Shown here piece after piece: positions 1-64,000 of a DNA stretch of 64,000 nucleotides. A model generated the notes under the pieces. It saw only the letters and a program-made list of their open reading frames with translations. It ran no database searches and had not been told where the DNA came from. The position numbers and the translations under genes were made by a program. The stretch comes from Dehalococcoidia bacterium. GTDB lineage: Bacteria > Chloroflexota > Dehalococcoidia > SM23-28-2 > HRBIN24. The stretch spans positions 1-64,000 of the forward strand of contig JANXAP010000009.1 of assembly GCA_025062275.1 (NCBI GenBank), in the 5' to 3' direction. How positions within the stretch are numbered: the first letter of the stretch is position 1; each line of letters begins with the position of its first letter.

Positions 1-2
1 AG

Positions 3-275
3 GCGAAGGCCCTGGCCGAGTCGGGCCTGGTGTGGGAGCTGGGCAGGGGAGTCTGGGCCGTCCAGGCCATGACCAGCTTCCACGGGAGCTACACCGTCCA
101 GGACATAGGCGGGCGCTTCACCTGCGAATGCAAAGGATACCACTACCGGGGCTACTGCAAGCACATCGAGGCTGTGCGCCTGGAGATGGGTGATGGGGAG
201 CCTGCCTTCGAGCCCGAGGAAGGAGGTGAGACGGCCCTCGTGGACGACCCCTGGCGGAGGTGGGTGCGCTGCTAG
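3..275 (+). CDS. SWIM zinc-finger protein, 5' end outside the window
   Basis: The reading frame is open from the first bases of the window, so the gene starts further left and only its C-terminal 90 residues are seen. They contain a SWIM zinc finger, C-x-C-x8-C-x-H (CECKGYHYRGYCKH, encoded at about 123-164), followed by an acidic, disordered-looking tail. SWIM domains bind zinc and usually mediate DNA or protein contacts; small stand-alone SWIM proteins are common in phages, plasmids and integrative elements. It is followed by two more small genes with strong ribosome sites on the same strand, which fits a mobile-element gene string. A GTG at 30 is in frame but lies inside the conserved stretch, so it is probably not the real start. 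The precise role is unknown. Confidence 0.7.
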   Translation, partial: AKALAESGLVWELGRGVWAVQAMTSFHGSYTVQDIGGRFTCECKGYHYRGYCKHIEAVRLEMGDGEPAFEPEEGGETALVDDPWRRWVRC

Positions 276-340
276 CAGGAGAGGGGGCCTGGTGGGGAGG
301 CGGCCCCATCAGGCCCCGCAACCCAAAAGGAGGCGAGACC

Positions 341-601
341 ATGGTGCAGGCGACGAAGGAACTGGTCAAGGTGGCCGAGGCCGAGCTTGGGGAGCGCATG
401 AGCGTCACGTTCTACTCCAACGGGACGGCCAGCCTGGGCTACTCGGACGAGTGCCCCAGGTGCGGTGCCCAGTCGAGCGATGGCGAGGCCTTCGACCCCG
501 CCGAGGCCTGGCACCTGCTGCAGGCGGTCCGCAGGTTCCTGCGCACGGACGCCTACAGGCAGGCCCAGGAAGCCATCCGGCGGGCCATCGAGGGGCCATA
601 G
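341..601 (+). CDS. Small hypothetical protein with one CxxC pair
   Basis: An 86-residue protein whose ATG is preceded by AAAAGGAGG at good distance; this decides the start over an upstream in-frame GTG/ATG. I do not recognise the family. Residues 1-34 look like a short amphipathic helix followed by beta strands, residues 35-45 hold a single Cys-x2-Cys (CPRCG), and residues 53-86 are predicted helical and rich in Arg, Ala and Gln. One CxxC alone could be half of a zinc site formed with a partner or dimer. It sits between the SWIM gene and another small unknown gene with the same spacing and the same kind of ribosome site, so the three are probably co-transcribed as accessory genes of an integrated element. 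Confidence 0.6.
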   Translation: MVQATKELVKVAEAELGERMSVTFYSNGTASLGYSDECPRCGAQSSDGEAFDPAEAWHLLQAVRRFLRTDAYRQAQEAIRRAIEGP

Positions 602-626
602 CCCTAGGCGAAAGGAGGGAGCGACC

Positions 627-1019
627 ATGCTGGTCACTATCGAGCGCATCGAGCACAAGAAGAATGGCGAGGGTAGCGTCTATGCCATCGTCCACCTGGA
701 GGGAGGCCAGCGGGTCTACTGCTGGGACGGGAAGGTCATCGGGGCCCTCCAGGCCGGGGCCGTCTATGAGGTGGAGGTCAAGGAGGGCAGGTTCCCACGG
801 CTGGTCAAGGCCCGCCCAGTGGCCAGCACGAACGGCGCCGGCGAGACAATCGTCTCACGGGAGGGGCGCCAGGCCCTGGAGGCCTCGGCGGCAGAGAGGC
901 TGGAGGCGCTGCGGCTCGTGCTGACGTTGGCCCAATGGACACGGCTCGACAGCGTCGACGCTGCCCTTGCTGCCGCTGACAAGGTGCTACAGTGGCTGAA
1001 GGAGGGGGGCGGCCGCTAG
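627..1019 (+). CDS. Small hypothetical protein, beta-rich N-terminus and helical C-terminus
   Basis: A 130-residue protein starting at an ATG preceded by GAAAGGAGGGAGCGACC. Residues 1-65 read as a run of short beta strands (LVTIERIEHKK, VYAIVHLEGG, RVYCWDG, YEVEVKEG), reminiscent of small OB-fold or single-strand-binding-like domains in phages, but no diagnostic motif is visible. Residues 78-128 are alpha-helical. The stop codon lies in a strong GC hairpin and a second hairpin with a T-run follows, so this is the last gene of its transcript. No function is assigned; an OB-fold nucleic-acid-binding role is only a guess. Confidence 0.55.
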   Translation: MLVTIERIEHKKNGEGSVYAIVHLEGGQRVYCWDGKVIGALQAGAVYEVEVKEGRFPRLVKARPVASTNGAGETIVSREGRQALEASAAERLEALRLVLTLAQWTRLDSVDAALAAADKVLQWLKEGGGR

Positions 1020-1041
1020 TGGCCGCCTCCCCTCTCCCATG

Positions 1042-1075
1042 GGCGGCCCTGGGCGACTGGGGCCGCCTCGCTTTT
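1042..1075 (+). terminator. Intrinsic terminator after the left-end gene string
   Basis: GGCGGCC at 1042-1048 pairs with GGCCGCC at 1061-1067 and is followed by TCGCTTTT. A second GC hairpin overlaps the stop codon of the preceding gene (about 1003-1036). Together they end transcription before the tRNA-like sequence. Confidence 0.65.
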
Positions 1076-1126
1076 AGAACGGATGTTGCCTAGACGTGGC
1101 GGCAGAGTGTGTGGTAGGGTGCTGCC

Positions 1127-1158
1127 TGCCGAGGGCTATTGTCGGCAATTTGTCGGCA
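1127..1158 (+). repeat. Clustered TCGGCA repeats beside the tRNA-like sequence
   Basis: TGCCGA at 1127-1132 faces TCGGCA at 1142-1147, and the same hexamer recurs as a direct repeat at 1153-1158, both direct copies lying in a TTGTCGGCA context. Short repeats next to a tRNA end resemble arm-type integrase sites, but this is only positional evidence. Confidence 0.4.
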
Positions 1159-1175
1159 GGAGAGGCGGCAGATTC

Positions 1176-1272
1176 GGGGGCCGTATTGGCCCGGTGGCCC
1201 TCCCGGTCTTCAAAACCGTGGCGGGGCGGCGTGCCCGTCCCGGGTGGGTTCGACTCCCATACACTCCCGCCA
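1176..1272 (+). tRNA. selC: tRNA-Sec (UCA)-like sequence with a mispaired 5' acceptor strand; possible attachment-site remnant
   Basis: From the D arm to the CCA end this matches a bacterial selenocysteine tRNA: GGCC-CGGT-GGCC D arm, anticodon loop CTTCAAA (anticodon TCA at 1210-1212), a long variable arm of about 8 pairs (1222-1241), T loop TTCGACT, then an 8-base acceptor strand, discriminator G and encoded CCA (1270-1272). The 97-base length fits the family. The 5' side does not: only the first five acceptor positions pair (one as G-U), positions 6-8 and the two outer D-stem positions mismatch, and the anticodon stem base is C-T. It may therefore be a 3' tRNA copy left by an element integrated into selC, with the intact gene left of the window, or a diverged or decayed gene. 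No selA, selB or selD is in the window. Confidence 0.55.
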
Positions 1273-1322
1273 ATACTCTGGTAAGATGGTGCTGGTGCCG
1301 GCCATCGGCCGCTCCGCCCGTC

Positions 1323-2399
1323 ATGGAAGCCCACCACGCGTCCGTCCCCGCCGACGAAGTGCTGGCCCAGGTGCATCGCCGCCTCCTGGAGCGGGAAGAG
1401 TGCCTCTCGCCCTTCGCCGCCCGCAGTCGACTATCCCGCGGCCGGGAGCGGCCGGAGGAGCCTTCCCTGGTGCGTACCGAGTTCCAGCGGGATCGCGACC
1501 GCATCATCCACAGCAAGGCGTTCCGTCGGCTGAAGCACAAGACGCAGGTCTTCATCGCCCCCAGCGGTGACCACTTCGTCACCCGCCTGACCCATACCCT
1601 GGAGGTGGCCCAGATAGCCCGGACCATCGCCCGCGCCCTGGACCTGAACGAGGACCTGACGGAGGCCATAGCCCTCGCCCACGACCTGGGCCACCCCCCC
1701 TTCGGCCACGCCGGCGAAGAGACGCTGGCCGAGCTGGTGCCAGGGGGATTCCGCCATGCCGAGCAGGGCCTGCGAGTGGTGGAGCGCCTGGAGAAGGGAG
1801 GCAGGGGCCTGAACCTGACCTGGGAGGTGCGCAACGGCATCCTCTACAGCTCCAAGCCGCGGGAGGACATCCTGGGCGAGGGCACGGGCACCCCTGCCAC
1901 CCTGGAGGGGCAGGTGGTGAAGATCGCCGATGCCGTCGCCTACCTGAACCACGACATCGCCGACGCCATCCGGGCCGGGTTACTGTCCGAGGACGACCTG
2001 CCGGACATCGTGCAGGAGCGGCTGGGCCGCAGCCACTCCCAGCGCATCAATACCATGGTCTGCGACATCGTGGCGGCCTCCTGGGCCGCCAGCGGACGCC
2101 TGGGCCAGGACGTGCGCCCTCGCATCGTCATGAGCCCGCCCATCCACGAGGCGGCCAACGTGCTGCGAGAGTTCATGTTCAGGCGCGTCTACCAGTGGGA
2201 AGGCAGGAGAGAGGAGTCCGAGAGGGCCAAGAGGGTCGTCCGCTTCCTTTACACCTACTTCCGCGAGCACCCCGAAGAAATCAGGAGCGACTATGTCATT
2301 CCCGACGACCCTCCCTGGCGCCAGGCTGCCGACTACGTTTCGGGAATGACGGACCGGTTCGCCCTGGAGATGGCCTATCGCCTCGGGTACCGCGATTAG
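1323..2399 (+). CDS. dgt: Deoxyguanosinetriphosphate triphosphohydrolase-like protein
   Basis: A 358-residue HD-domain enzyme of the dGTPase-like family, hydrolysing dNTPs to deoxynucleoside plus tripolyphosphate in the cytoplasm. The HD metal ligands are visible: H91 in RLTHTLEV, H120-D121 in ALAHDLGHPPFGH, and D203 in VVKIADAVAYLNHD; the family hallmark RDRDRIIHSKAFRRLKHKTQV precedes them at residues 56-76. The ATG at 1323 gives the usual family length; the frame stays open upstream through the tRNA-like region but that extension has no family similarity. It is followed closely by dnaG and rpoD, an order seen in other bacteria where dgt precedes the macromolecular-synthesis operon. Confidence in the family is high; exact dNTP preference cannot be read. 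Confidence 0.92.
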   Translation: MEAHHASVPADEVLAQVHRRLLEREECLSPFAARSRLSRGRERPEEPSLVRTEFQRDRDRIIHSKAFRRLKHKTQVFIAPSGDHFVTRLTHTLEVAQIARTIARALDLNEDLTEAIALAHDLGHPPFGHAGEETLAELVPGGFRHAEQGLRVVERLEKGGRGLNLTWEVRNGILYSSKPREDILGEGTGTPATLEGQVVKIADAVAYLNHDIADAIRAGLLSEDDLPDIVQERLGRSHSQRINTMVCDIVAASWAASGRLGQDVRPRIVMSPPIHEAANVLREFMFRRVYQWEGRREESERAKRVVRFLYTYFREHPEEIRSDYVIPDDPPWRQAADYVSGMTDRFALEMAYRLGYRD

Positions 2400-2471
2400 T
2401 GCCAAAAGGTGCCAGAGGGCTGAGATCTTTGCCCACCCTCGGACGTTTACAATAAGCGGTGCAGGGCCGAC

Positions 2472-4352
2472 ATGGACGTGGTCGAAGAGGTCAAGGCGCG
2501 CCTGGACATAGTGGACGTGGTAGGGGAATACGTGCCCCTCCAGAAGGCGGGGCGCTACTACCGCGCCCTGTGCCCGTTCCACAGCGAGCGCACGCCGTCC
2601 TTCTACGTGTCGCCAGAACGCCAGAGCTGGCACTGCTTCGGCGCCTGTGGCACCGGCGGCGACGTCATTTCCTTCGTTATGCGGAAGGAGGGGCTGGAGT
2701 TCCGCGACGCCCTGCGTCTGCTGGCCCAGCGGGCCGGAGTTGCCCTGCCAGAGCGACAGGAGCGGAAGGAGGACGACCGTCTCCAGCGCCTGCGCTCGGC
2801 CACCGAGGCGGCCGCTGAGTTCTATCATCGCCAGCTGGTGCAGTCCGGCGAGGCTGCCACCGCCCGTCGCTACCTGGAGGGCAGGGGGGTGGATGCCGAG
2901 GCGTGCCGCCGCTTCCTCCTGGGCTACAGTCCCCAGGCCCGCGATGCCCTGCGACGGCACCTCTTGTCGCTGGGGTTTCGCGACGCCGAGCTGCTGGAGG
3001 CTGGGCTGCTGCTGGAAGGCGAGGGAGGCCTGCGTGACCGCTTCCACGGGCGGATCATGTTCACCATCTGGGACGAGCGGGGCAGGCCTGTGGGCTTCGG
3101 CGCCCGCGCCCTGGGCGACTCCCACCCCAAGTATCTGAACACCCCCCAGACGCCCATCTTCGACAAGGGCGGCCTCCTGTACCTGCTGGACCGCGCCAGG
3201 GAAGAGATTCGGCGCTCTGGCTGTGCCGTCATCGTCGAGGGATATATGGATGCCATCGCCGCCCACCAGAACGGATACACCAATGTGGTGGCATCTATGG
3301 GGACAGCCCTGACCGAGCGGCAGGTCCAGCTCCTGAAGCGTTACGCCCGGCGCATAGTGCTGGCCCTGGACGCCGACGCCGCCGGCGCCGCTGCAGCAGT
3401 GCGCGGGCACGAGGTGGTGAGCGCCACCACCGCCGGCGAGGGGGAGACGGTGCCCGTCCTCTCCTGGCGCGGGATGGTGCGCTATCAGGAGCGGGCGGCC
3501 GTGGACCTGAGGGTGGCCCTCCTGCCCCAGGGCAAGGACCCGGACGAGGTGATAAGGGCCTCGCCCGCGGACTGGCGGGAGCTGGTGGACAACGCAGAGC
3601 CTATACTCGAGTTCCGCTTCCGTCACGCCGCTGAGTCCCGCGACCTGCACGACCCCCGCGCCCGCTCGGAACTGGCCCAGGAGCTGTTGCCGCTGGTGGA
3701 GGCCATCGCCGACCCGGTGGTGCGGGCGCACTACCTGCAGCGGCTGGCCAGGCTGGCCCAGGTGCGGGAGGAGGACCTCCGTGCCTTCCTGCGCCGCCGT
3801 CGGACCGGCGAAGGGACGGCGGAGGCTTCCCCTGTTCCCCAGGCGCGCCGCGACCAGCGGGAGGACTGGCTGCTGGCCCTGCTCCTTCGCTATTCGCCCC
3901 TGCGGTCAGCGGGGATGGCCATCCCGGAGGAGCTGTTCTGGGACAGCGCCAACCGTCAGGTCCTGAGGGCCTGGAAAAGCTGCCGAGACCTCGCGGAGCT
4001 GCACCAGGCCCTGCCAGAAGAACTTCATCAACACGTGGAGTCCCTCATCTCCCTTTGGACAAGGTTCGACCCGTCGTGGGATAATGATTATGGCGAGAAA
4101 GCATTGCAGTCGTTGCTGAGGCGGCTGGAGGAGCGACAGCTCCGCGCCGAGAAAATGGCCCGGGCCGCGGCCCTGGCGGCCCAGGAGGAGGCCACGGGCA
4201 GCATGCCTCTGTTGGAGGAGGCGCTGCGCTCCCTGACGGAGGGGCGGGCGACCGAAGGTTCCCGCCTCCCCTTACTGCTGGAGGACCTGGAGCTGGGCCT
4301 GCGCCTCCACCGCCGCAGCGCTCGTACGACCGGCCCGGAGAACACGGGGTGA
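2472..4352 (+). CDS. dnaG: DNA primase DnaG
   Basis: 626 residues, full family length. It makes RNA primers for replication. The N-terminal CHC2 zinc ribbon has C34, H37, C55 and C59; the last pair is C-x3-C (CFGACG) rather than the usual C-x2-C. The catalytic core follows, and the TOPRIM domain shows the acidic residues E256 (VIVEGYMDA) and D300/D302 (VLALDADAAG). The C-terminal part (about 440-626) is the helicase-binding region and is less conserved. A TACAAT -10 element lies at 2448-2453, 18 bases before the start. rpoD starts 9 bases after the stop, so dnaG and rpoD form the macromolecular-synthesis operon, here without rpsU. Confidence 0.97.
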   Translation: MDVVEEVKARLDIVDVVGEYVPLQKAGRYYRALCPFHSERTPSFYVSPERQSWHCFGACGTGGDVISFVMRKEGLEFRDALRLLAQRAGVALPERQERKEDDRLQRLRSATEAAAEFYHRQLVQSGEAATARRYLEGRGVDAEACRRFLLGYSPQARDALRRHLLSLGFRDAELLEAGLLLEGEGGLRDRFHGRIMFTIWDERGRPVGFGARALGDSHPKYLNTPQTPIFDKGGLLYLLDRAREEIRRSGCAVIVEGYMDAIAAHQNGYTNVVASMGTALTERQVQLLKRYARRIVLALDADAAGAAAAVRGHEVVSATTAGEGETVPVLSWRGMVRYQERAAVDLRVALLPQGKDPDEVIRASPADWRELVDNAEPILEFRFRHAAESRDLHDPRARSELAQELLPLVEAIADPVVRAHYLQRLARLAQVREEDLRAFLRRRRTGEGTAEASPVPQARRDQREDWLLALLLRYSPLRSAGMAIPEELFWDSANRQVLRAWKSCRDLAELHQALPEELHQHVESLISLWTRFDPSWDNDYGEKALQSLLRRLEERQLRAEKMARAAALAAQEEATGSMPLLEEALRSLTEGRATEGSRLPLLLEDLELGLRLHRRSARTTGPENTG

Positions 4353-4361
4353 TGTAAGACC

Positions 4362-5900
<1,539 letters not shown>

Positions 5901-5908
5901 GGCGAGCC

Positions 5909-6139
5909 GTGCCTCTATACGAGTACTACTGCAGCCGCTGCGGCAGCCGCTTCGAGCTGCTGCGGCCCGTGGCGCGCATGGACGACCCCGCCACCTGTCC
6001 GGCGGGACACGAGGGAGCCGAACGCGTCCTGTCCGTCTTCGCCGCCTTCTCCAGCGGCGACGGGGGGCAGACCGCTCTGGGCGGGGGCGGCTGCGCCGCC
6101 TGCGCCGGCGGCCACTGCGCTAGCTGCTCCCACCACTAG
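5909..6139 (+). CDS. FmdB-family zinc-ribbon protein
   Basis: A 76-residue protein starting at GTG, 8 bases after rpo[17 protein letters not shown] is the signature of the FmdB putative regulatory family: an N-terminal Cys-x2-Cys (C8, C11) plus a third cysteine and a histidine (CPAGH) forming a zinc ribbon. The C-terminal part is Gly/Ala-rich and ends with a [15 protein letters not shown] cluster, which could bind a metal. The biochemical role of the family is not established. It is probably co-transcribed with dnaG-rpoD. Its last 20 bases overlap the convergent DUF1461 gene. Confidence 0.85.
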
Positions 6140-6983
6140 ACGGACTGCCCTCCAGGCCTTCCCGCACCGGCCCGCCGGCAGGGACCTGGGGCAGCATGGG
6201 AGCCTCCTGGGGCAGTGGCGCCTCCATCCAGTCGCGGCGGGGGCGGGCGAGCCACAGATAGGCCAGCGACAGCCCCGCCAGGACAGTCATCAGCGCCAGG
6301 GTGCCTCCCACCACCAGGGCCACCATTTGGAACCAGAACTCCTCCGGGAACATCTGGATGAGGTGGTGGCGGGCCGGGTCCAGGCGCCACAGGTCGTTGC
6401 GGAAGAGGGCCTGGTGCAGCCGCTCCCAGAAGGCATCGAAGCCTGCCAGGGCCATGGCCCCCGCGGCACCCAGGAGGGCATAGGTGGCGACGGCGCTCCA
6501 GACCACCGCCCCGGCCAGGTCGCGCACCGAACCCTCCCTGGCCCAGACGTAAACCAGGACCACGTAGGCCAGCACGTAGGCCAGAGAGGCCACCTGGACG
6601 GCGTTCACCCAGCGCAGCAGCGCCTTCACATCGGCCAGGTGGGCCGTCTCCACGGGCGTGAACAGGGGGATCTGCTGCCCCGTCGCATCCGTCACCTCTA
6701 GCTGGAGCAGGCGACGGTCATCGGCGAAGTAGCGGACCAGCTCGCGGTTGGCCCGCTTCAGCTCCGACTCGGGGATGCCGGTCAGGGAGGCAGCGTCGAA
6801 GTGCTCGATGCTGTAGTCGTAGACCTGGGGCAGGCTGAACAGCACGCGGATGCCCGTGGTCACCGTCAGGACGGGCAGGGCCACCACGAACAGGAGGGTG
6901 GCAGCGAAACGCAGTGGCCCCGGCCTGCCCCCCCAGCGAGGGGCATGGGACTGCAGGGGAAAAGATGTGGACAACGACTCCAC
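6120..6983 (-). CDS. DUF1461 (TIGR01906) integral membrane protein
   Basis: About 287 residues if it begins at the GTG at 6983. Four hydrophobic segments are visible: one near the N-terminus, two adjacent ones in the middle and one near the C-terminus. The region between the first two holds the family hallmark around YDYSIEHFDA, and FWERLHQALFRNDLWRLDP precedes the last helix, typical of DUF1461. Function is unknown. The start is set by a good promoter (TTGACA-16-TAGCAT at 7027-7000), which places transcription only about 10 bases before this GTG; a TTG at 6974 is the alternative, and an in-frame ATG at 7103 lies upstream of the promoter and is unlikely. It is divergent from mazG. Confidence 0.82.
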   Translation of the reverse strand: MESLSTSFPLQSHAPRWGGRPGPLRFAATLLFVVALPVLTVTTGIRVLFSLPQVYDYSIEHFDAASLTGIPESELKRANRELVRYFADDRRLLQLEVTDATGQQIPLFTPVETAHLADVKALLRWVNAVQVASLAYVLAYVVLVYVWAREGSVRDLAGAVVWSAVATYALLGAAGAMALAGFDAFWERLHQALFRNDLWRLDPARHHLIQMFPEEFWFQMVALVVGGTLALMTVLAGLSLAYLWLARPRRDWMEAPLPQEAPMLPQVPAGGPVREGLEGSPSSGGSS

Positions 6984-6999
6984 CCGCCCAGCAGTGGCT

Positions 7000-7027
7000 A
7001 TGCTAGCACAGGGGCTGGCCCTGTCAA
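7000..7027 (-). promoter_or_regulatory. Sigma-70 promoter for the DUF1461 gene
   Basis: On the minus strand, a perfect TTGACA (7027-7022) is followed after 16 bases by TAGCAT (7005-7000). The predicted start of transcription lies close to 6993, giving a nearly leaderless message for the GTG at 6983. TAGCAT recurs as a -10 element elsewhere in this window. Confidence 0.7.
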
Positions 7028-7175
7028 TGTGGCCCCGTGCTCCTCTGGCGGGCGGGGCGAGGCACGGAGAGTCAGCCAGCCCCCTCGACGGGGCCTCTGG
7101 CAAAGGCCCTCACTGGGAACGCTGGCCCGTGGCCCTGCTCCTCTCGCTGCCCTATCATGGGCGGCGGGGGATGCC

Positions 7176-7958
7176 ATGGAGATATCCGATGACGAGCTGA
7201 GGACCTTCGAGGGCCTGCGACGGGTGGTGGCTGCTCTGCGCGGCCCCGACGGCTGCCCCTGGGACCGCGCCCAGACCCACCTGAGCCTGCGCCACTACCT
7301 GCGCGAAGAGGCGGCCGAAGCCCTGGAGGCCATCGAGGCCGAAGACAGCCGTCGCCTGGCCGAGGAGCTGGGCGATCTGCTCCTCCAGGTCCTCATGCAC
7401 GCTCAGATAGCAGAGGAGGCAGGCGAGTTCACCCTGGAGGACGTCATATACGGCGTCGCCGCCAAGCTCGTGCGCCGCCACCCCCACGTCTTCGGGGGGC
7501 AGAAGCTGGAAACGCCTCAGCAGGTGCTCCGCCAATGGGACGAGCTGAAGAGGGAGGAACGGGGCCAGGAGGCATCCACCCTGGAGGGGGTGCCTGCCAC
7601 TCTCCCCGCCCTGGCACAGGCCCAGGCGCTGCAACGACGGGCCGCCCGCAGCGGCTTCACATGGCCTACCCACGCCGACGCCTGGCGGAAGCTGGAGGAG
7701 GAGCTGCAGGAGCTCAGGCAGGCGCCACAGGGTGACCCCAAGCTCCATGAGCTGGGAGACGCCCTGTTCGCCCTGGCCGACCTGGCCCGCCTGCTGGAGC
7801 TAGACGCTGAGGACGCCCTCCTCCTGGCCTGTCGTCGCTTCCGCCAGAGGTTCCAGCGCCTGGAGGCGCTGGCGCGCCAGCGGGGACAGCCGCTGCAGGA
7901 GCTGGCCCCCGAAGAGCTTCTGCGCCTCTGGCGCCAGGCTGCCGCAGAGACCCCCTGA
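7176..7958 (+). CDS. mazG: Nucleoside triphosphate pyrophosphohydrolase MazG
   Basis: 260 residues from the ATG at 7176, matching the two-domain MazG family that hydrolyses (d)NTPs to NMP and pyrophosphate for pool cleansing. The N-terminal domain shows CPWDRAQTHLSLRHYLREE and the metal-binding helices EEAAEALEAI and EELGDLLLQVLMHA; a shorter second MazG-like domain (ELGDALFALADLARLL) follows near residues 190-215. The frame is open far upstream of 7176 but the extension has no family similarity. A TATCAT-like element at 7153-7158 may be its -10. Divergent from the DUF1461 gene. Confidence 0.93.
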   Translation: MEISDDELRTFEGLRRVVAALRGPDGCPWDRAQTHLSLRHYLREEAAEALEAIEAEDSRRLAEELGDLLLQVLMHAQIAEEAGEFTLEDVIYGVAAKLVRRHPHVFGGQKLETPQQVLRQWDELKREERGQEASTLEGVPATLPALAQAQALQRRAARSGFTWPTHADAWRKLEEELQELRQAPQGDPKLHELGDALFALADLARLLELDAEDALLLACRRFRQRFQRLEALARQRGQPLQELAPEELLRLWRQAAAETP

Positions 7959-8017
7959 AATGGCCTCCGTGATAGAGGCGGCAGCCCCTGGGCTAACCGT
8001 ATAAGGCTGAGAGGACT

Positions 8018-8149
8018 TTAGCTGCTGCGGGCCGGTGTGGGCGTGCGCGCGGGAGTGGGGGTGGCCTCCTCCTCTTCCTCGCAGCCCAGCCCGACCACCA
8101 CCAGGCTGGCCAGAACGGCGGCAATCAGCAGAGGCAGAACGCGTCGCAT
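8018..8149 (-). CDS. Very small predicted lipoprotein
   Basis: A 43-residue gene with an excellent ribosome site (AGGAGGTGA, 8 bases before the ATG at 8149). The protein is MRR followed by a hydrophobic stretch of about 18 residues ending in VGLGC, which works as a lipobox with C23 as the lipidated residue, then a run of glutamates (EEEEE) and a Thr/Pro/Ala/Arg-rich tail. That is the layout of a short extracytoplasmic, lipid-anchored peptide; the same pattern of Cys followed by Glu-rich and Pro/Thr-rich linker is seen in the larger lipoprotein at 20474-21154. It stands alone between mazG and a thioredoxin-like gene. Function unknown. Confidence 0.6.
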   Translation of the reverse strand: MRRVLPLLIAAVLASLVVVGLGCEEEEEATPTPARTPTPARSS

Positions 8150-8297
8150 TGGACTCACCTCCTGCGGCCCTCTAACTCCTCCACGCTTACTTTAGCGTCC
8201 CTCTTCGCCTCAGGACAGGCCTGCGAGTCTTCAGGCCCTCTCCTTAACGTGGTAACCTATAACCGCCCGCAGCGCAAGTCCCGAAGGAGGTGCCAGC

Positions 8298-8888
8298 GTG
8301 GGCGCGCAGCAGCAGAGCGTGGTCACCCCCGAGCGATTCGCATCGGGCATGACCTGGGACGAATACCTCAACTCCATCAAGCGCAACCGGGACAAGTTCG
8401 AATACAACTATCGCGAGACCCAGCTCTCGGACGAGGACGTGCGGACCCTGAAGGAGCTGGTCTCCCTTCCCGATGGCCCGGCGAAGGTGCTGGCCCTGGG
8501 AGAGGACTGGTGCCCCGATGTCTTCCGCGGCCTGCCAGTCATGGCCAAGATGGCCCAAGCGGCCGGCATGGAGCTGCGCATCTTCCCCCGTGACCAGAAC
8601 CTGGACATCATGAACGAGTTCCTGAACCAGGGCAAGTACCAGTCCATTCCCACCTTCGTCTTTTACACCCGAGACCATCGCTACATATGCCACTGGATCG
8701 AGCGACCGGCCCTGGCCAACCAGGAGATGCACCTGCTGGAGGAGATCCGCCGCCTGCGAGAGGAGGACCCCGAACGCGCCCGCCAGGAATACGAAGCTTT
8801 CCAGCAAGGGCCCGTGTGGGCACGCTGGCGCCAGGAGACGGTGCGCGAGATCATAGCCCTCCTGAAAGAGAAGTGCGGGCGCGCCTGA
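8298..8888 (+). CDS. Thioredoxin-fold protein without a resolving cysteine
   Basis: 196 residues from a GTG preceded by GAAGGAGGTGCCAGC. The central part matches the thioredoxin-like family related to PF14595: a beta strand (KVLALGEDWCPDV, about 63-75), the YQSIPTFVFYTRD segment with a cis-proline context, and a long helical C-terminus. The active-site position reads W71-C72-P73-D74, so only one cysteine of the usual CxxC is kept. It is therefore unlikely to act as a dithiol oxidoreductase on its own; a monothiol, peroxidatic or purely structural role is possible. It directly precedes the archease gene but a TATAAT between them suggests separate transcription. Confidence 0.78.
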   Translation: MGAQQQSVVTPERFASGMTWDEYLNSIKRNRDKFEYNYRETQLSDEDVRTLKELVSLPDGPAKVLALGEDWCPDVFRGLPVMAKMAQAAGMELRIFPRDQNLDIMNEFLNQGKYQSIPTFVFYTRDHRYICHWIERPALANQEMHLLEEIRRLREEDPERARQEYEAFQQGPVWARWRQETVREIIALLKEKCGRA

Positions 8889-8959
8889 GGACGCTGCCCC
8901 AGGCCCTATAATGGGTCTTGGGCCGGGCCGCCAGGCCTCGGCCCCAGGAGGGGAGTGTA

Positions 8960-9388
8960 GTGGCCGAGGCGCCGCCGCCCTACGAGGTGCTGGAGCATAC
9001 GGCCGATGTGAGGGTGGTGGCCCGCGGCCGCACTCTCGAGGAGCTGTTCGCTAACGCGGCCCTGGCCATGTCCCACCTCGTGGCCGAGCTGGACGGGGTG
9101 GCCGAAAGAGAGCGGCAGGAGCTGGAGGCCGAGGCCCACGACTGGGAGTCGCTGCTGGTGCGCTGGCTGAATGAACTGCTGTACTGGCTGGACGCCAAGA
9201 ACATGCTCTTCCGCCGCTTCGAGATGCTGGAGCTGGCACCCTACCGCCTGCGGGCGGTGGCCTGGGGAGAGCGCCTGGACCCCCAGCGCCACCAGCTACG
9301 CGTGGGCATCAAGGGTGTCACGCGCCACCTGTTGCAGGTGAGCCACCAGGACGGCTGGTGGCAGGCGCAGGTCGTGTTCGACATCTGA
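8960..9388 (+). CDS. Archease, RtcB activator
   Basis: 142 residues from a GTG with AGGAGGGGAGTGTA upstream; a TATAAT sits at 8907-8912. The N-terminal YEVLEHTADVRV (residues 8-19) is the archease hallmark, with H13 and D16 among the conserved metal-site residues, followed by the helix of LEELFANAALAMSHL and the strand WLNELLYWLDAKNMLF. Archeases bind metal and promote guanylylation and multiple turnover of the RNA ligase RtcB. The rtcB gene lies two genes downstream on the same strand with gaps of only 30 and 14 bases, so this is an RNA-repair operon with an alpha/beta hydrolase in the middle. Confidence 0.92.
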   Translation: MAEAPPPYEVLEHTADVRVVARGRTLEELFANAALAMSHLVAELDGVAERERQELEAEAHDWESLLVRWLNELLYWLDAKNMLFRRFEMLELAPYRLRAVAWGERLDPQRHQLRVGIKGVTRHLLQVSHQDGWWQAQVVFDI

Positions 9389-9418
9389 ACCGCCGTCGCC
9401 GGTAGAGGGGCAGAGCGT

Positions 9419-10309
9419 ATGGCCTATCTGGACACGGGCAGGGTGCGCTTGTGGTACGACGTTCGCGGGGAGGGCTTCCCGGTCCTCTTCATCCACGGTG
9501 GGTTTGCCGGGCTGGGCTACCGGCTGCAGCCGCGCACTTACGAGTGGCTGGACGAGTTCTCCCCTCACTACCGTGCGGTGGTCTATCACCGCCGCGGCTG
9601 CGGCTGGTCTTCCCTGCCCAGCGATGGCTGGTCGCTGGCGGACCAGGTGGCCGACGCCCTGGCCATCCTGGACGCCCTGGGGCTGGAGCAGGCCCACATC
9701 ATCGGCAGTTCGGCCGGGGGCCCCATCGCCCTGCTGCTGGCCCTGGAGCACCCCCAGCGGGTGCGCTCCCTGGCCCTGGCCAACACCGCTGCTTCCCTCT
9801 TCCGTCCCGAGGCCGACCGTGGCATCATCGCCGTCGTGCGGTCCGAACTGGACACGCTGCGCCGCGAGGGAGCCCTGGCCATGTTCCGACGTCGGCCTCT
9901 GGAGGCCCGGGTTTCCCTGGCCGCCCTTTGGGAGCGACCCGCCGCCGAGGCCTCCGGGCGGCTGGAGGAATGGTCGGCCGAGTACCGGCGACTGGCCGAG
10001 GAGGCCGCCGCCTCCCTGAGGGAGGAGGAGTGGGCACAGCTCTGCGCTGCCGAGGTGGAGAACATCGCCGCCTATCTCGACATCGACCTGCGGCCCCGTC
10101 TGGGCGAGGTGCGGGCGCCGGCCATTGTCGTTCACGGCGACGCCGACCGTGTGGTGCCCCTGGAGTGGGGCATCGAGCTGGCGCGAATGCTGCCCGCTGC
10201 AGAGCTGGCGGTGGTGCCCGGTGCCCCCCATGGCATCCTGGGGGACAGCGCCGAGGCCCGACGCCTGGTACTCGAGTTTTTCCTGCGGGTGGACGGCCGT
10301 TTGAGATGA
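9419..10309 (+). CDS. Alpha/beta-fold hydrolase between archease and RtcB
   Basis: 296 residues. The fold is clear: oxyanion-hole HGG at residues 26-28, nucleophile elbow G96-S-S98-A-G100, acid D243 in VVHGDADRVVP and catalytic H271 in PGAPHG. The cap between residues 125 and 215 is helical. The substrate cannot be predicted. Its place between archease and rtcB with short gaps means it is co-transcribed with the RNA ligase system, but I know of no established hydrolase partner in that pathway, so a functional link is only suggested by position. Confidence 0.87.
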   Translation: MAYLDTGRVRLWYDVRGEGFPVLFIHGGFAGLGYRLQPRTYEWLDEFSPHYRAVVYHRRGCGWSSLPSDGWSLADQVADALAILDALGLEQAHIIGSSAGGPIALLLALEHPQRVRSLALANTAASLFRPEADRGIIAVVRSELDTLRREGALAMFRRRPLEARVSLAALWERPAAEASGRLEEWSAEYRRLAEEAAASLREEEWAQLCAAEVENIAAYLDIDLRPRLGEVRAPAIVVHGDADRVVPLEWGIELARMLPAAELAVVPGAPHGILGDSAEARRLVLEFFLRVDGRLR

Positions 10310-10323
10310 GGTGGTGGTGAGCG

Positions 10324-11784
10324 ATGGGCAGGGACTGGAAGAGGGTGCTGCAGAAGATAGACGACTGGCGCTGGCTGCTGCCCCAGGAGTACAAGCCGGG
10401 CATGAGAGTGCCGGGACTCATCTACGCTTCCGAGGAGATGCTGTCCCACATCGGCGAGGACATGGCCATCGAGCAGGTGGCCAACGTGGCCTTCCTCCCG
10501 GGGATCGTCGGCTACTCCCTGGCCATGCCCGACATCCACTGGGGGTACGGCTTCCCCATCGGCGGCGTCGCCGCCATGCGGGTGGAGGACGGAGTCATCT
10601 CGCCGGGGGGCGTCGGCTTCGACATCAACTGCGGAACCCGCGTCATCCGCACCGACCTGCGGGAGGAGGACGTGCGACCCAAGCTGCGGGAGCTGGTGAA
10701 CCAGCTCTTCCGCGACATCCCCTCGGGGGTGGGCAGCGAGGGCTTGGTCAAGGTCTCCATGAAGGAGATCGACCAGGTGCTGGTGAAAGGCGCCCGCTGG
10801 GCGGTGGAGCAGGGCTACGGCTGGCCCGAGGACCTGGAGGCCATCGAAGGCGGCGGCGCGCTTCCCGGAGCCAACCCCGAGAAGGTGAGCCGTCGGGCCA
10901 AGGAGCGGGGGCTGCCGCAGCTGGGAACCCTGGGCTCGGGCAACCATTTCCTGGAGGTCCAGGTCATCGACCATATCTACGATACCGAGAAGGCAGCAGT
11001 GATGGGCATCCACGAGCCGGGGCAGGTGGTGGTCTTCGTCCACTGCGGATCCCGCGGGCTGGGCCATCAGACCTGCGAGGACTACCTGGACGTGATGGAG
11101 GCTTCGGCCAAGCGCTACAACATCCACCTGCCCGACCGTCAGCTGGCCTGTGCCCCCATACGCTCCAGAGAGGGGCAGGACTATCTGGCGGCCATGACGG
11201 CGGCGGCCAACTTCGCCTTCTGCAACCGCCAGATCATCACCCACTGGGTGCGGCAGGCCTTCGGCCGCGTACTGGGCCGCGACCCCCGCGACATGGGCAT
11301 GTATCTGGTCTACGACGTCGCCCACAACATCGCCAAGATAGAGCGCCACCGCTTCAACGGCCGCGAGCTGACGGTCTGCGTACACCGCAAGGGCGCCACG
11401 CGCGCCTTCGCCCCCGGACACCCCGACGTGCCCGCCCGCTACCGCAGCATCGGCCAGCCGGTGCTGGTGCCGGGCGACATGGGGAGATACTCTTTCCTGC
11501 TGGTAGGCACCCAGAGGGCCATGGAAGAGACCTGGGGCTCCACCTGCCACGGCGCCGGCCGCGTCCAGAGCCGTGCCGCCGCCAAACGCATGCTGAAAGG
11601 GGTGGACATCGCCGAGAAGCTGGCCGCCCGTGGCATCATCGTCCGCGCCCAGAACCGGGCGCTGCTGGCCGAGGAGGCCAGCGAGGCCTACAAGGACGTG
11701 GCCGACGTGGTGGAGGTGCTGCACGAGGCGGGCATTTCGCTGAAGGTCGCCCGCATGCGCCCCATCGGCGTGGTCAAGGGCTAG
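10324..11784 (+). CDS. rtcB: RNA-splicing ligase RtcB
   Basis: 486 residues, the full length of the GTP-dependent 3'-5' RNA ligase that joins 2',3'-cyclic phosphate or 3'-phosphate ends to 5'-OH. Active-site residues line up with the archaeal enzyme: D100 and C103 (GVGFDINCGTR), H208 (GSGNHFLE), H240 (HCGSRGLGH), H334 (YDVAHNIAK) and the guanylylated H409 in STCHGAGR. Metal sites therefore look intact. It ends the archease-hydrolase-rtcB operon. Its stop codon (CTAG) overlaps the stop of the convergent mscS gene. Likely roles are tRNA repair or RNA stress recovery. Confidence 0.97.
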   Translation: MGRDWKRVLQKIDDWRWLLPQEYKPGMRVPGLIYASEEMLSHIGEDMAIEQVANVAFLPGIVGYSLAMPDIHWGYGFPIGGVAAMRVEDGVISPGGVGFDINCGTRVIRTDLREEDVRPKLRELVNQLFRDIPSGVGSEGLVKVSMKEIDQVLVKGARWAVEQGYGWPEDLEAIEGGGALPGANPEKVSRRAKERGLPQLGTLGSGNHFLEVQVIDHIYDTEKAAVMGIHEPGQVVVFVHCGSRGLGHQTCEDYLDVMEASAKRYNIHLPDRQLACAPIRSREGQDYLAAMTAAANFAFCNRQIITHWVRQAFGRVLGRDPRDMGMYLVYDVAHNIAKIERHRFNGRELTVCVHRKGATRAFAPGHPDVPARYRSIGQPVLVPGDMGRYSFLLVGTQRAMEETWGSTCHGAGRVQSRAAAKRMLKGVDIAEKLAARGIIVRAQNRALLAEEASEAYKDVADVVEVLHEAGISLKVARMRPIGVVKG

Positions 11785-12623
11785 CGGTTCGACCCTTGGT
11801 CCTGGGCTAGAACGTGAGAGGGGAAGGGGACACGCACCCCCTCCCGCAGAAAGGCCTCCACCAGCCTCTGGCGCAACACCCCTGAAAGCTCCCACTGGCA
11901 GCCGGGGCGGGCCATCCCCCGCACCCGCAGCACTATGCCCTGGTCGCCTACCGCCTCCACCCAGGCCAGACGTGGTGCCTCGATGATGTGGTGCCCCCAG
12001 GCCGGGTCGCGGGCCAGCGCCTGCCCCACACCATCTACGATGCGACGCACTCGCTCCAGGTCCTCGCCGTAGGCCACCCGCACCTCCAGGAAGATGCCGC
12101 CGCTGCCGCGGGTGTAGTTGGACACCGCGCCGATGAGGCTGTTGGGGACGACGTGCAGCACTCCGCTCCAGTCCCGCAGGACGGTGCGACGCAGGCTCAG
12201 GTCCTCCACCACCCCCTGCAAGTTGCCCACGGCGATGTAGTCCCCCTTGCGGAACTGGTCCTCCAACAGGATGAAGACGCCGTTGATGACGTCCCGCACC
12301 AGCAGCTGGGCACCCAGCGCCAGGGCCACTCCGGTGATGCCCAGGCCCGTGAGCACGGCGGCGATGTTGACCCCCAGCTCGGGCAATATAGTCAGCAGGC
12401 CGATGATGAACAGCAGGGCCGCCACCAGCCAGTTGGCGGCCGACGCGAGGGTCTCCACTCTGCGGCGGAAGTCCACGTCCACCGCCGGATGGGAAAGCAG
12501 GCGGCCCAGGAGGCGCGGGAAGAAGACGCGGAAGACGATGTAGACCAGCGCCAGGGCCACGACGATGCCCACTATGCGCAGGCCATGGTCGAAGAACCAG
12601 TCCATGCCGTCCTGGGAGGTCAA
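11781..12623 (-). CDS. MscS-family mechanosensitive channel
   Basis: 280 residues if it starts at the TTG at 12623, which overlaps the pcrA stop (TTGA) and has an AGGGGGC ribosome site; an ATG at 12605 is the alternative. Three transmembrane helices are seen, at about residues 14-36, 60-80 and 85-113; the third carries the Gly/Ala-rich pore-lining pattern (ITGVALALGAQLLVRDVING). The MscS beta domain follows (GDYIAVGNLQGVVEDLSLRR, VVPNSLIG). Such channels open under membrane tension and release solutes during osmotic downshift. Co-transcribed with pcrA by overlap. Confidence 0.93.
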   Translation of the reverse strand: MTSQDGMDWFFDHGLRIVGIVVALALVYIVFRVFFPRLLGRLLSHPAVDVDFRRRVETLASAANWLVAALLFIIGLLTILPELGVNIAAVLTGLGITGVALALGAQLLVRDVINGVFILLEDQFRKGDYIAVGNLQGVVEDLSLRRTVLRDWSGVLHVVPNSLIGAVSNYTRGSGGIFLEVRVAYGEDLERVRRIVDGVGQALARDPAWGHHIIEAPRLAWVEAVGDQGIVLRVRGMARPGCQWELSGVLRQRLVEAFLREGVRVPFPSHVLAQDQGSNR

Positions 12624-14824
12624 GACGCCCCCTGGGGCCCGGCATGCTCCAGCCGGGCCAGCGATAGCAGCAGCTTCTTGATGCCTGCCTCGCCCTTGAA
12701 GGCCACCGTCACAAGATGGTCATCGCCTGTGGGGGTGCAGGACACGACCACCCCCTCTCCGAAGCGGGGATGGCGCACCCGGTCGCCCGCCCTGAAAGCG
12801 GGAGCGGTGGCGCCGCCATCGGCGCTGGTCGCGGGGGTGGCGTAGACCTGGGAGGGACGACGAGGCTGGGCCGGCACCACCAGGTGGGGCGGGATATCGG
12901 CCAGGAAGCGCGAGGGCGGGTGCGGCCCGCCGCGGCTGCGGCGGAAGGCACGCACCAGGTAGAGCAGCTCCTTGGCCCTCGTCATCCCCACGTAGCACAG
13001 ACGCCGCTCCTCCTCCATCTGCTCTGGGTCGTCGAAGGAGCGGATGTGGGGCAGGAGGCCCTCCTCCATCCCCACGATGAACACCACCGGGAACTCCAGC
13101 CCCTTGGCAGCGTGAAGAGTGATGAGGGTGACAGCATTGGCGCTCTCGTCGTAGCGGTCCACATCCGTGACCAGGGCCACGTCCTCCAGCAGGGCTGCCA
13201 GGGCATCCTGCGGCCGCAGCTCGTCGTAGGTGGCGGCCACAGAGCGCAGCTCCTCCACGTTCTCCCAGCGCTCCTCTCCCTGCGGCTCGGACAGGATGTA
13301 GGGGCGGTAGTCGGTGGCCTCGATGACCGCGTCCAGTAGCTGCGACAGAGGCACCTGAGAGGCCCGGGCGATGAGCTGGTTCAGGAGGCCCAGGAAGCGC
13401 AGCAAGGCCCCCACCGCCCGCCGCTGGAATCCCGGCTTCGGCGCGGCGGGAGATTCCGGCGTGGGAGAGTCCCTCTCCTGCTGAGCCAGCAACTGCAGCG
13501 CGGCGTAGAGGGGGACCCCCAGCTGTCGCGCCCAGCGCTGCAGCTCCAGAACCGTCCGCTCGCCAATGCCCCGCGGCGGCACGTTCAGCACCCGCAGCAG
13601 GGCTACCGAGTCGAAGGGGTTGTGGACCAGGCGCAGGTAGGCCAGCAGGTCCTTCACCTCGCGCCGCTCGTAGAACCGCACGCCCCCCACCAGCCGGTAG
13701 GGGATGCCACGACGCAGAAAGGCCTCTTCCAGCGGCCGCGACTGGGCATTGGTGCGGTACATGACGGCGAAGTGGCGATACGGGCGCCTCTCCTCCCTGG
13801 CCAGCCGCTCGATCTCGGCGGCAACGAAGGAGGCTTCCTCCACCTCGTCGAAGGCCTCGTAGACCACCGCCGGCAGACCGGGGCCGTTTTCCGTCCACAG
13901 GTCTTTCTCTTTGCGCTGGCGGTTCTTGGCGATGACGTGTCGGGCGCAGTCCAGGATGGCCTGGGTCGAGCGGTAGTTCTGCTCCAGCAGGACCACCTTC
14001 GCCTCGGGAAAGTCGTGCTCGAAGCTCAGGATGTTGCGTATATCGGCCGCCCGCCAGGTGTAAATGGACTGGTCGGGGTCCCCCACCACGCAGAGGTTGC
14101 GGTGGGGCTCGCACAGCAGCCGGGCCAGGGCATACTGGGCCACGTTGGTGTCTTGGAACTCGTCTATGTGCTGGTAGAGGAAGCGCTCGGCATACCTGGC
14201 CCGTACATCCTCGTGCTCCTGGAAGAGCTGCACCGTCTTGTTGAGCAGGTCGTCGAAGTCCAGGGCCGACGCCTCCTCCAGGATTCGCTGGTAGACGGCG
14301 TAGACGCGGGCGGCCACCTCCTGGAAATAGCTCTGGGCCAGCGCCGCCATGGACTGGGGGGTGCGCAGCTCCGCCTTGGCCCTCGAGATGAGGGAGAGGA
14401 CTGCCGCCGGCGGCACCCGCTTGGCGTCCAGGTCCAGCTCCGACAGGGCCCGCCTGACGGCGCCTATTTGGTCCTCCTCGTCATAGATGACGAAGGAGCG
14501 GGGAATGCCTATACGGTGCCCGTCGGCCCTCAGGATTCGCGCGCAGAGGGAGTGAAAGGTGCCTATGGCCATCTCCTGCCCGGCCGCCTCCCCCACCAGG
14601 GACAGCACCCGCTCCCGCATCTCCCGCGCCGCCTTGTTGGTGAAGGTGACGGCCAGAATGCGATAGGGCCTCACGCCGCGGTGGGCCAACAGGTAGGCGA
14701 TGCGGTGCGCGATGACCCGAGTCTTACCCGACCCCGGCCCGGCCACGATGAGCAGCGGGCCCTCGGTATGGGTCACGGCCTCCCGCTGGCGCGGGTTGAG
14801 AGGGTCCAGGATGGGGTCGCTCAT
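12620..14824 (-). CDS. pcrA: UvrD/PcrA-type superfamily 1 DNA helicase
   Basis: 734 residues. All SF1A motifs are present: Q motif LNPRQREAV, Walker A AGPGSGKTR (28-36), Ia VTFTNKAAREMRERV, II DEFQDTN, III VGDPDQSIYTWRAAD, IV EQNYRSTQAIL, V LITLHAAKGLEFPVVF and VI YVGMTRAKELLYL. The C-terminus has the PcrA/UvrD Tudor-like RNA-polymerase-contact domain (GDRVRHPRFGEGVVV). It unwinds DNA 3'-5' in nucleotide excision and mismatch repair and in replication restart. The gene is followed with a 4-base overlap by mscS and preceded by maf, 15 bases away. Confidence 0.95.
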   Translation of the reverse strand: MSDPILDPLNPRQREAVTHTEGPLLIVAGPGSGKTRVIAHRIAYLLAHRGVRPYRILAVTFTNKAAREMRERVLSLVGEAAGQEMAIGTFHSLCARILRADGHRIGIPRSFVIYDEEDQIGAVRRALSELDLDAKRVPPAAVLSLISRAKAELRTPQSMAALAQSYFQEVAARVYAVYQRILEEASALDFDDLLNKTVQLFQEHEDVRARYAERFLYQHIDEFQDTNVAQYALARLLCEPHRNLCVVGDPDQSIYTWRAADIRNILSFEHDFPEAKVVLLEQNYRSTQAILDCARHVIAKNRQRKEKDLWTENGPGLPAVVYEAFDEVEEASFVAAEIERLAREERRPYRHFAVMYRTNAQSRPLEEAFLRRGIPYRLVGGVRFYERREVKDLLAYLRLVHNPFDSVALLRVLNVPPRGIGERTVLELQRWARQLGVPLYAALQLLAQQERDSPTPESPAAPKPGFQRRAVGALLRFLGLLNQLIARASQVPLSQLLDAVIEATDYRPYILSEPQGEERWENVEELRSVAATYDELRPQDALAALLEDVALVTDVDRYDESANAVTLITLHAAKGLEFPVVFIVGMEEGLLPHIRSFDDPEQMEEERRLCYVGMTRAKELLYLVRAFRRSRGGPHPPSRFLADIPPHLVVPAQPRRPSQVYATPATSADGGATAPAFRAGDRVRHPRFGEGVVVSCTPTGDDHLVTVAFKGEAGIKKLLLSLARLEHAGPQGAS

Positions 14825-14839
14825 GGCCTGCCCGCCATT

Positions 14840-15514
14840 CTAGCGCCTCTGGATGGTGGACACCAACGGCACCCGTCCAGCCCTGTCCCGCCACAGCGGG
14901 CAGCTGCTGCACTGGGGAAGCAGGCTCTGGACGCTCACCGCCACCGGCACGCCGGCCCTGGCCAGCAGCTCGGCCGCAAGGGCCAGCGGTAGCCCCACCA
15001 CGTTGCAGTAGCAGCCAGAGTAGCTCTCCACCGGCCGGAACGCCCCGTCCTGGATGGCGTAGGCCCCGGCCTTGTCGAAGGCGTCTCCGCTGCGGGCGTA
15101 GGCATGCAGCTCCCCGTCCGCGAAGTTGCGAAGGCGAACCCGCGTGGAGGCATGGGAGACCAGCGCCCGCCTGCCACGGGTCACGGCCACAGCGGTAACC
15201 ACCCTGTGCTCCCGCCCCATCAAGAGGCGCAGCATGGCCTCCGCCTCGGCAGGGTTGGAGGGCTTGCCCAGCAGCCGACCCCGCAGGGCCACTATGGTAT
15301 CGGCCGCCAGGACCACTGCTCCCGGGTGCCTGTCGGCCACTGCCAGGGCCTTGTGTCGCGCCAGGCGACGGGCCACGGCTGGGACGTCGGGCGAACGCTC
15401 GGGCAGCGTCTCGTCCACCTGCGGCGGGTCCACCAGGAAGGGTATCCCCAACAGCGCCAGCAGCTCCCTGCGGCGGGGCGAAGCCGAGGCCAGCACCAGG
15501 CGCAGGTCGCTCAT
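14840..15514 (-). CDS. maf: Maf-family nucleotide pyrophosphatase
   Basis: 224 residues from the ATG at 15514, which overlaps the rlmD stop (ATGA); an upstream in-frame extension is unrelated to the family. The N-terminal [14 protein letters not shown] is the Maf signature, with the conserved SxxR-R loop, followed by D-E in DETLPE, K in ARHKALAV, and [10 protein letters not shown]. Maf proteins hydrolyse non-canonical or normal NTPs (dTTP/UTP/CTP types) to monophosphates. The C-terminal 35 residues ([14 protein letters not shown]) carry a CSSC that is not part of the standard fold and may be a small metal-binding tail. Confidence 0.92.
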
Positions 15515-16704
15515 GCCGGCTCCAGGGTGGCCACACATTCGATGTGATAGGTCTGGGGAAACATGTCCAGGGGCGTCACGTCCAGCAACCTGTAACCGCC
15601 GTCGCAAAGCCGTCGCAGGTCCCGGGCCAGGGTAGCAGGGTCGCACGAGACGTAGACCACCCGCCGCGGCCGCAGTCGCAACACCCCCTCGATGGCCTTG
15701 GGGTGGCAGCCCACCCGCGGCGGGTCGAGGATGATGGCGTCGGGCGTCACCCCCAGCTCTGCCAGCACTGTCTCCACCTTCCCACGGCGGTAGAGGACGT
15801 TGCTCACCCCCATCAGGTTGTAGAGGGCGTCCTCCACCGCCGCCGCCGACTCCTCGATGGCGATGACCCGTCGGGCATGGGGCGCCAGCAGGACAGCGAA
15901 GGTGCCCACACCGGCATAGGCGTCCAGCAGCAACTCGCTACCGGTGAGCTGAAGTCGCTCCCGCACCAGCTCCACCAGCCTCTCCGCCTGGGGAGTGTTG
16001 GTCTGGAAGAAGGAGGCGCCCGAAATGCGAAAGCGGTGGCCCAGCAGCTCCTCCTCGTAGGCCCTCTGGCCCGACGGGATGGAAGGCTCTACCTGCCTGA
16101 GATCGGGGTGGATGAGGAACTGGCCGGTGTTGAATCCGTAGCGAACTGCCACCTGATGGCATCCCTTGGCCTTGCCCTGGAAGCGCGCCAGCACCTCGTT
16201 GATGAACGGATGCATCAGCAGGCAGCGTTCGATGCGCAGGAAGCGGTAGCCGTGGCCGGGGCGGGACACGAAGCCCAGATAGCCCTCCTCGTCCACCGAG
16301 AACCGGGCGTGGTTGCGGTAGCCGTAAGGCAAGGGCGAGGGAACGGTGGGCGAAACGGGAGGGTCATCGAACTTGCCGATGCGCCGCAGCTGCTCGGCCA
16401 CCACCCTCTGCTTCAACTCCACCTGTTTCTCGTAGGCTATGTGCTGCCACTGGCAGCCGCCACACACCCCGAAGTAGGGGCAGGGAGGCTCCACTCGCCA
16501 GGGCGAGGGCGAGAGCACCTCCACCACTCGCCCCAGGGCATAGTCCCGCTTCTCCTTCTCCAGCTCCACCACGGCCTCCTCGCCCGGGATGCCGAAGTCG
16601 GCAAAGACGACCCTGCCATCCACCCGACCGATGGCCGCGCCCTGGAAAGCGATGTCCGTAAGCGAAAGGCTTATGCGGGGCCTTTCTTTCTCTTCCGCAC
16701 CCAT
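15511..16704 (-). CDS. rlmD: 23S rRNA (uracil-5-)-methyltransferase, RumA/RlmD type
   Basis: 397 residues. An N-terminal TRAM domain (about 9-66) is followed by the four iron-sulfur cysteines C75, C81, C84 and C161, spaced as in RumA. The SAM-binding Rossmann domain has [16 protein letters not shown], then [10 protein letters not shown], catalytic C354 in [13 protein letters not shown] and the general base E389 in HIECVATL. The enzyme makes 5-methyluridine in 23S rRNA, although tRNA-directed homologues also exist with this architecture, so the exact target is not proven. Start ATG at 16704. Overlaps maf by 4 bases and is divergent from the zinc-ribbon membrane gene. Confidence 0.92.
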
Positions 16705-16772
16705 TCCGACTATCAGTTTAGGCCCCAGGGTGCCCCTCCCGCCACGACGTGGCCCCAGGGCCGCCTGCGTGT

Positions 16773-16778
16773 TATAAT
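16773..16778 (+). promoter_or_regulatory. -10 element of the zinc-ribbon membrane gene
   Basis: A perfect TATAAT lies 24 bases before the ATG at 16803, which also has a GGGAAGGG ribosome site. No convincing -35 is seen at the right distance (GC-rich sequence). Confidence 0.55.
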
Positions 16779-16802
16779 TCGCCTAGTTCGTAGGGAAGGG
16801 TG

Positions 16803-17327
16803 ATGAATGCCACGACGGGAGTAGTGCTAGGCGCCCTGGTGGGCGGCGTCTGGCTGTTCCTCCTCTGGCTGGGAATCGTCATCTGGACCTATAAGGACAT
16901 CCGCGAGCGCAGCCGCGACCTGTTCGTCCAGGCCCTCTCGGTCTTCCTGGTGCTGATGTTCTTCCCCGGGCTCAACCTGCCCGGGCTGCTGCTGTACCTG
17001 CTACTGCGGCCCCGCGAGACGCTGGACGAGGCCTATGCCCGCTCTCTGGAGCAAGAGGCCCTTCTGCGGGAGGTGGGCGAGGGGGCCATCTGTCACCAGT
17101 GCCAGCAGCCCGCTGATAAGGACTTCCTGTTCTGCCCCTACTGTCAGGCTCGGCTGCGGGAGGCCTGCGGCCGCTGTCGGCGGCCGGTGAGCCTGTTCTG
17201 GGTCATCTGCCCTTATTGCGGCGCCCCCAGGGCAGCGGCAGCGGGCCAGATGGAGCCATCGCGGCTCGCCAGTCCCAGCGCTGAAAGGGCTTTCGCCCCC
17301 GGCATCGAGAGAACCTCAGGAACCTAG
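16803..17327 (+). CDS. Membrane protein with C-terminal double zinc ribbon
   Basis: 174 residues from the ATG at 16803 (a GTG one codon upstream is possible). Two hydrophobic segments near the N-terminus (about 5-26 and 40-64) anchor it in the membrane, separated by a charged stretch YKDIRERSRD. After a helical linker come three or four Cys-x2-Cys knuckles: CHQC, CPYC, CGRC and CPYCG, the pattern of a double zinc ribbon (DZR). The tail is Ala/Ser/Pro-rich. Such proteins have no assigned function; the cytoplasmic zinc ribbons may bind nucleic acid or protein partners. Convergent with, and one base from, the DRTGG gene. Confidence 0.8.
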   Translation: MNATTGVVLGALVGGVWLFLLWLGIVIWTYKDIRERSRDLFVQALSVFLVLMFFPGLNLPGLLLYLLLRPRETLDEAYARSLEQEALLREVGEGAICHQCQQPADKDFLFCPYCQARLREACGRCRRPVSLFWVICPYCGAPRAAAAGQMEPSRLASPSAERAFAPGIERTSGT

Positions 17328-17328
17328 T

Positions 17329-18246
17329 TCAGGCGGACGAGAGCAGCCGCTCCAGCGCCGGCCCCGATAGGGCGCGTGCAACTACCTCCGCGGCCCGCTC
17401 CACCTTGTCCCTGCCCTGTAGGGGCACCTGGCCGATGAGGTCGTCCAGGCGCTGGGCTACCTCCAGCGTGCTGAGGGAGGTGAGGAGTATGGGGGTCATG
17501 TCTTCTTCGGCCCGCTGGAGGACATAGGGCAGCATGGGGACCGTGCCGGTCACGATGAGGCAGGGCACACCGGCGTTGAAGGCCCCCAGCTGAAGGTCGG
17601 GCCTGTCGCTTCGCACGACGACCGCCGTCGGTCGGTGACGGACGAAGTACCCCTGCCCGGGATCGGCGGATATGGGGGAGATGAAGACGCGATCCAGGAC
17701 CATCTCCTCCCGGCCGGAGGCGAAGATGGTCTCCGCCCCGAGGGCTTCAGCCATTTGCCCCAGAGTGGGCGAGGCCAGGAAGCGGTCCTCCTCCACCAGG
17801 GCCAGAAGGGGAGGGCCACCGACCGCCTCCTCTCGCACCTTTTCCAGCCGTCGGCGAGGGACGCAGGTGACCAGCGCCCCCAACAGGGCCTCGCCCAGGG
17901 CGCCCTGCTCCTGCGGCAGCCCCAGGTCCGGGTAGCGGGCTACTGCCACAGCGCGGGCGCCCCACTCCCGCCATCCCGCTGGGGGCGGCCCCGGAGGGCA
18001 TTCCAGCAGCAGCACACCGTCGCGGGCGAGAGAGGGGACGTCAGCGGCCGACAGGGGGGCATCGCATCCGCCTGGGGCCAGGCCCAGGCGAGCATACAGG
18101 CGGGCATCGCGCGCGGCCCCCTCGTCCCCCTCCAGACGGGCGGCGGAGACCCTGGCGCCCGAACGGCGCAGGGCCTCCGCCAGCCCCACCGTCACTGCAG
18201 TGCGGCCGGCCAGAGAGCGGGCCGACAGGACCAGGACCGCTGTCAT
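17329..18246 (-). CDS. DRTGG-domain protein with degenerate P-loop (Pta N-terminal type)
   Basis: 305 residues. The N-terminal part resembles the BioD-like NTPase domain found at the front of phosphotransacetylases: AVLVLSARSLAGRTAVTVGLAEAL at 3-26, but the Walker A lysine position is Arg (LAGRTAV). The C-terminal part (about 190-300) resembles a DRTGG domain, with RPTAVVVRSDRPDLQLGAF and CLIVTGTVPMLPYVLQRA, including a weakened DRTGG-like box. No phosphotransacetylase catalytic domain follows. Stand-alone proteins of this kind are of unknown function and may be nucleotide sensors. A TAGAAT -10 candidate (minus strand, 18269-18264) precedes the ATG. Divergent from the sigma factor gene. Confidence 0.72.
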   Translation of the reverse strand: MTAVLVLSARSLAGRTAVTVGLAEALRRSGARVSAARLEGDEGAARDARLYARLGLAPGGCDAPLSAADVPSLARDGVLLLECPPGPPPAGWREWGARAVAVARYPDLGLPQEQGALGEALLGALVTCVPRRRLEKVREEAVGGPPLLALVEEDRFLASPTLGQMAEALGAETIFASGREEMVLDRVFISPISADPGQGYFVRHRPTAVVVRSDRPDLQLGAFNAGVPCLIVTGTVPMLPYVLQRAEEDMTPILLTSLSTLEVAQRLDDLIGQVPLQGRDKVERAAEVVARALSGPALERLLSSA

Positions 18247-18285
18247 GGGCCTGTGCTCCCGTGAATTCTAGCACATGACATCCCT

Positions 18286-18966
18286 ATGGACGAGGCCACC
18301 GCCCTTCTGGGCCGAAAGACGCTGTGTTACCATCGGATACAAAAGAAAGGGCCATGGCCCGAGAGGGCAGAGAGATTCAGCCTGGCCAGCAGGGGCCTCC
18401 TTCATCCATTGCGGGCTGAGAAGCGAATAACTTATAGGCAAGACGATGATATCCTCGAGGGGCTGCGGGCCTGCGACCCCGCCGCCCTGGAGGCCCTATA
18501 TGACCGTTACGCCCGACAGGCCTTCGGCCTCGCCTATCGTGTGCTGGGCGACGGCGCCGCAGCGGAGGACGCCGTTCAGGAGGCATTCCTGGCCCTCTGG
18601 CAGCAGTCGGCGCGGCTGGACGCCTCCCGAGGCCGCCTGGGAGCGCTTCTCATGACCATCGTCTACCGTCGGGCCATCGATATGGTCCGTGCCAGGCGAG
18701 GCCAGACGACCCTGGACGAGTCCGTCAGCCCAGCAGCTATGCTGCAGGACGAGGAGGCCGCCCCCTTCGACTTCGATAAGGAGATGGTCCGTCGCGCACT
18801 CATGTCGTTGCCCGAAGAGCAGCGACGGGCCATCGAGATGTGCTTCTTCGAAGGGTTCACCCACGTCGAGGCCGCGGCGCGGCTGGGCATCCCTCTCGGC
18901 ACCCTCAAGAGCAGGCTGCGCTTGGCATTGGAGAAGCTACGACAGGCCTTGAGAGGGCAGGGATAG
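18286..18966 (+). CDS. ECF-type RNA polymerase sigma factor
   Basis: 226 residues if it starts at the ATG at 18286. Region 2 (ALEALYDRYARQAFGLAYRVLG through AEDAVQEAFLALWQQ) and region 4 (LPEEQRRAIEMCFFEGFTHVEAAARLGIPLGTLKSR) are clear, and the RskA-like gene starts 3 bases later, so this is a SigK-type ECF sigma with its anti-sigma. The first 45 residues are Arg/Leu-rich and atypical; the true start may be internal, for example the TTG at 18409. Such systems respond to envelope or oxidative signals by release of the sigma from its membrane anti-sigma. Confidence 0.87.
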   Translation: MDEATALLGRKTLCYHRIQKKGPWPERAERFSLASRGLLHPLRAEKRITYRQDDDILEGLRACDPAALEALYDRYARQAFGLAYRVLGDGAAAEDAVQEAFLALWQQSARLDASRGRLGALLMTIVYRRAIDMVRARRGQTTLDESVSPAAMLQDEEAAPFDFDKEMVRRALMSLPEEQRRAIEMCFFEGFTHVEAAARLGIPLGTLKSRLRLALEKLRQALRGQG

Positions 18967-18969
18967 GCG

Positions 18970-19686
18970 ATGGGCAGCGGCGAGGCCGAGGCGCAAGAGC
19001 AACGTCAGGTCATGGAGTGCAGCGAGATAGAGGAGCTGGCCGGGGCGTTCGCTCTGGGAGCCCTACCTCCCGACCAGATGCAGCAGGTGCGCCAACACCT
19101 GCAGACCTGTCCCGCCCATCCCCATCTGGCCGAGCTCCAACAGGCGGCCAGGGCCCTTCTCTGGGCAGCGCCCGAAATGGAGCCTCCCCCTGCCCTGCGT
19201 CGTCGCATACTGGCGGCGGCACGACAGCAGGCGAGACCCTCCCTCCAGACCAGGGGCATCGGTCGCTGGCTTCCTGCCCTGGGCCCATACCGCCTGGCAG
19301 CTGCCCTGGCCATGCTGGCCCTGGCCCTCCTCGGCTGGAACCTCTCGTTGCTCCTGGGCGGTAGTCAGGGCGGCGGACAGGCGGTGGTCTATCAGGTCGA
19401 GAGCGGGGGCGCCCACGGCCGCCTGGTATACATGCCGCACGACAAGATGGCGGTGCTGGTGCTGGAGGGCCTCCCTTCCCTGCCTGCCGACAAGACGTAT
19501 CAGGTATGGGCCATTCGCGGCAGCCAGCGAGTCTCGATGGGCCTGTTGCAGGTCAGCGGCCCCCAGCCGGTGTCGGCCTCTATGGCTATGGACATCTCGA
19601 CGGTGGATGCGGTGGCCATCACCATAGAGCCGGCGGGCGGCAGCCCCAGCCCGACCTCTCCCCCTGTCCTCCAGATACGGTTCTAG
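18970..19686 (+). CDS. RskA-type anti-sigma factor
   Basis: 238 residues. The N-terminal anti-sigma domain (residues 15-60) has the helix MECSEIEELAGAFALGAL and a zinc-site-like H43-x3-C47-x2-H50, where the last residue is usually Cys. One transmembrane helix follows at about 110-132 (RLAAALAMLALALLGWNLSL). The outer RskA domain starts near 145: GRLVYMPHDKMAVLVLEGLP, LPADKTYQVWAIRG, with a closing ITIEPAGGSPSP segment. It holds the upstream sigma inactive at the membrane, by analogy with RskA. Co-transcribed with the sigma gene. Confidence 0.9.
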   Translation: MGSGEAEAQEQRQVMECSEIEELAGAFALGALPPDQMQQVRQHLQTCPAHPHLAELQQAARALLWAAPEMEPPPALRRRILAAARQQARPSLQTRGIGRWLPALGPYRLAAALAMLALALLGWNLSLLLGGSQGGGQAVVYQVESGGAHGRLVYMPHDKMAVLVLEGLPSLPADKTYQVWAIRGSQRVSMGLLQVSGPQPVSASMAMDISTVDAVAITIEPAGGSPSPTSPPVLQIRF

Positions 19687-19725
19687 GGGCGATGCCCCTT
19701 CTAAACTAAGACGCTGAAACGAAGT

Positions 19726-19758
19726 GGCCCGAGGGAGGGTTCGTCCGTCCCTCGGGCC
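19726..19758. terminator. Hairpin between convergent anti-sigma and membrane-protein genes
   Basis: GGCCCGAGGGA (19726-19736) pairs perfectly with TCCCTCGGGCC (19748-19758), loop of 11 bases, between two converging genes. There is no strong T-run on either side, so it may act in both directions or need Rho. Confidence 0.5.
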
Positions 19759-19777
19759 GAGCCTGGGAGGGGGTGGG

Positions 19778-20461
19778 TCAGCGTCCCGTCAGCTTCGTTG
19801 CCAGGAAGGCCGATCCTCCGGCCGCCAACAAAAGGCCCCCGCCGAAGGTGAGCACGTGATCCAGATTCAGCAGGGCGTCCCGGTGGGCCGCATGCTCGAC
19901 GGCCGTGTGCATGAAGTAATCGCCATAGGCACCGGGAACCAGCAAGGCCAGCCCCAGCACTATACCCCATCGCCCCAGCAGCGATGGGTCCCTGAGGGAA
20001 GCCGGGCGGCCCTCCTGGGCCGATAGGGCCAAAGAGGCCAGAAGGGCCCCCGCCCCCGCCACGACCACATACAGGCCTGGCCCTTCGCCCATGAAGAGCA
20101 GGATAGCCTCGGGGCTACCGGTCATGTCTTTCAGGTTCCACAGGTCGCGCATGGCGAAGGCCCCCACCAAAGCGCCGGCCAGGCCCACCGCCCAACGCAA
20201 CGAGGGCGCCCTGGGAGGGACTTCCGACAGAACGGCCGAGGCCACTGCGGCCACCGCCAGCCCGATGAAGAAACGACCATGGCCCGAGACGCCGTCTGGC
20301 CGATAGAGGCCGTCGTAAAAGGTGGCCCACGGCAAATAGGACCCGACCACCACCGCCACCGACCCGGCGATGGCCAGGAGGTGGAAGGGGAGACCCTTCC
20401 ACCTCCCAGCCGGCCTCCTCCCCGCCTCCGCCGCCGTGTAGGGAACCGGGTTGGCAACCAC
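19778..20461 (-). CDS. Polytopic membrane protein of unknown function
   Basis: 227 residues with about six hydrophobic segments: near residues 26-46, 64-82, 90-104, 127-147, 163-180 and 203-222. Recognisable patches include SYLPWATFYDGLYRPDGVSGHGRFFIG after the first helix (a W/P/G-rich loop) and EHAAHRDALLNLDHVLTFGGG before the last. A histidine-containing loop like this can bind metal, but I cannot assign a family. It lies 12 bases after the lipoprotein gene on the same strand and is probably co-transcribed with it. No signal peptide other than the first membrane helix. Confidence 0.68.
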   Translation of the reverse strand: MVANPVPYTAAEAGRRPAGRWKGLPFHLLAIAGSVAVVVGSYLPWATFYDGLYRPDGVSGHGRFFIGLAVAAVASAVLSEVPPRAPSLRWAVGLAGALVGAFAMRDLWNLKDMTGSPEAILLFMGEGPGLYVVVAGAGALLASLALSAQEGRPASLRDPSLLGRWGIVLGLALLVPGAYGDYFMHTAVEHAAHRDALLNLDHVLTFGGGLLLAAGGSAFLATKLTGR

Positions 20462-20473
20462 TACGTCCCTCCG

Positions 20474-21154
20474 CTACCTGATGCCGAAGAAGAGGTAGAG
20501 GTTGGTGGGGATGTCGGGCGTGGCATCAGCCTCGTTGGCCTGGACCTGGCGCAGCACCTGCAGGGACTTGCCCGCCTGGATGCGGTCCCAGGCCGCCCGG
20601 TTCTTGATGCCCACCACAACGGCCCTCCAGGGGGTGTCGGGGGCAGTGCTGAAGCCCGCCTGCTGGGGGTCGACGATATGGCTGTGGGGCGGCAGCGGAA
20701 TGACCTGCCCCAGCCCGATACGGCTGACGTCCACCTGCCGCGGATGGGCCGGGCAGCTACCCGCCTGCGGGCAGTGCAGCTCTATGCCCTGCGTCTCGCT
20801 GAACAGCGGCACCAGCACCCAGACGGTGGGGATGGGCTCCCGAGTGCCCGACGGGGCAGGGCCGTCCTGTCCAACGATGCAAGGCTCCCCCTGCCCGCAG
20901 AAGAAGTTCTTGGTGTAGAAAACGGTGCCGGTGGCTCCCGCGGCCCAGCCAGGTGTGGTGCCCAGCTCGCGGACGGTCGGGCTGGGGGTGGGCTGGGCCC
21001 GCTGCCCGGCGGCAGGGGTGGTCTGGGGCGTGGTAGCAGGCTGGGCCGCCTCTTCCTCTTCGCCGCAGGCGGCCAGGGCTAACACAGTCGCAGCCAGGGC
21101 GACGGCGGCGGCCGCGGCCAGCCAGCGCCGCCCCCTCGTGAGCAAGTTGCCCAT
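20474..21154 (-). CDS. Lipoprotein with a DUF3105-like or unknown extracytoplasmic domain
   Basis: 226 residues starting at the ATG at 21154, preceded by CAGGAGATGCTGC. The first 30 residues are a lipoprotein signal ending LALAAC, followed by GEEEEAA and a Thr/Pro/Gln linker. The mature domain (about 75-226) contains four cysteines, two in FFCGQGEPCIVG and two in LHCPQAGSCPAH, likely forming disulfides, and the segment IGLGQVIPLPPHSHIVDP. It ends in a hydrophobic LYLFFGIR. I do not recognise the family with confidence. A longer in-frame start at 21250 would destroy the signal peptide. Probably an operon with the membrane protein that follows. Confidence 0.68.
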   Translation of the reverse strand: MGNLLTRGRRWLAAAAAVALAATVLALAACGEEEEAAQPATTPQTTPAAGQRAQPTPSPTVRELGTTPGWAAGATGTVFYTKNFFCGQGEPCIVGQDGPAPSGTREPIPTVWVLVPLFSETQGIELHCPQAGSCPAHPRQVDVSRIGLGQVIPLPPHSHIVDPQQAGFSTAPDTPWRAVVVGIKNRAAWDRIQAGKSLQVLRQVQANEADATPDIPTNLYLFFGIR

Positions 21155-21307
21155 GCAGCATCTCCTGACGTTCCTTCGGTCTGGTCGCGGTCGCAGGGCC
21201 CTGTCGACCTTTCCACCGTTCTTTCGGAGGACGGAGGCTGCATGGATCACCGCCAGCCCCGATGAGGACAGGGCTGGCGAGGGAGGGCGGCTGCTGAGGG
21301 GGTTGGC

Positions 21308-21673
21308 CTAGGTGCGGCGGAGGCTGCGACGGACTACGGTCGTCTCCCGATAGGCGAAGAGGATGGCCTCCTCTCCGGCCTTCGAAGGCGCTGGCAGCAG
21401 ACCACGGCGGCCCACGGGCAGCTGCCGTTGCCTCCTGCCGCCGAGGGCCCGCGAGAGGAGCAGGCGCAGGAGCTGCCTCAAGGCCCACTGCCCGGCCATC
21501 CCCATCAGGAGATAGGTGCCGCTGCGCAGCAGGGCCGGCGCTACCGCCCTCAGCGGCGCCAGCCCCCGCTCCGCAGGAGGCACGGGCAGGCGGACCACCC
21601 GCAGGTACTGGCCACAGCGGTGACAGTAGTTGTCGTCAGGGGTGCACACAGCACGACAGCAGGGGCAAAGCAT
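21308..21673 (-). CDS. Small zinc-ribbon membrane-associated protein
   Basis: 121 residues from the ATG at 21673, chosen because GGGAGGTGAGCCG precedes it. The N-terminus is a zinc ribbon, CPCC at residues 3-6 and CHRCG at 17-21. The middle (about 42-80) is moderately hydrophobic and may contact the membrane; the C-terminal part is very basic (RRQRQLPVGRR) and ends RRSLRRT. It begins 4 bases after the formyltransferase stop and closes the xseA operon. Function unknown; the layout suggests a nucleic-acid- or ribosome-associated accessory protein, but that is a guess. Confidence 0.65.
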   Translation of the reverse strand: MLCPCCRAVCTPDDNYCHRCGQYLRVVRLPVPPAERGLAPLRAVAPALLRSGTYLLMGMAGQWALRQLLRLLLSRALGGRRQRQLPVGRRGLLPAPSKAGEEAILFAYRETTVVRRSLRRT

Positions 21674-21677
21674 CGGC

Positions 21678-22547
21678 TCACCTCCCGGCACCGGCCGTCG
21701 GCGCCTCCCAGGGCCACGGCTGGCCAGCCTCGCGGCGGGCCACCGCTTCCTCCACCTCCGGCGTCAGGTCGAGCCCGAAGAGGAGGTTGCCCGAGGCATC
21801 GGTCACTCGACCGCCTTCTATGCGAACGCGGCCCTGGGCCAGTGCCCGCAGCGCCTCCACCACCAGAGGCAGCTCGCGGGCCACGCTCCGTCGACGTATT
21901 TCCATGAACAGGGGCAGCCCTTCGCCGACCTCGGCTCGCAGCTGCGGCACCGTCTTCCCCTCCACCTCCTGCCAGAGGGGGTCCAGGGCCGGGTCCCGCA
22001 GAGAATAGAGGCAGTAGGCCACCGGCGGCCCCCTGTCCACCTCCGGCGTGGCCAGATGGACCATAGCCCCCGAGCGATGGGCGCCCACCGCGATGAGCTG
22101 CCATACCACCTCCTGCCACACACCTACCGGGCCGCCAGGGGGCGCCGGGTGCAGGTTCAGCAAGGGGTAGCGAGAGCAGAGAACGTCGCTGGCCACCAGC
22201 ATGTAGCCTGCCAGCATGGCGACATCGAAGGCATACGGCTCCAGCAGCCTCACTATCTCGCGGTCGTAGTCGCGGCGCCAGGGCGGTAGCGGCTCCCCCT
22301 GCCGCACTGGCGGCAGCTTGCGCTCCCTCCGGAATCGCGAGTAAGAGAGGCAGACGAGGGGGATGCCATACGAGCGGGCTAGATCCAGGAACAGGTCAGT
22401 ATTGGGGTCCTCCCCGGGCTCGCGACTGCAGAAGACCACCTCAATGCGCGCGTCGAGATAGCCGCTGGCCATGGCGGACTGGGCCATCTGCAGCAGACGA
22501 CGGGACGTCTCGCCACGGGCTGTAGTGAACCAGCCTATTCGCAGCAT
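21678..22547 (-). CDS. PurN-like formyltransferase-family protein
   Basis: 289 residues. The N-terminal MLRIGWFTTARGETSRRLL and the central LLNLHPAPPGGPVGVWQEV followed by GAMVHLATPEVDRGPPVA match the formyl_transferase fold of phosphoribosylglycinamide or methionyl-tRNA formyltransferases, keeping the N-x-H and the later D of the active site (N-L-H-P; V-D-R-G). The C-terminal 60 residues differ from both families. It is therefore probably a 10-formyl-tetrahydrofolate-dependent enzyme with an unassigned substrate. It follows the PHP gene by 6 bases in the xseA operon. Confidence 0.75.
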   Translation of the reverse strand: MLRIGWFTTARGETSRRLLQMAQSAMASGYLDARIEVVFCSREPGEDPNTDLFLDLARSYGIPLVCLSYSRFRRERKLPPVRQGEPLPPWRRDYDREIVRLLEPYAFDVAMLAGYMLVASDVLCSRYPLLNLHPAPPGGPVGVWQEVVWQLIAVGAHRSGAMVHLATPEVDRGPPVAYCLYSLRDPALDPLWQEVEGKTVPQLRAEVGEGLPLFMEIRRRSVARELPLVVEALRALAQGRVRIEGGRVTDASGNLLFGLDLTPEVEEAVARREAGQPWPWEAPTAGAGR

Positions 22548-22553
22548 GGGCCT

Positions 22554-23231
22554 CTAGGGCCTCACGGGCTGCCAGCCGAATACACGGCGGCGCACTGTCG
22601 CCCAGCGGCTGGCCAGATGGACCAGGGGGCTCGCGGGGCGCTCCACCAGGCGGGCCTGCCTCAGCGCCTCCAGGAAGCCTTCGGCGCCCTCGAAGGCCGG
22701 CAGCTCGGTGTAGGCCCGCCCCACCTCGGCTGGCGAGTGGGCATCGCTGACGGCCACCACAGGCAGGCCGTGGCGCTGAGCGAAGTCGCGGGCGCGCTGG
22801 TTGTCAGCCGACACCAGGGCGCGGGCGTTGAAGGCCTCGATGATGTCTACGGCGGGCAGGATGCGCCGCAGACCGTCCTCGCCGATGCCGTGCCGAAAGC
22901 GGTCGAAGGGGTGTGGCACCATCACCAGACCGCCCTGTGCCTTGATGCGCTCCACCGTCTCTTCCAGGGACAGGCCCGCCGGCACCTCCTCCTTCAGGAA
23001 CAGGCCGATCACCTCCCCCTCCCTCGTCCGCACCTCCTCGCCCACGATGACCTGAAAGGGGCACATGCGTTCCAGCAACAGCGCGCCGGCGATGGTGTTG
23101 TGGTCCGTGACGGCCAGGCAATTGATGTCGCGCTCCAGGCAGGCCTTCACCAGCTTGCCGGGAGACGTGAGGGCATCGGGTGAATAGTAGGTGTGGCAGT
23201 GAAGGTCAGCCCGCAGCATTCGAGTGGCCAT
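22554..23231 (-). CDS. PHP-domain metal-dependent phosphoesterase
   Basis: 225 residues. The PHP motifs are complete: DLHCHTYYSPDA (9-20), VTDHNTIAGA, VGEEVRT, MVPHPFDRFRHG, an Asn/Asp-rich FNAR, and VVAVSDAHSPAEVG. These residues bind two or three metal ions for hydrolysis of a phosphoester; related proteins act on nucleoside 3',5'-bisphosphates or as histidinol phosphatases. Its start codon overlaps the xseB stop as TGATG, so it is translationally coupled to exonuclease VII, which suggests a nucleotide or oligonucleotide product as substrate. Confidence 0.87.
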   Translation of the reverse strand: MATRMLRADLHCHTYYSPDALTSPGKLVKACLERDINCLAVTDHNTIAGALLLERMCPFQVIVGEEVRTREGEVIGLFLKEEVPAGLSLEETVERIKAQGGLVMVPHPFDRFRHGIGEDGLRRILPAVDIIEAFNARALVSADNQRARDFAQRHGLPVVAVSDAHSPAEVGRAYTELPAFEGAEGFLEALRQARLVERPASPLVHLASRWATVRRRVFGWQPVRP

Positions 23232-23509
23232 CAGCCCATCTCCAGGTCGGTCTCGGCCTCACCGGCCTCGTAAGCGGGGCGCGGCTCCCCCATTCCCTCA
23301 CCAGTATACAGGCCCAGCTCGTCGCGCAGACGCGTTATGCGCAGCTGGGCCTGCTCCAGCATCTGCCGACAACGGACGGCCAACCGCATCCCTTCCTCGT
23401 AGAGAGCGATGGACTCCTCCAGGTCCAGGCCACCCTGCTCCAGCCGCTGGACCACCTCCTCTAGACGCCGGTAGAGGGCCTCGAAGGAGGCGTCACCCTC
23501 AGAAGCCAT
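23231..23509 (-). CDS. xseB: Exodeoxyribonuclease VII small subunit
   Basis: 92 residues. FEALYRRLEEVVQRLEQGG and LEESIALYEEGMRLAVRCRQML are the XseB signature, a helical hairpin that wraps the C-terminal region of XseA. The gene overlaps the end of xseA by 11 bases and is followed by the PHP gene with a TGATG junction. The subunit stoichiometrically caps XseA in the exonuclease VII complex, which degrades single-stranded DNA. Confidence 0.95.
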   Translation of the reverse strand: MASEGDASFEALYRRLEEVVQRLEQGGLDLEESIALYEEGMRLAVRCRQMLEQAQLRITRLRDELGLYTGEGMGEPRPAYEAGEAETDLEMG

Positions 23510-24686
23510 ACTGGCGCTTCACCTCCGCCGGGAAGTGGCCGTCGGCCACGTATACGTCCAGCAAGTCCCCGCCCCGCACCTGGGCCGTGCTGGCCACCAC
23601 CGGCCCGCCACGTTTGCGAACGATGGCATAGCCCCGGGCGAGCGTGGCCCGGGGGTCCAGGGCGGCCAGACGCAGGCCCAGGCCCTGCAGCCGCTCCTCC
23701 AGGTGCCGCGCCCGCTGCTGGGCCAGGGCCAGGCAACGCTGTCCTAGGCCCAGCGCGCGAGAGACCAGGGAAGGGATGTCGGGCAGCGATCGGTCCAGAC
23801 AGGCAGCAGCCAGGGCCACGTCGCGACGACGCGATTGGATACAGTCCCACATTTCGGACTCGAGAAAGGCCAGGGTCCCCTGCAGGCGCTGCAGGAGGTG
23901 GGCGCGGTCGGGCGCGGCCACCTCCGCTGCCGCTGATGGAGTGGGGGCCCGGACGTCGGCCACCAGGTCGGCGATGGTGACATCAGGCTCGTGGCCCACC
24001 CCGCTCACCACGGGCGCCCGGCTGGCAAAGATGGCCCGGGCCACCTGCTCCTCGTTGAACGGCCACAGCTCCTCCAGGGAGCCACCTCCCCGGGCCACGA
24101 TGATGACGTCCACGCCCACCTCGTTGAGCCGGCGGATGGCCCAGGTCAGCCCCGACACGGCCTCGGGCCCCTGCACCGGCGTGGGCGCCAGCACCACTTC
24201 GGCCAGAGGCCAGCGCCGACCGATGACCTGGCAGATGTCGTGGAACACGTGGCCTGCCGGCGACGTGGCCACACCGATGCGGCGCGGAAACGGCGGCAGC
24301 GGGCGCTTGCGCGAGGGGTCGAAGAGGCCCTCCGCCTCGAGCTTGGCCTTCAGCATCTCGAACTGGGCCTGCCACAGGCCCACGCCGGCCGGCTGGACGA
24401 AGTCCACATAGAACTGCAGGTCGCCCCGGCCCTCCCAGAAGTCGACGCGCCCGTGGGCCAGCACCTGCTGCCCGTTCTCCAGGCCCACGGCGCGCCACTG
24501 TCCACCGAACATGACGCAACGGACCTGGGCAGCTTCGTCCTTCAGGGTGAAGTAGAGGTGGCCGCCATAGCCCGCCCGCAGATTGGACAGCTCGCCCTCC
24601 AGCCACAGGTCCTGCAGCAGCGGCTCGCCCCGCAGGGTGCGGCATATGAGGCGGGCCAGCTCGGAGACCGAATACGCCTGGATCAC
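23499..24686 (-). CDS. xseA: Exodeoxyribonuclease VII large subunit
   Basis: 395 residues from a GTG at 24686. The N-terminal OB fold has SVSELARLICRTLRGEPLLQ and LWLEGELSNLRAGYGGHLYFTLKDE; the catalytic domain has RIGVATSPAGHVFHDI, VDVIIVARGGGSLEELWPFNEE and GVGHEPDVTIADLVADVRAPTPSAAAEV, all standard. A coiled-coil C-terminus follows, with the conserved RGYAIVRKRG near the end. A TATACT element 7 bases before the GTG suggests a leaderless transcript. First gene of the xseA-xseB-PHP-formyltransferase-zinc ribbon operon. Confidence 0.96.
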   Translation of the reverse strand: MIQAYSVSELARLICRTLRGEPLLQDLWLEGELSNLRAGYGGHLYFTLKDEAAQVRCVMFGGQWRAVGLENGQQVLAHGRVDFWEGRGDLQFYVDFVQPAGVGLWQAQFEMLKAKLEAEGLFDPSRKRPLPPFPRRIGVATSPAGHVFHDICQVIGRRWPLAEVVLAPTPVQGPEAVSGLTWAIRRLNEVGVDVIIVARGGGSLEELWPFNEEQVARAIFASRAPVVSGVGHEPDVTIADLVADVRAPTPSAAAEVAAPDRAHLLQRLQGTLAFLESEMWDCIQSRRRDVALAAACLDRSLPDIPSLVSRALGLGQRCLALAQQRARHLEERLQGLGLRLAALDPRATLARGYAIVRKRGGPVVASTAQVRGGDLLDVYVADGHFPAEVKRQYGF

Positions 24687-24693
24687 GACTAGC

Positions 24694-24699
24694 AGTATA
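24694..24699 (-). promoter_or_regulatory. -10 element immediately before xseA
   Basis: TATACT (minus strand, 24699-24694) lies 7 bases before the GTG start. Transcription would begin almost on the start codon, so the mRNA is probably leaderless. No clear -35. Confidence 0.5.
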
Positions 24700-24804
24700 C
24701 ACAGGGGCCCTGCCGCCAGACAGGGCTATGGCAGGTCACAGTCAGGTTAAAGGCTCGCTGGCAGGTCGGGCCCATGCGAGGGACTCCGAGGAGAGGGACG
24801 GAGG

Positions 24805-25266
24805 TCAGCTGTGGCGGGCCGGGCTGGCTGCCATCTGTGACTCGATGAGGGCCCACAGACGCTCCAGGGCTTCCACCACCTGGACCAGCTCCTGGTCCGA
24901 GAGCTGGGCCAGCACAGCCCGGAGCTGCGTCCGCCCCACATCCTCGAGCCGCTGCACCGTGTCGGCACCCTTGGGGGTCAGATAGTGGCAGACGCGCCGA
25001 CGGTCATCGCTGGCCATCTGCCGCTGCACGAGGCCATGGCGCACAAGGCGGTCCACCATGCGCGTGAGCACTGGCGGGCTCACGTCAAGCTCGTTGGCCA
25101 GAGCCGTCGCGGTGGCGCCCGGATTCCGCCGCAGGAGGAAGAGCAGCCGTATCTGGGTGATGGTGAGGCCCATCTCCGACCACTCCTCCAGCCGACCGGG
25201 ATCGGCCCAGGACATGAGCCGCGCCAGGAGGGAAAGGGAATGGTCCAGCAACCTCTGTTTGTCCAT
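24805..25266 (-). CDS. MarR-family transcriptional regulator
   Basis: 153 residues. Winged-helix MarR features: LTITQIRLLFLLRRNPGATATALANELDVSPPVLTRMVDRLVRHGLVQRQ (residues 34-83) including the recognition helix, and the wing SDDRRRVCHYLTPKG. Helices at both ends form the dimer interface. Such proteins repress nearby genes and respond to small phenolic or other ligands. No obvious target other than itself; xseA is downstream with its own promoter. Ribosome site AAAAGGACGGGG. Confidence 0.92.
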   Translation of the reverse strand: MDKQRLLDHSLSLLARLMSWADPGRLEEWSEMGLTITQIRLLFLLRRNPGATATALANELDVSPPVLTRMVDRLVRHGLVQRQMASDDRRRVCHYLTPKGADTVQRLEDVGRTQLRAVLAQLSDQELVQVVEALERLWALIESQMAASPARHS

Positions 25267-25366
25267 CGCCCCGTCCTTTTTCCTCAGACCGTCTTTGCCT
25301 CTACAGCGAAGATTAGCGCCTGGCGAACCACGTGGCTAGTGTTCCCTGGCTGAGGCGTGCCGTCGC

Positions 25367-25714
25367 TCAGTGGCCGTCGGGCACGGCCAGCCAGCGGTCG
25401 GCCCAGCGCTGGACAGCCTCCACCACTTGCTGAAGCTCGTGACCCTTGGGCGTCAGGGCGTATTCGATGCGGACGGGGGTGCTGGGAATGACGCGCCGCT
25501 CCACGATCCCCTCCCGCTCCAGCTCCTTCAGGCGCTGAGAGAGCACGCGGTCGCTTATGTGGCCCGTGTATTCGCGTATCTGGGAGAAGCGTCGCGGCCC
25601 TGCCAGCAGCGCCCGAACGACGATGGGCGTCCAGGGCTTGGCCAGGATGCGCACCGCCCGCTCGTATTTGGGACAAAAGCTCAGTATCTCTACGTGCACC
25701 TGTCCCTCTGTCAT
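25367..25714 (-). CDS. HxlR-family transcriptional regulator
   Basis: 115 residues from the ATG at 25714. ILSFCPKYERAVRILAKPWTPIVVRALL with a conserved Cys (C14), then FSQIREYTGHISDRVLSQRLKELEREGIV and the wing VRIEYALTPKGHELQQVV, are the HxlR winged helix. HxlR proteins often sense aldehydes or redox stress through the N-terminal cysteine. A TACAAT -10 (minus strand, 25731-25726) is 11 bases before the start, so the leader is very short. The crotonase gene lies upstream on the same strand, 47 bases away, and could be its target. Confidence 0.92.
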   Translation of the reverse strand: MTEGQVHVEILSFCPKYERAVRILAKPWTPIVVRALLAGPRRFSQIREYTGHISDRVLSQRLKELEREGIVERRVIPSTPVRIEYALTPKGHELQQVVEAVQRWADRWLAVPDGH

Positions 25715-25761
25715 CCCGTAACTAATTGTAGCACTTGGCCCGCCAACGGTCGGCGCCGGCC

Positions 25762-26592
25762 TCAGGGACGACGGGACGAGCGCTCCTCCAGAAACCGCAG
25801 CAGGAACTCGCGTCCCTCTTCGGTCATGCCCGAGAGGGTCATGTACATGGCCTCCAGCTCCAGAACCCGCTGGAGGTCGCCGGTGTCGGCGGCCCTCAGG
25901 ACGTCCTTCATGCGGGTGTAGGCCCCTACCGGCCCTCGGGCCAGGCGGCTGGCCAGCTCCAGCCCCCGCTCCATCAGCTCCTCGTGAGGGTAGACGTGGT
26001 TCACCAGCCCGTAGCGCAGGGCGGTCTCGGCGTCGATGATCTCGGCCGTGAAGAGCAGCTCGCGGGCGCGGGCCGGCCCTACCAGATGCCGCAGGAAGAA
26101 GGTGATGCCGTAGTCGCCGCTCCGGCCTATGCGGGCGAAGGCGGTCGTGAATACCGCCCGGTCCGAGGCCAGCCTTATGTCGCAGGCGCAGGCCAGCCCC
26201 AGGCCCGCGCCGGCCACCGGCCCGTTGATGAGGGCCAGGGTAGGCCGAGGGAACTGATAGAGGCGCAGGGGCACCGAGGCATGCTGACGCCGCAGCGAAC
26301 GAAAGCGCCTCTCCCACACCTCCACCGGCGGCACGGTGGCGGGAGACGATGCCTCCTGCTCGCTGCGACCACCCATAGCCCTCACATCCCCGCCGGCGCA
26401 GAAGCCCCGCCCGGCACCCGTGATGACCAGGCAACGCACGGCTCGGTCGCGTTCGGCCCGCTCCAGGGCAGCCGCCAGGCCATCCACCATCTCCTGGCTC
26501 AGGGCATTGAGGGCCTCGGGGCGGTTGAGGGTGAGGATGAGGACGCCATCGTCCCTCAGCTCCTGCTTGAGGTGAGAGCCGTACTCCTCCAT
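25762..26592 (-). CDS. Enoyl-CoA hydratase/isomerase-family protein
   Basis: 276 residues from the ATG at 26592, preceded by GAGGAGGTCAGC. Crotonase motifs: LTLNRPEALNALSQEMV, the first oxyanion-hole segment GAGRGFCAGGDVRAMGG, and the second, INGPVAGAGLGLACACDI. The usual catalytic glutamates of hydratases are not both present (the GAGLGLACACDI to FARIGRSGDYG stretch carries no Glu at the expected sites), so isomerase or other activity is possible. Probably fatty- or aromatic-acid catabolism; regulated perhaps by the HxlR gene next to it. Divergent from the ABC importer operon. Confidence 0.87.
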   Translation of the reverse strand: MEEYGSHLKQELRDDGVLILTLNRPEALNALSQEMVDGLAAALERAERDRAVRCLVITGAGRGFCAGGDVRAMGGRSEQEASSPATVPPVEVWERRFRSLRRQHASVPLRLYQFPRPTLALINGPVAGAGLGLACACDIRLASDRAVFTTAFARIGRSGDYGITFFLRHLVGPARARELLFTAEIIDAETALRYGLVNHVYPHEELMERGLELASRLARGPVGAYTRMKDVLRAADTGDLQRVLELEAMYMTLSGMTEEGREFLLRFLEERSSRRP

Positions 26593-26734
26593 GCTGACCT
26601 CCTCGCAGTGCACCTGCGGTGCAGTGGCCTTGGTCGGCGCCAAACCTACCATCGGCACCTGGCTATGTCAAGGAAGGCCCGACGCCCTTGGCTTAGCGCG
26701 GCATAAAAATCATCTTTTCCCGACGCAAAAGGTA

Positions 26735-26762
26735 TTGACAACCGCTGGCCGAGGCGTATACT
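26735..26762 (+). promoter_or_regulatory. Strong sigma-70 promoter of the ABC importer operon
   Basis: TTGACA (26735-26740), 16-base spacer, TATACT (26757-26762). The message has a leader of about 55 bases with GAAGGAGGTAGAG before the ATG at 26825. Confidence 0.8.
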
Positions 26763-26824
26763 ACGGCTGACAATTGAATAGTTATGTGCCTGTCCGGTAG
26801 GTGGCTGCAGAAGGAGGTAGAGCC

Positions 26825-28645
26825 ATGCTACAGGAGCAGTCCTACTGGCAGCGAGCCCTGCGACGCAGGCTTTCGCGTCGGCAGGCCCTGCGATTGGCGG
26901 CAGCCGGTGGCATAACCGCTGTGGCGGCGGGCAGTGCCCTGGCCTGTCGCGAAGAGCAGGCGGTGGAGGAGGCGCCGCCCCTGGTAGGCCCCGGCCCCCA
27001 GGACACCACCTTCGAGGCGCGCCCCGGCGGCACCTACCGGGCCATCACCACCCAGGACCCCCCGAACCTGGACCCCTATCTCAACACCAGCTTCGTCAGC
27101 CAGACCTTCATCGGCGGCACCGTCTACAGCCGGCTGGCCAAGTGGGCCACCGGCCCCGGCATCGAGCCACTGTCCCAGGCGGTAGGCGACGCCGCCGAGT
27201 CCTGGGAGACGCCCGACGGCATGGTGTGGACCTTCAAGCTGCGGCCCAACATGAAGTTCCACAACAAGCCGCCCCTGAACGGCCGCCCGCTGGATGCCGA
27301 AGACGTCAAGACCAGCATGGAGCGCTTCATGGCGCGCTCTCCCAACCGGGGCATCTTCCAGACGCTGGTGGACCGGGTGGAGGCCATCGACCCCCTGACC
27401 GTCCGCTTCACCCTGAAGATCCCGTATGTCCCCTTCATCGACCTCATGGCCTCGCCCCAGCTTCTGTGGCTGTTCTCCAAGGAGGCCAACACGGGCCAGA
27501 TCGACACCCAGAAGCCAGAGGGGGTCATCGGCACCGGGCCGTGGGTGCTGGACAGGGCCCAGCCTTCCGTCTCTTGGGAATTCACCAAGAACCCCGAATG
27601 GTACGAGGTGGTGCAGACCCGTCGCGGCCCCCAGAGGCTGCCATTCATAGACCGACTGGAGTTTCTGGTCATCGGCGAGTACGCCCAGATCATGGCCCAG
27701 TTCCTGGCGCGGAACATACACGTCTTCGCCCCCCGCAATGAGGACCTGGTCCAGATAGCGCAGCAGGTGCCCGACGCCCAGCGGCTGCCCGGTCGCCCTG
27801 CTTGGCTGCTGAGCTTTTACTACTTCGGCGACACCAACGACCCCAACAACCTGTTCCGCGACCCCCGCATGCGCCGCGCTCTGTCCATGGCCCTGGACCG
27901 GGACGGCCTCATCGAGGCCTTCGGCCAGGTGTCCAAGCTCAAGCAGCAGGGCTTCGAGATCGAGACGGGCTGGAACAACATCCCGATCCCCTGGGGCGAT
28001 GGCGGCATGTTCTGGTGGCTCGACCCCAAGAGCCCGGACATGGGCCCTGCCGGCCAGTGGTACCGGTTCGACCCGGCCGAGGCGCGTCGCTTGCTGCAGG
28101 CGGCCGGCTACAACAACCAGGAGATAACCTTCAACTTCACCACCGTCATCTATGGCACGACCTTCGACCAGTTCACCGAGGCCCAGATCCCGATGCTCAG
28201 GAACGCCGGCTTCAACATCCGCCCCAACCCGCAAGACTACGCCAGCCAGTACATCACCGGCACCTTCGCTGGCCGCTTCAACGGCCTGGCCTATGGCTAC
28301 CAGACGCCCTTCACCAGCGTGGACGAGTACCTGTTCAACATGCTCCACCCTCAGGGCACCCGCTATGCCCAGAGCCGCCCCAATGACCCGGAGACGGTGC
28401 GCCTGGTGGAGGCCCAGCGGGTGGAGCGGGACGTCAACCGCCGCAGAGAGCTCATACGCGAGATCCAGCGCCGGGTGTCGGACCAGATGTGGTATGTGCC
28501 CTCGGTGATGGGACGCTGGGGCGGCATGACCTTCTGGCACAACTTCGTGCGCAACTGGGGGTCCTTCATCACCGCCGGCTACGGCGTCTACACCGAGACC
28601 GTCACCCGCTACTGGCTGGACCTGCCCGAGACGGCCAACCGGTGA
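26825..28645 (+). CDS. ABC transporter substrate-binding protein, peptide/nickel family
   Basis: 606 residues from the ATG at 26825. The N-terminus has a twin-arginine-type signal (RRRLSRRQALRLAAAGG) and a lipobox ending SALAC, so it is probably a Tat-exported lipoprotein. The mature part is an SBP_bac_5 domain: GGTYRAITTQDPPNLDPYL, the cluster-5 hallmark LAKWATGPGIEPLSQAVGDA with WTFKLRPNMKFHNKPPLNG, and DPRMRRALSMALDRDGLI. Cluster-5 proteins bind peptides, nickel, sugars or other solutes, so the ligand is open. Co-transcribed with two permease genes (gaps of 6 and 15 bases). Confidence 0.93.
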   Translation: MLQEQSYWQRALRRRLSRRQALRLAAAGGITAVAAGSALACREEQAVEEAPPLVGPGPQDTTFEARPGGTYRAITTQDPPNLDPYLNTSFVSQTFIGGTVYSRLAKWATGPGIEPLSQAVGDAAESWETPDGMVWTFKLRPNMKFHNKPPLNGRPLDAEDVKTSMERFMARSPNRGIFQTLVDRVEAIDPLTVRFTLKIPYVPFIDLMASPQLLWLFSKEANTGQIDTQKPEGVIGTGPWVLDRAQPSVSWEFTKNPEWYEVVQTRRGPQRLPFIDRLEFLVIGEYAQIMAQFLARNIHVFAPRNEDLVQIAQQVPDAQRLPGRPAWLLSFYYFGDTNDPNNLFRDPRMRRALSMALDRDGLIEAFGQVSKLKQQGFEIETGWNNIPIPWGDGGMFWWLDPKSPDMGPAGQWYRFDPAEARRLLQAAGYNNQEITFNFTTVIYGTTFDQFTEAQIPMLRNAGFNIRPNPQDYASQYITGTFAGRFNGLAYGYQTPFTSVDEYLFNMLHPQGTRYAQSRPNDPETVRLVEAQRVERDVNRRRELIREIQRRVSDQMWYVPSVMGRWGGMTFWHNFVRNWGSFITAGYGVYTETVTRYWLDLPETANR

Positions 28646-28651
28646 GACGAC

Positions 28652-29599
28652 GTGCAGGGCTACATCATCCGCCGCCTACTGCTGATGATACCCACCCTGC
28701 TGGGGGTGACCCTGTTCGTCTTCCTGCTGACGCGCTTCACCCCCGCCGACGTGGTGGACCGCCTCACCGGGGAGGTGGGCTATCAGGACGAGGCCCTGAA
28801 ACAGCACATACGGGAGGAGCTGGGACTGAACCAGGGAGTATTTACCCAATATTTCAAGTGGCTGGGAGGCGTGCTGCGCCTGGACCTGGGCGACTCCTTC
28901 ATCAGCGGCCGCGATATATGGGAAGAGCTGAAGAACCGCGTGCCGGTCAGCGTCGAGCTGGGCGCCCTGGCCATGCTCTTCTCGATTCTCTTCGGCATCC
29001 CCATCGGCATCATCTCGGCCATCAGGCAGGACACGTGGCTGGACTATCTGCTGCGTGGGGGTAGCATTCTGCTGCTGGCGGTGCCGGTGTTCTTCCTGGC
29101 CATCAGCGTCCTGGCGGTGGGCGCCTGGCAATTCGACTGGGCGCCTCCCTCCCGCTACACGACGCCCTGGGAGGACCTGCAGAACAACCTGGCTATCATG
29201 GCCACGCCGGCCATCATCCTGGGGTTGGCCCTGTCGGGGGCCAAGATCCGCCTCACCCGAACCCAGATGCTGGAGGTGCTGCGCCAGGACTACATCCGCA
29301 CGGCCTGGTCCAAGGGGTTGAGCGAGAGGGTCGTCATCCTGCGCCACGCCCTGCGCAACGCCCTAATACCGGTGGTCACCGTCATCGGCCTCCAGATTCC
29401 GGTCCTGGTGGCGGGAGCGGTGATCCTGGAGAACATCTTCCTGCTGCCCGGCGTAGGGCGCTATCTGGTGCAGTCGGCCGCCAGCTTCGACTACCCGGTA
29501 GTGCAGGGGATCACGCTGCTCATCGCCACAGTGGTGGTCCTGTCCAACCTGATCGTCGACCTGTCCTACGCAGCCCTGGACCCGCGAGTGCGCTACTAG
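28652..29599 (+). CDS. ABC transporter permease, DppB/OppB type
   Basis: 315 residues from a GTG. First membrane helix IIRRLLLMIPTLLGVTLFVFLLTRF (5-29), then the TM_PBP1-type periplasmic segment and five more helices; the EAA-like coupling loop LEVLRQDYIRTAWSKGLSERVV contacts an ATPase. Typical OppB features include the long periplasmic insertion after helix 1 and the GAVILENIFLLPGVGRYL before the last helices. Partner of the DppC-type permease that follows. No ATPase gene lies in this operon. Confidence 0.94.
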   Translation: MQGYIIRRLLLMIPTLLGVTLFVFLLTRFTPADVVDRLTGEVGYQDEALKQHIREELGLNQGVFTQYFKWLGGVLRLDLGDSFISGRDIWEELKNRVPVSVELGALAMLFSILFGIPIGIISAIRQDTWLDYLLRGGSILLLAVPVFFLAISVLAVGAWQFDWAPPSRYTTPWEDLQNNLAIMATPAIILGLALSGAKIRLTRTQMLEVLRQDYIRTAWSKGLSERVVILRHALRNALIPVVTVIGLQIPVLVAGAVILENIFLLPGVGRYLVQSAASFDYPVVQGITLLIATVVVLSNLIVDLSYAALDPRVRY

Positions 29600-29614
29600 G
29601 CTTGGGGGATAGCG

Positions 29615-30571
29615 ATGGCGACGCACGCGCTGGAAGAGGCCCTGCCCGCTGGCGCCCTGCCTTTCGAGACCAGGCCCTGGCCGGTCCGGGCTGCTCGCGG
29701 GCTCCTGTGGTTCGCCCGTCGCAAGCCCCTGGGCTTTCTGGGCCTCCTGATCATCCTGACCATGCTGCTGTTCGCCGCTGCCGCAGCCCTGGATATCCCG
29801 GCCCGCTACAGCCAGGTCCGGGGCGGCAACGTTGGCTTCCTGTACCCCTACGACTACCAGGTGCTGCGCGACCGTCAGCAGGGCGTATCGCTGAAGCACC
29901 TGATGGGGACCGACAACCTCGGGCGCGACACCTTTAGCCGCATCGTCTATGGGGCCAAGGTGTCGGTGTTCATCGGCTTCAGCGCCGTGGCCATCTCCCA
30001 GGCGCTGGCAGCCATCGTCGGCACCATCAGCGGCTACTATGGCGGGCGCTTCGACGTGCTCTTCCAGCGGGTGGTGGACATCTGGCAGGCGTTGCCAGGG
30101 CTGGTGGCCCTCATCTTCATCGTGTCGGTGCTGGGCAACAACCTGGTGGTCATCACTGTGGCCATCGGGGCCTTGGGGGCAGCGGGCGCGTCCCGCATCA
30201 TCCGCGGCGCAGTCATCAGCATCAAGCAGAACGCCTACATCGAGGCGGCGCGGGTGGTGGGAGCCACCGACCTGCGCATCCTGATATTCCATATCCTGCC
30301 CAACGTCTTCCACCTGATCATCATCGGGGCATCCATCGGCATCGGCGGTGCCATACTGGCCGAGTCGGCCCTGGCCTTCCTGGGCTTCGGCCTCCCGCCT
30401 CCCTACCCCTCCTGGGGACGGATGCTGAACGTGGCACGGGAGTTCCTGACCAGCAATCCCATGATGGCCATCTGGCCCGGGCTGGCGCTGACGGTAACTG
30501 TGTTCGCTTTCAACGTCCTGGGAGACGCCTTGCGCGACGTCCTCGACCCACGCCTGCGGGGCAGCCGCTGA
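29615..30571 (+). CDS. ABC transporter permease, DppC/OppC type
   Basis: 318 residues. An N-terminal OppC_N helix (FLGLLIILTMLLFAAAAALDI), the HLMGTDNLGRDTFSRIVYGAKVSV hallmark of this family, five further helices and the coupling loop KQNAYIEAARVVGATDLRIL. It ends GDALRDVLDPRLRGSR as in other OppC proteins. It closes the operon; an intrinsic terminator follows 24 bases after the stop. Confidence 0.94.
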   Translation: MATHALEEALPAGALPFETRPWPVRAARGLLWFARRKPLGFLGLLIILTMLLFAAAAALDIPARYSQVRGGNVGFLYPYDYQVLRDRQQGVSLKHLMGTDNLGRDTFSRIVYGAKVSVFIGFSAVAISQALAAIVGTISGYYGGRFDVLFQRVVDIWQALPGLVALIFIVSVLGNNLVVITVAIGALGAAGASRIIRGAVISIKQNAYIEAARVVGATDLRILIFHILPNVFHLIIIGASIGIGGAILAESALAFLGFGLPPPYPSWGRMLNVAREFLTSNPMMAIWPGLALTVTVFAFNVLGDALRDVLDPRLRGSR

Positions 30572-30595
30572 CCAGGCGACCGCCAGACGAAGCGC

Positions 30596-30629
30596 AGCCC
30601 TGCCCGTGGTCGGCAGGGCTTGCCATTTT
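30596..30629 (+). terminator. Intrinsic terminator of the ABC importer operon
   Basis: AGCCCTGCC (30596-30604) pairs with GGCAGGGCT (30612-30620), followed by TGCCATTTT. It confirms that the operon ends after the second permease, without ATPase genes. Confidence 0.8.
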
Positions 30630-30664
30630 CCTACGAGTAGGCCCATCTTACTAGCGAAGTTACG

Positions 30665-32170
30665 ATGAACGCCCAGGTCTCGCCCAGGTGGACGGCGCCG
30701 GCGCTGGCGACCCTGGCCATGATCATGGCCGGCATCTGGGGTCTGGCCTTCACCAGGTCATGGTGGCTCTGGCACCATTACCCGGCAGTCGATCTGAGGC
30801 CTGTGCTGGCCAGCGGTGGCGAGCTGGCCCTTTACGGCGCTGTAGTCCCCCTGCTTTTCGGGCTCTACGGGGTGGCGGCCTGGCTGGCGGGGCGGGGCGC
30901 CTCCCGCTGGGCAGACGCCGTGGCCCTGGGGGCTCCCTTCGTCTTCGTAGGCGTGCTGCTGCCCACCCTCCCCGCCACCTCCAGCGACGTTCACCACTAC
31001 GTAATGGAGGGGCGCACCCTGTGGGTCTACGGCCAGAACCCCATGACTACCCCTCCTTCCGCCTTCCCGGATGACCCCTATCTCGGCTACGTGCCGGCCT
31101 GGCACCGCGATTCCCCCTCGCCCTACGGCCCTGTCTGGCTGCTCCTGACGCGCCTCCCCTCTCTCCTTCCCGACGACAGGCCCGAGGCTGTGCTGCTGGG
31201 CTACAAGGGCCTGGCCAGCGCCTTCTTCTTGGCCACGGGGCTGCTGTTATGGCTGGCCCTCTCCGGCGCGGGCGCAGGGGAAAGGAGACGCGCCCTGGTG
31301 CTCTACACCTGGAACCCCCTGCTGGCGCTGGCAGTGGCGGTGGACGGGCACAACGATGTGGCACCCGCTCTGCTGGCCGTAGGGGCGGTGCTGGCCGCCG
31401 CTCGTGGCCGCTGGCTGCTGGCGCCGCCACTGCTAGTCCTGGCAGCGCTCGGTAAGTACCTGGCCGCTGCCCTCGGGCCGCTCGTGTTGGCCGCGGGCTG
31501 GCTCTCGACGACCCAGCGGGACAGATGGACGCTGGCGGCCGGCCTGGCCCTGGCATCAGCAGCAGCTGTGGCCCTCATGGCCCCTTTCTGGGAGGGGTTG
31601 GACACCTTTCGCGCCTTCGAGGTGGACCAGCGCTCCTGGTTCGCTAACTCGCTGCCGGAGGTGGCCCTGCTGGGCCTGGCCAAGCTGCTGCCCCTGGACA
31701 CGGCCATGGCGATGGCGAGAGCACTGGGACTGCTCGGCTTCGCCGCCCTCTACGGGCTGCTGCTCTGGCGGCTGCGGAACCAGGGGCATGGGATAGCCTG
31801 GGGAGCGTGCCAGGCCATGTTCCTCTTCCTGACAGTCGCCTCCACCCTCTTCTACCACTGGTACGTGGCCTGGGCCGTGCCGCTGGCGGCCCTTCTGCTG
31901 AGCGATGGCTGGCGTCTGCCGACCCTGGCCCTGTCCTTCACCGCTGCCTTCCTGCCCCTCATCGAGCGGATGACCACCTATCTGGGGTTCCTACGGGGCG
32001 ACGTCGGCTCGCAGGCGCTGGTGACGGTGGCGGTGGTATTGCTGCCACCATTGGCCCTTTGGGCCTGGTTGGCAGGGCGCGAAGGCGTACTTCTGCCTTG
32101 GAGAGGGACGAGGGTCCTCCTCGGGGTGCGTTCGAGGAACGCTCATGCCGCCCTTGACCAACGGGGCTGA
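30665..32170 (+). CDS. GT-C type membrane glycosyltransferase (polyprenol-phosphate sugar dependent)
   Basis: 501 residues with about 12 hydrophobic segments. The first large outer loop carries TSSDVHHYVMEGRTLWVYGQ and NPMTT, the Asp-containing catalytic loop of MptB/GT87-like mannosyltransferases, followed by SPYGPVWLLLTRLPSLL. Later loops have WNPLLALAVAVDGHNDV (conserved GHND) and STLFYHWYVAWAVPLAAL. Such enzymes transfer a sugar from a polyprenyl-phosphate donor on the outer side of the membrane to lipids or polysaccharides. The exact sugar cannot be read. Stand-alone gene after a terminator. Confidence 0.82.
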   Translation: MNAQVSPRWTAPALATLAMIMAGIWGLAFTRSWWLWHHYPAVDLRPVLASGGELALYGAVVPLLFGLYGVAAWLAGRGASRWADAVALGAPFVFVGVLLPTLPATSSDVHHYVMEGRTLWVYGQNPMTTPPSAFPDDPYLGYVPAWHRDSPSPYGPVWLLLTRLPSLLPDDRPEAVLLGYKGLASAFFLATGLLLWLALSGAGAGERRRALVLYTWNPLLALAVAVDGHNDVAPALLAVGAVLAAARGRWLLAPPLLVLAALGKYLAAALGPLVLAAGWLSTTQRDRWTLAAGLALASAAAVALMAPFWEGLDTFRAFEVDQRSWFANSLPEVALLGLAKLLPLDTAMAMARALGLLGFAALYGLLLWRLRNQGHGIAWGACQAMFLFLTVASTLFYHWYVAWAVPLAALLLSDGWRLPTLALSFTAAFLPLIERMTTYLGFLRGDVGSQALVTVAVVLLPPLALWAWLAGREGVLLPWRGTRVLLGVRSRNAHAALDQRG

Positions 32171-32259
32171 CGGGGCGAGGTCGGCGTGAGGCCGCAGACC
32201 GTCCACCAGCTGCCACAGCGGCCGTGACCTCGATTTTTCGCTGTGCGGCCGTAAAAGCC

Positions 32260-32289
32260 TTTACGTCCACGTGCATTTGCCGTTACACT
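32260..32289 (+). promoter_or_regulatory. Promoter of the TetR gene
   Basis: TTTACG (32260-32265), 18-base spacer, TACACT (32284-32289). It places transcription start near 32297 and argues against the ATG at 32291 as the TetR start. Confidence 0.5.
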
Positions 32290-32332
32290 AATGTATAACG
32301 ATGGTGTTCAATATGTCTGGCAGGTGATAGAA

Positions 32333-33025
32333 GTGGCTGTGAGAGCACGTTCGGCCCGCGCAACCTTAGGGCAGCGTCGGCGGATCCACAAGGAGACCAA
32401 CAAGCGGCGGGCCCTCCTCGAGGCCGCCTATCGCGTCTTCCGCGAGCGGGGCTACCTGGAGGCGACCGTCAGCGACATCATTCGCGAGGCAGGGGTCTCC
32501 CGCGCTACTTTCTATGCGTACTTCAGCGACAAAGACGACATATTTATGGCCCTCTATCTGGAGACTATGGCCGACCTGCGCCGCCGTATGGGCCTGCCAG
32601 GGGCGCGGGGAGAGAGGCGAGAGCCGCACCCTGTGGATCCCCAGTTTCTACGCAGCGTCGTGCAGAAGCGCATCGCCCTCTACTTCTCCTTCTGGGAGCA
32701 GGAGCAGCGGCTGATGGAAGGCGCCATGGTCCTTCAGTCCATCTCCCCCGAGACCGGCGCCAAGATGCTGGAGACGGAGTTCCTCTCGGAGCGAGAAGTG
32801 GCACGGTGGCTCCAGCAGGACAAGGAGGCCGGGCTGCTGGGAGACGTGGAGCCAGCGGTGGCAGTGGAGGCTCTCGTGTCCATGATAGCGTGGCTGGCCT
32901 TCCGCTACTTCGTCCTCAAGTCCGTCAACATTCGTGACCTAACCATCGAGCAGCTAGCCGAGCAGTTGACCAACGTGTGGTTCGACGGCGTTTACCGCTG
33001 CGGTGCCACGACGAAGCCCGAATAG
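32333..33025 (+). CDS. TetR-family transcriptional regulator
   Basis: 230 residues from the GTG at 32333, which has GGCAGGTGATAGAA before it; an ATG at 32291 would add 14 residues but lies at or before the predicted transcription start. The DNA-binding domain is RRALLEAAYRVFRERGYLEATVSDIIREAGVSRATFYAYFSDKDDIF, a textbook TetR helix-turn-helix. The C-terminal ligand domain has helices with aromatic residues (YFSFWEQEQRLMEG) and WLAFRYFVLKSVNIRDLTIEQLAEQLTNVW. The ligand and targets are unknown; the GT-C gene is upstream and a long non-coding stretch downstream. Confidence 0.9.
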   Translation: MAVRARSARATLGQRRRIHKETNKRRALLEAAYRVFRERGYLEATVSDIIREAGVSRATFYAYFSDKDDIFMALYLETMADLRRRMGLPGARGERREPHPVDPQFLRSVVQKRIALYFSFWEQEQRLMEGAMVLQSISPETGAKMLETEFLSEREVARWLQQDKEAGLLGDVEPAVAVEALVSMIAWLAFRYFVLKSVNIRDLTIEQLAEQLTNVWFDGVYRCGATTKPE

Positions 33026-33066
33026 GCCAGCGGCGGCCGGAGGGCCGCGAGGGCACGAATAAAGAA

Positions 33067-33095
33067 GCCGAGGGGGGCCACCGGCCCCCCTCGGC
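33067..33095 (+). terminator. Thirteen-base-pair hairpin after the TetR gene
   Basis: GCCGAGGGGGGCC (33067-33079) pairs perfectly with GGCCCCCCTCGGC (33083-33095) around a 3-base loop. Very stable but followed by TGCCATGG rather than a T-run; a terminator or mRNA-stabilising hairpin. Confidence 0.6.
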
Positions 33096-33099
33096 CTGC

Positions 33100-33446
33100 C
33101 ATGGAGGGACGTCGGCTGTCCCGTTGCATCCCCAGCACCACGCCCTAGGCAGTCAGCCAGGAGTTGGGGGGCTTTGATTCGCGAATTCGAGGCAACACAT
33201 CTTCCCTTGCGGCCCACCGGGTCAAATCGTGCTCTTCCCCCTTGCGGGACACTACATCGGTGTGGTGTGTGGCTCGCTGGGCCGCCGGGCTCTCCGAGGC
33301 AGGGTCAAAGACGTTTTCCGGCCAGCGCGAGGCCCGAGCCCGGAGGCATCCGGCCTGTGGTCCATCGACTCGTGGCCATCAGGCTGCCCGGCCATCATGG
33401 GGACGCTTCGGAGTGAGAGGCAGAAGGAAGTTCGGAGGCCTGCAGC
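33100..33446. other. Unassigned stretch between TetR hairpin and tRNA-Phe
   Basis: About 350 bases with no gene that I can support. Open frames on the plus strand exist but lack ribosome sites and family similarity. TTCCCTTGCGG recurs as TTCCCCCTTGCGG (near 33202 and 33235). It was inspected for SRP RNA, RNase P RNA and tmRNA cores without a match. It may hold an unrecognised small RNA or gene remnant. Confidence 0.35.
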
Positions 33447-33521
33447 TGGTGCCGGGGGGCGGAGTCGAACCGCCGACACCACGGTTTTCAGCCGTGTGCT
33501 CTACCGCTGAGCTACCCCGGC
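33447..33521 (-). tRNA. tRNA-Phe (GAA)
   Basis: A 75-base cloverleaf on the minus strand: acceptor GCCGGGG/CCCCGGC, discriminator A, CCA encoded (33449-33447), D arm with TAGCTCAGCGGTAGAGC, anticodon stem CACGG/CCGTG with loop CTGAAAA (anticodon GAA), T loop TTCGACT. A promoter TTGACC-18-TAGACT precedes it. Confidence 0.96.
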
Positions 33522-33534
33522 GGGGCCATCATCC

Positions 33535-33564
33535 AGTCTAAGTAGGGCCAGCGGGGCGGTCAAG
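33535..33564 (-). promoter_or_regulatory. Promoter of tRNA-Phe
   Basis: On the minus strand TTGACC (33564-33559), 18-base spacer, TAGACT (33540-33535), 13 bases before the 5' end of the tRNA. Confidence 0.6.
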
Positions 33565-33575
33565 GGGACGGCCGT

Positions 33576-33604
33576 TGACAGAGACTGGGGCCAAATTTAG
33601 CATG
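33576..33604 (+). promoter_or_regulatory. Sigma-70 promoter of the F420-type oxidoreductase gene
   Basis: TTGACA (33576-33581), 17-base spacer, TAGCAT (33599-33604). Upstream of CAGGAGGTATCGAAGAG and the ATG at 33641. It is the third clear TTGACA/TAGCAT pair in the window. Confidence 0.7.
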
Positions 33605-33640
33605 GCCCTGGGCAGCCACCGCCCAGGAGGTATCGAAGAG

Positions 33641-34561
33641 ATGCGCATCGGCCTCTTCATGCTCGCCAATCGCGATGTTCCCACCATGGTGGAGCGCATC
33701 GTCAAGGCCGAGGAGGAGGGTTTCGACGGGGTCTGGTTCGGCCAGGTCCTGGGCCCGGACGTCATGACCCTGCTGGCCCTGGCCGGCCCGCGCACCAGCC
33801 GCATCGAGCTGGGCACATCGGTGGTGCCCGTGCAGCTGCGTCACCCGGTGTTCATGGCCCAGCAGGCCCTGACCGTCAACGCTGCTTGCAACGGCCGACT
33901 GGCCCTCGGTCTGGGACCCTCCCACCGGGTTGTAGTGGAAGGCTCCTGGGGCCTCAGCTACGACCGCGCCGCGGCCTACATGCGCGAATACCTGTCGATC
34001 CTTCGTCCCCTGGTGCACGAGGGCCGCGCGCAGTTCCAGGGCCAGTTCTTCCGGGTCAACGTCTCCTTCCAGGTGACGGGTGCCAGCCCCTTCCCCCTTC
34101 TCATCAGCGCCCTTGGCCCCGTGATGCTGCGACTGGCAGGCGAGATGGCGGAAGGCACTATCACCTGGATGACGGGCCCCCGCGCCCTGGAGGCTCATGT
34201 GATACCCCGCATCACCAAGGCGGCCGAGGCGGCGGGGCGTCCCCGGCCGCGTATCGTGGTGGGCCTGCCCATAGCCCTGGCCAGCGACGCCGAGGCAGCC
34301 CGCCAGCGGGCGGCCCAGATGTTCCAGTTCTACGGCCAGCTGCCCAGCTACCGTCGCATGCTGGACCTGGAAGGAGTGCAGGAGCCCCAGGACGTGGCCA
34401 TCGTCGGCAACGAGCAGCAAGTAGAGGCCCAGTTGCGGCGCCTGGCCGATATCGGCGTGACCGACTTCCTGGCCTCCGTCTTCCCCGGCGGCGACGGCGA
34501 TGATGCCCAGTCCATGGCCCGCACGCGAGAGTTCCTGCGCTCCCTGTTAGGCAAGCTCTGA
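33641..34561 (+). CDS. Luciferase-like (LLM class) F420-dependent oxidoreductase
   Basis: 306 residues from the ATG at 33641 with CAGGAGG upstream; a longer in-frame start at 33575 lies before the promoter's -10 and is excluded. The TIM-barrel LLM family is shown by MRIGLFMLANRDVPTMVERI, EEEGFDGVWFGQVLGPDVM, IELGTSVVPVQLRHPVFMAQ, GRLALGLGPSHR and MTGPRALEAHVIPRI. This subgroup normally uses coenzyme F420 rather than FMN, implying that the organism makes F420. The substrate is unknown. Followed 7 bases later by aroQ. Confidence 0.87.
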   Translation: MRIGLFMLANRDVPTMVERIVKAEEEGFDGVWFGQVLGPDVMTLLALAGPRTSRIELGTSVVPVQLRHPVFMAQQALTVNAACNGRLALGLGPSHRVVVEGSWGLSYDRAAAYMREYLSILRPLVHEGRAQFQGQFFRVNVSFQVTGASPFPLLISALGPVMLRLAGEMAEGTITWMTGPRALEAHVIPRITKAAEAAGRPRPRIVVGLPIALASDAEAARQRAAQMFQFYGQLPSYRRMLDLEGVQEPQDVAIVGNEQQVEAQLRRLADIGVTDFLASVFPGGDGDDAQSMARTREFLRSLLGKL

Positions 34562-34568
34562 AGCGCGG

Positions 34569-35021
34569 GTGACGACGGTGCGGATCGTGGTCATCAACGG
34601 CCCCAACCTGAACCTGCTGGGCCGCCGCCAGCCCGAGGTGTACGGCACCACCACCCTGGCGGAAATCCAAGAGCGCCTGGCCCAACGGGGGCAGGAGCTG
34701 GGGGTAGAGGTGGCCTGCTTCCAGACCAACCACGAGGGGGAGATGGTGGAGCTGGTCCAGCGGGAGGGGGAACGGGCCGACGGCATCATCATCAACCCGG
34801 GCGCCCTCACCCACTACTCCTACGCCGTTCGCGACGCCCTGGAGGCAGTGGGGCGCCCGGTGGTGGAGGTCCACCTGTCCAACATCCACGCCCGCGAGGG
34901 GTTCCGGCGGCGGTCGGTGGTGGCGCCGGTAGCCCTGGGCCAGGTCTCGGGCCTGGGGTGGCGCGGCTACCTGATCGCCCTGGAGGCCCTGGTGGGCATC
35001 CTGCGCGAGGGGGGAAGATGA
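34569..35021 (+). CDS. aroQ: Type II 3-dehydroquinate dehydratase
   Basis: 150 residues from a GTG (a second GTG three codons on is also possible). RIVVINGPNLNLLGRRQPEVYGTTTL contains the catalytic Tyr of the flexible lid, FQTNHEGEMVELVQ, IIINPGALTHYSYAVRDAL and VEVHLSNIHAREGFRRRSV carry the remaining active-site residues, including H in the SNIHARE loop. It performs the third shikimate-pathway step. The start of pepP overlaps its stop (ATGA). The aroQ-pepP-efp order is common in bacteria. Confidence 0.96.
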   Translation: MTTVRIVVINGPNLNLLGRRQPEVYGTTTLAEIQERLAQRGQELGVEVACFQTNHEGEMVELVQREGERADGIIINPGALTHYSYAVRDALEAVGRPVVEVHLSNIHAREGFRRRSVVAPVALGQVSGLGWRGYLIALEALVGILREGGR

Positions 35022-36133
35022 ACCGGCGCGTCCAGAGGCTGCGGGAGGCCATGGCGGCAGCGGAGCTGGACGCCCTGCTGGTGGGCAGCCCCGTGGAGGA
35101 CATCTTCAAGACCTACGGCGCCAACCGTCGCTACCTCTCGGGGTTCACCGGCTCCGTCGGCTGGCTGCTGGTGGGCATGGAAACGGCCTTCATCGCCGTG
35201 GACTTCCGCTACTTCGAGCAGGCCCAGCGTCAGTCCCCCGACTTCACCCTTTTCAAGGCAGTGGGGGCCATGGACGTCTGGTTCCCCAAGCTGGTGGAGG
35301 AGGCAGGGCTGGAGGGCAAGCGCATCGGCTACGAGCCTCACAACCTCACAGTGGCCGCCCTGCAAACGCTGCAGAAGGCGGTGCGGGACATGCCCGCCGC
35401 CTCCCGGCCACAGCTGGTGCCGGCCCCACCGCTGGTGGAGGAGCTGCGGGCCATCAAGGACCCCGAGGAGCTTGCGGCCCTGGAACGGGCGGTGGCCCTG
35501 GCCGATGAGGCCTTCATGGCCGTGGCCCGTCGACTGGAGCCGGGCTGGACCGAGGCCCAGGTGGCCTGGGAGATCGAAAAATACGCCCGCGAACACGGGG
35601 CCGAGGGCCTCGCCTTCCCCACCATCGTGGCGGCGGGGGAGTGGGCAGCCATGCCCCACGCCTATCCCAGGGAACGGCCCATCCAGGAGGGCGAGCCCAT
35701 CGTCATCGACATGGGAGTGCGGGTGGACGGCTACTGCTCCGACCTGACCCGCACCATAGTCCTCGGCCAGCCCGATGACCGCCTGCGCCGGGTCTACGAT
35801 ATAGTCCTGGCCGCCCAGCTCACGGCCGAAGAGCTGGTGCGACCGGGCATGACGGGCGAGGAGGCCCACCTTCTCGCCCACAACGTCATCGCCGAGGCCG
35901 GCTACGGGGAGCAGTTCGGCCACGGCCTGGGGCACGGCGTGGGCCTGCTGGTGCATGAGGCGCCGCGACTGGCCAGGCGATCCCAGGACGAGCTGAAGCC
36001 GGGCATGACCTTCACTATCGAGCCCGGCATCTACATCCCCGGCTGGGGCGGGGTGCGGATCGAGGACATCGTGGTCATGGAGGAATCGGGCGTTCGCGTC
36101 CTCTCGGCCGCCCCCAAGCTGCTCCAGCTCTGA
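35018..36133 (+). CDS. pepP: M24B metallopeptidase, Xaa-Pro aminopeptidase type
   Basis: 371 residues. An N-terminal creatinase-like domain (RLREAMAAAELDALLVGSP; YLSGFTGSVGWLL) precedes the pita-bread catalytic domain with metal ligands D and D in IDMGVRVDGYCSDLTRTI, H in FGHGLGHGVGLLVHE, and two Glu in FTIEPGIYIPGWGGVRIED. It removes N-terminal residues before proline. The gene overlaps aroQ by 4 bases and is followed 14 bases later by efp, a conserved neighbour; prolyl peptidases and EF-P both deal with proline-containing proteins. Confidence 0.94.
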   Translation: MNRRVQRLREAMAAAELDALLVGSPVEDIFKTYGANRRYLSGFTGSVGWLLVGMETAFIAVDFRYFEQAQRQSPDFTLFKAVGAMDVWFPKLVEEAGLEGKRIGYEPHNLTVAALQTLQKAVRDMPAASRPQLVPAPPLVEELRAIKDPEELAALERAVALADEAFMAVARRLEPGWTEAQVAWEIEKYAREHGAEGLAFPTIVAAGEWAAMPHAYPRERPIQEGEPIVIDMGVRVDGYCSDLTRTIVLGQPDDRLRRVYDIVLAAQLTAEELVRPGMTGEEAHLLAHNVIAEAGYGEQFGHGLGHGVGLLVHEAPRLARRSQDELKPGMTFTIEPGIYIPGWGGVRIEDIVVMEESGVRVLSAAPKLLQL

Positions 36134-36147
36134 AGGACGGTGAGAGC

Positions 36148-36708
36148 ATGGTCGAGACGGGAGACCTGAAGCGAGGCATGACCATCGAGCTCGATGGCAC
36201 CCTCTACCGGGTGCTGGACTTCCAGCACCTGAAGCTGGGCAGGGGCACGGCGCAGGTGCGACTGAAGCTCAGGGACATCAAGGGGGGCCACATCATCGAG
36301 CGCACCGTGCAGGCCGGCACTCGCTTCCCGCTGGCCAGGGTGGTGCGTCAGCCGGCCCAATTCCTCTACCGGGACGGCGACCTCTTCTACTTCATGAACA
36401 CCGAGACCTACGACCAGATGGCGGCCAACGCCGAGGTGCTGGGCGACGCCGTCAATTATCTGACGGAGGGAACCGCCTGCGAGCTGCAGGTCTACGACGA
36501 CCAGGTGGTGGGGGTGGAGCTGCCCGCCTCCGTAGAGCTGACAGTGGCCGAGACGGAGCCGTGGATCAAGGGAGACACGGCCCAGGGAGGCACCAAGCCG
36601 GCCCGCCTGGAGACAGGCCTGGTCGTCCAGGTGCCGCTGCACATAGCCACTGGCGACCGCATCCGCGTCGACACCCGCACCGGCGAATACCTGGGCAAGG
36701 CCAGCTAG
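36148..36708 (+). CDS. efp: Translation elongation factor P
   Basis: 186 residues, three beta domains: KOW-like N domain (DLKRGMTIELDGTLYRVLDF), OB domain (TYDQMAANAEVLGDAVNYL) and C-terminal OB domain (GLVVQVPLHIATGDRIRVDTRTGEYLGKAS). It rescues ribosomes stalled at polyproline. The domain I loop reads KLGRGTAQVR, placing R32 at the tip where many bacteria have a modified lysine. An Arg there is rhamnosylated by EarP in some bacteria; whether it is modified here is unknown, and neither earP nor epmA/epmB is in the window. Confidence 0.97.
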   Translation: MVETGDLKRGMTIELDGTLYRVLDFQHLKLGRGTAQVRLKLRDIKGGHIIERTVQAGTRFPLARVVRQPAQFLYRDGDLFYFMNTETYDQMAANAEVLGDAVNYLTEGTACELQVYDDQVVGVELPASVELTVAETEPWIKGDTAQGGTKPARLETGLVVQVPLHIATGDRIRVDTRTGEYLGKAS

Positions 36709-36844
36709 GCCCCTCTTCGACCGTTCCTCTGGTGGGCTCGCGCTGCCGGAGCCGGCGAGGGTAGGACTTTCGCTTCGCAGTCGGGGGCAACAGGGCAGCG
36801 GGAGAGTGCCTGCCTGTGTTAACGAGAGGCCCCGCGCTGGCGGT

Positions 36845-36919
36845 TGGCTCCCCGGGCAGGACTCGAACCTGCAACCTGGCGGTTAACAGCCGCCCGCTCT
36901 ACCATTGAGCTACCGGGGA
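36845..36919 (-). tRNA. tRNA-Asn (GTT)
   Basis: 75 bases on the minus strand: acceptor TCCCCGG/CCGGGGA, discriminator G, encoded CCA (36847-36845), anticodon stem GGCGG/CCGCC with loop CTGTTAA (anticodon GTT), T loop TTCGAGT. Last of a four-tRNA transcript; the efp gene lies convergent 136 bases away. Confidence 0.96.
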
Positions 36920-36932
36920 ACCCGCTCGCTCT

Positions 36933-37006
36933 TGGCTGCGGAGCCAGGATTCGAACCTGGACCAGAGGATCCAAAGTCCCCTGTGCTACCGTTACACCAC
37001 TCCGCA
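36933..37006 (-). tRNA. tRNA-Gln (TTG)
   Basis: 74 bases on the minus strand: acceptor TGCGGAG/CTCCGCA, discriminator G, encoded CCA, D arm TGGTGTAACGGTAGCAC, anticodon stem GGGGA/TCCTC with loop CTTTGGA (anticodon TTG), T loop TTCGAAT. Confidence 0.95.
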
Positions 37007-37019
37007 GCCCCACCTCGGT

Positions 37020-37108
37020 TGGTGCCGGAGGCCGGACTCGAACCGGCACGAGGGCGTCCCCTCAGCAGATTTTGAGTCTGCCGCGTCTGCCCATTCCGCC
37101 ACTCCGGC
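37020..37108 (-). tRNA. tRNA-Leu (CAA)
   Basis: 89 bases on the minus strand with the long variable arm of a class II tRNA: acceptor GCCGGAG/CTCCGGC, discriminator A, encoded CCA, anticodon stem GCAGA/TCTGC with loop CTCAAAA (anticodon CAA), T loop TTCGAGT. Confidence 0.95.
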
Positions 37109-37135
37109 GCCGCCACTCTCGGGCAGACAAATTTA

Positions 37136-37210
37136 TGGAGCGGAAGACGGGATTCGAACCCGCGACCTCCTCCTTGGCAAGGAGGCGCGCTACCGCTGCG
37201 CTACTTCCGC
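37136..37210 (-). tRNA. tRNA-Gly (GCC)
   Basis: 75 bases on the minus strand: acceptor GCGGAAG/CTTCCGC, discriminator T, encoded CCA, anticodon stem CTCCT/AGGAG with loop TTGCCAA (anticodon GCC), T loop TTCGAAT. First of the four-tRNA cluster, 26 bases after a TATAAT. Confidence 0.96.
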
Positions 37211-37236
37211 TCCCGCCCTCACGGGCTCCGAGCCAT

Positions 37237-37264
37237 ATTATACCTTCCCGCCGCGCCCCTGCAA
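37237..37264 (-). promoter_or_regulatory. Promoter of the four-tRNA cluster
   Basis: On the minus strand TTGCAG (37264-37259), 16-base spacer, TATAAT (37242-37237). It reads into tRNA-Gly, -Leu, -Gln and -Asn. Confidence 0.75.
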
Positions 37265-37288
37265 CCCTCCCGCGTCCGTGCGGGCTCT

Positions 37289-39643
37289 CTACCGCTGGCC
37301 CGCATCCCGAATGGCCTGGAGCACCTTCTCCGGCAGGAGGGGCATATCTATATGCCTCACACCCAGCGGGGCCAGGGCGTCCACCACTGCGTTCACTAGG
37401 GCCGGCGGAGCGGCCACCGCCCCCCCTTCGCCCACGCCCCGGGCGCCGAGGGGATTGATGGCCGTCTGCCCCTCCAGCAGGTGGACCTCCACGGGCGGGA
37501 CGTCGCGGGCCCGGGGCAGGGGATAGCCCATGAAGGAGGACGACAGCACCTGCCCGTCGTCATCGTACTGCGCGGACTCCAGGAGGGCCTGACCGATGCC
37601 CTGGGCTACTCCTCCATGCAACTGCCCCTCCACCACCATGGGGTTGACGACGCGGCCGCAGTCGTCCACCGCGATGTAGCGCAGGATCCTCACTCTGCCC
37701 GTCTCGGGGTCCACCTCCGCCACGCATACATGAGTGCCGTTGGGCGACGAGAAGTTGGGCGGGTCGAAGTATGCGGTGGCCTCCAGCCCCGGCCCCACGC
37801 CCGGTGGCAGGTCCAGCCCGCGATAGGCCCGCGCAGCCAGCTCTTTGAAGGACACACCTCTCTCGGCGAAGCCGCTGACAGAGACCCGCCCATCCTCGAA
37901 GACCAGGTCGGACGGGTCCGCTTCCAACATCCTGGCGGCTATCTGGGCCATCTTCTCCCGCAGCGCCCGGGCCGCCAGCAGGACCGCGCTCCCGCCCACC
38001 GTCAGGGAGCGGCTGCCCATGGTGCCCATACCGTAGTTGATGAGATCGGTGTCGCCGTGCAACACGCGCACGTCCGCCGGCGAGACTCCGAGCACATCGG
38101 CCGCTATCTGGGCGAGGGTGGTCTCGAGGCCCTGGCCATGGGGCGATACCCCCGTCAGGACCGTGACCCCGCCCGAGGGGTCCACGCGGACGGTAGCCGT
38201 TTCCCACCCGCCCTTTATGAGGTCCAGCCCCGGCGGGATGGCCACCGAGGGGAAACCGGCCCGCCACAGGTAGGTGGCGATGCCCACTCCGACGTAGCGT
38301 CCCTGTCGCCGCCATTTCTCCTGCTGCGCCCGCAGGCGGCCGTAATCCAGCAACTCCAGCGCCCGCGCCAGGGACTCCTCGCTGCTGGCGCTGTCCAGCA
38401 CATGCCCCGTAGGGGTGGCATGGGGGAAGGCGTCCGCCGGTATGAAGTTCCGTCTCCTGAGCTCCACCGGGTCCATGCCCAGCTCGCGGGCCAGCATGTC
38501 CATGAGCCGTTCCAAGTAGTAGGCCGCCTCGGCCCGGCCGAACCCGCGGTAGGGGTCCACTGGCGTCTTGTTGGTGAAGACCCCCACCACGTCCAGGTAG
38601 ACCACCGGTATGCGATAGCAGCCCGTGAGCATCGTGGCCGTCTGCAGAGGGCCGACGGCGGTAAGGATGTGCAGATATGCTCCCAGATCAGCGATGATGC
38701 GCGCCCTGATGCCGGTGATGGTGCCGTCGCGCCTGGCGCCCATCTCCAGATAGGCCACCTGTCCGCGCCCGTGGCTGGTGGCCACCATGTGTTCGCTGCG
38801 GGTCTCGGTCCACTTGACGGGGCGTCCCAGCCGGAGGGCCAGGGCCGCCGCCAGCACCTCCTCCGGATAAGGGTTGAGCTTGGCCCCGAAGGCTCCTCCC
38901 ACACAGGGGGCGATGACCCGTATTCTGTGCTCCGGCAGTCCCAGGAGCGATGCGAACTGACTGCGCATCAGATGGGGCGCCTGGGTGGAGAGCCACACCA
39001 CCAGCCGTCCCTCGGCCCGGTCGTAACTGGCCACCACGCCTCTTGGCTCCATGGAGTTGGGGATGAGGCGCTGGTTCTCCATACGCTGTCTCACGATGAC
39101 GTGGGCCTCCCCGAAGGCGGCCTCGATGTCGCCGCCCAGCGACCCCAACGGCAGGCGATAGGCCACGTTGTCACCGAACTCGGGGTGCAGGACCGGAGCC
39201 CCCGGCTCCAGCGCCTTCTCCGGGTCCACCACGGCCGGCAGAGGCTCGTAGTCCACCCGTACCAGCTCGGCCGCGTCCCGCCCCACATAAGGGTCGACGG
39301 AGAGGACGACGGCCACCGGCTCCCCCACGAAACGCACCCGCTCCAGCGCCAGGAGGTGGTGTTCGGGCACCCTGAGGCCGGGGATGGTCATGCTGGTGGG
39401 GAGAGGGGCGCTCAGGGCCTTCGTCTCCTGGCCCGTCAAAACGTCCACCACCCCGGTCAGCGCCGCAGCCCTGGAGGCATCTATGCTCAGCACTTTGGCA
39501 TGGGCCAGCGGGCTCCGCACGAAGGTGAGATGGAGCGTGTCGGGCAGGTGCAGGTCATCGACGAAAGTCGCCCTGCCGGTTATGAGGGGCACATCCTCGT
39601 TGCGCTTGATCCTGGCGCCGATGACCCTGCGGCTGACGCTCAC
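37289..39643 (-). CDS. Xanthine dehydrogenase/CoxL-family molybdopterin-binding large subunit
   Basis: 784 residues from a GTG with AGGGGAGGGGA upstream. ITGRATFVDDLHLPDTLHL, MEPRGVVASYD, CVGGAFGAKLNPYPEE and SPHGQGLETTLAQIAADVLG are typical of molybdopterin hydroxylase large subunits. The active-site loop reads TPVDPYRGFGRAEAAYYLE, so the cysteine of true CO dehydrogenase (AYRCSFR) is absent; this is a general hydroxylase of aromatic or N-heterocyclic compounds. ARGVGEGGAVAAPPAL near the C-terminus holds the conserved catalytic Glu. The usual FAD and 2Fe-2S subunits are not next to it. Followed (upstream on the strand) by a MenB/BadI-like gene. Confidence 0.9.
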   Translation of the reverse strand: MSVSRRVIGARIKRNEDVPLITGRATFVDDLHLPDTLHLTFVRSPLAHAKVLSIDASRAAALTGVVDVLTGQETKALSAPLPTSMTIPGLRVPEHHLLALERVRFVGEPVAVVLSVDPYVGRDAAELVRVDYEPLPAVVDPEKALEPGAPVLHPEFGDNVAYRLPLGSLGGDIEAAFGEAHVIVRQRMENQRLIPNSMEPRGVVASYDRAEGRLVVWLSTQAPHLMRSQFASLLGLPEHRIRVIAPCVGGAFGAKLNPYPEEVLAAALALRLGRPVKWTETRSEHMVATSHGRGQVAYLEMGARRDGTITGIRARIIADLGAYLHILTAVGPLQTATMLTGCYRIPVVYLDVVGVFTNKTPVDPYRGFGRAEAAYYLERLMDMLARELGMDPVELRRRNFIPADAFPHATPTGHVLDSASSEESLARALELLDYGRLRAQQEKWRRQGRYVGVGIATYLWRAGFPSVAIPPGLDLIKGGWETATVRVDPSGGVTVLTGVSPHGQGLETTLAQIAADVLGVSPADVRVLHGDTDLINYGMGTMGSRSLTVGGSAVLLAARALREKMAQIAARMLEADPSDLVFEDGRVSVSGFAERGVSFKELAARAYRGLDLPPGVGPGLEATAYFDPPNFSSPNGTHVCVAEVDPETGRVRILRYIAVDDCGRVVNPMVVEGQLHGGVAQGIGQALLESAQYDDDGQVLSSSFMGYPLPRARDVPPVEVHLLEGQTAINPLGARGVGEGGAVAAPPALVNAVVDALAPLGVRHIDMPLLPEKVLQAIRDAGQR

Positions 39644-39676
39644 GGTCCCCTCCCCTGGCGGGGCAGCGCGAGCCTC

Positions 39677-40576
39677 CTACTCCGTCTCGTCCCGCCCGTC
39701 GTCCTGCGCGGACATCTGCTGCCACAGCTCCCGTCGGGCCTCTGCCTCCCTGAGCCGCACGTCCCAGAAGCGGGGGCGGCGTCGCTCCAGGAAGGACCGC
39801 GCCCCTTCGCGCCCCTCGGGCGAATCGAACCAGTCGGGGTACATCATGTGAGATATGATTCCCAGCTGGGGCAGCATGTCCAGCTCCTGGTCGAAGGTGG
39901 CCTTCAGTATCTCCAGGCAGCCCGGGCTGAGCTGCAGCAGGTCCTCGCACCACCTGTCGACCTCCTCCTCCAGCAGGTGGTCGGGCACGACCCTGTTCAC
40001 CAGGCCCATCTCCAGCGCCTCCAGGGCCGTGTAGCGGCGGCAGAGCATCCACATCTCGCGCGCCCTTTTGGCCCCCACCACCCGAACGAGGTAGGGCACG
40101 AAGTAGCCATCGGCGGGGCTGCCTACCCTCGGCCCCGCCTGCCCGAATATGGCCGTATCGGAGGCGATGGTGAAGTCGCAGCAGTAGGCCAGGTGGTTGG
40201 CCCCACCGATGCAGTAGCCCCTCACAGCGGCTATCACCGGCTTACGACACAGACGCACCAGGCGGTTGACGGGGTAGCGAAAATAGAAGGCCTCTCGCAG
40301 TCCCCATTGCTCCCACTCGACATCGCCACCGGTGCCGAAGTGGGGGCCGACCCCCGTCAGCACGACGACCCCGATCTTGGGGTCGTGGCTGGCGTCGTAA
40401 AAGGCCCGGAACATCTCGTCGACCGTCTTCATGGTCATAGCGTTGTAGCGGTCGGGACGGTTGACGGAGATCCTGGCCACCCCTGCACCCAGCTCCTCCA
40501 GATACTTCTTCTCGTAGATGATCTCCTCGAAGTCGGGATCGAAGCCGCCGACGCGGGACCATTCTGTCCAGCCCAT
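39677..40576 (-). CDS. MenB/BadI-like crotonase-family enzyme
   Basis: 299 residues. Crotonase motifs point to the ring-forming or ring-opening branch: VNRPDRYNAMTMKTVDEMF, GVGPHFGTGGDVEWEQWG, VRGYCIGGANHLAYCCDFTI and FGQAGPRVGSPADGYFVPYL, close in pattern to naphthoate synthase (MenB) and 2-ketocyclohexanecarboxyl-CoA hydrolase (BadI). Without other men genes nearby, and beside a molybdopterin hydroxylase, a cyclic-acyl-CoA degradation role is the more likely. Same-strand neighbours are 33 and 11 bases away, so they form an operon. Confidence 0.83.
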   Translation of the reverse strand: MGWTEWSRVGGFDPDFEEIIYEKKYLEELGAGVARISVNRPDRYNAMTMKTVDEMFRAFYDASHDPKIGVVVLTGVGPHFGTGGDVEWEQWGLREAFYFRYPVNRLVRLCRKPVIAAVRGYCIGGANHLAYCCDFTIASDTAIFGQAGPRVGSPADGYFVPYLVRVVGAKRAREMWMLCRRYTALEALEMGLVNRVVPDHLLEEEVDRWCEDLLQLSPGCLEILKATFDQELDMLPQLGIISHMMYPDWFDSPEGREGARSFLERRRPRFWDVRLREAEARRELWQQMSAQDDGRDETE

Positions 40577-40587
40577 GGTACGCCCCC

Positions 40588-41016
40588 TTACAGCGTGCCT
40601 ATTATGCGCTTGCTGCTCTCCAGCAGGTCCAGCAGCTCATCCTCGCCGATGGGCCTGATGGAGGCGGGAAGCCTGTCGCGCAGGCCCGTCAGCTCCAGCC
40701 AGTAGGGGTTCCCGTATATGGGGATCCCCTCTTCTGCGGCCCGGTCCAGAAGCGCCCGCCAGTCGATCTGGCGCCCCTCCCCTCTTCCCTTTATGGGGAG
40801 CCCCTTCTGGGAGCCTGCGTCGGCCATGGCGTAGCGCATCTGCTGGCCGGAAAGCTCCCTCGGCCATCCATAGGTGCCCACTGCGGCCGCCACCAGCGCC
40901 TCTTGAGTGAGGACGATGGCCACCTGCTGCCCCCGTTCCTTGCTTTGACGGGCGAAGAAAAGGGCGTCCACCAGCGAACTCGTCTGTGCATCCCTGAGGA
41001 CTATCAGCAGGTCCAA
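40588..41016 (-). CDS. DsrE/DsrF-like protein
   Basis: 142 residues from a TTG at 41016 preceded by GGAGGCGCGGCC. LDLLIVLRDAQTSSLVDALFFARQSKERGQQVAIVLTQEALVAAA is the alpha/beta DsrE-like pattern (a sulfur-relay or peroxiredoxin-like fold), with residues 80-142 ending RIIGTL. No cysteine lies at the DsrE sulfur-carrying position, so sulfur transfer is doubtful. First gene of a probable operon with the MenB/BadI-like gene and the hydroxylase large subunit, suggesting an accessory role there. Family assignment is moderate. Confidence 0.6.
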   Translation of the reverse strand: MDLLIVLRDAQTSSLVDALFFARQSKERGQQVAIVLTQEALVAAAVGTYGWPRELSGQQMRYAMADAGSQKGLPIKGRGEGRQIDWRALLDRAAEEGIPIYGNPYWLELTGLRDRLPASIRPIGEDELLDLLESSKRIIGTL

Positions 41017-41170
41017 GGCCGCGCCTCCATGCTGAACATGTTGTCCAGCACATGATAGCCCCACCCCTCCGCGGCAGCAAGCGATAGCGGAGCATGAGGG
41101 GATAGCGCCCAGCGCCCGAGCGGCTGGGCAGCGGGCAGCTCACAAACTGGGCGGAGCAGGAGGCGAGAGC

Positions 41171-41692
41171 TCAGGCCAGGGCGCCCCGCAGGCCCTGCAG
41201 GCCCCGCAGGTGCTGGATCTCCCCCAGATGGGTGCAGCAGTGGGTGAGACAGACGGTACCAATGGCCCGCCGCACCTTCATCTCGCCCAGGGGACGGATG
41301 GTCACTGTCTGCTCCAGATAGTCGTCGTCGATGCCCCGCAGGAACTCATCGGTGGACTGCCAGACCCTGCGAGCGTACTCCAGGAATTCCTGCGCCGAAG
41401 GCAGGCGCAGAGCCCGAGCCTGCTCCAGGGTCCAGCCCGTGCCCTGGTGAATCCGGTCGAGGCCCCACTTCTGGTCGTAGCCGCCCTCCAGCCAGACGGT
41501 GGACTGGCGGCGCAGGACGAAGTTGATGATGTTGTCCTCGGTGCGGACGGCGTGCCAGGCAGCAAAGGCGATGTGGATGCTCCGGTCGCTGGCCGTCCAG
41601 TGCAACTGCTCGGGCGTCAGGTCGCGAAGCATCTCGTCGTACTGGCCATGCATCTGCTCCAGAGACTCGCGCAAAAACTCGACCAGCGTCAT
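41171..41692 (-). CDS. DinB-family protein
   Basis: 173 residues from the ATG at 41692 with AAGGAGGCCGCCC upstream. The DinB four-helix bundle is indicated by FLRESLEQMHGQYDEMLRDLTPEQLHW, the metal-binding His in HIAFAAWHAVRTEDNI and the pair in THCCTHLGEIQHLRGL. Relatives include bacillithiol/mycothiol-dependent transferases and DNA-damage-induced proteins; the function here is unknown. Stands alone between two operons on the same strand. Confidence 0.87.
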   Translation of the reverse strand: MTLVEFLRESLEQMHGQYDEMLRDLTPEQLHWTASDRSIHIAFAAWHAVRTEDNIINFVLRRQSTVWLEGGYDQKWGLDRIHQGTGWTLEQARALRLPSAQEFLEYARRVWQSTDEFLRGIDDDYLEQTVTIRPLGEMKVRRAIGTVCLTHCCTHLGEIQHLRGLQGLRGALA

Positions 41693-41868
41693 GGGCGGCC
41701 TCCTTGCCGGGGAGAGATTGCTTGTCAGCGCCAATCTAGTCGGGCGCAGGCCATCGCGTCAAGCAGCCAGCACAGGGCAGATGCTGAGGCCCCAGACCAT
41801 TCCAGGGCCGCCCCAGCCACGGGGTGCCGCGCCGGCCCGGCCAGGGCGACAGGCGCAGGCTGCCGTTC

Positions 41869-42534
41869 CTAATACTTGGAGACGTTCATCTCCTGGATGC
41901 GCCCCTCCACTAGGTAGACCACCCGCTCGCAGATGTTGGTGGCCCGGTCGGCGATGCGCTCCAGGTTGTGGGCTACCCAGGTGAGCCACGTGGCCCGCTG
42001 GATGGTGCGCGGGTCCTGCAACATGAAGGTCAGCAGCTCGCGGTAGACCTGGTCGTAGAGGGCGTCCACCTCGTCGTCGCGGTCGGAGACCTGTCGCGCC
42101 ATCTGGGGGTCGCGGCGGCGGAAGGCCTCCACTGCATCCCGCAGCATGGCGATGGCCACCTGGGCCATGCGAGGTATGTCTATGTAGGGCTTCAGGGGAG
42201 GCTCGTCAGCCAGCAGGATGGCTAGCTTGGCGATCCCCTCGGCATGGTCGCCCATCCGCTCCAGGTCCACGATTATGTAAAGCACCGAGATGATGGTGCG
42301 CAGGTCGCTGGCCATGGGCTGCTGGGTGGCGATGATCTCCAGGCAGCGCTCCTCGATGGCGTAGCGCTTGTCGTTCACCTTCAGGTCGTCGGCGATGATC
42401 TGGCGCGCCAGCTCCACGTCCCGCTCCTTGAGGGCACGGATGGAGCGCTCGATGGCGCTGGCCACCATTTCGGCCATCACCATCATCTCTTCCTGGACTT
42501 CCGTCAGCTCTTGTTGCAGTAGCGTCCTGGTCAT
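41869..42534 (-). CDS. phoU: Phosphate signalling protein PhoU
   Basis: 221 residues from the ATG at 42534, preceded by GAGGAAGGAAGGGCC. Two PhoU repeats of three helices each: MAEMVASAIERSIRALKERD, IEERCLEIIATQQPMASDLR (with the E-x3-D metal cluster) and again VDALYDQVYRELLTFML, WVAHNLERIADRATNICE. PhoU links the Pst transporter to PhoR and lowers Pho signalling when phosphate is high. Last gene of the pstSCAB-phoU operon. Confidence 0.96.
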   Translation of the reverse strand: MTRTLLQQELTEVQEEMMVMAEMVASAIERSIRALKERDVELARQIIADDLKVNDKRYAIEERCLEIIATQQPMASDLRTIISVLYIIVDLERMGDHAEGIAKLAILLADEPPLKPYIDIPRMAQVAIAMLRDAVEAFRRRDPQMARQVSDRDDEVDALYDQVYRELLTFMLQDPRTIQRATWLTWVAHNLERIADRATNICERVVYLVEGRIQEMNVSKY

Positions 42535-42627
42535 GGCCCTTCCTTCCTCCTCCCGTGCCGCCCTGCCAGGGGTGACAACATGATGTGCGTCTCCCTGCGG
42601 CCTGTCAAGTGTGTCCTTCATCTCCGC

Positions 42628-43476
42628 CTAGCCGATGCGGCCGGTAATATAGGCCTCGGTGCGGGGGTCTTTGGGGTTGGTGAACACTTCCCGGGTCGGG
42701 CCGAACTCCACCAGGTAACCGGCCCGGTCCTCGTCCATCATCAGCACCGCCGTGTAGTCCGATACGCGGGCCGCCTGCTGCATGTTGTGGGTGACGATGA
42801 CGATGGTGTAGCGCTGGGACAGCTCCCGCATCAGGTCCTCGATCTTGAGGGTGGCGATAGGGTCCAGGGCCGAGCAGGGCTCGTCCATCAGCACCACCTC
42901 TGGCTCCACAGCGATGGCCCTGGCGATGCACAGCCGCTGCTGCTGGCCCCCCGAGAGGCGCAGGGCGTTCTGGCCCAGCTTGTCCTTCACCTCGTCCCAC
43001 AGGGCCGCGGCCCGCAGGCTCCGCTCCACCGCCTCGCGCAGGTTGCCGCTGTAACCGTTGATGCGCAGGCCGAAGGCCACGTTCTCAAACACCGACTTGG
43101 GGAAGGGGTTAGGCTTCTGGAAGACCATGCCGATCCGGCTTCTCACCTCTACCGCGTCCACGCCCGGAGCGTAGATGTCCTGGCCTTCGAATAGGACCTG
43201 CCCCTCCACCCTTGCGCCGGGCACCAGCTCGTGCATGCGGTTCAGGCAGCGGATGAAGGTGCTCTTGCCCGATCCCGAGGGGCCGATGATGGCGGTGATA
43301 CGCCGCCTCGGCACTATCAGGTCTACGTCCTTGACAGCCCGGAAGGAACCATACCAGGCGCTGAGGCCCCGCACCTCGATAACCGCCTCTTCCTGGCTGG
43401 GCGGCCTGAGCGCCTCCCGCTCCACCCGAGGCACCGGCACCTGAACCGAAGGCCGGGAACCTTCCTGGCTCACCAC
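42628..43476 (-). CDS. pstB: Phosphate ABC transporter ATP-binding protein
   Basis: 282 residues. Walker [11 protein letters not shown]-loop [17 protein letters not shown] (the PstB-specific loop), signature [15 protein letters not shown], Walker [14 protein letters not shown] and switch H in [20 protein letters not shown] start at 43476 overlaps the pstA stop by 7 bases; the first 30 residues ([20 protein letters not shown]) are extra compared with most PstB proteins. Energises phosphate uptake. Confidence 0.97.
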
Positions 43477-44360
43477 TGGCGCCTCCTTTCCGACCAGTAG
43501 CGCAGGGCGATGGCCACGGCGTTCATCCCCAGCAGCACCGCCAGCAAGACGATGATGCCAGCCGCCGCCGCCTGATGGAAGGCGGGCTGTGGCCTAGATA
43601 TCCAGTCGAAGATCTGGATGGGCAGCACGGTGAAGGAGTCCATGGGCCCGCGAGGGTCGAAGGGCACGAACAGCAGCGCCCCCACCGTGATGAGGGGGGC
43701 CGTTTCGCCGATGGCCCGCGACAGGGCCAGAATAACCCCCGTCATCATGGGGCCGAGGGCCGCCGGCAGCACCTGGTGCCACACTGTCTGCCAGGGCGTC
43801 GCTCCCAGCGCCAGCGACGCCTCGCGTATGCTGTAGGGCACCGCCCGCAGCCCCTCGCGTGCCGATACGATGACGATGGGCAGCACTACCAGCGACAGGG
43901 TGAGGGCGCCCGCCAGCACCGTCCGCCCCAGGTCCATGGCCCGCACGAACAGGGCCAGCCCCAGCAACCCGTAGACGATGGACGGCACGCCAGCCAGATT
44001 GTTGATGTTGGTCTCGATAAGGCGGGTCAGCCAGTTGCGCGGGGCGAACTCCTCCAGGTAGATGGCCGCCCCGATGCCCACCGGCACCGCCAGGAGGCCG
44101 GTCAAACCCACCACCCAGAGGGAGCCCAGCAGGGCCGAGCGGATGCCCGCTCGCGTGGCGATACGCGACGGATAGCTGGTGATGAAGTCCCACGACAGCC
44201 TGTCCAGGCCATCCCGCGCCACCACTACCAGCAGCAGGACGAGAGCGGCTATGCCGGCCGCCGCCGCCAGTCGCAACAGCATCGCAGCGGCAGCCGCCAG
44301 CACGTGCCGACGCAGCAGCCGCCTCCGCCATTCAGCCGTGCGTAGGGCCGTCGTCGTCAC
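43470..44360 (-). CDS. pstA: Phosphate ABC transporter permease PstA
   Basis: 296 residues from the GTG at 44360, which overlaps the pstC stop (GTGA). Six membrane segments; the family loops [61 protein letters not shown] and the coupling loop [20 protein letters not shown] are present. It ends [19 protein letters not shown]. Forms the membrane channel of the phosphate importer together with PstC. Confidence 0.96.
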
Positions 44361-45292
44361 TCGTAGGCCTCCCGGAAGCGCGACAGGAGCCACTGAGCGG
44401 CCACGTTCAGCCCCAGGGTGCAGACGAACAGGGCCAGGCCTACGGCGAAGATGGTCTTGTATTCCAGACTGCCGGCAGGGGTATCGCCCAGGCTGACCTG
44501 GACGATGTAGGCCGGAAGGGCCTGCATCGCCTCCAACGGGTTCCAGGACAGGTTGGGCACGTTGCCGGCGGCGATGGTGACGATCATCGTCTCGCCCACG
44601 GCCCGAGCCATGGCCAGAACCACCGCTGCCACTATGCCCGACAGGGCCGCCGGCAGCACCACCCGCACCGCCACCTCGAAGCGGTTGCTGCCCAGGGCAT
44701 AGCCCGCCTCCCGCAGGGAGCCGGGCACGGCCCTCATCGCGTCCTCCGACAGGGAGGAGACCATGGGCAACAGCAGCACCGACATGGCCAGGGCCGCCGA
44801 CAGAGCGCTGAACAGGGTCTGCTGTCCCAGGAGCCTCTGCAGGATCTCGGGGGCGATGAAGGTGATGGCGAAGTAGCCGTAGACCACGGTGGGGATGCCC
44901 GCCAGCACCTCCAGGGCAGGCTTGAGGACGGCCCGCAGTCGGGGCGAGGCGTATTCGCTCAGGTAGATGGCAGCTCCCAGCCCCACGGGCACCGCCACTG
45001 CCAGGGCAAGGGCCGATATGAGAAAGGTGGCCGAAAGGAGGGGCAACACCCCGAAATGCTTCTCTACGAACAGGGGCGTCCAGCGGCTCTCGGTCAGGAA
45101 TTCGAGGATGGAGACCTCGCGGAAGAAGCCCACCGCCTCCTCCACCAGCACCGCCACGATGCCCACGGTAGTGAAGATGGAGATGGCGGCACAGAGGAAC
45201 AGGAGGCCCAGTATAGGCGCCTCGCGCAAGCGCAGGAGGCGACGGCGGCGCGGCGAGCGCCGCACCGCCAGTGGGGCCTCCGCGGTGGCCAT
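44357..45292 (-). CDS. pstC: Phosphate ABC transporter permease PstC
   Basis: 311 residues. The N-terminal [20 protein letters not shown] is basic and cytoplasmic, then six membrane helices, with [20 protein letters not shown] in the first outer loop, [40 protein letters not shown] and the coupling loop [18 protein letters not shown]. Starts 1 base after the pstS stop region and overlaps pstA by 4 bases. Confidence 0.96.
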
Positions 45293-45293
45293 C

Positions 45294-46307
45294 CTACCTC
45301 TCCCTCGCCAGCACGTCCTCGATGCGCAGGCCGGGAGTCACCCCCTGGAAGACGGTGCCCGTCCTGCGGTTCTCCCACCGCTCTCGCACCAGATCATAGG
45401 CGGCCCTGGGCAGAGGAACGTATCCCACCTCCCGCACCAGGTCACCTGCCACGTCCAGATAGAAGTCCACGAAGGCCCGCACCTCCGGGCGCTCCATGGA
45501 CCTGGTGCTAACGTATATAAACAACGGCCGCGAAAGGGGCCGGTAGGTGCCGTTGATGACGCTGTCCACCGAGGGCTCCACGCAGCCCTGGCCACCGTCC
45601 ACCTTGAGGGCCTTGAGGCGGGAACGGTTCTCCAGGTAATAGGCCAGGCCGAAGTAGCCCAGGGCGTTGGGGTCGCCAGCCACTCCCTGCACCAGGACGT
45701 TGTCGTCCTCGCTGGCGGTGTAGTCGCCGCGGCTGGCGTCCTCCTTGCCGACGATGGCCTCGGTGAAGTAGTCGAAGGTGCCCGAGTCGGTGCCGGCGCC
45801 GTAGAGGCGCAGGGGACGATCGGGCCAGGCCGGGTTCACCTGGTTCCAGCGAGTGACGGTGCCCTGGGCCGCCGGCTCCCACATCTTCTTCAGCTCGGCC
45901 ACAGTGATGCAGTCCACCCAGTCGTTGGCCGGGTTGACCACCACCGTCAGGGCATCGAAGGCCACTGGCAGCTCGATGAAGTCGATGCCGTTGTTGCGGC
46001 AGGCGTCTATCTCTTGCTGGCGAATGGGGCGGGACGCATCGGAGATGTCCGTCTCGCCGTTGCAGAACTTCTGGAAGCCGCCGCCCGTGCCGGAAATGCC
46101 AACCACCACCTCTACACCCGGTTCCTTGGCGCGAAACTCCTCAGCCACTGCCTCGCTGATGGGGAAGACGGTGCTGGAGCCATCCACGATTATGCGGCCG
46201 GAGAGGCCCGAGCCGCCGCCCTGGGAACCACAGGCAGCCAGCAGGGCCAGCGCCAGAGAGAGGGACACGACGGCCAGGCCACGCACAGTGAGAGAGCGCA
46301 CGTTCAA
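45294..46307 (-). CDS. pstS: Phosphate-binding lipoprotein PstS
   Basis: 337 residues from a TTG at 46307 with AAGGAGGAAAGGG just upstream. A lipoprotein signal ends LALLAAC (C26). Phosphate-site segments typical of Pst[39 protein letters not shown] and [17 protein letters not shown], with the phosphate-contacting Thr/Ser and Asp residues. Two cysteines (FCNGE, ACRNN) may form a disulfide. First gene of pstSCAB-phoU, preceded by the repeat array at 46351-46389. It captures extracellular phosphate. Confidence 0.96.
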
Positions 46308-46350
46308 CCCTTTCCTCCTTGCGCCCCCGCTTCTAGTGTGCGGGGGCCAG

Positions 46351-46389
46351 TTTTAACGGCGTGTTAACGGGGCTTAACGCTGCGTAAAA
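46351..46389 (-). promoter_or_regulatory. Putative Pho box array before pstS
   Basis: Read on the plus strand, TTAAC occurs at 46353-46357, 46364-46368 and 46374-46378 and a TAAAA unit starts at 46385, spacing 11, 10 and 11. The array ends about 45 bases before the pstS start and 12 bases before a CACACT -10 candidate (46340-46335, minus). The same four-unit pattern with the same total span occurs at 47147-47183. Direct repeats of about 11 bp are how PhoB/PhoP proteins bind. It overlaps the last codons of the histidine phosphatase gene. Confidence 0.65.
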
Positions 46390-47096
46390 TCCGGGATGCC
46401 CCCGTCCCAGAGGTGAGCGCAGTCGCCCACCGTCTGGATGGCCGCCCGCTCGCCCGACATCCTGACCACCGTCAGAGAGGTGTGTTCGGGCAGGAAGAAG
46501 ATGTCGCGGGGGACGTCCAGGACGAAGCTCAGGCAGAGGTTGATGACCCCTCCGTGACAGATCACCACCACCCTCTGACCAGGGTGCCGGGCCACGATGC
46601 TGTCCAGTGCCCTGCGCACCCGCAGGCGGAAGCGGTGGGACGGCTCGAACCCGGGCAGTGTGTCCCACCTGGGGGACGCCAGCAGGCAGCGGGCCAGGTC
46701 CTGCACCAGCTCCTCGCGGTCGCGGCCGCGGAAGGCCGTCCGCAGGCGGGCCATGTCCGTCTCTACCTCACGCAGGTCGGGGACGGTCTCGATGGACAGG
46801 CCTGTGGCCTCGGCCACCGCCTGGGCTGTCTCCTGGGCGCGGCGCAGGGGCGAGGCATAAAGGGCGTCGATGCGGGTGCCGGCCAGGCGCCGGGCCAGCC
46901 GCTCGGCCTGCCAGCGCCCCCGCTCCGAGAGGGGCGGGTCGTAACTGGCCGCGTCCGGGGGGATGGGGGCCGCCTCGCCATGGCGCACGAGCACCAGCTC
47001 GGTGGCGTCGGGCGCCACGTGGCGGAACAGGCGGGTGAAGAGGTCTCCCTGGCCGGTGACCAGGGTCTCCTTGGGCTTGTCGGGTGCCTTCTGCAT
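46374..47096 (-). CDS. Histidine phosphatase (phosphoglycerate mutase-like) family protein
   Basis: 240 residues from the ATG at 47096 with GAAAGGAGGGAGAGA upstream; in-frame starts further up lie in or before the predicted promoter. The catalytic RHG is in ELVLVRHGEAAP (phospho-acceptor H), with Arg in SERGRWQAERLARRL and YASPLRRAQETAQAV, and the second His in VVVICHGGVIN. Such enzymes dephosphorylate small molecules or phosphoproteins. It lies between phoR and pstS on the same strand with a Pho-box-like array before it, so it is probably a phosphate-starvation gene that releases phosphate from an ester. Confidence 0.9.
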   Translation of the reverse strand: MQKAPDKPKETLVTGQGDLFTRLFRHVAPDATELVLVRHGEAAPIPPDAASYDPPLSERGRWQAERLARRLAGTRIDALYASPLRRAQETAQAVAEATGLSIETVPDLREVETDMARLRTAFRGRDREELVQDLARCLLASPRWDTLPGFEPSHRFRLRVRRALDSIVARHPGQRVVVICHGGVINLCLSFVLDVPRDIFFLPEHTSLTVVRMSGERAAIQTVGDCAHLWDGGIPDFTQR

Positions 47097-47146
47097 TCTC
47101 TCCCTCCTTTCACCCACCATGCTAGATCCCCCTCCTGACCGTATCC

Positions 47147-47183
47147 TCAACGCGATGTTAACGGGCCATTAGCACAGGTAAAA
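47147..47183 (-). promoter_or_regulatory. Putative Pho box array before the histidine phosphatase gene
   Basis: Read on the plus strand: TCAAC 47147-47151, TTAAC 47158-47162, TTAGC 47169-47173 and TAAAA 47179-47183, spacing 11, 11 and 10; the span from first to last unit is 32 bases, as in the array before pstS. A TAGCAT -10 candidate lies at 47124-47119 on the minus strand with a poor -35 (AGGATA) just inside the array, as expected for an activator-dependent promoter. Confidence 0.6.
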
Positions 47184-47194
47184 GTTGCGGGGCG

Positions 47195-48493
47195 TCAGTC
47201 AGCGAGGGGCAGAAAGATGCTGAAGGCTGAGCCTTGCCCGGGGCTGCTCTCGGCCCACACCCGCCCGCCGTGCGCCTCCACTATATGCTTGACGATGGCC
47301 AGGCCCAGGCCCGCTCCGGGACGACGGCGAGAGCGGTCGGCCTTATAGAAACGCTCGAAGATGCGCGGGAGGTCGGCAGGTTCGATGCCTACTCCCGTAT
47401 CGCGCACTGTCAGAACGACGCCGCCATCGCCCTCCGCTGCCGTGACCGTCACCGACCCCCCCGCTGGTGTGAACTTGATGGCGTTGTCCAGGAGGTTGAG
47501 GACGGCCCGCTCCAGACGCTCGGCGTCCCCCCGGACGGGGGGCAGTCGGGGAGGCAGCTGCAACGCCAGGCCCAAGCCCGCCTCCCTGGCGCGGGGCGCC
47601 ATGCGCTCCACCGCCCGGGACAGGACCGTCGCCAGGTCTACCGGCTGGGGGACGAAGACATCTACCCCTGCCTCCAAACGCGACAGCTCCAGCAACTCCT
47701 CCACCAGTCGGGCCATGCGCTCCGTCTCCTCCTCGGCGCGAGCGAGGAAAAGGTCGCGGGCCTGGGGGTCGTCCTGGGCGCCGGCCCGCAGGGCTTCCAG
47801 GGCCGATTTCACAGCAGCGATGGGGGTGCGCAGCTCGTGGGAGACATTGGCGACGAAGTCGCGGCGCACCTGGTCCACGCGGCGCACCTCGGTCAGGTCG
47901 CGCAGTGAGACCAGCAGCCTGCCGCTGCTGCCCAGTGCGGTCACCGTCAGCTCCAGGGGCCGGCCTCCGGGGCCTTCCACCGTCGAGGACGCGGAACCGC
48001 CCTCCCTGCGCACCCTCCTCAGGGCGTCCACAGCCTCGGCCTGGGGCAGGAACCAGGCCAGGGGCTGGGCCGCCAGGGCATGAGGCTCCTGGCCCAGGAC
48101 CGTGCTGGCAGCGGCGTTGCTGAAGCGTACGCGACCCTCGGCGTCCAGCACCAGCAGGGCATCGGGGCTGGCATCCAGGGCGGCCAGCAGCAGGTCGCGC
48201 TCCTGGCGGACGTCGTGGAGCGCCTCGGCCACTGCTGCCAACGGCCCGGACAGCTCAGCGGGAGCATCGGCGGGCAGCGGCCGGCCCGCTGCCAGGGAGT
48301 AGAGGGCCCGGGCCGAAGCGCTCCAGCGGCGTCGCCCCAGGTAGGCGACCACCAGCGCCAGGGCCAGCAGGCAGGCGCCGGCCAGGGCCACGGTACCAGG
48401 TCCAGCCTCCTCCACCAGCACCAGATAGACCCCCAGGGCCACCAAGAGAGCGAGAGCCAGAGACAGGAGGATCCTCAGGTCGGAGGTGGACAT
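47195..48493 (-). CDS. phoR: PhoR-type sensor histidine kinase
   Basis: 432 residues. Two N-terminal membrane helices (about 8-27 and 33-52) without a large outer domain, then a PAS domain (LLLAALDASPDALLVLDAEGR), the dimerisation/phospho-acceptor H-box FVANVSHELRTPIAAVKSAL, and the ATPase domain with N-box LNLLDNAIKFTPAGG, G1 VRDTGVGIEPADLPRIFERF and G2 GAGLGLAIVKHIV. Small outer domain and PAS are typical of PhoR, which senses phosphate through Pst and PhoU. Located between phoB and the phosphatase/pst genes. Confidence 0.93.
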   Translation of the reverse strand: MSTSDLRILLSLALALLVALGVYLVLVEEAGPGTVALAGACLLALALVVAYLGRRRWSASARALYSLAAGRPLPADAPAELSGPLAAVAEALHDVRQERDLLLAALDASPDALLVLDAEGRVRFSNAAASTVLGQEPHALAAQPLAWFLPQAEAVDALRRVRREGGSASSTVEGPGGRPLELTVTALGSSGRLLVSLRDLTEVRRVDQVRRDFVANVSHELRTPIAAVKSALEALRAGAQDDPQARDLFLARAEEETERMARLVEELLELSRLEAGVDVFVPQPVDLATVLSRAVERMAPRAREAGLGLALQLPPRLPPVRGDAERLERAVLNLLDNAIKFTPAGGSVTVTAAEGDGGVVLTVRDTGVGIEPADLPRIFERFYKADRSRRRPGAGLGLAIVKHIVEAHGGRVWAESSPGQGSAFSIFLPLAD

Positions 48494-48536
48494 TCCGCGC
48501 CCTCGTCAGCCCGCGGCAGGGAACCGCTGCACCGCC

Positions 48537-49217
48537 TCAGCCCTCGAATCGGTAGCCCAGGCCGCGGACGGTGATGATGCGGGTGGGCTTGCTCGGCGTC
48601 TCCTCGATCTTTTCCCTCAGCCAGCGCACGTGCACGTCCACGGTGCGGGTGTCGCCGGCATACTCGTAGCCCCACACCTGATCCAGCAGTTCCTCACGGC
48701 TGAAGGCGCGGCCGCGGTGGCGCATGAAGAACGCCAGCAGGTCGAACTCCTTGGGCTTCAGGGGCAGCGGCACGTCGCCACGGTAAGCCTCCCTCCGCCG
48801 CAGGTCGAGGCGCAGGTCCCCCGAGACGATGGCCTCCCCCTGGGGCTGGAGGCCCTGGGCGCGGCGCAGCAGGGCCCGCACCCTGGCCAGTAGCTCGCGC
48901 ATGGAAAAGGGCTTGGCCACATAGTCGTCGGCGCCCAGCTCCAGCCCCACCACCCGATCCGTCTCCTCGCCCTTGGCGGTGAGCATGATGATGGGCACCG
49001 ACGACTCGCGGCGCAGTCTCCGGCAGACCTCGAAACCGTCCAGGCCGGGCAGCAACACATCCAGAATGACGATGTCGGGCGACTGGCTGCGGGCCAATTG
49101 CAGGGCCGTCTCGCCATCGCCCGCCTCCAGGACCTGGAACCCTTCCCGCTCCAGGGTGTATCGCAGGGCCGCCACCAGGGTAGGCTCGTCGTCCACCACC
49201 AGCACCTTCCGCGCCAT
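48537..49217 (-). CDS. phoB: PhoB/PhoP-type response regulator
   Basis: 226 residues from the ATG at 49217. Receiver domain: [12 protein letters not shown] (acidic pair), phospho-acceptor D in [21 protein letters not shown] and [17 protein letters not shown]. The C-terminal winged helix ([21 protein letters not shown] to [14 protein letters not shown] and [12 protein letters not shown]) is OmpR/PhoB-like. With phoR next to it and pst genes downstream it is the regulator of the phosphate regulon. A TATAAT 9 bases before the ATG suggests a leaderless mRNA. Confidence 0.95.
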
Positions 49218-49226
49218 AGCAAGGCC

Positions 49227-49232
49227 ATTATA
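49227..49232 (-). promoter_or_regulatory. -10 element of phoB
   Basis: TATAAT on the minus strand (49232-49227), 9 bases before the phoB ATG; the transcript would have at most a few untranslated bases. It is divergent from, and back-to-back with, the riboswitch promoter. Confidence 0.65.
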
Positions 49233-49251
49233 GGCCACAGCTCGCAGCTCA

Positions 49252-49280
49252 TTGACACAGGTTCGAGGCCGTGGTAGCAT
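49252..49280 (+). promoter_or_regulatory. Promoter of the SAM-riboswitch transcript
   Basis: TTGACA (49252-49257), 17-base spacer, TAGCAT (49275-49280). Predicted start near 49287, some 20 bases before the riboswitch P1 stem. Confidence 0.8.
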
Positions 49281-49307
49281 ACGCACTCGACAACAGAATA
49301 TGGCCCC

Positions 49308-49430
49308 TCTTATCCAGAGTGGTGGAGGGAACGGCCCGGTGAAGCCCGGCAACCGGCCGGGGCCTGCCTAGAGGCGGCCCCTGCAGCGGTGCCAACGCCG
49401 TCCCCGCCTCTGGCGGGGGACGATAAGGGG
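49308..49430 (+). promoter_or_regulatory. SAM-I (S-box) riboswitch aptamer
   Basis: All S-box landmarks are in order: P1 5' strand with CTTATCCAGAG, then GGTGGAGGGAACGGCCCGG, TGAAGCCCGGCAACC, the GGTGCCAACGCC element, a P4-type hairpin (CCCCGCC/GGCGGGG) and the closing GATAAGGGG of P1. Downstream lie a terminator hairpin with T-run and a gene for a PLP enzyme. SAM binding stabilises P1 and lets the terminator form, turning the operon off when SAM is plentiful. Confidence 0.93.
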
Positions 49431-49448
49431 GAGAAAAGGCGAAGCAAG

Positions 49449-49482
49449 GCCTCTTCTCGACACCGGAAGGGGCTTTTCTTTA
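49449..49482 (+). terminator. Riboswitch-controlled terminator
   Basis: GCCTCTTC (49449-49456) pairs with GGAAGGGGC (49465-49473), followed by TTTTCTTT. The GAGAAAAGGC just after P1 can instead pair with the GCTTTTC of the terminator, giving an antiterminator when SAM is absent. Confidence 0.8.
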
Positions 49483-49580
49483 AGCCAGGCGGAGGCAGAG
49501 CAGGGGTCGAAGGACGCAGCGCCAGGCCACGGCGGTCGGGAGGAGCCAGGGCACCTATCTTGGGCAGGAGGTCTGGCGCC

Positions 49581-50831
49581 ATGTCCTTCGCGAAGAACCT
49601 GCGCTGTCGCGAGTGCGGGCGGCTCTACTCGCTCGACCCCATATACGTCTGTGAGTTCTGTTTCGGCCCCCTGGAGGTCATGTATGACTACGAGGCCCTG
49701 CGTCGGCACATCTCCCGTCGGCGCATCGAGCAGGGGCCCTTGACCATCTGGCGCTACGCTGACCTCCTGCCTGCCGAGGGGGAGCCGGTGGACATCGGCG
49801 CCGGCTTCACGCCCCTGCTGGAGGCCCGCAACCTGGGCCGGGCCCTGGGCCTCCGTCACCTTTACCTGAAGAACGACTGCGTCAATCCCACCTGGTCCTT
49901 CAAGGACCGGGTGGTCTCGGTGGCGGCCACCAAGTCGCGAGAGTTCGGCTTCGACACTCTGGCCTGCGCCTCTACCGGCAACCTGGCCAACTCGGTGGCA
50001 GCCCACGCCGCCCGTGCCGGCCTGCGGGCGCTCGTCTTCGTGCCCGCCGACCTGGAGGCAGCCAAGATCCTCGGGTCGGCCATTTACGGGCCGGTGCTGG
50101 TGGCGGTGCGCGGCTCCTACGATGACGTGAACCGCCTGTGCAGCGAGCTGGCCGAGAAGTATCGCTGGGCCTTCGTCAACATCAACGTCCGCCCTTACTA
50201 TGCCGAGGGGTCCAAGACCCTGGGCTACGAGGTATGCGAGCAGCTGGGCTGGCGCGCCCCCGACCACTGCATCGTCCCCGCTGCCAGCGGCTCCCTGTTC
50301 ACCAAGATCTACAAGGGCATCAAGGAGCTGGCCTGGCTGGGCCTCATCGAGTGGCGCAAGCCGCGCATGACCGCCGCCCAGGCGCTGGGCTGCTCGCCCA
50401 TTGTAGAGGCCTGGGACCGGGGCAGCTTCGACATCCGGCCGCAGCGGCCCAACACCATTGCCAAGTCGCTGGCCATCGGCAATCCGGCCGATGGCTATTA
50501 CGCCCTGAAGGTGCTAGCCGAGACGGACGGCTACGGGGTGGCAGTGACCGACGAGGAGGTGGTGGAGGGCATCAAGCTCCTGGCCGAGACGGAGGGCGTC
50601 TTCGCCGAGACGGCCGGGGGCGTGGTGGTGGCCGCCCTGCGGCGCCTGGCCCGCGAGGGGCGTATCGACCCCGACGAGACTGTGGTAGCCTTCATAACGG
50701 GAGCCGGGCTCAAGACGGCCGAGGCCGTCCAGGACGCCCTGGCCGAGCCGGTGCTGGTGGACCCCACCATCGCCTCCTTCGAGGAGGCCATCGCCCGGCG
50801 GCAGGGCGCCCTGCCCACCGCCCGCGGCTAG
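49581..50831 (+). CDS. Threonine-synthase-like PLP enzyme under SAM riboswitch control
   Basis: 416 residues from the ATG at 49581 (GCAGGAGGTCTGGCGCC upstream). The N-terminus is a zinc ribbon, CRECGRLY and CEFCFGP; then a fold type II PLP domain with K108 in NPTWSFKDRVVSVAA, ACASTGNLANSVAAHAARAG and ITGAGLKTAEAVQ. Threonine synthases act on O-phosphohomoserine. Here the gene sits behind a SAM-I riboswitch and before a NIL-domain gene and a ThiS-like carrier gene (9 and 11 bases), none of which belongs to threonine synthesis. I infer that it uses O-phosphohomoserine and carrier-bound sulfur to make homocysteine; ordinary threonine synthase is the alternative. Confidence 0.87.
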   Translation: MSFAKNLRCRECGRLYSLDPIYVCEFCFGPLEVMYDYEALRRHISRRRIEQGPLTIWRYADLLPAEGEPVDIGAGFTPLLEARNLGRALGLRHLYLKNDCVNPTWSFKDRVVSVAATKSREFGFDTLACASTGNLANSVAAHAARAGLRALVFVPADLEAAKILGSAIYGPVLVAVRGSYDDVNRLCSELAEKYRWAFVNINVRPYYAEGSKTLGYEVCEQLGWRAPDHCIVPAASGSLFTKIYKGIKELAWLGLIEWRKPRMTAAQALGCSPIVEAWDRGSFDIRPQRPNTIAKSLAIGNPADGYYALKVLAETDGYGVAVTDEEVVEGIKLLAETEGVFAETAGGVVVAALRRLAREGRIDPDETVVAFITGAGLKTAEAVQDALAEPVLVDPTIASFEEAIARRQGALPTARG

Positions 50832-50840
50832 GAGTCGACG

Positions 50841-51083
50841 GTGGCCAAACAGAGGGTCAAGTTCACCTTTCCGCCGCACCTCATACAGGAGCCCATCATC
50901 TGGCGCCTGGGGAGGCAGTTCGACCTGGTGACCAACATCCGCCGGGCCGACGTCGCCGAGGACCGGGGCTGGGTGATACTGGAGCTGGAAGGGGAGATGG
51001 AGGAGATCGAGCGGGGCATCCGCTGGGTCCAGGAACAGGGCGTGCGGGTAGACCCCGTCCCGGGCGATATCGTGGAGGGTTAA
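50841..51083 (+). CDS. Stand-alone NIL-domain protein
   Basis: 80 residues from a GTG with CTAGGAGTCGACG upstream. The whole protein is one NIL domain: VKFTFPPHLIQEPIIWRLG, FDLVTNIRRADVAEDRGW and EEIERGIRWVQEQGVRVDPV. NIL domains form the methionine-sensing C-terminus of MetN and also occur in ferredoxin-linked proteins implicated in homocysteine synthesis in anaerobic archaea and bacteria. Its place between the PLP enzyme and a sulfur carrier, behind a SAM riboswitch, fits a role as allosteric methionine sensor or as a sulfur-transfer partner. It has no cysteine, so it does not itself carry sulfur. Confidence 0.9.
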   Translation: MAKQRVKFTFPPHLIQEPIIWRLGRQFDLVTNIRRADVAEDRGWVILELEGEMEEIERGIRWVQEQGVRVDPVPGDIVEG

Positions 51084-51094
51084 GAGGAGCAGAG

Positions 51095-51370
51095 ATGAGC
51101 ATCACGGTGCGCATCCCTACGCCACTACGAGCCCTCACCGGCCAGCAGGACGTGGTGGTCGGTGACGGCAGCCGCCTCATCGAGTGCATCGAAGCACTCG
51201 ACGCCCGCTACCCGGGCATCAAGGAGCGGCTGGTAGACGAGGCCGGCCAGATCCGCCGCTTCGTCAACATCTACGTCAACGGCGAGGACGTGCGCTTCCT
51301 GCAGGGGCTGGACACCCCCTTGAAGCCCGGCGACGAGGTCAGCATAGTCCCTGCCGTGGCCGGGGGCTGA
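51095..51370 (+). CDS. ThiS/MoaD-like sulfur carrier with free Gly-Gly end
   Basis: 91 residues from the ATG at 51095 (AAGAGGAGCAGAG upstream). Ubiquitin-like beta-grasp: ITVRIPTPLRALTGQQDVVV, LIECIEALDARYPGIKERLV, FVNIYVNGEDVRFLQGLDT and PGDEVSIVPAVAGG, ending exactly in Gly-Gly. Such carriers are adenylated at the C-terminus by an E1 enzyme and converted to a thiocarboxylate. It is the last gene of the riboswitch transcript before a separate Rrf2 promoter and is a close paralogue of the carriers at 52856 and 53997. Likely sulfur donor for the PLP enzyme two genes upstream. Confidence 0.92.
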   Translation: MSITVRIPTPLRALTGQQDVVVGDGSRLIECIEALDARYPGIKERLVDEAGQIRRFVNIYVNGEDVRFLQGLDTPLKPGDEVSIVPAVAGG

Positions 51371-51391
51371 GGCCCCCCAACGGCCCCGTCC

Positions 51392-51421
51392 TTGCCCCGC
51401 CCTCATGGGGCATGATATGAT
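51392..51421 (+). promoter_or_regulatory. Promoter of the Rrf2 regulator gene
   Basis: TTGCCC (51392-51397), 18-base spacer, TATGAT (51416-51421). A second candidate -35, TTGACG, follows at 51424. The AT-rich stretch 51421-51447 before the start is a plausible autoregulatory operator. Confidence 0.45.
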
Positions 51422-51462
51422 TGTTGACGGGATTACTCTACTTTTTGGGGAACGGGCGGGGC

Positions 51463-51906
51463 ATGCGCGTCTCTACCAAGGGCGACTACGGCATACGGGC
51501 GCTCATCGAGCTGGCCCACCACTACGGCGAGGGGCGGCCCATCCAGAGCAGCGAGATAGCCGCTCGCCAGAAGATACCCGAGTCCTACCTGGAGCAGCTG
51601 CTGGCCACCCTGCGCCGGGCAGGCTTCATCCGCTCCATCCGCGGCCCTGCCGGAGGCCACGCCTTGCTGCGCCACCCCGACGAGATCCGCGTCAGCGAGG
51701 TAGTGGAGGCTCTGGAGGGCAAGATCATGCCCATCGAGTGCCTGGACGAGGCCTCCGAGTGCACCCGCGCCGGCGGCTGCGCCCAGAGGGAGATGTGGGA
51801 GCGAGTCCAGCAGGCCATACTGGAGGTGCTGGAGAACACCACCATTGGCGAGCTGGCAGCCAGGGACAGGCAGCGAGCGGTCAGGGCCGACCGTTATGTC
51901 ATCTGA
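51463..51906 (+). CDS. Rrf2-family regulator (CymR/IscR-like)
   Basis: 147 residues from the ATG at 51463; an in-frame ATG at 51421 lies in the promoter. MRVSTKGDYGIRALIELAHH and the helix-turn-helix SSEIAARQKIPESYLEQLLATLRRAGFIRSIRGPAGGHAL are typical. Three cysteines, C93, C100 and C106 (x6, x5 spacing), are close to the IscR Fe-S pattern, so it may hold a cluster; CymR-type regulators of cysteine synthesis instead bind cysteine synthase. The cysK gene starts 12 bases later, so it probably controls the cysteine genes. Either an iron-sulfur or a cysteine-status sensor. Confidence 0.9.
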   Translation: MRVSTKGDYGIRALIELAHHYGEGRPIQSSEIAARQKIPESYLEQLLATLRRAGFIRSIRGPAGGHALLRHPDEIRVSEVVEALEGKIMPIECLDEASECTRAGGCAQREMWERVQQAILEVLENTTIGELAARDRQRAVRADRYVI

Positions 51907-51918
51907 GGCGACACGGAC

Positions 51919-52839
51919 ATGCCTAGGCGGGGCCGAATAGCTGACAGCGTCCTCGACCTCATCGGCGACACCCCCATGGTGCGCCTGCGCCGGGTGGTGC
52001 CCGAGGGGGCAGCCGAGGTCCTCGCCAAGGTAGAGTCCCTCAACCCGGCCGGCTCGGTGAAGGACCGCATCGCCCTGGCCATGATCGAGGACGCCGAGCG
52101 TCGGGGCCTCATCAAGCCCGGAGACACCATCGTGGAGCCCACCAGCGGCAACACGGGAATAGGCCTGGCCATGGTGGCCGCCGTCAAGGGCTATCGCCTC
52201 ATCGTAACCATGCCGGAGGACATGAGCCTCGCCCGTCGCGATCTCCTGGCCCGCTTCGGCGCCGAGGTGGTGTTGACGCCGGCCATCGAGGGCATGACGG
52301 GCGCCGTGTACGCCGCCGAGGAGCTGGTGCGCAACAACCCGGGCTACTTCATGCCCCAGCAGTTCGAGAACCCGGCCAATCCCGAGATCCACCGCCGCAC
52401 CACCGCCCTGGAGGTGCTGGAGGCCACCGAGGGGAGGCTGGACGCCTTCGTGGCCGGGGTGGGCACCGGCGGCACCATCACCGGCGTGGGCGAGGTGCTG
52501 AAGGAGCACGACCCCAACATCCTGGTGGTGGCGGTGGAGCCGGCGCGCTCGCCGGTGCTCCAGGGCGGCCGCCCCGGCCTGCACGGCATCCAGGGCATCG
52601 GCGCCAGCTTCGTGCCGGGGGTGCTGAACCGGCGCATCATCGACCAGGTCATCGGCATCGGCGACGAGGAGGCCATGAGCATGGCGCGCCGTCTGGCCCG
52701 GGAAGAGGGGCTGCTGGTGGGCATTTCGTCCGGGGCCAACGTGGCCGCCGCTATCCGAGTGGCACGACGCCTGGGCAAGGGAAAGCGAGTGGTAACGGTG
52801 CTCCCCGACACGGGCGAGCGCTACAGCTTCCTGGAATGA
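51919..52839 (+). CDS. cysK: Cysteine synthase (O-acetylserine sulfhydrylase family)
   Basis: 306 residues. [23 protein letters not shown] lysine in [34 protein letters not shown] and [18 protein letters not shown] are the CysK/CysM core. C-terminal region [20 protein letters not shown]-like ([15 protein letters not shown]) and [13 protein letters not shown] fit CysK. It makes cysteine from O-acetylserine or a related acceptor. Placed between the Rrf2 gene and the carrier-E1 fusion, 16 bases before the latter, so it may take sulfur from that system or from free sulfide. Confidence 0.92.
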
Positions 52840-52855
52840 CAGGAGGAGAGGAGCT

Positions 52856-53947
52856 TTGGGCGTGAACGTCTACATACCGACGCCCTTCCGCAAGCTGGCC
52901 GGCAACCAGGCCTACGTGCAGGCCGAGGGCCGCACGGTTCGGGAGGTGCTGGAGCACCTGGCCCAGCGCTACCCCGGCCTGGCCAGCATGGTCTTCGACC
53001 AGGACCGGCGCATTCAGGCCCACATCAACGTCTACCTCAACAGCCAGGAGATCCACAGCCTGCAGGGGCCCGAGACGCCCGTGCGGGACGGGGACGAGGT
53101 GGCCGTCATCCCCGCCCTGGCGGGCGGACAGGTCCTCACTCCCGAGCAGGTAATGCGCTACTCGCGGCACATCATCATGCCCCAGGTGGGGCCACTGGGC
53201 CAGCGCAAGCTGATGGCCGCCAAGGTCCTGGTGGTGGGCGCCGGCGGACTGGGAGGCCCGGCGGCCCTCTATCTGGCGCTGGCCGGGGTCGGGACCATCG
53301 GCATAGTCGATTTCGACGTGGTGGACCTGTCCAACCTGCAGCGGCAAGTCCTGCACCAGAACGACGACGTTGGCAAGCCCAAGACCCAGTCGGCCAAGGA
53401 GACGCTCCTCGCCTACAACCCGGACGTGAACGTGGTGCTCCACGAGGCACCCCTCACGTCCGACAATGCCATGGACATCATCCCCCAGTACGACATCGTC
53501 ATAAACGGGGCCGACAACTTCACCACTCGCTATCTGGTCAACGACGCATGCTACTTTGCGGGTAAGCCGCTGGTGGACGCAGCCATCCTCATGTTCGATG
53601 CCCAGCTGACGGTGTTCGTGCCCGGGCAGGGCTGCTACCGCTGTCTCTTCCCCTCGCCGCCTCCGCCCGGGGCGGTGCCCAACTGCGCCGAGGCGGGGGT
53701 GCTGGGCGCGCTGACGGGGGTCATCGGCTCCCTGCAGGCCATCGAGGCCATGAAGCTCATCCTGGGCATCGGCGAGCCCATGGTGGGGCGGCTGCTGCTC
53801 TACGACGCCCTGGCGGGGGAGTTCCGGACGGTGAAGGTGCGGCGCGACCCCAAGTGCCCCCTGTGCGGCGACGACCCCACCATTACCGAGCTGATCGACT
53901 ACGAGGGATTCTGCGGCGCCCCCTTCCCGGGCCGCCAGCACTCGTAG
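52856..53947 (+). CDS. ThiS/MoaD-like carrier fused to a MoeB/ThiF-type E1 enzyme
   Basis: 363 residues from a TTG (a GTG two codons later is possible), with AGGAGGAGAGGAG upstream. Residues 1-91 are a complete sulfur-carrier domain ending AVIPALAGG; residues 93-360 are an E1: LTPEQVMRYSRHIIMPQVG, ATP-binding VVGAGGLGGPAALYL (127-141), DFDVVDLSNLQRQVLH, INGADNFTTRYLVNDAC, zinc cysteines C260, C263, C334 and C337, and GALTGVIGSLQAIEAMKLILG. There is no stop or start between the parts. Since Gly-Gly at 90-91 is followed by Gln, the carrier cannot be activated in the usual way unless cut. It is the only E1 here and probably activates the two free carriers as well. Confidence 0.9.
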   Translation: MGVNVYIPTPFRKLAGNQAYVQAEGRTVREVLEHLAQRYPGLASMVFDQDRRIQAHINVYLNSQEIHSLQGPETPVRDGDEVAVIPALAGGQVLTPEQVMRYSRHIIMPQVGPLGQRKLMAAKVLVVGAGGLGGPAALYLALAGVGTIGIVDFDVVDLSNLQRQVLHQNDDVGKPKTQSAKETLLAYNPDVNVVLHEAPLTSDNAMDIIPQYDIVINGADNFTTRYLVNDACYFAGKPLVDAAILMFDAQLTVFVPGQGCYRCLFPSPPPPGAVPNCAEAGVLGALTGVIGSLQAIEAMKLILGIGEPMVGRLLLYDALAGEFRTVKVRRDPKCPLCGDDPTITELIDYEGFCGAPFPGRQHS

Positions 53948-53950
53948 GTA

Positions 53951-53978
53951 TGCGCAAAATAGACAGCGCAATTATAAT
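53951..53978 (+). promoter_or_regulatory. Promoter with inverted repeat before the CysO-like gene
   Basis: A perfect TATAAT (53973-53978) is preceded by an inverted repeat TGCGC (53951-53955) / GCGCA (53966-53970) covering the -35 region, which may be an operator, for example for the Rrf2 protein. The ATG at 53997 follows 18 bases later; a GTG at 53982 lies at the transcription start and is excluded. Confidence 0.5.
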
Positions 53979-53996
53979 GAAGTGCAGGCGGGTGCC

Positions 53997-54281
53997 ATGA
54001 CGGTCGAAGTTCGTCTGACCGCTAACCTGCAGCGCCTGGCCGGTGGCCAGCGCTCCGTCCAGGTGGAGGCGCGAACGGTGCGGGAACTGCTGGAGCGGCT
54101 GGAGGCCCTCTACCCCGGTTTCAAGGGCAGCGTGCTGGACAACGGCCAGCTGCACCGCTTCGTCAACATCTTCCTCAACGACGAAGACATCCGCTTCTTG
54201 CAGCAGCTGGAGACCCCCCTGAAGGACGGGGACGTGGTCTCCATTCTGCCCGCCCTGGCGGGGGGTGAGGGTGGTCGCTGA
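53997..54281 (+). CDS. CysO-like sulfur carrier with a C-terminal extension
   Basis: 94 residues. VEVRLTANLQRLAGGQRSVQ, LLERLEALYPGFKGSVLD, FVNIFLNDEDIRFLQQLET and GDVVSILPALAGG are the same beta-grasp as the other two carriers. The chain continues EGGR after Gly-Gly, so four residues must be removed before adenylation and thiocarboxylation, as metalloproteases do for carriers of this type elsewhere. The end overlaps the cysM start by 17 bases, as expected for a carrier dedicated to CysM. No JAMM protease gene is in the window. Confidence 0.9.
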   Translation: MTVEVRLTANLQRLAGGQRSVQVEARTVRELLERLEALYPGFKGSVLDNGQLHRFVNIFLNDEDIRFLQQLETPLKDGDVVSILPALAGGEGGR

Positions 54282-55275
54282 GGGGGGCAACGCCCAGCGC
54301 AGGACCCCGCTGCCGGCACCCACCGTGGGGGGCCGTGTCTACAGGGACATTCTCGAGTGCATCGGCAATACCCCCCTGGTGGAGCTGAAGCGTTTCAGCC
54401 CCAAGCCAGGGGTGCGCATCTTCGCCAAGCTCGAGGGCCACAACCCTACCGGCAGCCTCAAGGACCGCATCGCCCTCTACATGATCCGCGCGGCCGAGGA
54501 GTCGGGCGAGCTGACGCCCGACAAGACCATCCTGGAGCCCACTAGCGGCAACACCGGCATCAGCCTGGCCATGGTGGCCAGGGTGAAGGGCTACCGCCTG
54601 GTCTGCGTCCTGCCCGACAACGTCACGCCGGAACGGGAGCAGCTCATCCGCTCCTTCGGGGCGGAAGTGGTCTACGCCCGGGGCGCCCGCTCGACCAACG
54701 ACGCCATCGCTCTGGCCCAGAGGATGCTGGAGGAGGCGCCCGACCGCTACTACATGCCTTACCAGTACGGCAACGTCCACAACCCCCGCGCCCACTACGA
54801 GACGACTGCCGAGGAGATCATCCGCGACCTGCCGGAGGTGGACGTGTTCGTGGCCGGGCTGGGCACCGGCGGCACCCTCACCGGCGTTGGACGACGGCTG
54901 AAGGAATACAATCCCAACATCAAGGTAGTGGCCACCGTCCCCCATCCCGGCGACCTGGTGCAGGGGTTGCGCAGCCTGGACGAGGGCTTCATACCCCCCG
55001 TGCTGGACGAGTCCGTGCTGGACGGCCGCTTCGTGGTGGACTCCCGCACCTCCTTCGCCATGACCAAGGAGCTGCTGGAGCGGGAGGGCATCTTCGCCGG
55101 CATCTCCTCGGGGGCAGTCCTGCGCACCGCCCTGAAGGTCGCGGAGCGGCTGGAGCGAGGAAACATCGTCTGCCTGCTGGCGGACGGCGGCTGGAAGTAC
55201 CTCTCCACCGGCCTCTGGCTCAAGAGCTACGACGACCTGCGCCCCGAGGACGTGGAAGGCAAGGTCTGGTGGTAG
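54265..55275 (+). CDS. cysM: CysM-type cysteine synthase
   Basis: 336 residues from a GTG inside the carrier gene. YRDILECIGNTPLVELKRF, PLP lysine in [34 protein letters not shown] and GTGGTLTGVGRRLKEYNP form the core. The C-terminus LLADGGWKYLSTGLWLKSY is the pattern of mycobacterial CysM, which uses O-phosphoserine and CysO-thiocarboxylate instead of O-acetylserine and sulfide. Overlap with the carrier gene supports that. It differs from the cysK-like enzyme upstream, so the organism has two cysteine synthases here. Confidence 0.92.
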   Translation: MRVVAEGGNAQRRTPLPAPTVGGRVYRDILECIGNTPLVELKRFSPKPGVRIFAKLEGHNPTGSLKDRIALYMIRAAEESGELTPDKTILEPTSGNTGISLAMVARVKGYRLVCVLPDNVTPEREQLIRSFGAEVVYARGARSTNDAIALAQRMLEEAPDRYYMPYQYGNVHNPRAHYETTAEEIIRDLPEVDVFVAGLGTGGTLTGVGRRLKEYNPNIKVVATVPHPGDLVQGLRSLDEGFIPPVLDESVLDGRFVVDSRTSFAMTKELLEREGIFAGISSGAVLRTALKVAERLERGNIVCLLADGGWKYLSTGLWLKSYDDLRPEDVEGKVWW

Positions 55276-55335
55276 CCCGGACCGAGCCGGGCACCGTGCT
55301 ATACTGGCCCCGAGCCTTCAGCACGGAGGTGGCAC

Positions 55336-56181
55336 TTGCCGGTAAAGATCGTCACCGACAGCACGGCCGACCTCCCTCCCGAGCTGGTGCGCGAGCTGGA
55401 CATCGCTGTCGTCCCCCTTACCGTCGTTTTCGGCGACCGCGCTTACAAGGAGGGGATAGACATAGACCACGATACCTTCTACCGCCTCCTGCAGGAGAGC
55501 AAGACTCTGCCCACCACCTCGGCCCCCTCGGTGGGCGAGATGCTCCAGGCCTACGAGGAGGTGCTGCAGGAGGCGGACGAGCTGGTCTGCATCCACATAT
55601 CGTCCAAGCTTTCGGCCACCTATAATAACGCCTGCCGTGCCGCCGAGGCCCTGCGGGAGCGGGGCGCCCGCATCGAGGTGGTGGACTCGCTGAGCGTGTC
55701 CATGGGCATGGGATTCATCGTGCTGGCGGCGGCCAGGGCCGCCCGCGGCGGCGCCAGCATGGAGCAGGTGCTCGCCATCGCCCGCCACTGCGTGGACAGG
55801 GTGCGCCTTTACTTCGTGCTGGACACGCTGGAGTACCTGCGTCGGGGTGGGCGCATCGGCCGCGCCCGCGCCTTCCTGGGATCCCTCCTACACGTGAAGC
55901 CCATCCTCTCCCTGCGGGATGGGGAAGTGCACCCGGAAGGCCGCGTCCGCACACGTCAGCAGGCCCGCGAACGCCTGCTACAGCTCGCCCTGGCCACGCC
56001 ACGCATCAAGGAGATGGCCATCGGCTACACCACCGACCGGGCAGAGGCCGAGGCCCTGCTGGAGCGGGTGCGGCCGATGCTCTCGCATGCCCAGCCCTAC
56101 CTAGTGCGTATCGGCCCCGTGGTAGGCACCCACGCCGGGCCGGGGCTGCTGGGGGTCGGGACGCTGGAAGGGGAGGAATAG
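55336..56181 (+). CDS. DegV-family fatty-acid-binding protein
   Basis: 281 residues from a TTG with CACGGAGGTGGCAC before it; a TATACT -10 lies at 55300-55305. KIVTDSTADLPPELVRELDI, KTLPTTSAPSVGEMLQAYEE, IHISSKLSATYNNACRAAE and VVDSLSVSMGMGFIVL, then LDTLEYLRRGGRIGRARAFLG and the closing VVGTHAGPGLLGVGTL are the DegV landmarks. DegV/FakB proteins bind a fatty acid for phosphorylation by FakA. No fakA next to it. Followed by recG on the same strand. Confidence 0.94.
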   Translation: MPVKIVTDSTADLPPELVRELDIAVVPLTVVFGDRAYKEGIDIDHDTFYRLLQESKTLPTTSAPSVGEMLQAYEEVLQEADELVCIHISSKLSATYNNACRAAEALRERGARIEVVDSLSVSMGMGFIVLAAARAARGGASMEQVLAIARHCVDRVRLYFVLDTLEYLRRGGRIGRARAFLGSLLHVKPILSLRDGEVHPEGRVRTRQQARERLLQLALATPRIKEMAIGYTTDRAEAEALLERVRPMLSHAQPYLVRIGPVVGTHAGPGLLGVGTLEGEE

Positions 56182-56214
56182 GGCGGCGGCGCCTCGGGGA
56201 GGGGATGGCGGACG

Positions 56215-58647
56215 GTGAAGGGCCCTCTGGAAGACCTGCGCAAAGTCCTGGAGCTGGAGAGGGCCAAGAGGTACAGCGACACCGCCGTGGTGGGGGGGCT
56301 GGACGCCTACCTGCGGCGTTTCCTGGCCCGGAACCGCCTGCCCGACGGCCACGAGCTCCTGCGCGTGATCTCCCTCCTCCCCCCAAGGGGCTACGCCTCC
56401 CTGCATCCCATCCAGCGGCGGCGGGTGGTGGAGGCCTTGCTGAAGGCCATCGCCCGCCCCGTGTCGACAGCCCGTCGGCCGCACCACGGGGCCGAGGCCA
56501 GCTACAATTCGGCCCTGCGTCTGGACGATCCCATCCACGCCCTGCGCGGCGTGAGCCGCCCCTACGCCCAGAAGCTGGAGCGGCTGGGGATGCGCACCGT
56601 TGGCGACCTGCTCTATCACTTCCCCCACCGCTACAACGACTACAGCGCCGTCCGCAGCATATCCCAGCTGGCGGTGGGGGAGGAACAGACGGTCATCGCC
56701 ACCGTCTGGACGGTCGCAGCCACTACCCTCGGGGGCCGCAAGGCCACCGAGGCCGTGGTCAGCGATAACACCGGCACCCTGCGTCTGGTCTGGTGGGGCC
56801 AGACCCACGTGGCCAGGCAGTTGCGGCCCCGCATGCAGGCCGCCTTCTCCGGTCGGGTCACCGTCTTCCGCGGCCAGGTCCAGATGGAGAACCCCGAGTG
56901 GGAGCCTATCGACCAGGAGTCGGTCAACACCCGCCGCCTGGTGCCCGTGTACCCCAGCACCGAGGGCCTGTCGCAACGCTTCCTGCGTCGACTGGTGCGT
57001 CAGGCCCTCGACAGCTGCGCCGACCAGGTGCCCGAGGTGCTGCCTGTAGAGCTGCGCCAGCGGCTGCAGCTGTTGCCCATAGCCGAAGCCCTGCGTCAGG
57101 TCCACTTCCCCGACTCCCGCCATCAGATGGAGGAGGCCCGTCGCCGGCTGGCCTTCGAGGAGTTGCTGACAGTCCAGCTACTGGTGGTGCGGCGTCGACT
57201 GGAGTGGCAGCGGGGGGCCGAAGCGCCCGTTCTCTCCCTGCCCGAGGAGGTGCTGGAAGGCTTCGTCTCCTCCCTGCCCTTTCAGCTGACGGGTGCGCAG
57301 AGGAGGGCCATCGCCGACGTGCTGTCGGACCTGGCCCGGCCCGTACCCATGATCCGTCTCCTGGAGGGCGACGTAGGCAGCGGCAAGACGGTGGTGGCTG
57401 CCGCTGCCTTGCTGGCCTCTGCCTGGTCGGGCTGGCAGGGGGCCATCATGGCGCCGACGGAGATCCTGGCCGAGCAGCACTTTCGCACCCTCTGTCGATT
57501 GTTCGGCGCCCAGGGGGATGGCCCCTCCCAGGACGGCCCCTGGTTCGAGCTGGCCGGCCCGGGCTATGCCGTGGCCTGCCCCGTCTACCTGGAGCGACCC
57601 TTGCGAATAGGGCTGCTCATTGGGGCGCTGCGTCCTGGCGAGAAGGCACAGGTGCAGACGGCGCTGGCCCGGGGCGAGATAGACATCGTCGTGGGCACCC
57701 ACGCCCTCATTCAGGAGCATGTGCAGTTCGCCCGCCTGGGCCTGGCGGTCATCGACGAGCAGCATCGCTTCGGTGTGGTCCAGCGGGCGGCCCTGCGCGA
57801 GAAGGGCCGCAGCCCTCACGTGCTGGTGATGACTGCCACCCCCATACCGCGCACCCTGGCCCTGACCCTCTACGGCGATCTGGACGTCACCGTCCTGGAC
57901 GAGATGCCGCCCGGTCGGCCGCCCGTCAAGACTTACCGCCTGCGGCCCAACCAGCGTCAGCAGGCGTACGAGTTCATCCGCCGACACGTGCGGCAGGGGA
58001 GGCAGGCCTACATAGTCTGCCCCCTCATCGAGGAGTCGGAGGCAGTGGCGGCGCGCGCCGCCGAGGCCGAATACGAGCGCCTGTCGCGGGAGGTCTTTCC
58101 CGACCTGCGCCTGGGCCTCATGCACGGCCGGATGCCGCCACGGGAGCGGGACGAGACGATGCGCCGCTTTCGCGACGGTGAGCTTGACATCCTGGTCACC
58201 ACCACGGTGGTGGAGGTAGGGGTGGATGTCCCCAATGCTACCGTCATCCTCATCGAGGCTGCCGACCGCTTCGGCCTGGCCCAGCTTCACCAGCTGCGGG
58301 GACGTGTGCGCCGCAGCCAGCACCAGAGCTTCTGCCTGCTGCTGTCGGAGAACCGCTCCGAGGAGGCCCAGGAGCGGCTGCGCATCCTGGAAACGGTGCA
58401 TGATGGCTTCCGACTGGCCGAGGAAGACCTGCGCCTGAGAGGCCCCGGCGAATACTTCGGCGTGCGCCAGTCGGGCATGCCCGACCTGAAGGTGGCCAGC
58501 ATAACCGATACGCCCCTCATCGAGCTGGCCCGCAAGGAAGCGACCCGCATCCTGGAATCGGATCCCGACCTGTCCCGGCCCGAGCACCGCCACCTGCGCC
58601 AGCGTCTCTCCCGCCTGCTGGAGGGCGTCACGGCCGAGATCAGCTAG
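56215..58647 (+). CDS. recG: ATP-dependent DNA helicase RecG
   Basis: 810 residues from a GTG. An N-terminal extension of about 100 residues precedes the wedge domain (LDDPIHALRGVSRPYAQKLERL, LYHFPHRYNDYS, FRGQVQMENPEWEP). The helicase core has Walker A LLEGDVGSGKTVVAAAAL, MAPTEILAEQH, DEQHRFGVVQR (motif II, DEQH), MTATPIPRTLAL, VGVDVPNATVILIEAADRFG and QLRGRVRRSQHQSFCLLL. Between motifs Ia and Ib an insertion of about 25 residues (GDGPSQDGPWFELAGPGYAV) is not typical. RecG remodels stalled forks and Holliday junctions. Confidence 0.95.
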   Translation: MKGPLEDLRKVLELERAKRYSDTAVVGGLDAYLRRFLARNRLPDGHELLRVISLLPPRGYASLHPIQRRRVVEALLKAIARPVSTARRPHHGAEASYNSALRLDDPIHALRGVSRPYAQKLERLGMRTVGDLLYHFPHRYNDYSAVRSISQLAVGEEQTVIATVWTVAATTLGGRKATEAVVSDNTGTLRLVWWGQTHVARQLRPRMQAAFSGRVTVFRGQVQMENPEWEPIDQESVNTRRLVPVYPSTEGLSQRFLRRLVRQALDSCADQVPEVLPVELRQRLQLLPIAEALRQVHFPDSRHQMEEARRRLAFEELLTVQLLVVRRRLEWQRGAEAPVLSLPEEVLEGFVSSLPFQLTGAQRRAIADVLSDLARPVPMIRLLEGDVGSGKTVVAAAALLASAWSGWQGAIMAPTEILAEQHFRTLCRLFGAQGDGPSQDGPWFELAGPGYAVACPVYLERPLRIGLLIGALRPGEKAQVQTALARGEIDIVVGTHALIQEHVQFARLGLAVIDEQHRFGVVQRAALREKGRSPHVLVMTATPIPRTLALTLYGDLDVTVLDEMPPGRPPVKTYRLRPNQRQQAYEFIRRHVRQGRQAYIVCPLIEESEAVAARAAEAEYERLSREVFPDLRLGLMHGRMPPRERDETMRRFRDGELDILVTTTVVEVGVDVPNATVILIEAADRFGLAQLHQLRGRVRRSQHQSFCLLLSENRSEEAQERLRILETVHDGFRLAEEDLRLRGPGEYFGVRQSGMPDLKVASITDTPLIELARKEATRILESDPDLSRPEHRHLRQRLSRLLEGVTAEIS

Positions 58648-58727
58648 GTGCACCCGCGGGGGCCTTGGGTTAGAATCTAGTCGGTGCCGCCTCTGCCCGG
58701 CAGCACCGCTTCTGGAGGACTCCCCCG

Positions 58728-60383
58728 ATGGTCAGACGTGAGATCGAGGCGCTGGTGCAACAGGCGGCCCGCCGGGCCATGGAAGACGGCGCACTGCCCA
58801 GGGTCGCCCTCCCGGACTCCACCGTGGAGCGCCCCCAGCGCCCCGAGCACGGCGACTACGCCTCCAACATCGCCCTCCGGCTGGCCCGCGCGGCCGGCAC
58901 CACCCCTCTGTCCCTGGCCGAGGCCATCGCCGCCCGCGTCCCTGCGTCCGATATCGTGGCGCAGGTTGAGGTCGCGCCTCCCGGCTTCATCAACTTCCGC
59001 CTATCGCCCACCTGGCTGGCTGGACAGGTGGAGGAGGTGCTGCGAAAGGGCGAGTCCTTCCCTCGCCTGGACCTGGGGCAGGGACAGAGGGTGCAGGTGG
59101 AATACGTCTCGGCCAATCCCACCGGCCCCCTGACGGTGGCCGCGGGCCGTGGCCTCGCCATCGGCGATACCCTCGCCAATGTGCTGGAGGCGGCAGGCTA
59201 CAGGGTGGAGCGGGAATACTACATCAACGACGCCGGCACCCAGACGGACACCTTCGCCGCCACCCTGTTCGCCCGCTACCGTCAGCTCCACGGCGAAGCG
59301 GTAGAGGTGCCCCCGGGGGCCTACACGGGAGAGTATGTGGTGGACCTGGCGCGGGAGGCCAAGGACCGCTTCGGAGACCGTCTGCTGGGCTACCGCGACA
59401 GCCCCTGCCCGCCCGAGCTTCACCGCTTCGGGATGGAGAGGATGCTGGAGCGCATCCGCGAGGACCTGGCCCTGATGGGGGCGCGATACGACTCCTGGTT
59501 CAGCGAGCAGTCCCTCTACCCCGAGCCTTACGAGACGGTCATGCGCTTGCTCCGCGAGCGGGGCTACGTCACCGAGAAGGAGGGCGCTGTCTGGTTCACC
59601 TCCTCGGCCCTTGGCGAGGACAAGGACAACGTGCTGGTGCGCTCCAACGGACGCCCCACCTATTTCGCCTCGGACATCGCCTATCACTATCACAAGTTCT
59701 TCGTCCGCGGCTACGACCGGGTGGTGGACATATGGGGGGCCGACCACCAGGGCCACGTGCCGCGCATGAAGGCGGCCGTGGCTGCCCTGGGCATCGATCC
59801 CGAGCGGCTGGTCATCATCATCCACCAGCTGGTTACCCTGAAGCGGGGCGGCGAGGAGGTGCGCGTGTCCAAGCGGGCGGGCGAGATCATAACTCTGCGG
59901 GAGGTCGTGGAGGAGGTGGGGGCCGACGCCTGCCGCTTCTTCTTCCTGTCGCGGGCGCCCAACTCCCACATGGACTTCGATCTGGAGCTGGCGGCGCGGC
60001 AGTCGGCCGAAAACCCCGTCTACTATGTGCAGTATGCCCACGCCCGCATGGCGGGCATCCTCCTGCACGCCCGCGAGCGGGCACTGGACTACAGCGACGG
60101 CGATGTCTCCCTGCTGGGGGAGGAGCCGGAGCTGGCCCTCATCCGACAGGTCTTGAGGCTGCCGGAGATGGTGGAGACGGTGGCCCGCAAGCTGGAGCCC
60201 CATCTGCTGCCCTACTACGCCCTAGACCTGGCCACGGCCTTCCATGACTTCTACGAGCGCTGCCGGGTGGTCTCGGAAGACGTGCCCCTGTCCAAGGCGA
60301 GGTTGAAGCTGGTGGGGGCCACCAAGGCAGCCCTGGCGGCCACCCTGCACCTGATGGGCATGTCGGCCCCCGACCGCATGTGA
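58728..60383 (+). CDS. argS: Arginyl-tRNA synthetase
   Basis: 551 residues. N-terminal Arg-tRNA synthetase domain (ARRAMEDGALPRVALPDSTV, HGDYASNIALRLARAAG, PPGFINFRLSPTWLAGQV), then the class I catalytic domain and the anticodon-binding DALR domain at the end (LKLVGATKAALAATLHLMGM). The HIGH region reads NPTGPLTVAAGRGLAIGD (130-147), so both His of the usual motif are missing; the KMSKS region VRVSKRAGEIITL is kept. A TAGAAT -10 at 58671-58676 and a hairpin GGTGC/GCACC lie in the leader. Family assignment is secure, normal catalysis is expected but the motif is unusual. Confidence 0.94.
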   Translation: MVRREIEALVQQAARRAMEDGALPRVALPDSTVERPQRPEHGDYASNIALRLARAAGTTPLSLAEAIAARVPASDIVAQVEVAPPGFINFRLSPTWLAGQVEEVLRKGESFPRLDLGQGQRVQVEYVSANPTGPLTVAAGRGLAIGDTLANVLEAAGYRVEREYYINDAGTQTDTFAATLFARYRQLHGEAVEVPPGAYTGEYVVDLAREAKDRFGDRLLGYRDSPCPPELHRFGMERMLERIREDLALMGARYDSWFSEQSLYPEPYETVMRLLRERGYVTEKEGAVWFTSSALGEDKDNVLVRSNGRPTYFASDIAYHYHKFFVRGYDRVVDIWGADHQGHVPRMKAAVAALGIDPERLVIIIHQLVTLKRGGEEVRVSKRAGEIITLREVVEEVGADACRFFFLSRAPNSHMDFDLELAARQSAENPVYYVQYAHARMAGILLHARERALDYSDGDVSLLGEEPELALIRQVLRLPEMVETVARKLEPHLLPYYALDLATAFHDFYERCRVVSEDVPLSKARLKLVGATKAALAATLHLMGMSAPDRM

Positions 60384-60389
60384 GGGGGC

Positions 60390-61205
60390 ATGGCCGTCCA
60401 GCTACCCCTCGCTACCAGTGGACGCACAGCCCTGGAGGTGGCCCGCGAGTGCGCGCGCGTCGCTGGCCGCATCCTCAGCGAACGCTTCGGCCCTCGACAG
60501 CAGGTGACCGCCAAGGGACGCCGCGATTTCGTGACCGAGGCCGATGTGCTGGCCGAGAGGGAGACGCTGCGGCTGCTCTCGGCCGAGTTCCCCGATCATG
60601 CCGTCCTCTCGGAGGAGACGGCCAACTCTACGGCCGCAGGCGACGGCTGGACGTGGGTCGTGGACCCCCTGGATGGCACCCACAACTTCTCCCGTGGCAT
60701 ACCCCACTTCTGTTACAGCATCGCCCTGTGTCGCGACGGGCGGCCGCTGCTGGCCCTCACCTACGCGCCCCTGCTGGGCGAGGAGTTCCTGGCCGTGGCC
60801 GGACAGGGCTGCTCCCTCAACGGACAGCGGGCCAGCGTCTCGCGTGCAGGCTCCGTTTCCCAGTCGCTAATAGGCATCGACCTCGGCTATGACGACCTCC
60901 GGGCCGCCCATCTCCTGGACACCATGCGCTCCCTCTGGCCCGACATGATGGGCTTCCGCCTGATGGGGTCGGCCGCCCTCGGGCTGGCCTATGCCGCCTG
61001 CGGTCGCTTCGACCTCTACGTGCACCACAACCTGAAGCCGTGGGACGTGGCGGCAGGCATCCTGCTGGTGGAAGAGGCGGGAGGCCTGATCCTGGACAGA
61101 GACGGCGGGCCGGCGCGCCTGGACAGCCAGGGGGTCATTGCGGGAGCGGAGGGAGCGGTGCGCGACCTGTTGCAGCGGGCTGGCGGCCGGCCGTGGCGGG
61201 AGTGA
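60390..61205 (+). CDS. Inositol monophosphatase family protein
   Basis: 271 residues, 6 bases after argS. Metal-site motifs: DFVTEADVLAERETLRLL, HAVLSEET, WVVDPLDGTHNFSRGIPHF and the C-terminal LYVHHNLKPWDVAAGILLVEEAGG. The family hydrolyses inositol-1-phosphate, histidinol phosphate, fructose bisphosphate or PAP; the specific substrate cannot be settled from these motifs. Probably translated from the argS transcript. Convergent with the aminotransferase gene. Confidence 0.92.
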   Translation: MAVQLPLATSGRTALEVARECARVAGRILSERFGPRQQVTAKGRRDFVTEADVLAERETLRLLSAEFPDHAVLSEETANSTAAGDGWTWVVDPLDGTHNFSRGIPHFCYSIALCRDGRPLLALTYAPLLGEEFLAVAGQGCSLNGQRASVSRAGSVSQSLIGIDLGYDDLRAAHLLDTMRSLWPDMMGFRLMGSAALGLAYAACGRFDLYVHHNLKPWDVAAGILLVEEAGGLILDRDGGPARLDSQGVIAGAEGAVRDLLQRAGGRPWRE

Positions 61206-61215
61206 AGGTCGGGGG

Positions 61216-62394
61216 CTACAGCCCGGCGATGAACCGGGCCATGCGCTGCAACGCCTCCTCCAGGTGGTGCCTGGGCGCGGCGTAGCAGATGCGCACATGC
61301 CCGCGGCCCCGCTCCCCGAAGGCGGAGCCAGGGATGACCGCCACCTTCTCCTCCTGCAGGAGGCGGTGGGCGAACTCCACGTCGTCCAGGCCGGTGGGGC
61401 GGACGCTGGGGAAGGCGTAGAAGGCACCCCGCGGCGGTGGGCAGGGCAACCCCATGCGTTGCAACGCCTCCATCACCAGGTGGCGGCGGCGGTCGAAGTC
61501 CTCCACCATGCGCCGGCTCTCCTCCTCCCCCTCCTCCAGGGCGGCCAGGGCTGCGTACTGGCTGGGGGTGGGCGCCGACATGATGACGTACTGGTGCACC
61601 TTCATCATGGCCTCAAGGATGGGGGCGGGGGCACAGGCCCAGCCCACCCGCCAGCCCGTCAGGGCATAGGCCTTGGAGAAGCCGCCCAGGAGCACCGTGC
61701 GCTCGCGCATCCCCGGCAGCGAGGCGAAGCAGGTGTGAGGCAAGTCGTAGCTCAGACGGTCGTAGATCTCGTCGGAAATGACCACCAGGTCGTGTCGCTC
61801 CACCACCCTGGCGATGGCCATCAGGTCCTCGCGGGTCATCTGGGCGCCGGTGGGGTTGGAAGGATAGCCTATGAGCAGGGCCTTGGTCCTGGGGGTGATG
61901 CGCGCCTCGAGGTCCTCCGCTCGCAGCCGGAACTCGTTCTCCATCTCGGTGGGCACCGGCACGAAGGTTCCGCCCGCCAGGACGCACACCGGCTGGTAGG
62001 CCACGTAATAAGGGTCGGGGCAGAGCAGCTCGTCGCCCGGGTCCAGGATGGCGTGGGCGGCCAGCAGCAGCCCCTCGCTGACCCCTACGGTGATGATGAT
62101 CTCCCTGTCGGGGTCGTAGCGGACGCCGTACAGGCGCTCCAGGTGACGGGCGACGGCGCGGCGCAGCTGGGGCAGGCCGTAGTTGGAGGTGTAGTGGGTC
62201 TCGCCGCGGGCCACCGCCTCGAAGGCGGCCCGCGAAAAGGCCTCAGGGGTCACGAAATCAGGCTCGCCCACCCCCAGGGAGATGACGCCGTCGAGGCTGG
62301 CGATGAGCTCGAAGAAGCGGCGGATGCCCGAGGAGGGTATGGACTCCACCTTCTTGGACAGATAGCTCCGCGTAGCAAAAGGGCCATCGCTCAA
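61216..62394 (-). CDS. Class I aminotransferase (aspartate aminotransferase superfamily)
   Basis: 392 residues. ISLGVGEPDFVTPEAFSRAA, THYTSNYGLPQLRRAVARHL, GVSEGLLLAAHAILDPGDE, GYPSNPTGAQMTREDL, ISDEIYDRLSYD and the PLP lysine in LGGFSKAYALTGWRVGW, with the closing VRICYAAPRHHLEEAL, fit the aspartate/aromatic aminotransferase group I-gamma (PatA/AspC-like). The substrate (aspartate, alanine, aromatic or N-succinyl-diaminopimelate) is open. ATGA overlap with the MOSC gene upstream and then gatA means a three-gene operon. Confidence 0.92.
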   Translation of the reverse strand: MSDGPFATRSYLSKKVESIPSSGIRRFFELIASLDGVISLGVGEPDFVTPEAFSRAAFEAVARGETHYTSNYGLPQLRRAVARHLERLYGVRYDPDREIIITVGVSEGLLLAAHAILDPGDELLCPDPYYVAYQPVCVLAGGTFVPVPTEMENEFRLRAEDLEARITPRTKALLIGYPSNPTGAQMTREDLMAIARVVERHDLVVISDEIYDRLSYDLPHTCFASLPGMRERTVLLGGFSKAYALTGWRVGWACAPAPILEAMMKVHQYVIMSAPTPSQYAALAALEEGEEESRRMVEDFDRRRHLVMEALQRMGLPCPPPRGAFYAFPSVRPTGLDDVEFAHRLLQEEKVAVIPGSAFGERGRGHVRICYAAPRHHLEEALQRMARFIAGL

Positions 62395-63107
62395 CTGGCT
62401 GCCCTCCCGAGCGCACGCAGCGTCCAGCGATCTTGCCCCTCATGGTAGCAAAGGGTGACGCGAACGTCATCCTCCAGCAGGACCGCAAAGCGGAATCGAC
62501 CGGGACTACGGCCCTGCCCCAGCACCTCTCGAACCTCCCACCAGCGGTCACGCCATAGCACCCGCAGCGGACGCTGGGGATAGAAGGCGCCGGCATAGGC
62601 CTCCACCTGAACGTCCTCGTCGGCCCGCACTACCGTCACCGATTCTCCCGGCCGCAGCACCCCTGGCGTTCGCACCACTCCCACGACGCCGCGACGCCCG
62701 TAGACCAGCTTGGGAACCAGGGGGTGGTAGACGCTGAGATTGGCGCAGGGGACGTTCTGCTCCGTGACCTGGAACTCGACGCCGCCCGAGAAGCGGAGCA
62801 GGTCGCCCGGCTCCAGGTCGCCCAGGTCCCCCAGCCCTTCCACCAGCACGTTCTCCGAGAAGCCGCCCGGTGGCACCTTCACCCCCAGCTGGGTCTCCAG
62901 CAGGTCGTAGACCTCCTGGGCGCACACCGATACCTGTCTCAGGTTGGGCACCTGCTGGCCGCTGCGGCGGCTGGTGCGGAAGGCGCCGCTGTGGTAGTCA
63001 CCCTCGACGCCGTGAGGCCCCACCACGACCTGGGGCTGGGGGAATTTGGGGATTCCGCCCCTGGGGCTGAGACAGACAGCGATGACCCGCCCCTGCCGCT
63101 CCGTCAC
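62391..63107 (-). CDS. MOSC-domain protein with a C-terminal DUF6504-like extension
   Basis: 238 residues. MOSC features: [55 protein letters not shown] and the conserved Cys in [15 protein letters not shown], the residue that would coordinate sulfur or molybdenum cofactor. After about residue 168 a separate domain ([20 protein letters not shown] to [13 protein letters not shown]) resembles the small DUF6504 beta domain. MOSC proteins move sulfur or bind molybdopterin; the neighbour gatA and an aminotransferase do not clarify the target. Overlaps gatA and the aminotransferase gene by 4 bases each. Confidence 0.85.
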
Positions 63108-64000
63108 AGGAGTGCCCTCCGCAGGTGCCAGTCGGTGGCCTGCTCATAAGCGTAGGCCACCCTCAGGATGGTCGGCTCGTCAAAGGGGCGTCCGATGACC
63201 TGTAGCCCCACCGGCAGCCCCTGGCTGAAGCCGCACGGGACGCTGATGGACGGCAGCCCAGCGATGTTCACGGGAATGGTGAAGACGTCGCTCAGGTACA
63301 TCTGCAACGGGTCTGCCATCTTCTCGCCCAGGCGAAAGGCAGGGGTGGGCGACACCGGCGTCACGAGGGCGTCGCAGCGCTGGAAGGCGGCCTCGAACTC
63401 GCGACGGATGAGGGTGCGCACCTTCTGGGCCTTCAGGTAGTAGGCGTCGTAGTAGCCTGCTGAGAGGGCATACGTCCCCAGCATGATTCGGCGCTTGACC
63501 TCGGCGCCGAAGCCGAACTGGCGCGTCCGCTCCATGTTCTCCCACATGGAAGCCCCCTCGGTGTAGGAGTAGCCGTATTTGACACCGTCGTAGCGGGCCA
63601 GATTGGCCGAGGCCTCGCTGGGGGCGATGATGTAGTAGCAGGCCAGGGCATAAGGGGTCGAAGGGAGAGAGACCTCCCGGTCCACCTCGGCCCCGAGCTC
63701 TTGCAGTCGGTCGATAGCCTCCTCCACCGCCCTGCGCACCCCCTCCTCGACCCCCTCACCCATATATTCCCGGGGGACGCCCAGGCGCAGCCCCTTCAGG
63801 TCGGGGACCAGAGAGGCAGCGTAGTCGGGCACCTCCACCGGCGCCGATGTGGAGTCGCGAGGGTCGTGACCGGCGATGGCCTGCAGCACCAGAGCGGCAT
63901 CGGTCACGTCCTTGGTCATAGGGCCGATCTGGTCCAGGGAGGAGGCGAAGGCCACCAGACCGTAGCGCGAGACGCGTCCGTAAGTCGGCTTGAGGCCCAC
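63104..64000 (-). CDS. gatA: Aspartyl/glutamyl-tRNA amidotransferase subunit A, 5' end outside the window
   Basis: 298 C-terminal residues; the frame runs off the right edge, so the N-terminal part with the catalytic lysine lies outside. Seen are the amidase signature end ([40 protein letters not shown] with the catalytic Ser in SLDQIGP), [18 protein letters not shown] and the C-terminal [20 protein letters not shown] plus [18 protein letters not shown]. GatA releases ammonia from glutamine for transamidation of Glu-tRNA-Gln or Asp-tRNA-Asn. First gene of the gatA-MOSC-aminotransferase operon; gatC/gatB are not in the window. Confidence 0.94.

Follow-up and report, generated by a model that had tools for sequence, protein, structure and literature searches.

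A displaced tRNA-Sec gene fragment at the start of a Dehalococcoidia contig, very probably the attR side of a tyrosine-integrase element in selC

Insertion into a tRNA gene, with a working copy of that gene rebuilt in the process, is a classic route for phages and genomic islands. Integrases of the mycobacteriophage L5 and lambda type recognize a core site together with separate, repeated arm sites, and combine a SAM-like core-binding domain with a catalytic domain, as does the integrase described below. In enterobacteria, selC is the site of the islands LEE, SHI-2, and PAI I of strain 536 (PMC7545054). The Pf filamentous prophages of Pseudomonas aeruginosa use tRNA-Sec as attB, with a 27-bp core that runs from the T arm to CCA (PMC7549136). 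The ends of islands are marked by a regenerated target and a displaced fragment (PMC4383910), and the annotation of displaced fragments as tRNA genes is a documented error (PMC9897764). Integration in selC is already known as a kind of system, and the present case comes from a little-studied lineage, for which a Chloroflexota-worded search of the open-access literature returned no report of selC integration, a weak negative.

The window, by which we mean the whole 64,000-nucleotide stretch analysed, begins with the first base of contig C9 in a Dehalococcoidia genome (G000; 1.81 Mb, 41 contigs). ARAGORN called a tRNA-SeC(TCA) at positions 1179-1268, and the Rfam tRNA-Sec model RF01852 matched positions 1177-1268 with 62.1 bits, above its gathering score of 47; some pairs of its acceptor stem and outer D stem are non-standard. 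The first-pass annotation, which had proposed the ARAGORN run, had described just such a tRNA-Sec from the letters, with anticodon TCA, poor acceptor pairing and a mismatched outer D stem, and both programs agree with it. The acceptor stem of this copy is incomplete, and the acceptor helix is absent from the predicted cloverleaf fold. The two segments that make up the copy are:

1177-1187, + strand: element DNA in place of the 5′ acceptor strand, GGGGCCGTATT instead of GGGAGTGGCAG (alignment with the intact copy)
1188-1276, + strand: attR core, the displaced 3′ part of selC from the D arm to CCA plus ATAC (BLASTN, 89/89 against L009 9891-9979)

Scanning the complete genome with RF01852 located a better tRNA-Sec at G000:C34:44878-44970, which scored 74.9 bits versus 62.1 for the window copy; the remaining matches above the cut-off were tRNA-Ser genes with long variable arms, and a whole-genome DNA search for selC-like DNA returned only these two copies. 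In the locus coordinates used for this region of C34 (L009), the attL core lies at 9891-9979. It is identical to window positions 1188-1276 over 89 bp that begin in the D arm and run four bases past CCA, and the identity ends abruptly on both sides. An intact selC in the same orientation, sharing about 80 bases, had been predicted from the window, and the C34 copy bears this out with its 89. The intact gene lies about 65 bp after hemL. Since SelA (573.7 bits) and SelB (340.9 bits, together with neighbours in frame) are both encoded in the genome, the cell presumably needs a functional tRNA-Sec; no selenoprotein with a UGA codon was demonstrated, and a search for formate dehydrogenase gave only below-cut-off matches. 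The first-pass annotation had held that the window copy would be the functional gene if no other selC were present in a genome that has selA, selB and selenoproteins; selA and selB are present, and a better selC exists.

Directly after the intact selC, but on a contig other than that of the window, we found the tyrosine recombinase that had also been predicted, about 110 bp downstream and in the same orientation. The first two element genes on this side are:

L009 10086-11156, same orientation as selC: tyrosine integrase, 356 aa (PF00589 and PF14659; phrog_1, 2.4e-63)
after the integrase gene on C34: excisionase-like HTH protein, 71 aa (TIGR01764, excise)

The catalytic R, K, HxxR, H, and Y motifs of the integrase are intact and common to its relatives. 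Its best phage matches over the full length were integrases of Thermus phages, such as Riverbug, at about 31-33% identity; relatives in GTDB and IMG/VR loci reached only 27-29%, and lambda Int (1z1b) and similar proteins were weak sequence matches in the PDB. The excisionase-like protein also matches phrog_57, a terminase-small-subunit HTH family. It is followed by a 150-aa protein, a 687-aa primase/AAA helicase, a 156-aa protein, and an exonuclease (phrog_298) that is truncated by the end of C34. Taken together, the two contigs show marks of an Islander-type island, namely an intact tRNA gene at one end, a 3′ fragment in exact repeat at the other, and a recombinase beside the regenerated tRNA. 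We therefore consider it very probable that the first 1.28 kb of the window are the right end, or attR side, of a tyrosine-integrase element in selC.

A second functional selC that arose by duplication, with no element involved, would also leave two copies, and ARAGORN and Rfam do still call the window copy a tRNA-Sec above the gathering score. In a duplicate, however, one would not look for identity that begins abruptly in the D arm, nor for a replaced 5′ acceptor strand with no acceptor stem formed; moreover, the C34 copy adjoins the integrase gene, and arm sites flank both cores. We consider this explanation very improbable; the replaced acceptor strand was the reason for rejecting it. What tRNA finders still report as a second "selC" gene in genomes of this kind is the remnant of an attachment site.

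Like LEE, SHI-2, and PAI I536, the element reported here fits an integrase-mediated island at selC, with direct repeats flanking those islands where they have been described. Unlike them, it belongs to an unrelated lineage and carries unrelated cargo, its 89-bp core extends to the D arm, and its known part consists of replication and recombination genes, with no virulence cargo seen. With the Pf prophages at tRNA-Sec it has in common this tRNA gene as attB, a single type of integrase for each site, and a TIGR01764-type excisionase, whereas its core is 89 bp long and includes the anticodon arm, and no filamentous phage genes were seen.

On the window side, the attR core is preceded by three small genes and a hairpin, and followed by a host gene:

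3-275, + strand: element gene, 90 aa, SWIM zinc finger, 5′ end off the contig (PF04434, E 5.5e-4; phrog_29279)
341-601, + strand: element gene, 86 aa (ORF; no family match)
627-1019, + strand: element gene, 130 aa (ORF)
1042-1074, + strand: terminator-like hairpin and short T run after the last element gene
1323-2399, + strand: dGTP triphosphohydrolase (dgt), first host gene past attR (NCBIfam NF002327, 479.7 bits)

The first-pass annotation had called the three small genes phage- or ICE-like. They are indeed + strand ORFs before the repeats, one with a SWIM finger, but beyond this weak match the label had no independent basis until the element context was available. The 130-aa gene had no relatives in 24 order-level genomes, phage collections, or IMG/VR, and a single-sequence model of its product was of low confidence (pLDDT 56), too poor for a structure search. 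As for the terminator, a perfect 8-bp inverted repeat (1042-1049/1060-1067) is followed by CGCTTTT, but a consensus scan did not call the hairpin at 1042-1067 a terminator, which leaves that designation weakly supported. Past attR, dgt is followed by dnaG and rpoD; because relatives preserve the order dgt-dnaG, and the same-genus genome G001 has rpoD next as well, the DNA beyond attR is that of the host.

Between the hairpin and the attR core lie the TCGGCA repeats noted at first reading, which proved real: TTGTCGGCA occurs twice at 11-bp spacing. This pair and the other repeat features of the element and its relatives are:

1139-1158, + strand: candidate integrase arm-type site, TTGTCGGCA twice (at 1139 and 1150)
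L009 10029-10047: period-11 8-mer site at the selC integrase
L169 9759-9777: period-11 8-mer site
L170 about 8446-8464: period-11 8-mer site
L171 about 3053-3085: period-11 8-mer site
843-856, no strand assigned: near-palindrome GAGACAATCGTCTC, also at L009 14548-14561 and L169 14125-14138

The attR-side repeat is 31 bp from its core and its partner, at L009 10030-10047, is 50 bp from the attL core, each on the element side. TTGTCGGCAAWTTGTCGG has exactly two matches in the 1.8-Mb genome at up to two mismatches, one inside each att end. Perfect 8-mers at exact 11-bp spacing occur between tRNA and integrase gene in four related integrases, each with a different sequence. The three others of this subfamily, 50-62% identical, lie at tRNA-Lys (G000:C25) and at tRNA-Thr and tRNA-Arg (G002), and shuffling gave each of their repeats a chance of about 0.5-2%, while more distant control integrases (36% identity or less) rarely carry a period-11 repeat. 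On this sequence evidence, the TTGTCGGCA repeats are probably integrase arm-type sites, differing from those of L5 and lambda in that the pairs are spaced by exactly 11 bp and vary in sequence between sister elements. The near-palindrome GAGACRATCGTCTC, possibly a regulator site, lies close to each end of the selC element and recurs in the tRNA-Lys sister; its sharing further ties C9 to C34.

These matches bear on two further explanations. One holds that the window end and the C34 integrase derive from two elements that used selC at different times, as a tandem or a remnant. The middle is indeed missing, and the relatives G021 and G015 contain several 3′ copies of selC from tandem or decayed insertions; the 89-bp core, on the other hand, is identical including the four bases past CCA, and both sides share the otherwise unique arm motif and the rare near-palindrome, which makes two elements unlikely. 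The other, that C34 and C9 come from different organisms and were binned together in error, might be entertained for an assembly of 41 contigs with an estimated contamination of 0.73%. Against this, the 89-bp match is 100%, compared with a selC divergence of 3-6% in same-family relatives, and core genes on both contigs (the hem genes; dgt-dnaG-rpoD) have the genus-mate G001 as best relative, so that we give this explanation very little credence. A single element spanning C34 and C9 is the reading we prefer. The integrated element foreseen at first reading is supported, the remaining limit being physical linkage: with its ends on separate contigs and the middle absent from the small contigs that we screened, their linkage rests on the att, arm, and palindrome matches.

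According to the mechanism we propose, the N-terminal domain of the integrase would bind the 11-bp-period repeats, and strand exchange would take place in the 89-bp core. Its probable position is the anticodon arm, a tRNA segment that the att of the sister element at tRNA-Lys contains as well. The element would supply the 3′ part of selC, with which the host 5′ part and promoter at hemL would regain a working tRNA, and the original 3′ end of selC would be displaced to C9, beside dgt. The excisionase-like HTH protein would permit excision. In the circular form, the repeats would flank the core like arm-type sites, and the expected order in attP would be TTGTCGGCAATTTGTCGG, 31 bp, the 89-bp core, 50 bp, and TTGTCGGCAAATTGTCGG. 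The comparison with relatives that the first-pass annotation had suggested shows that the same-genus G001 has an intact selC with no element and no integrase nearby, although the neighbours of selC there differ from hemL and dgt. The order hemL-selC-dgt was sought in relatives and not found, the three genes not being adjacent there, so the empty site stays a reconstruction.

The ends of C34 and C25 are identical over exactly 141 bp (L009 14860-15000, L169 14455-14595), inside the exonuclease gene, whereas the DNA preceding this stretch is only about 78% alike. We attribute the break in C34 to this identical tail, the simplest reading of which is an assembly fork into a shared, unbinned middle; that middle was possibly exchanged recently between the selC element and its sister. 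When the initial 20 kb of all other contigs in the genome were searched with element proteins and end sequences, no join to C34 or C9 emerged (one short contig, C15, reads as N). For 95 proteins of 13 small contigs, the 25 PHROGs families listed included no phage structural one, and the 5.1 kb and 1.2 kb of element seen contain no convincing terminase, portal, or capsid gene, nor any relaxase or type IV secretion gene. The element may be a phage, an ICE, or a satellite.

At tRNA-Lys(CTT), the genome carries the sister element, which comprises L169 (C25) 9763-14595 and L128 (C31) 1-81. It is 59% identical to the selC element in the integrase, 79% in the 150-aa protein, 84% in the 156-aa protein, and 89% in the exonuclease. 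Its repeat (C31:1-81 = L169 9658-9738) covers the tRNA-Lys 5′ half, bounded by the anticodon loop, together with 38 bp of upstream DNA in which a TTGACA lies; the left limit is fixed by the start of contig C31. In G002, too, the tRNA-Thr integrase faces the 5′ end of the tRNA. Among archaea, 5′-half use has been described for pTN3-like integrases alone, and recombinant tRNA genes in bacteria usually retain the original promoter (PMC8371274). Separately, G002:C15 holds a same-subfamily integrase remnant with its middle deleted (L172 9829-10400), by a tRNA-Pro gene and 2 kb from the intact selC of G002.

Several of 60 related genomes contain additional 3′ copies of selC, on the same contig or a different one. 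In G007, the intact selC and a 75-bp exact 3′ copy lie 14.2 kb apart (L049 2370-16647), with very large ORFs and no recognised integrase between them. G021 has an integrase beside a selC 3′ copy (L050 9810-11511), 30% identical to the C34 integrase, and G010 one beside selC (L060 2371-3712), 36% identical to it; both are coded the opposite way, towards selC. G015 has a 39-bp exact selC repeat and an integrase remnant. Two nearly full-length selC genes with similar flanks lie 4.5 kb apart in G043 (L054 2443-7021), a pair that resembles a segmental duplication more than the end of an element.

Our findings show that integration at tRNA-Sec recurs in this bacterial order, through integrases that share only about 30-37% identity. 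We further put forward, tentatively and at slightly less than even confidence, that the integrase subfamily has one mechanism, with crossover at the anticodon arm and 8-mer arm sites every 11 bp between core and integrase gene, while the target tRNA and the half that is carried vary: the 3′ half of selC in one case, the 5′ half of tRNA-Lys with its upstream promoter region in the other. If this is true, repeat sequence and target change together and form a natural series on how integrases switch site. The related elements at the tRNAs for Sec, Lys, Thr, and Arg differ in their 11-bp-period repeats and make up a small natural set for studies of target change by tyrosine integrases and of the tRNA half that these enzymes restore.
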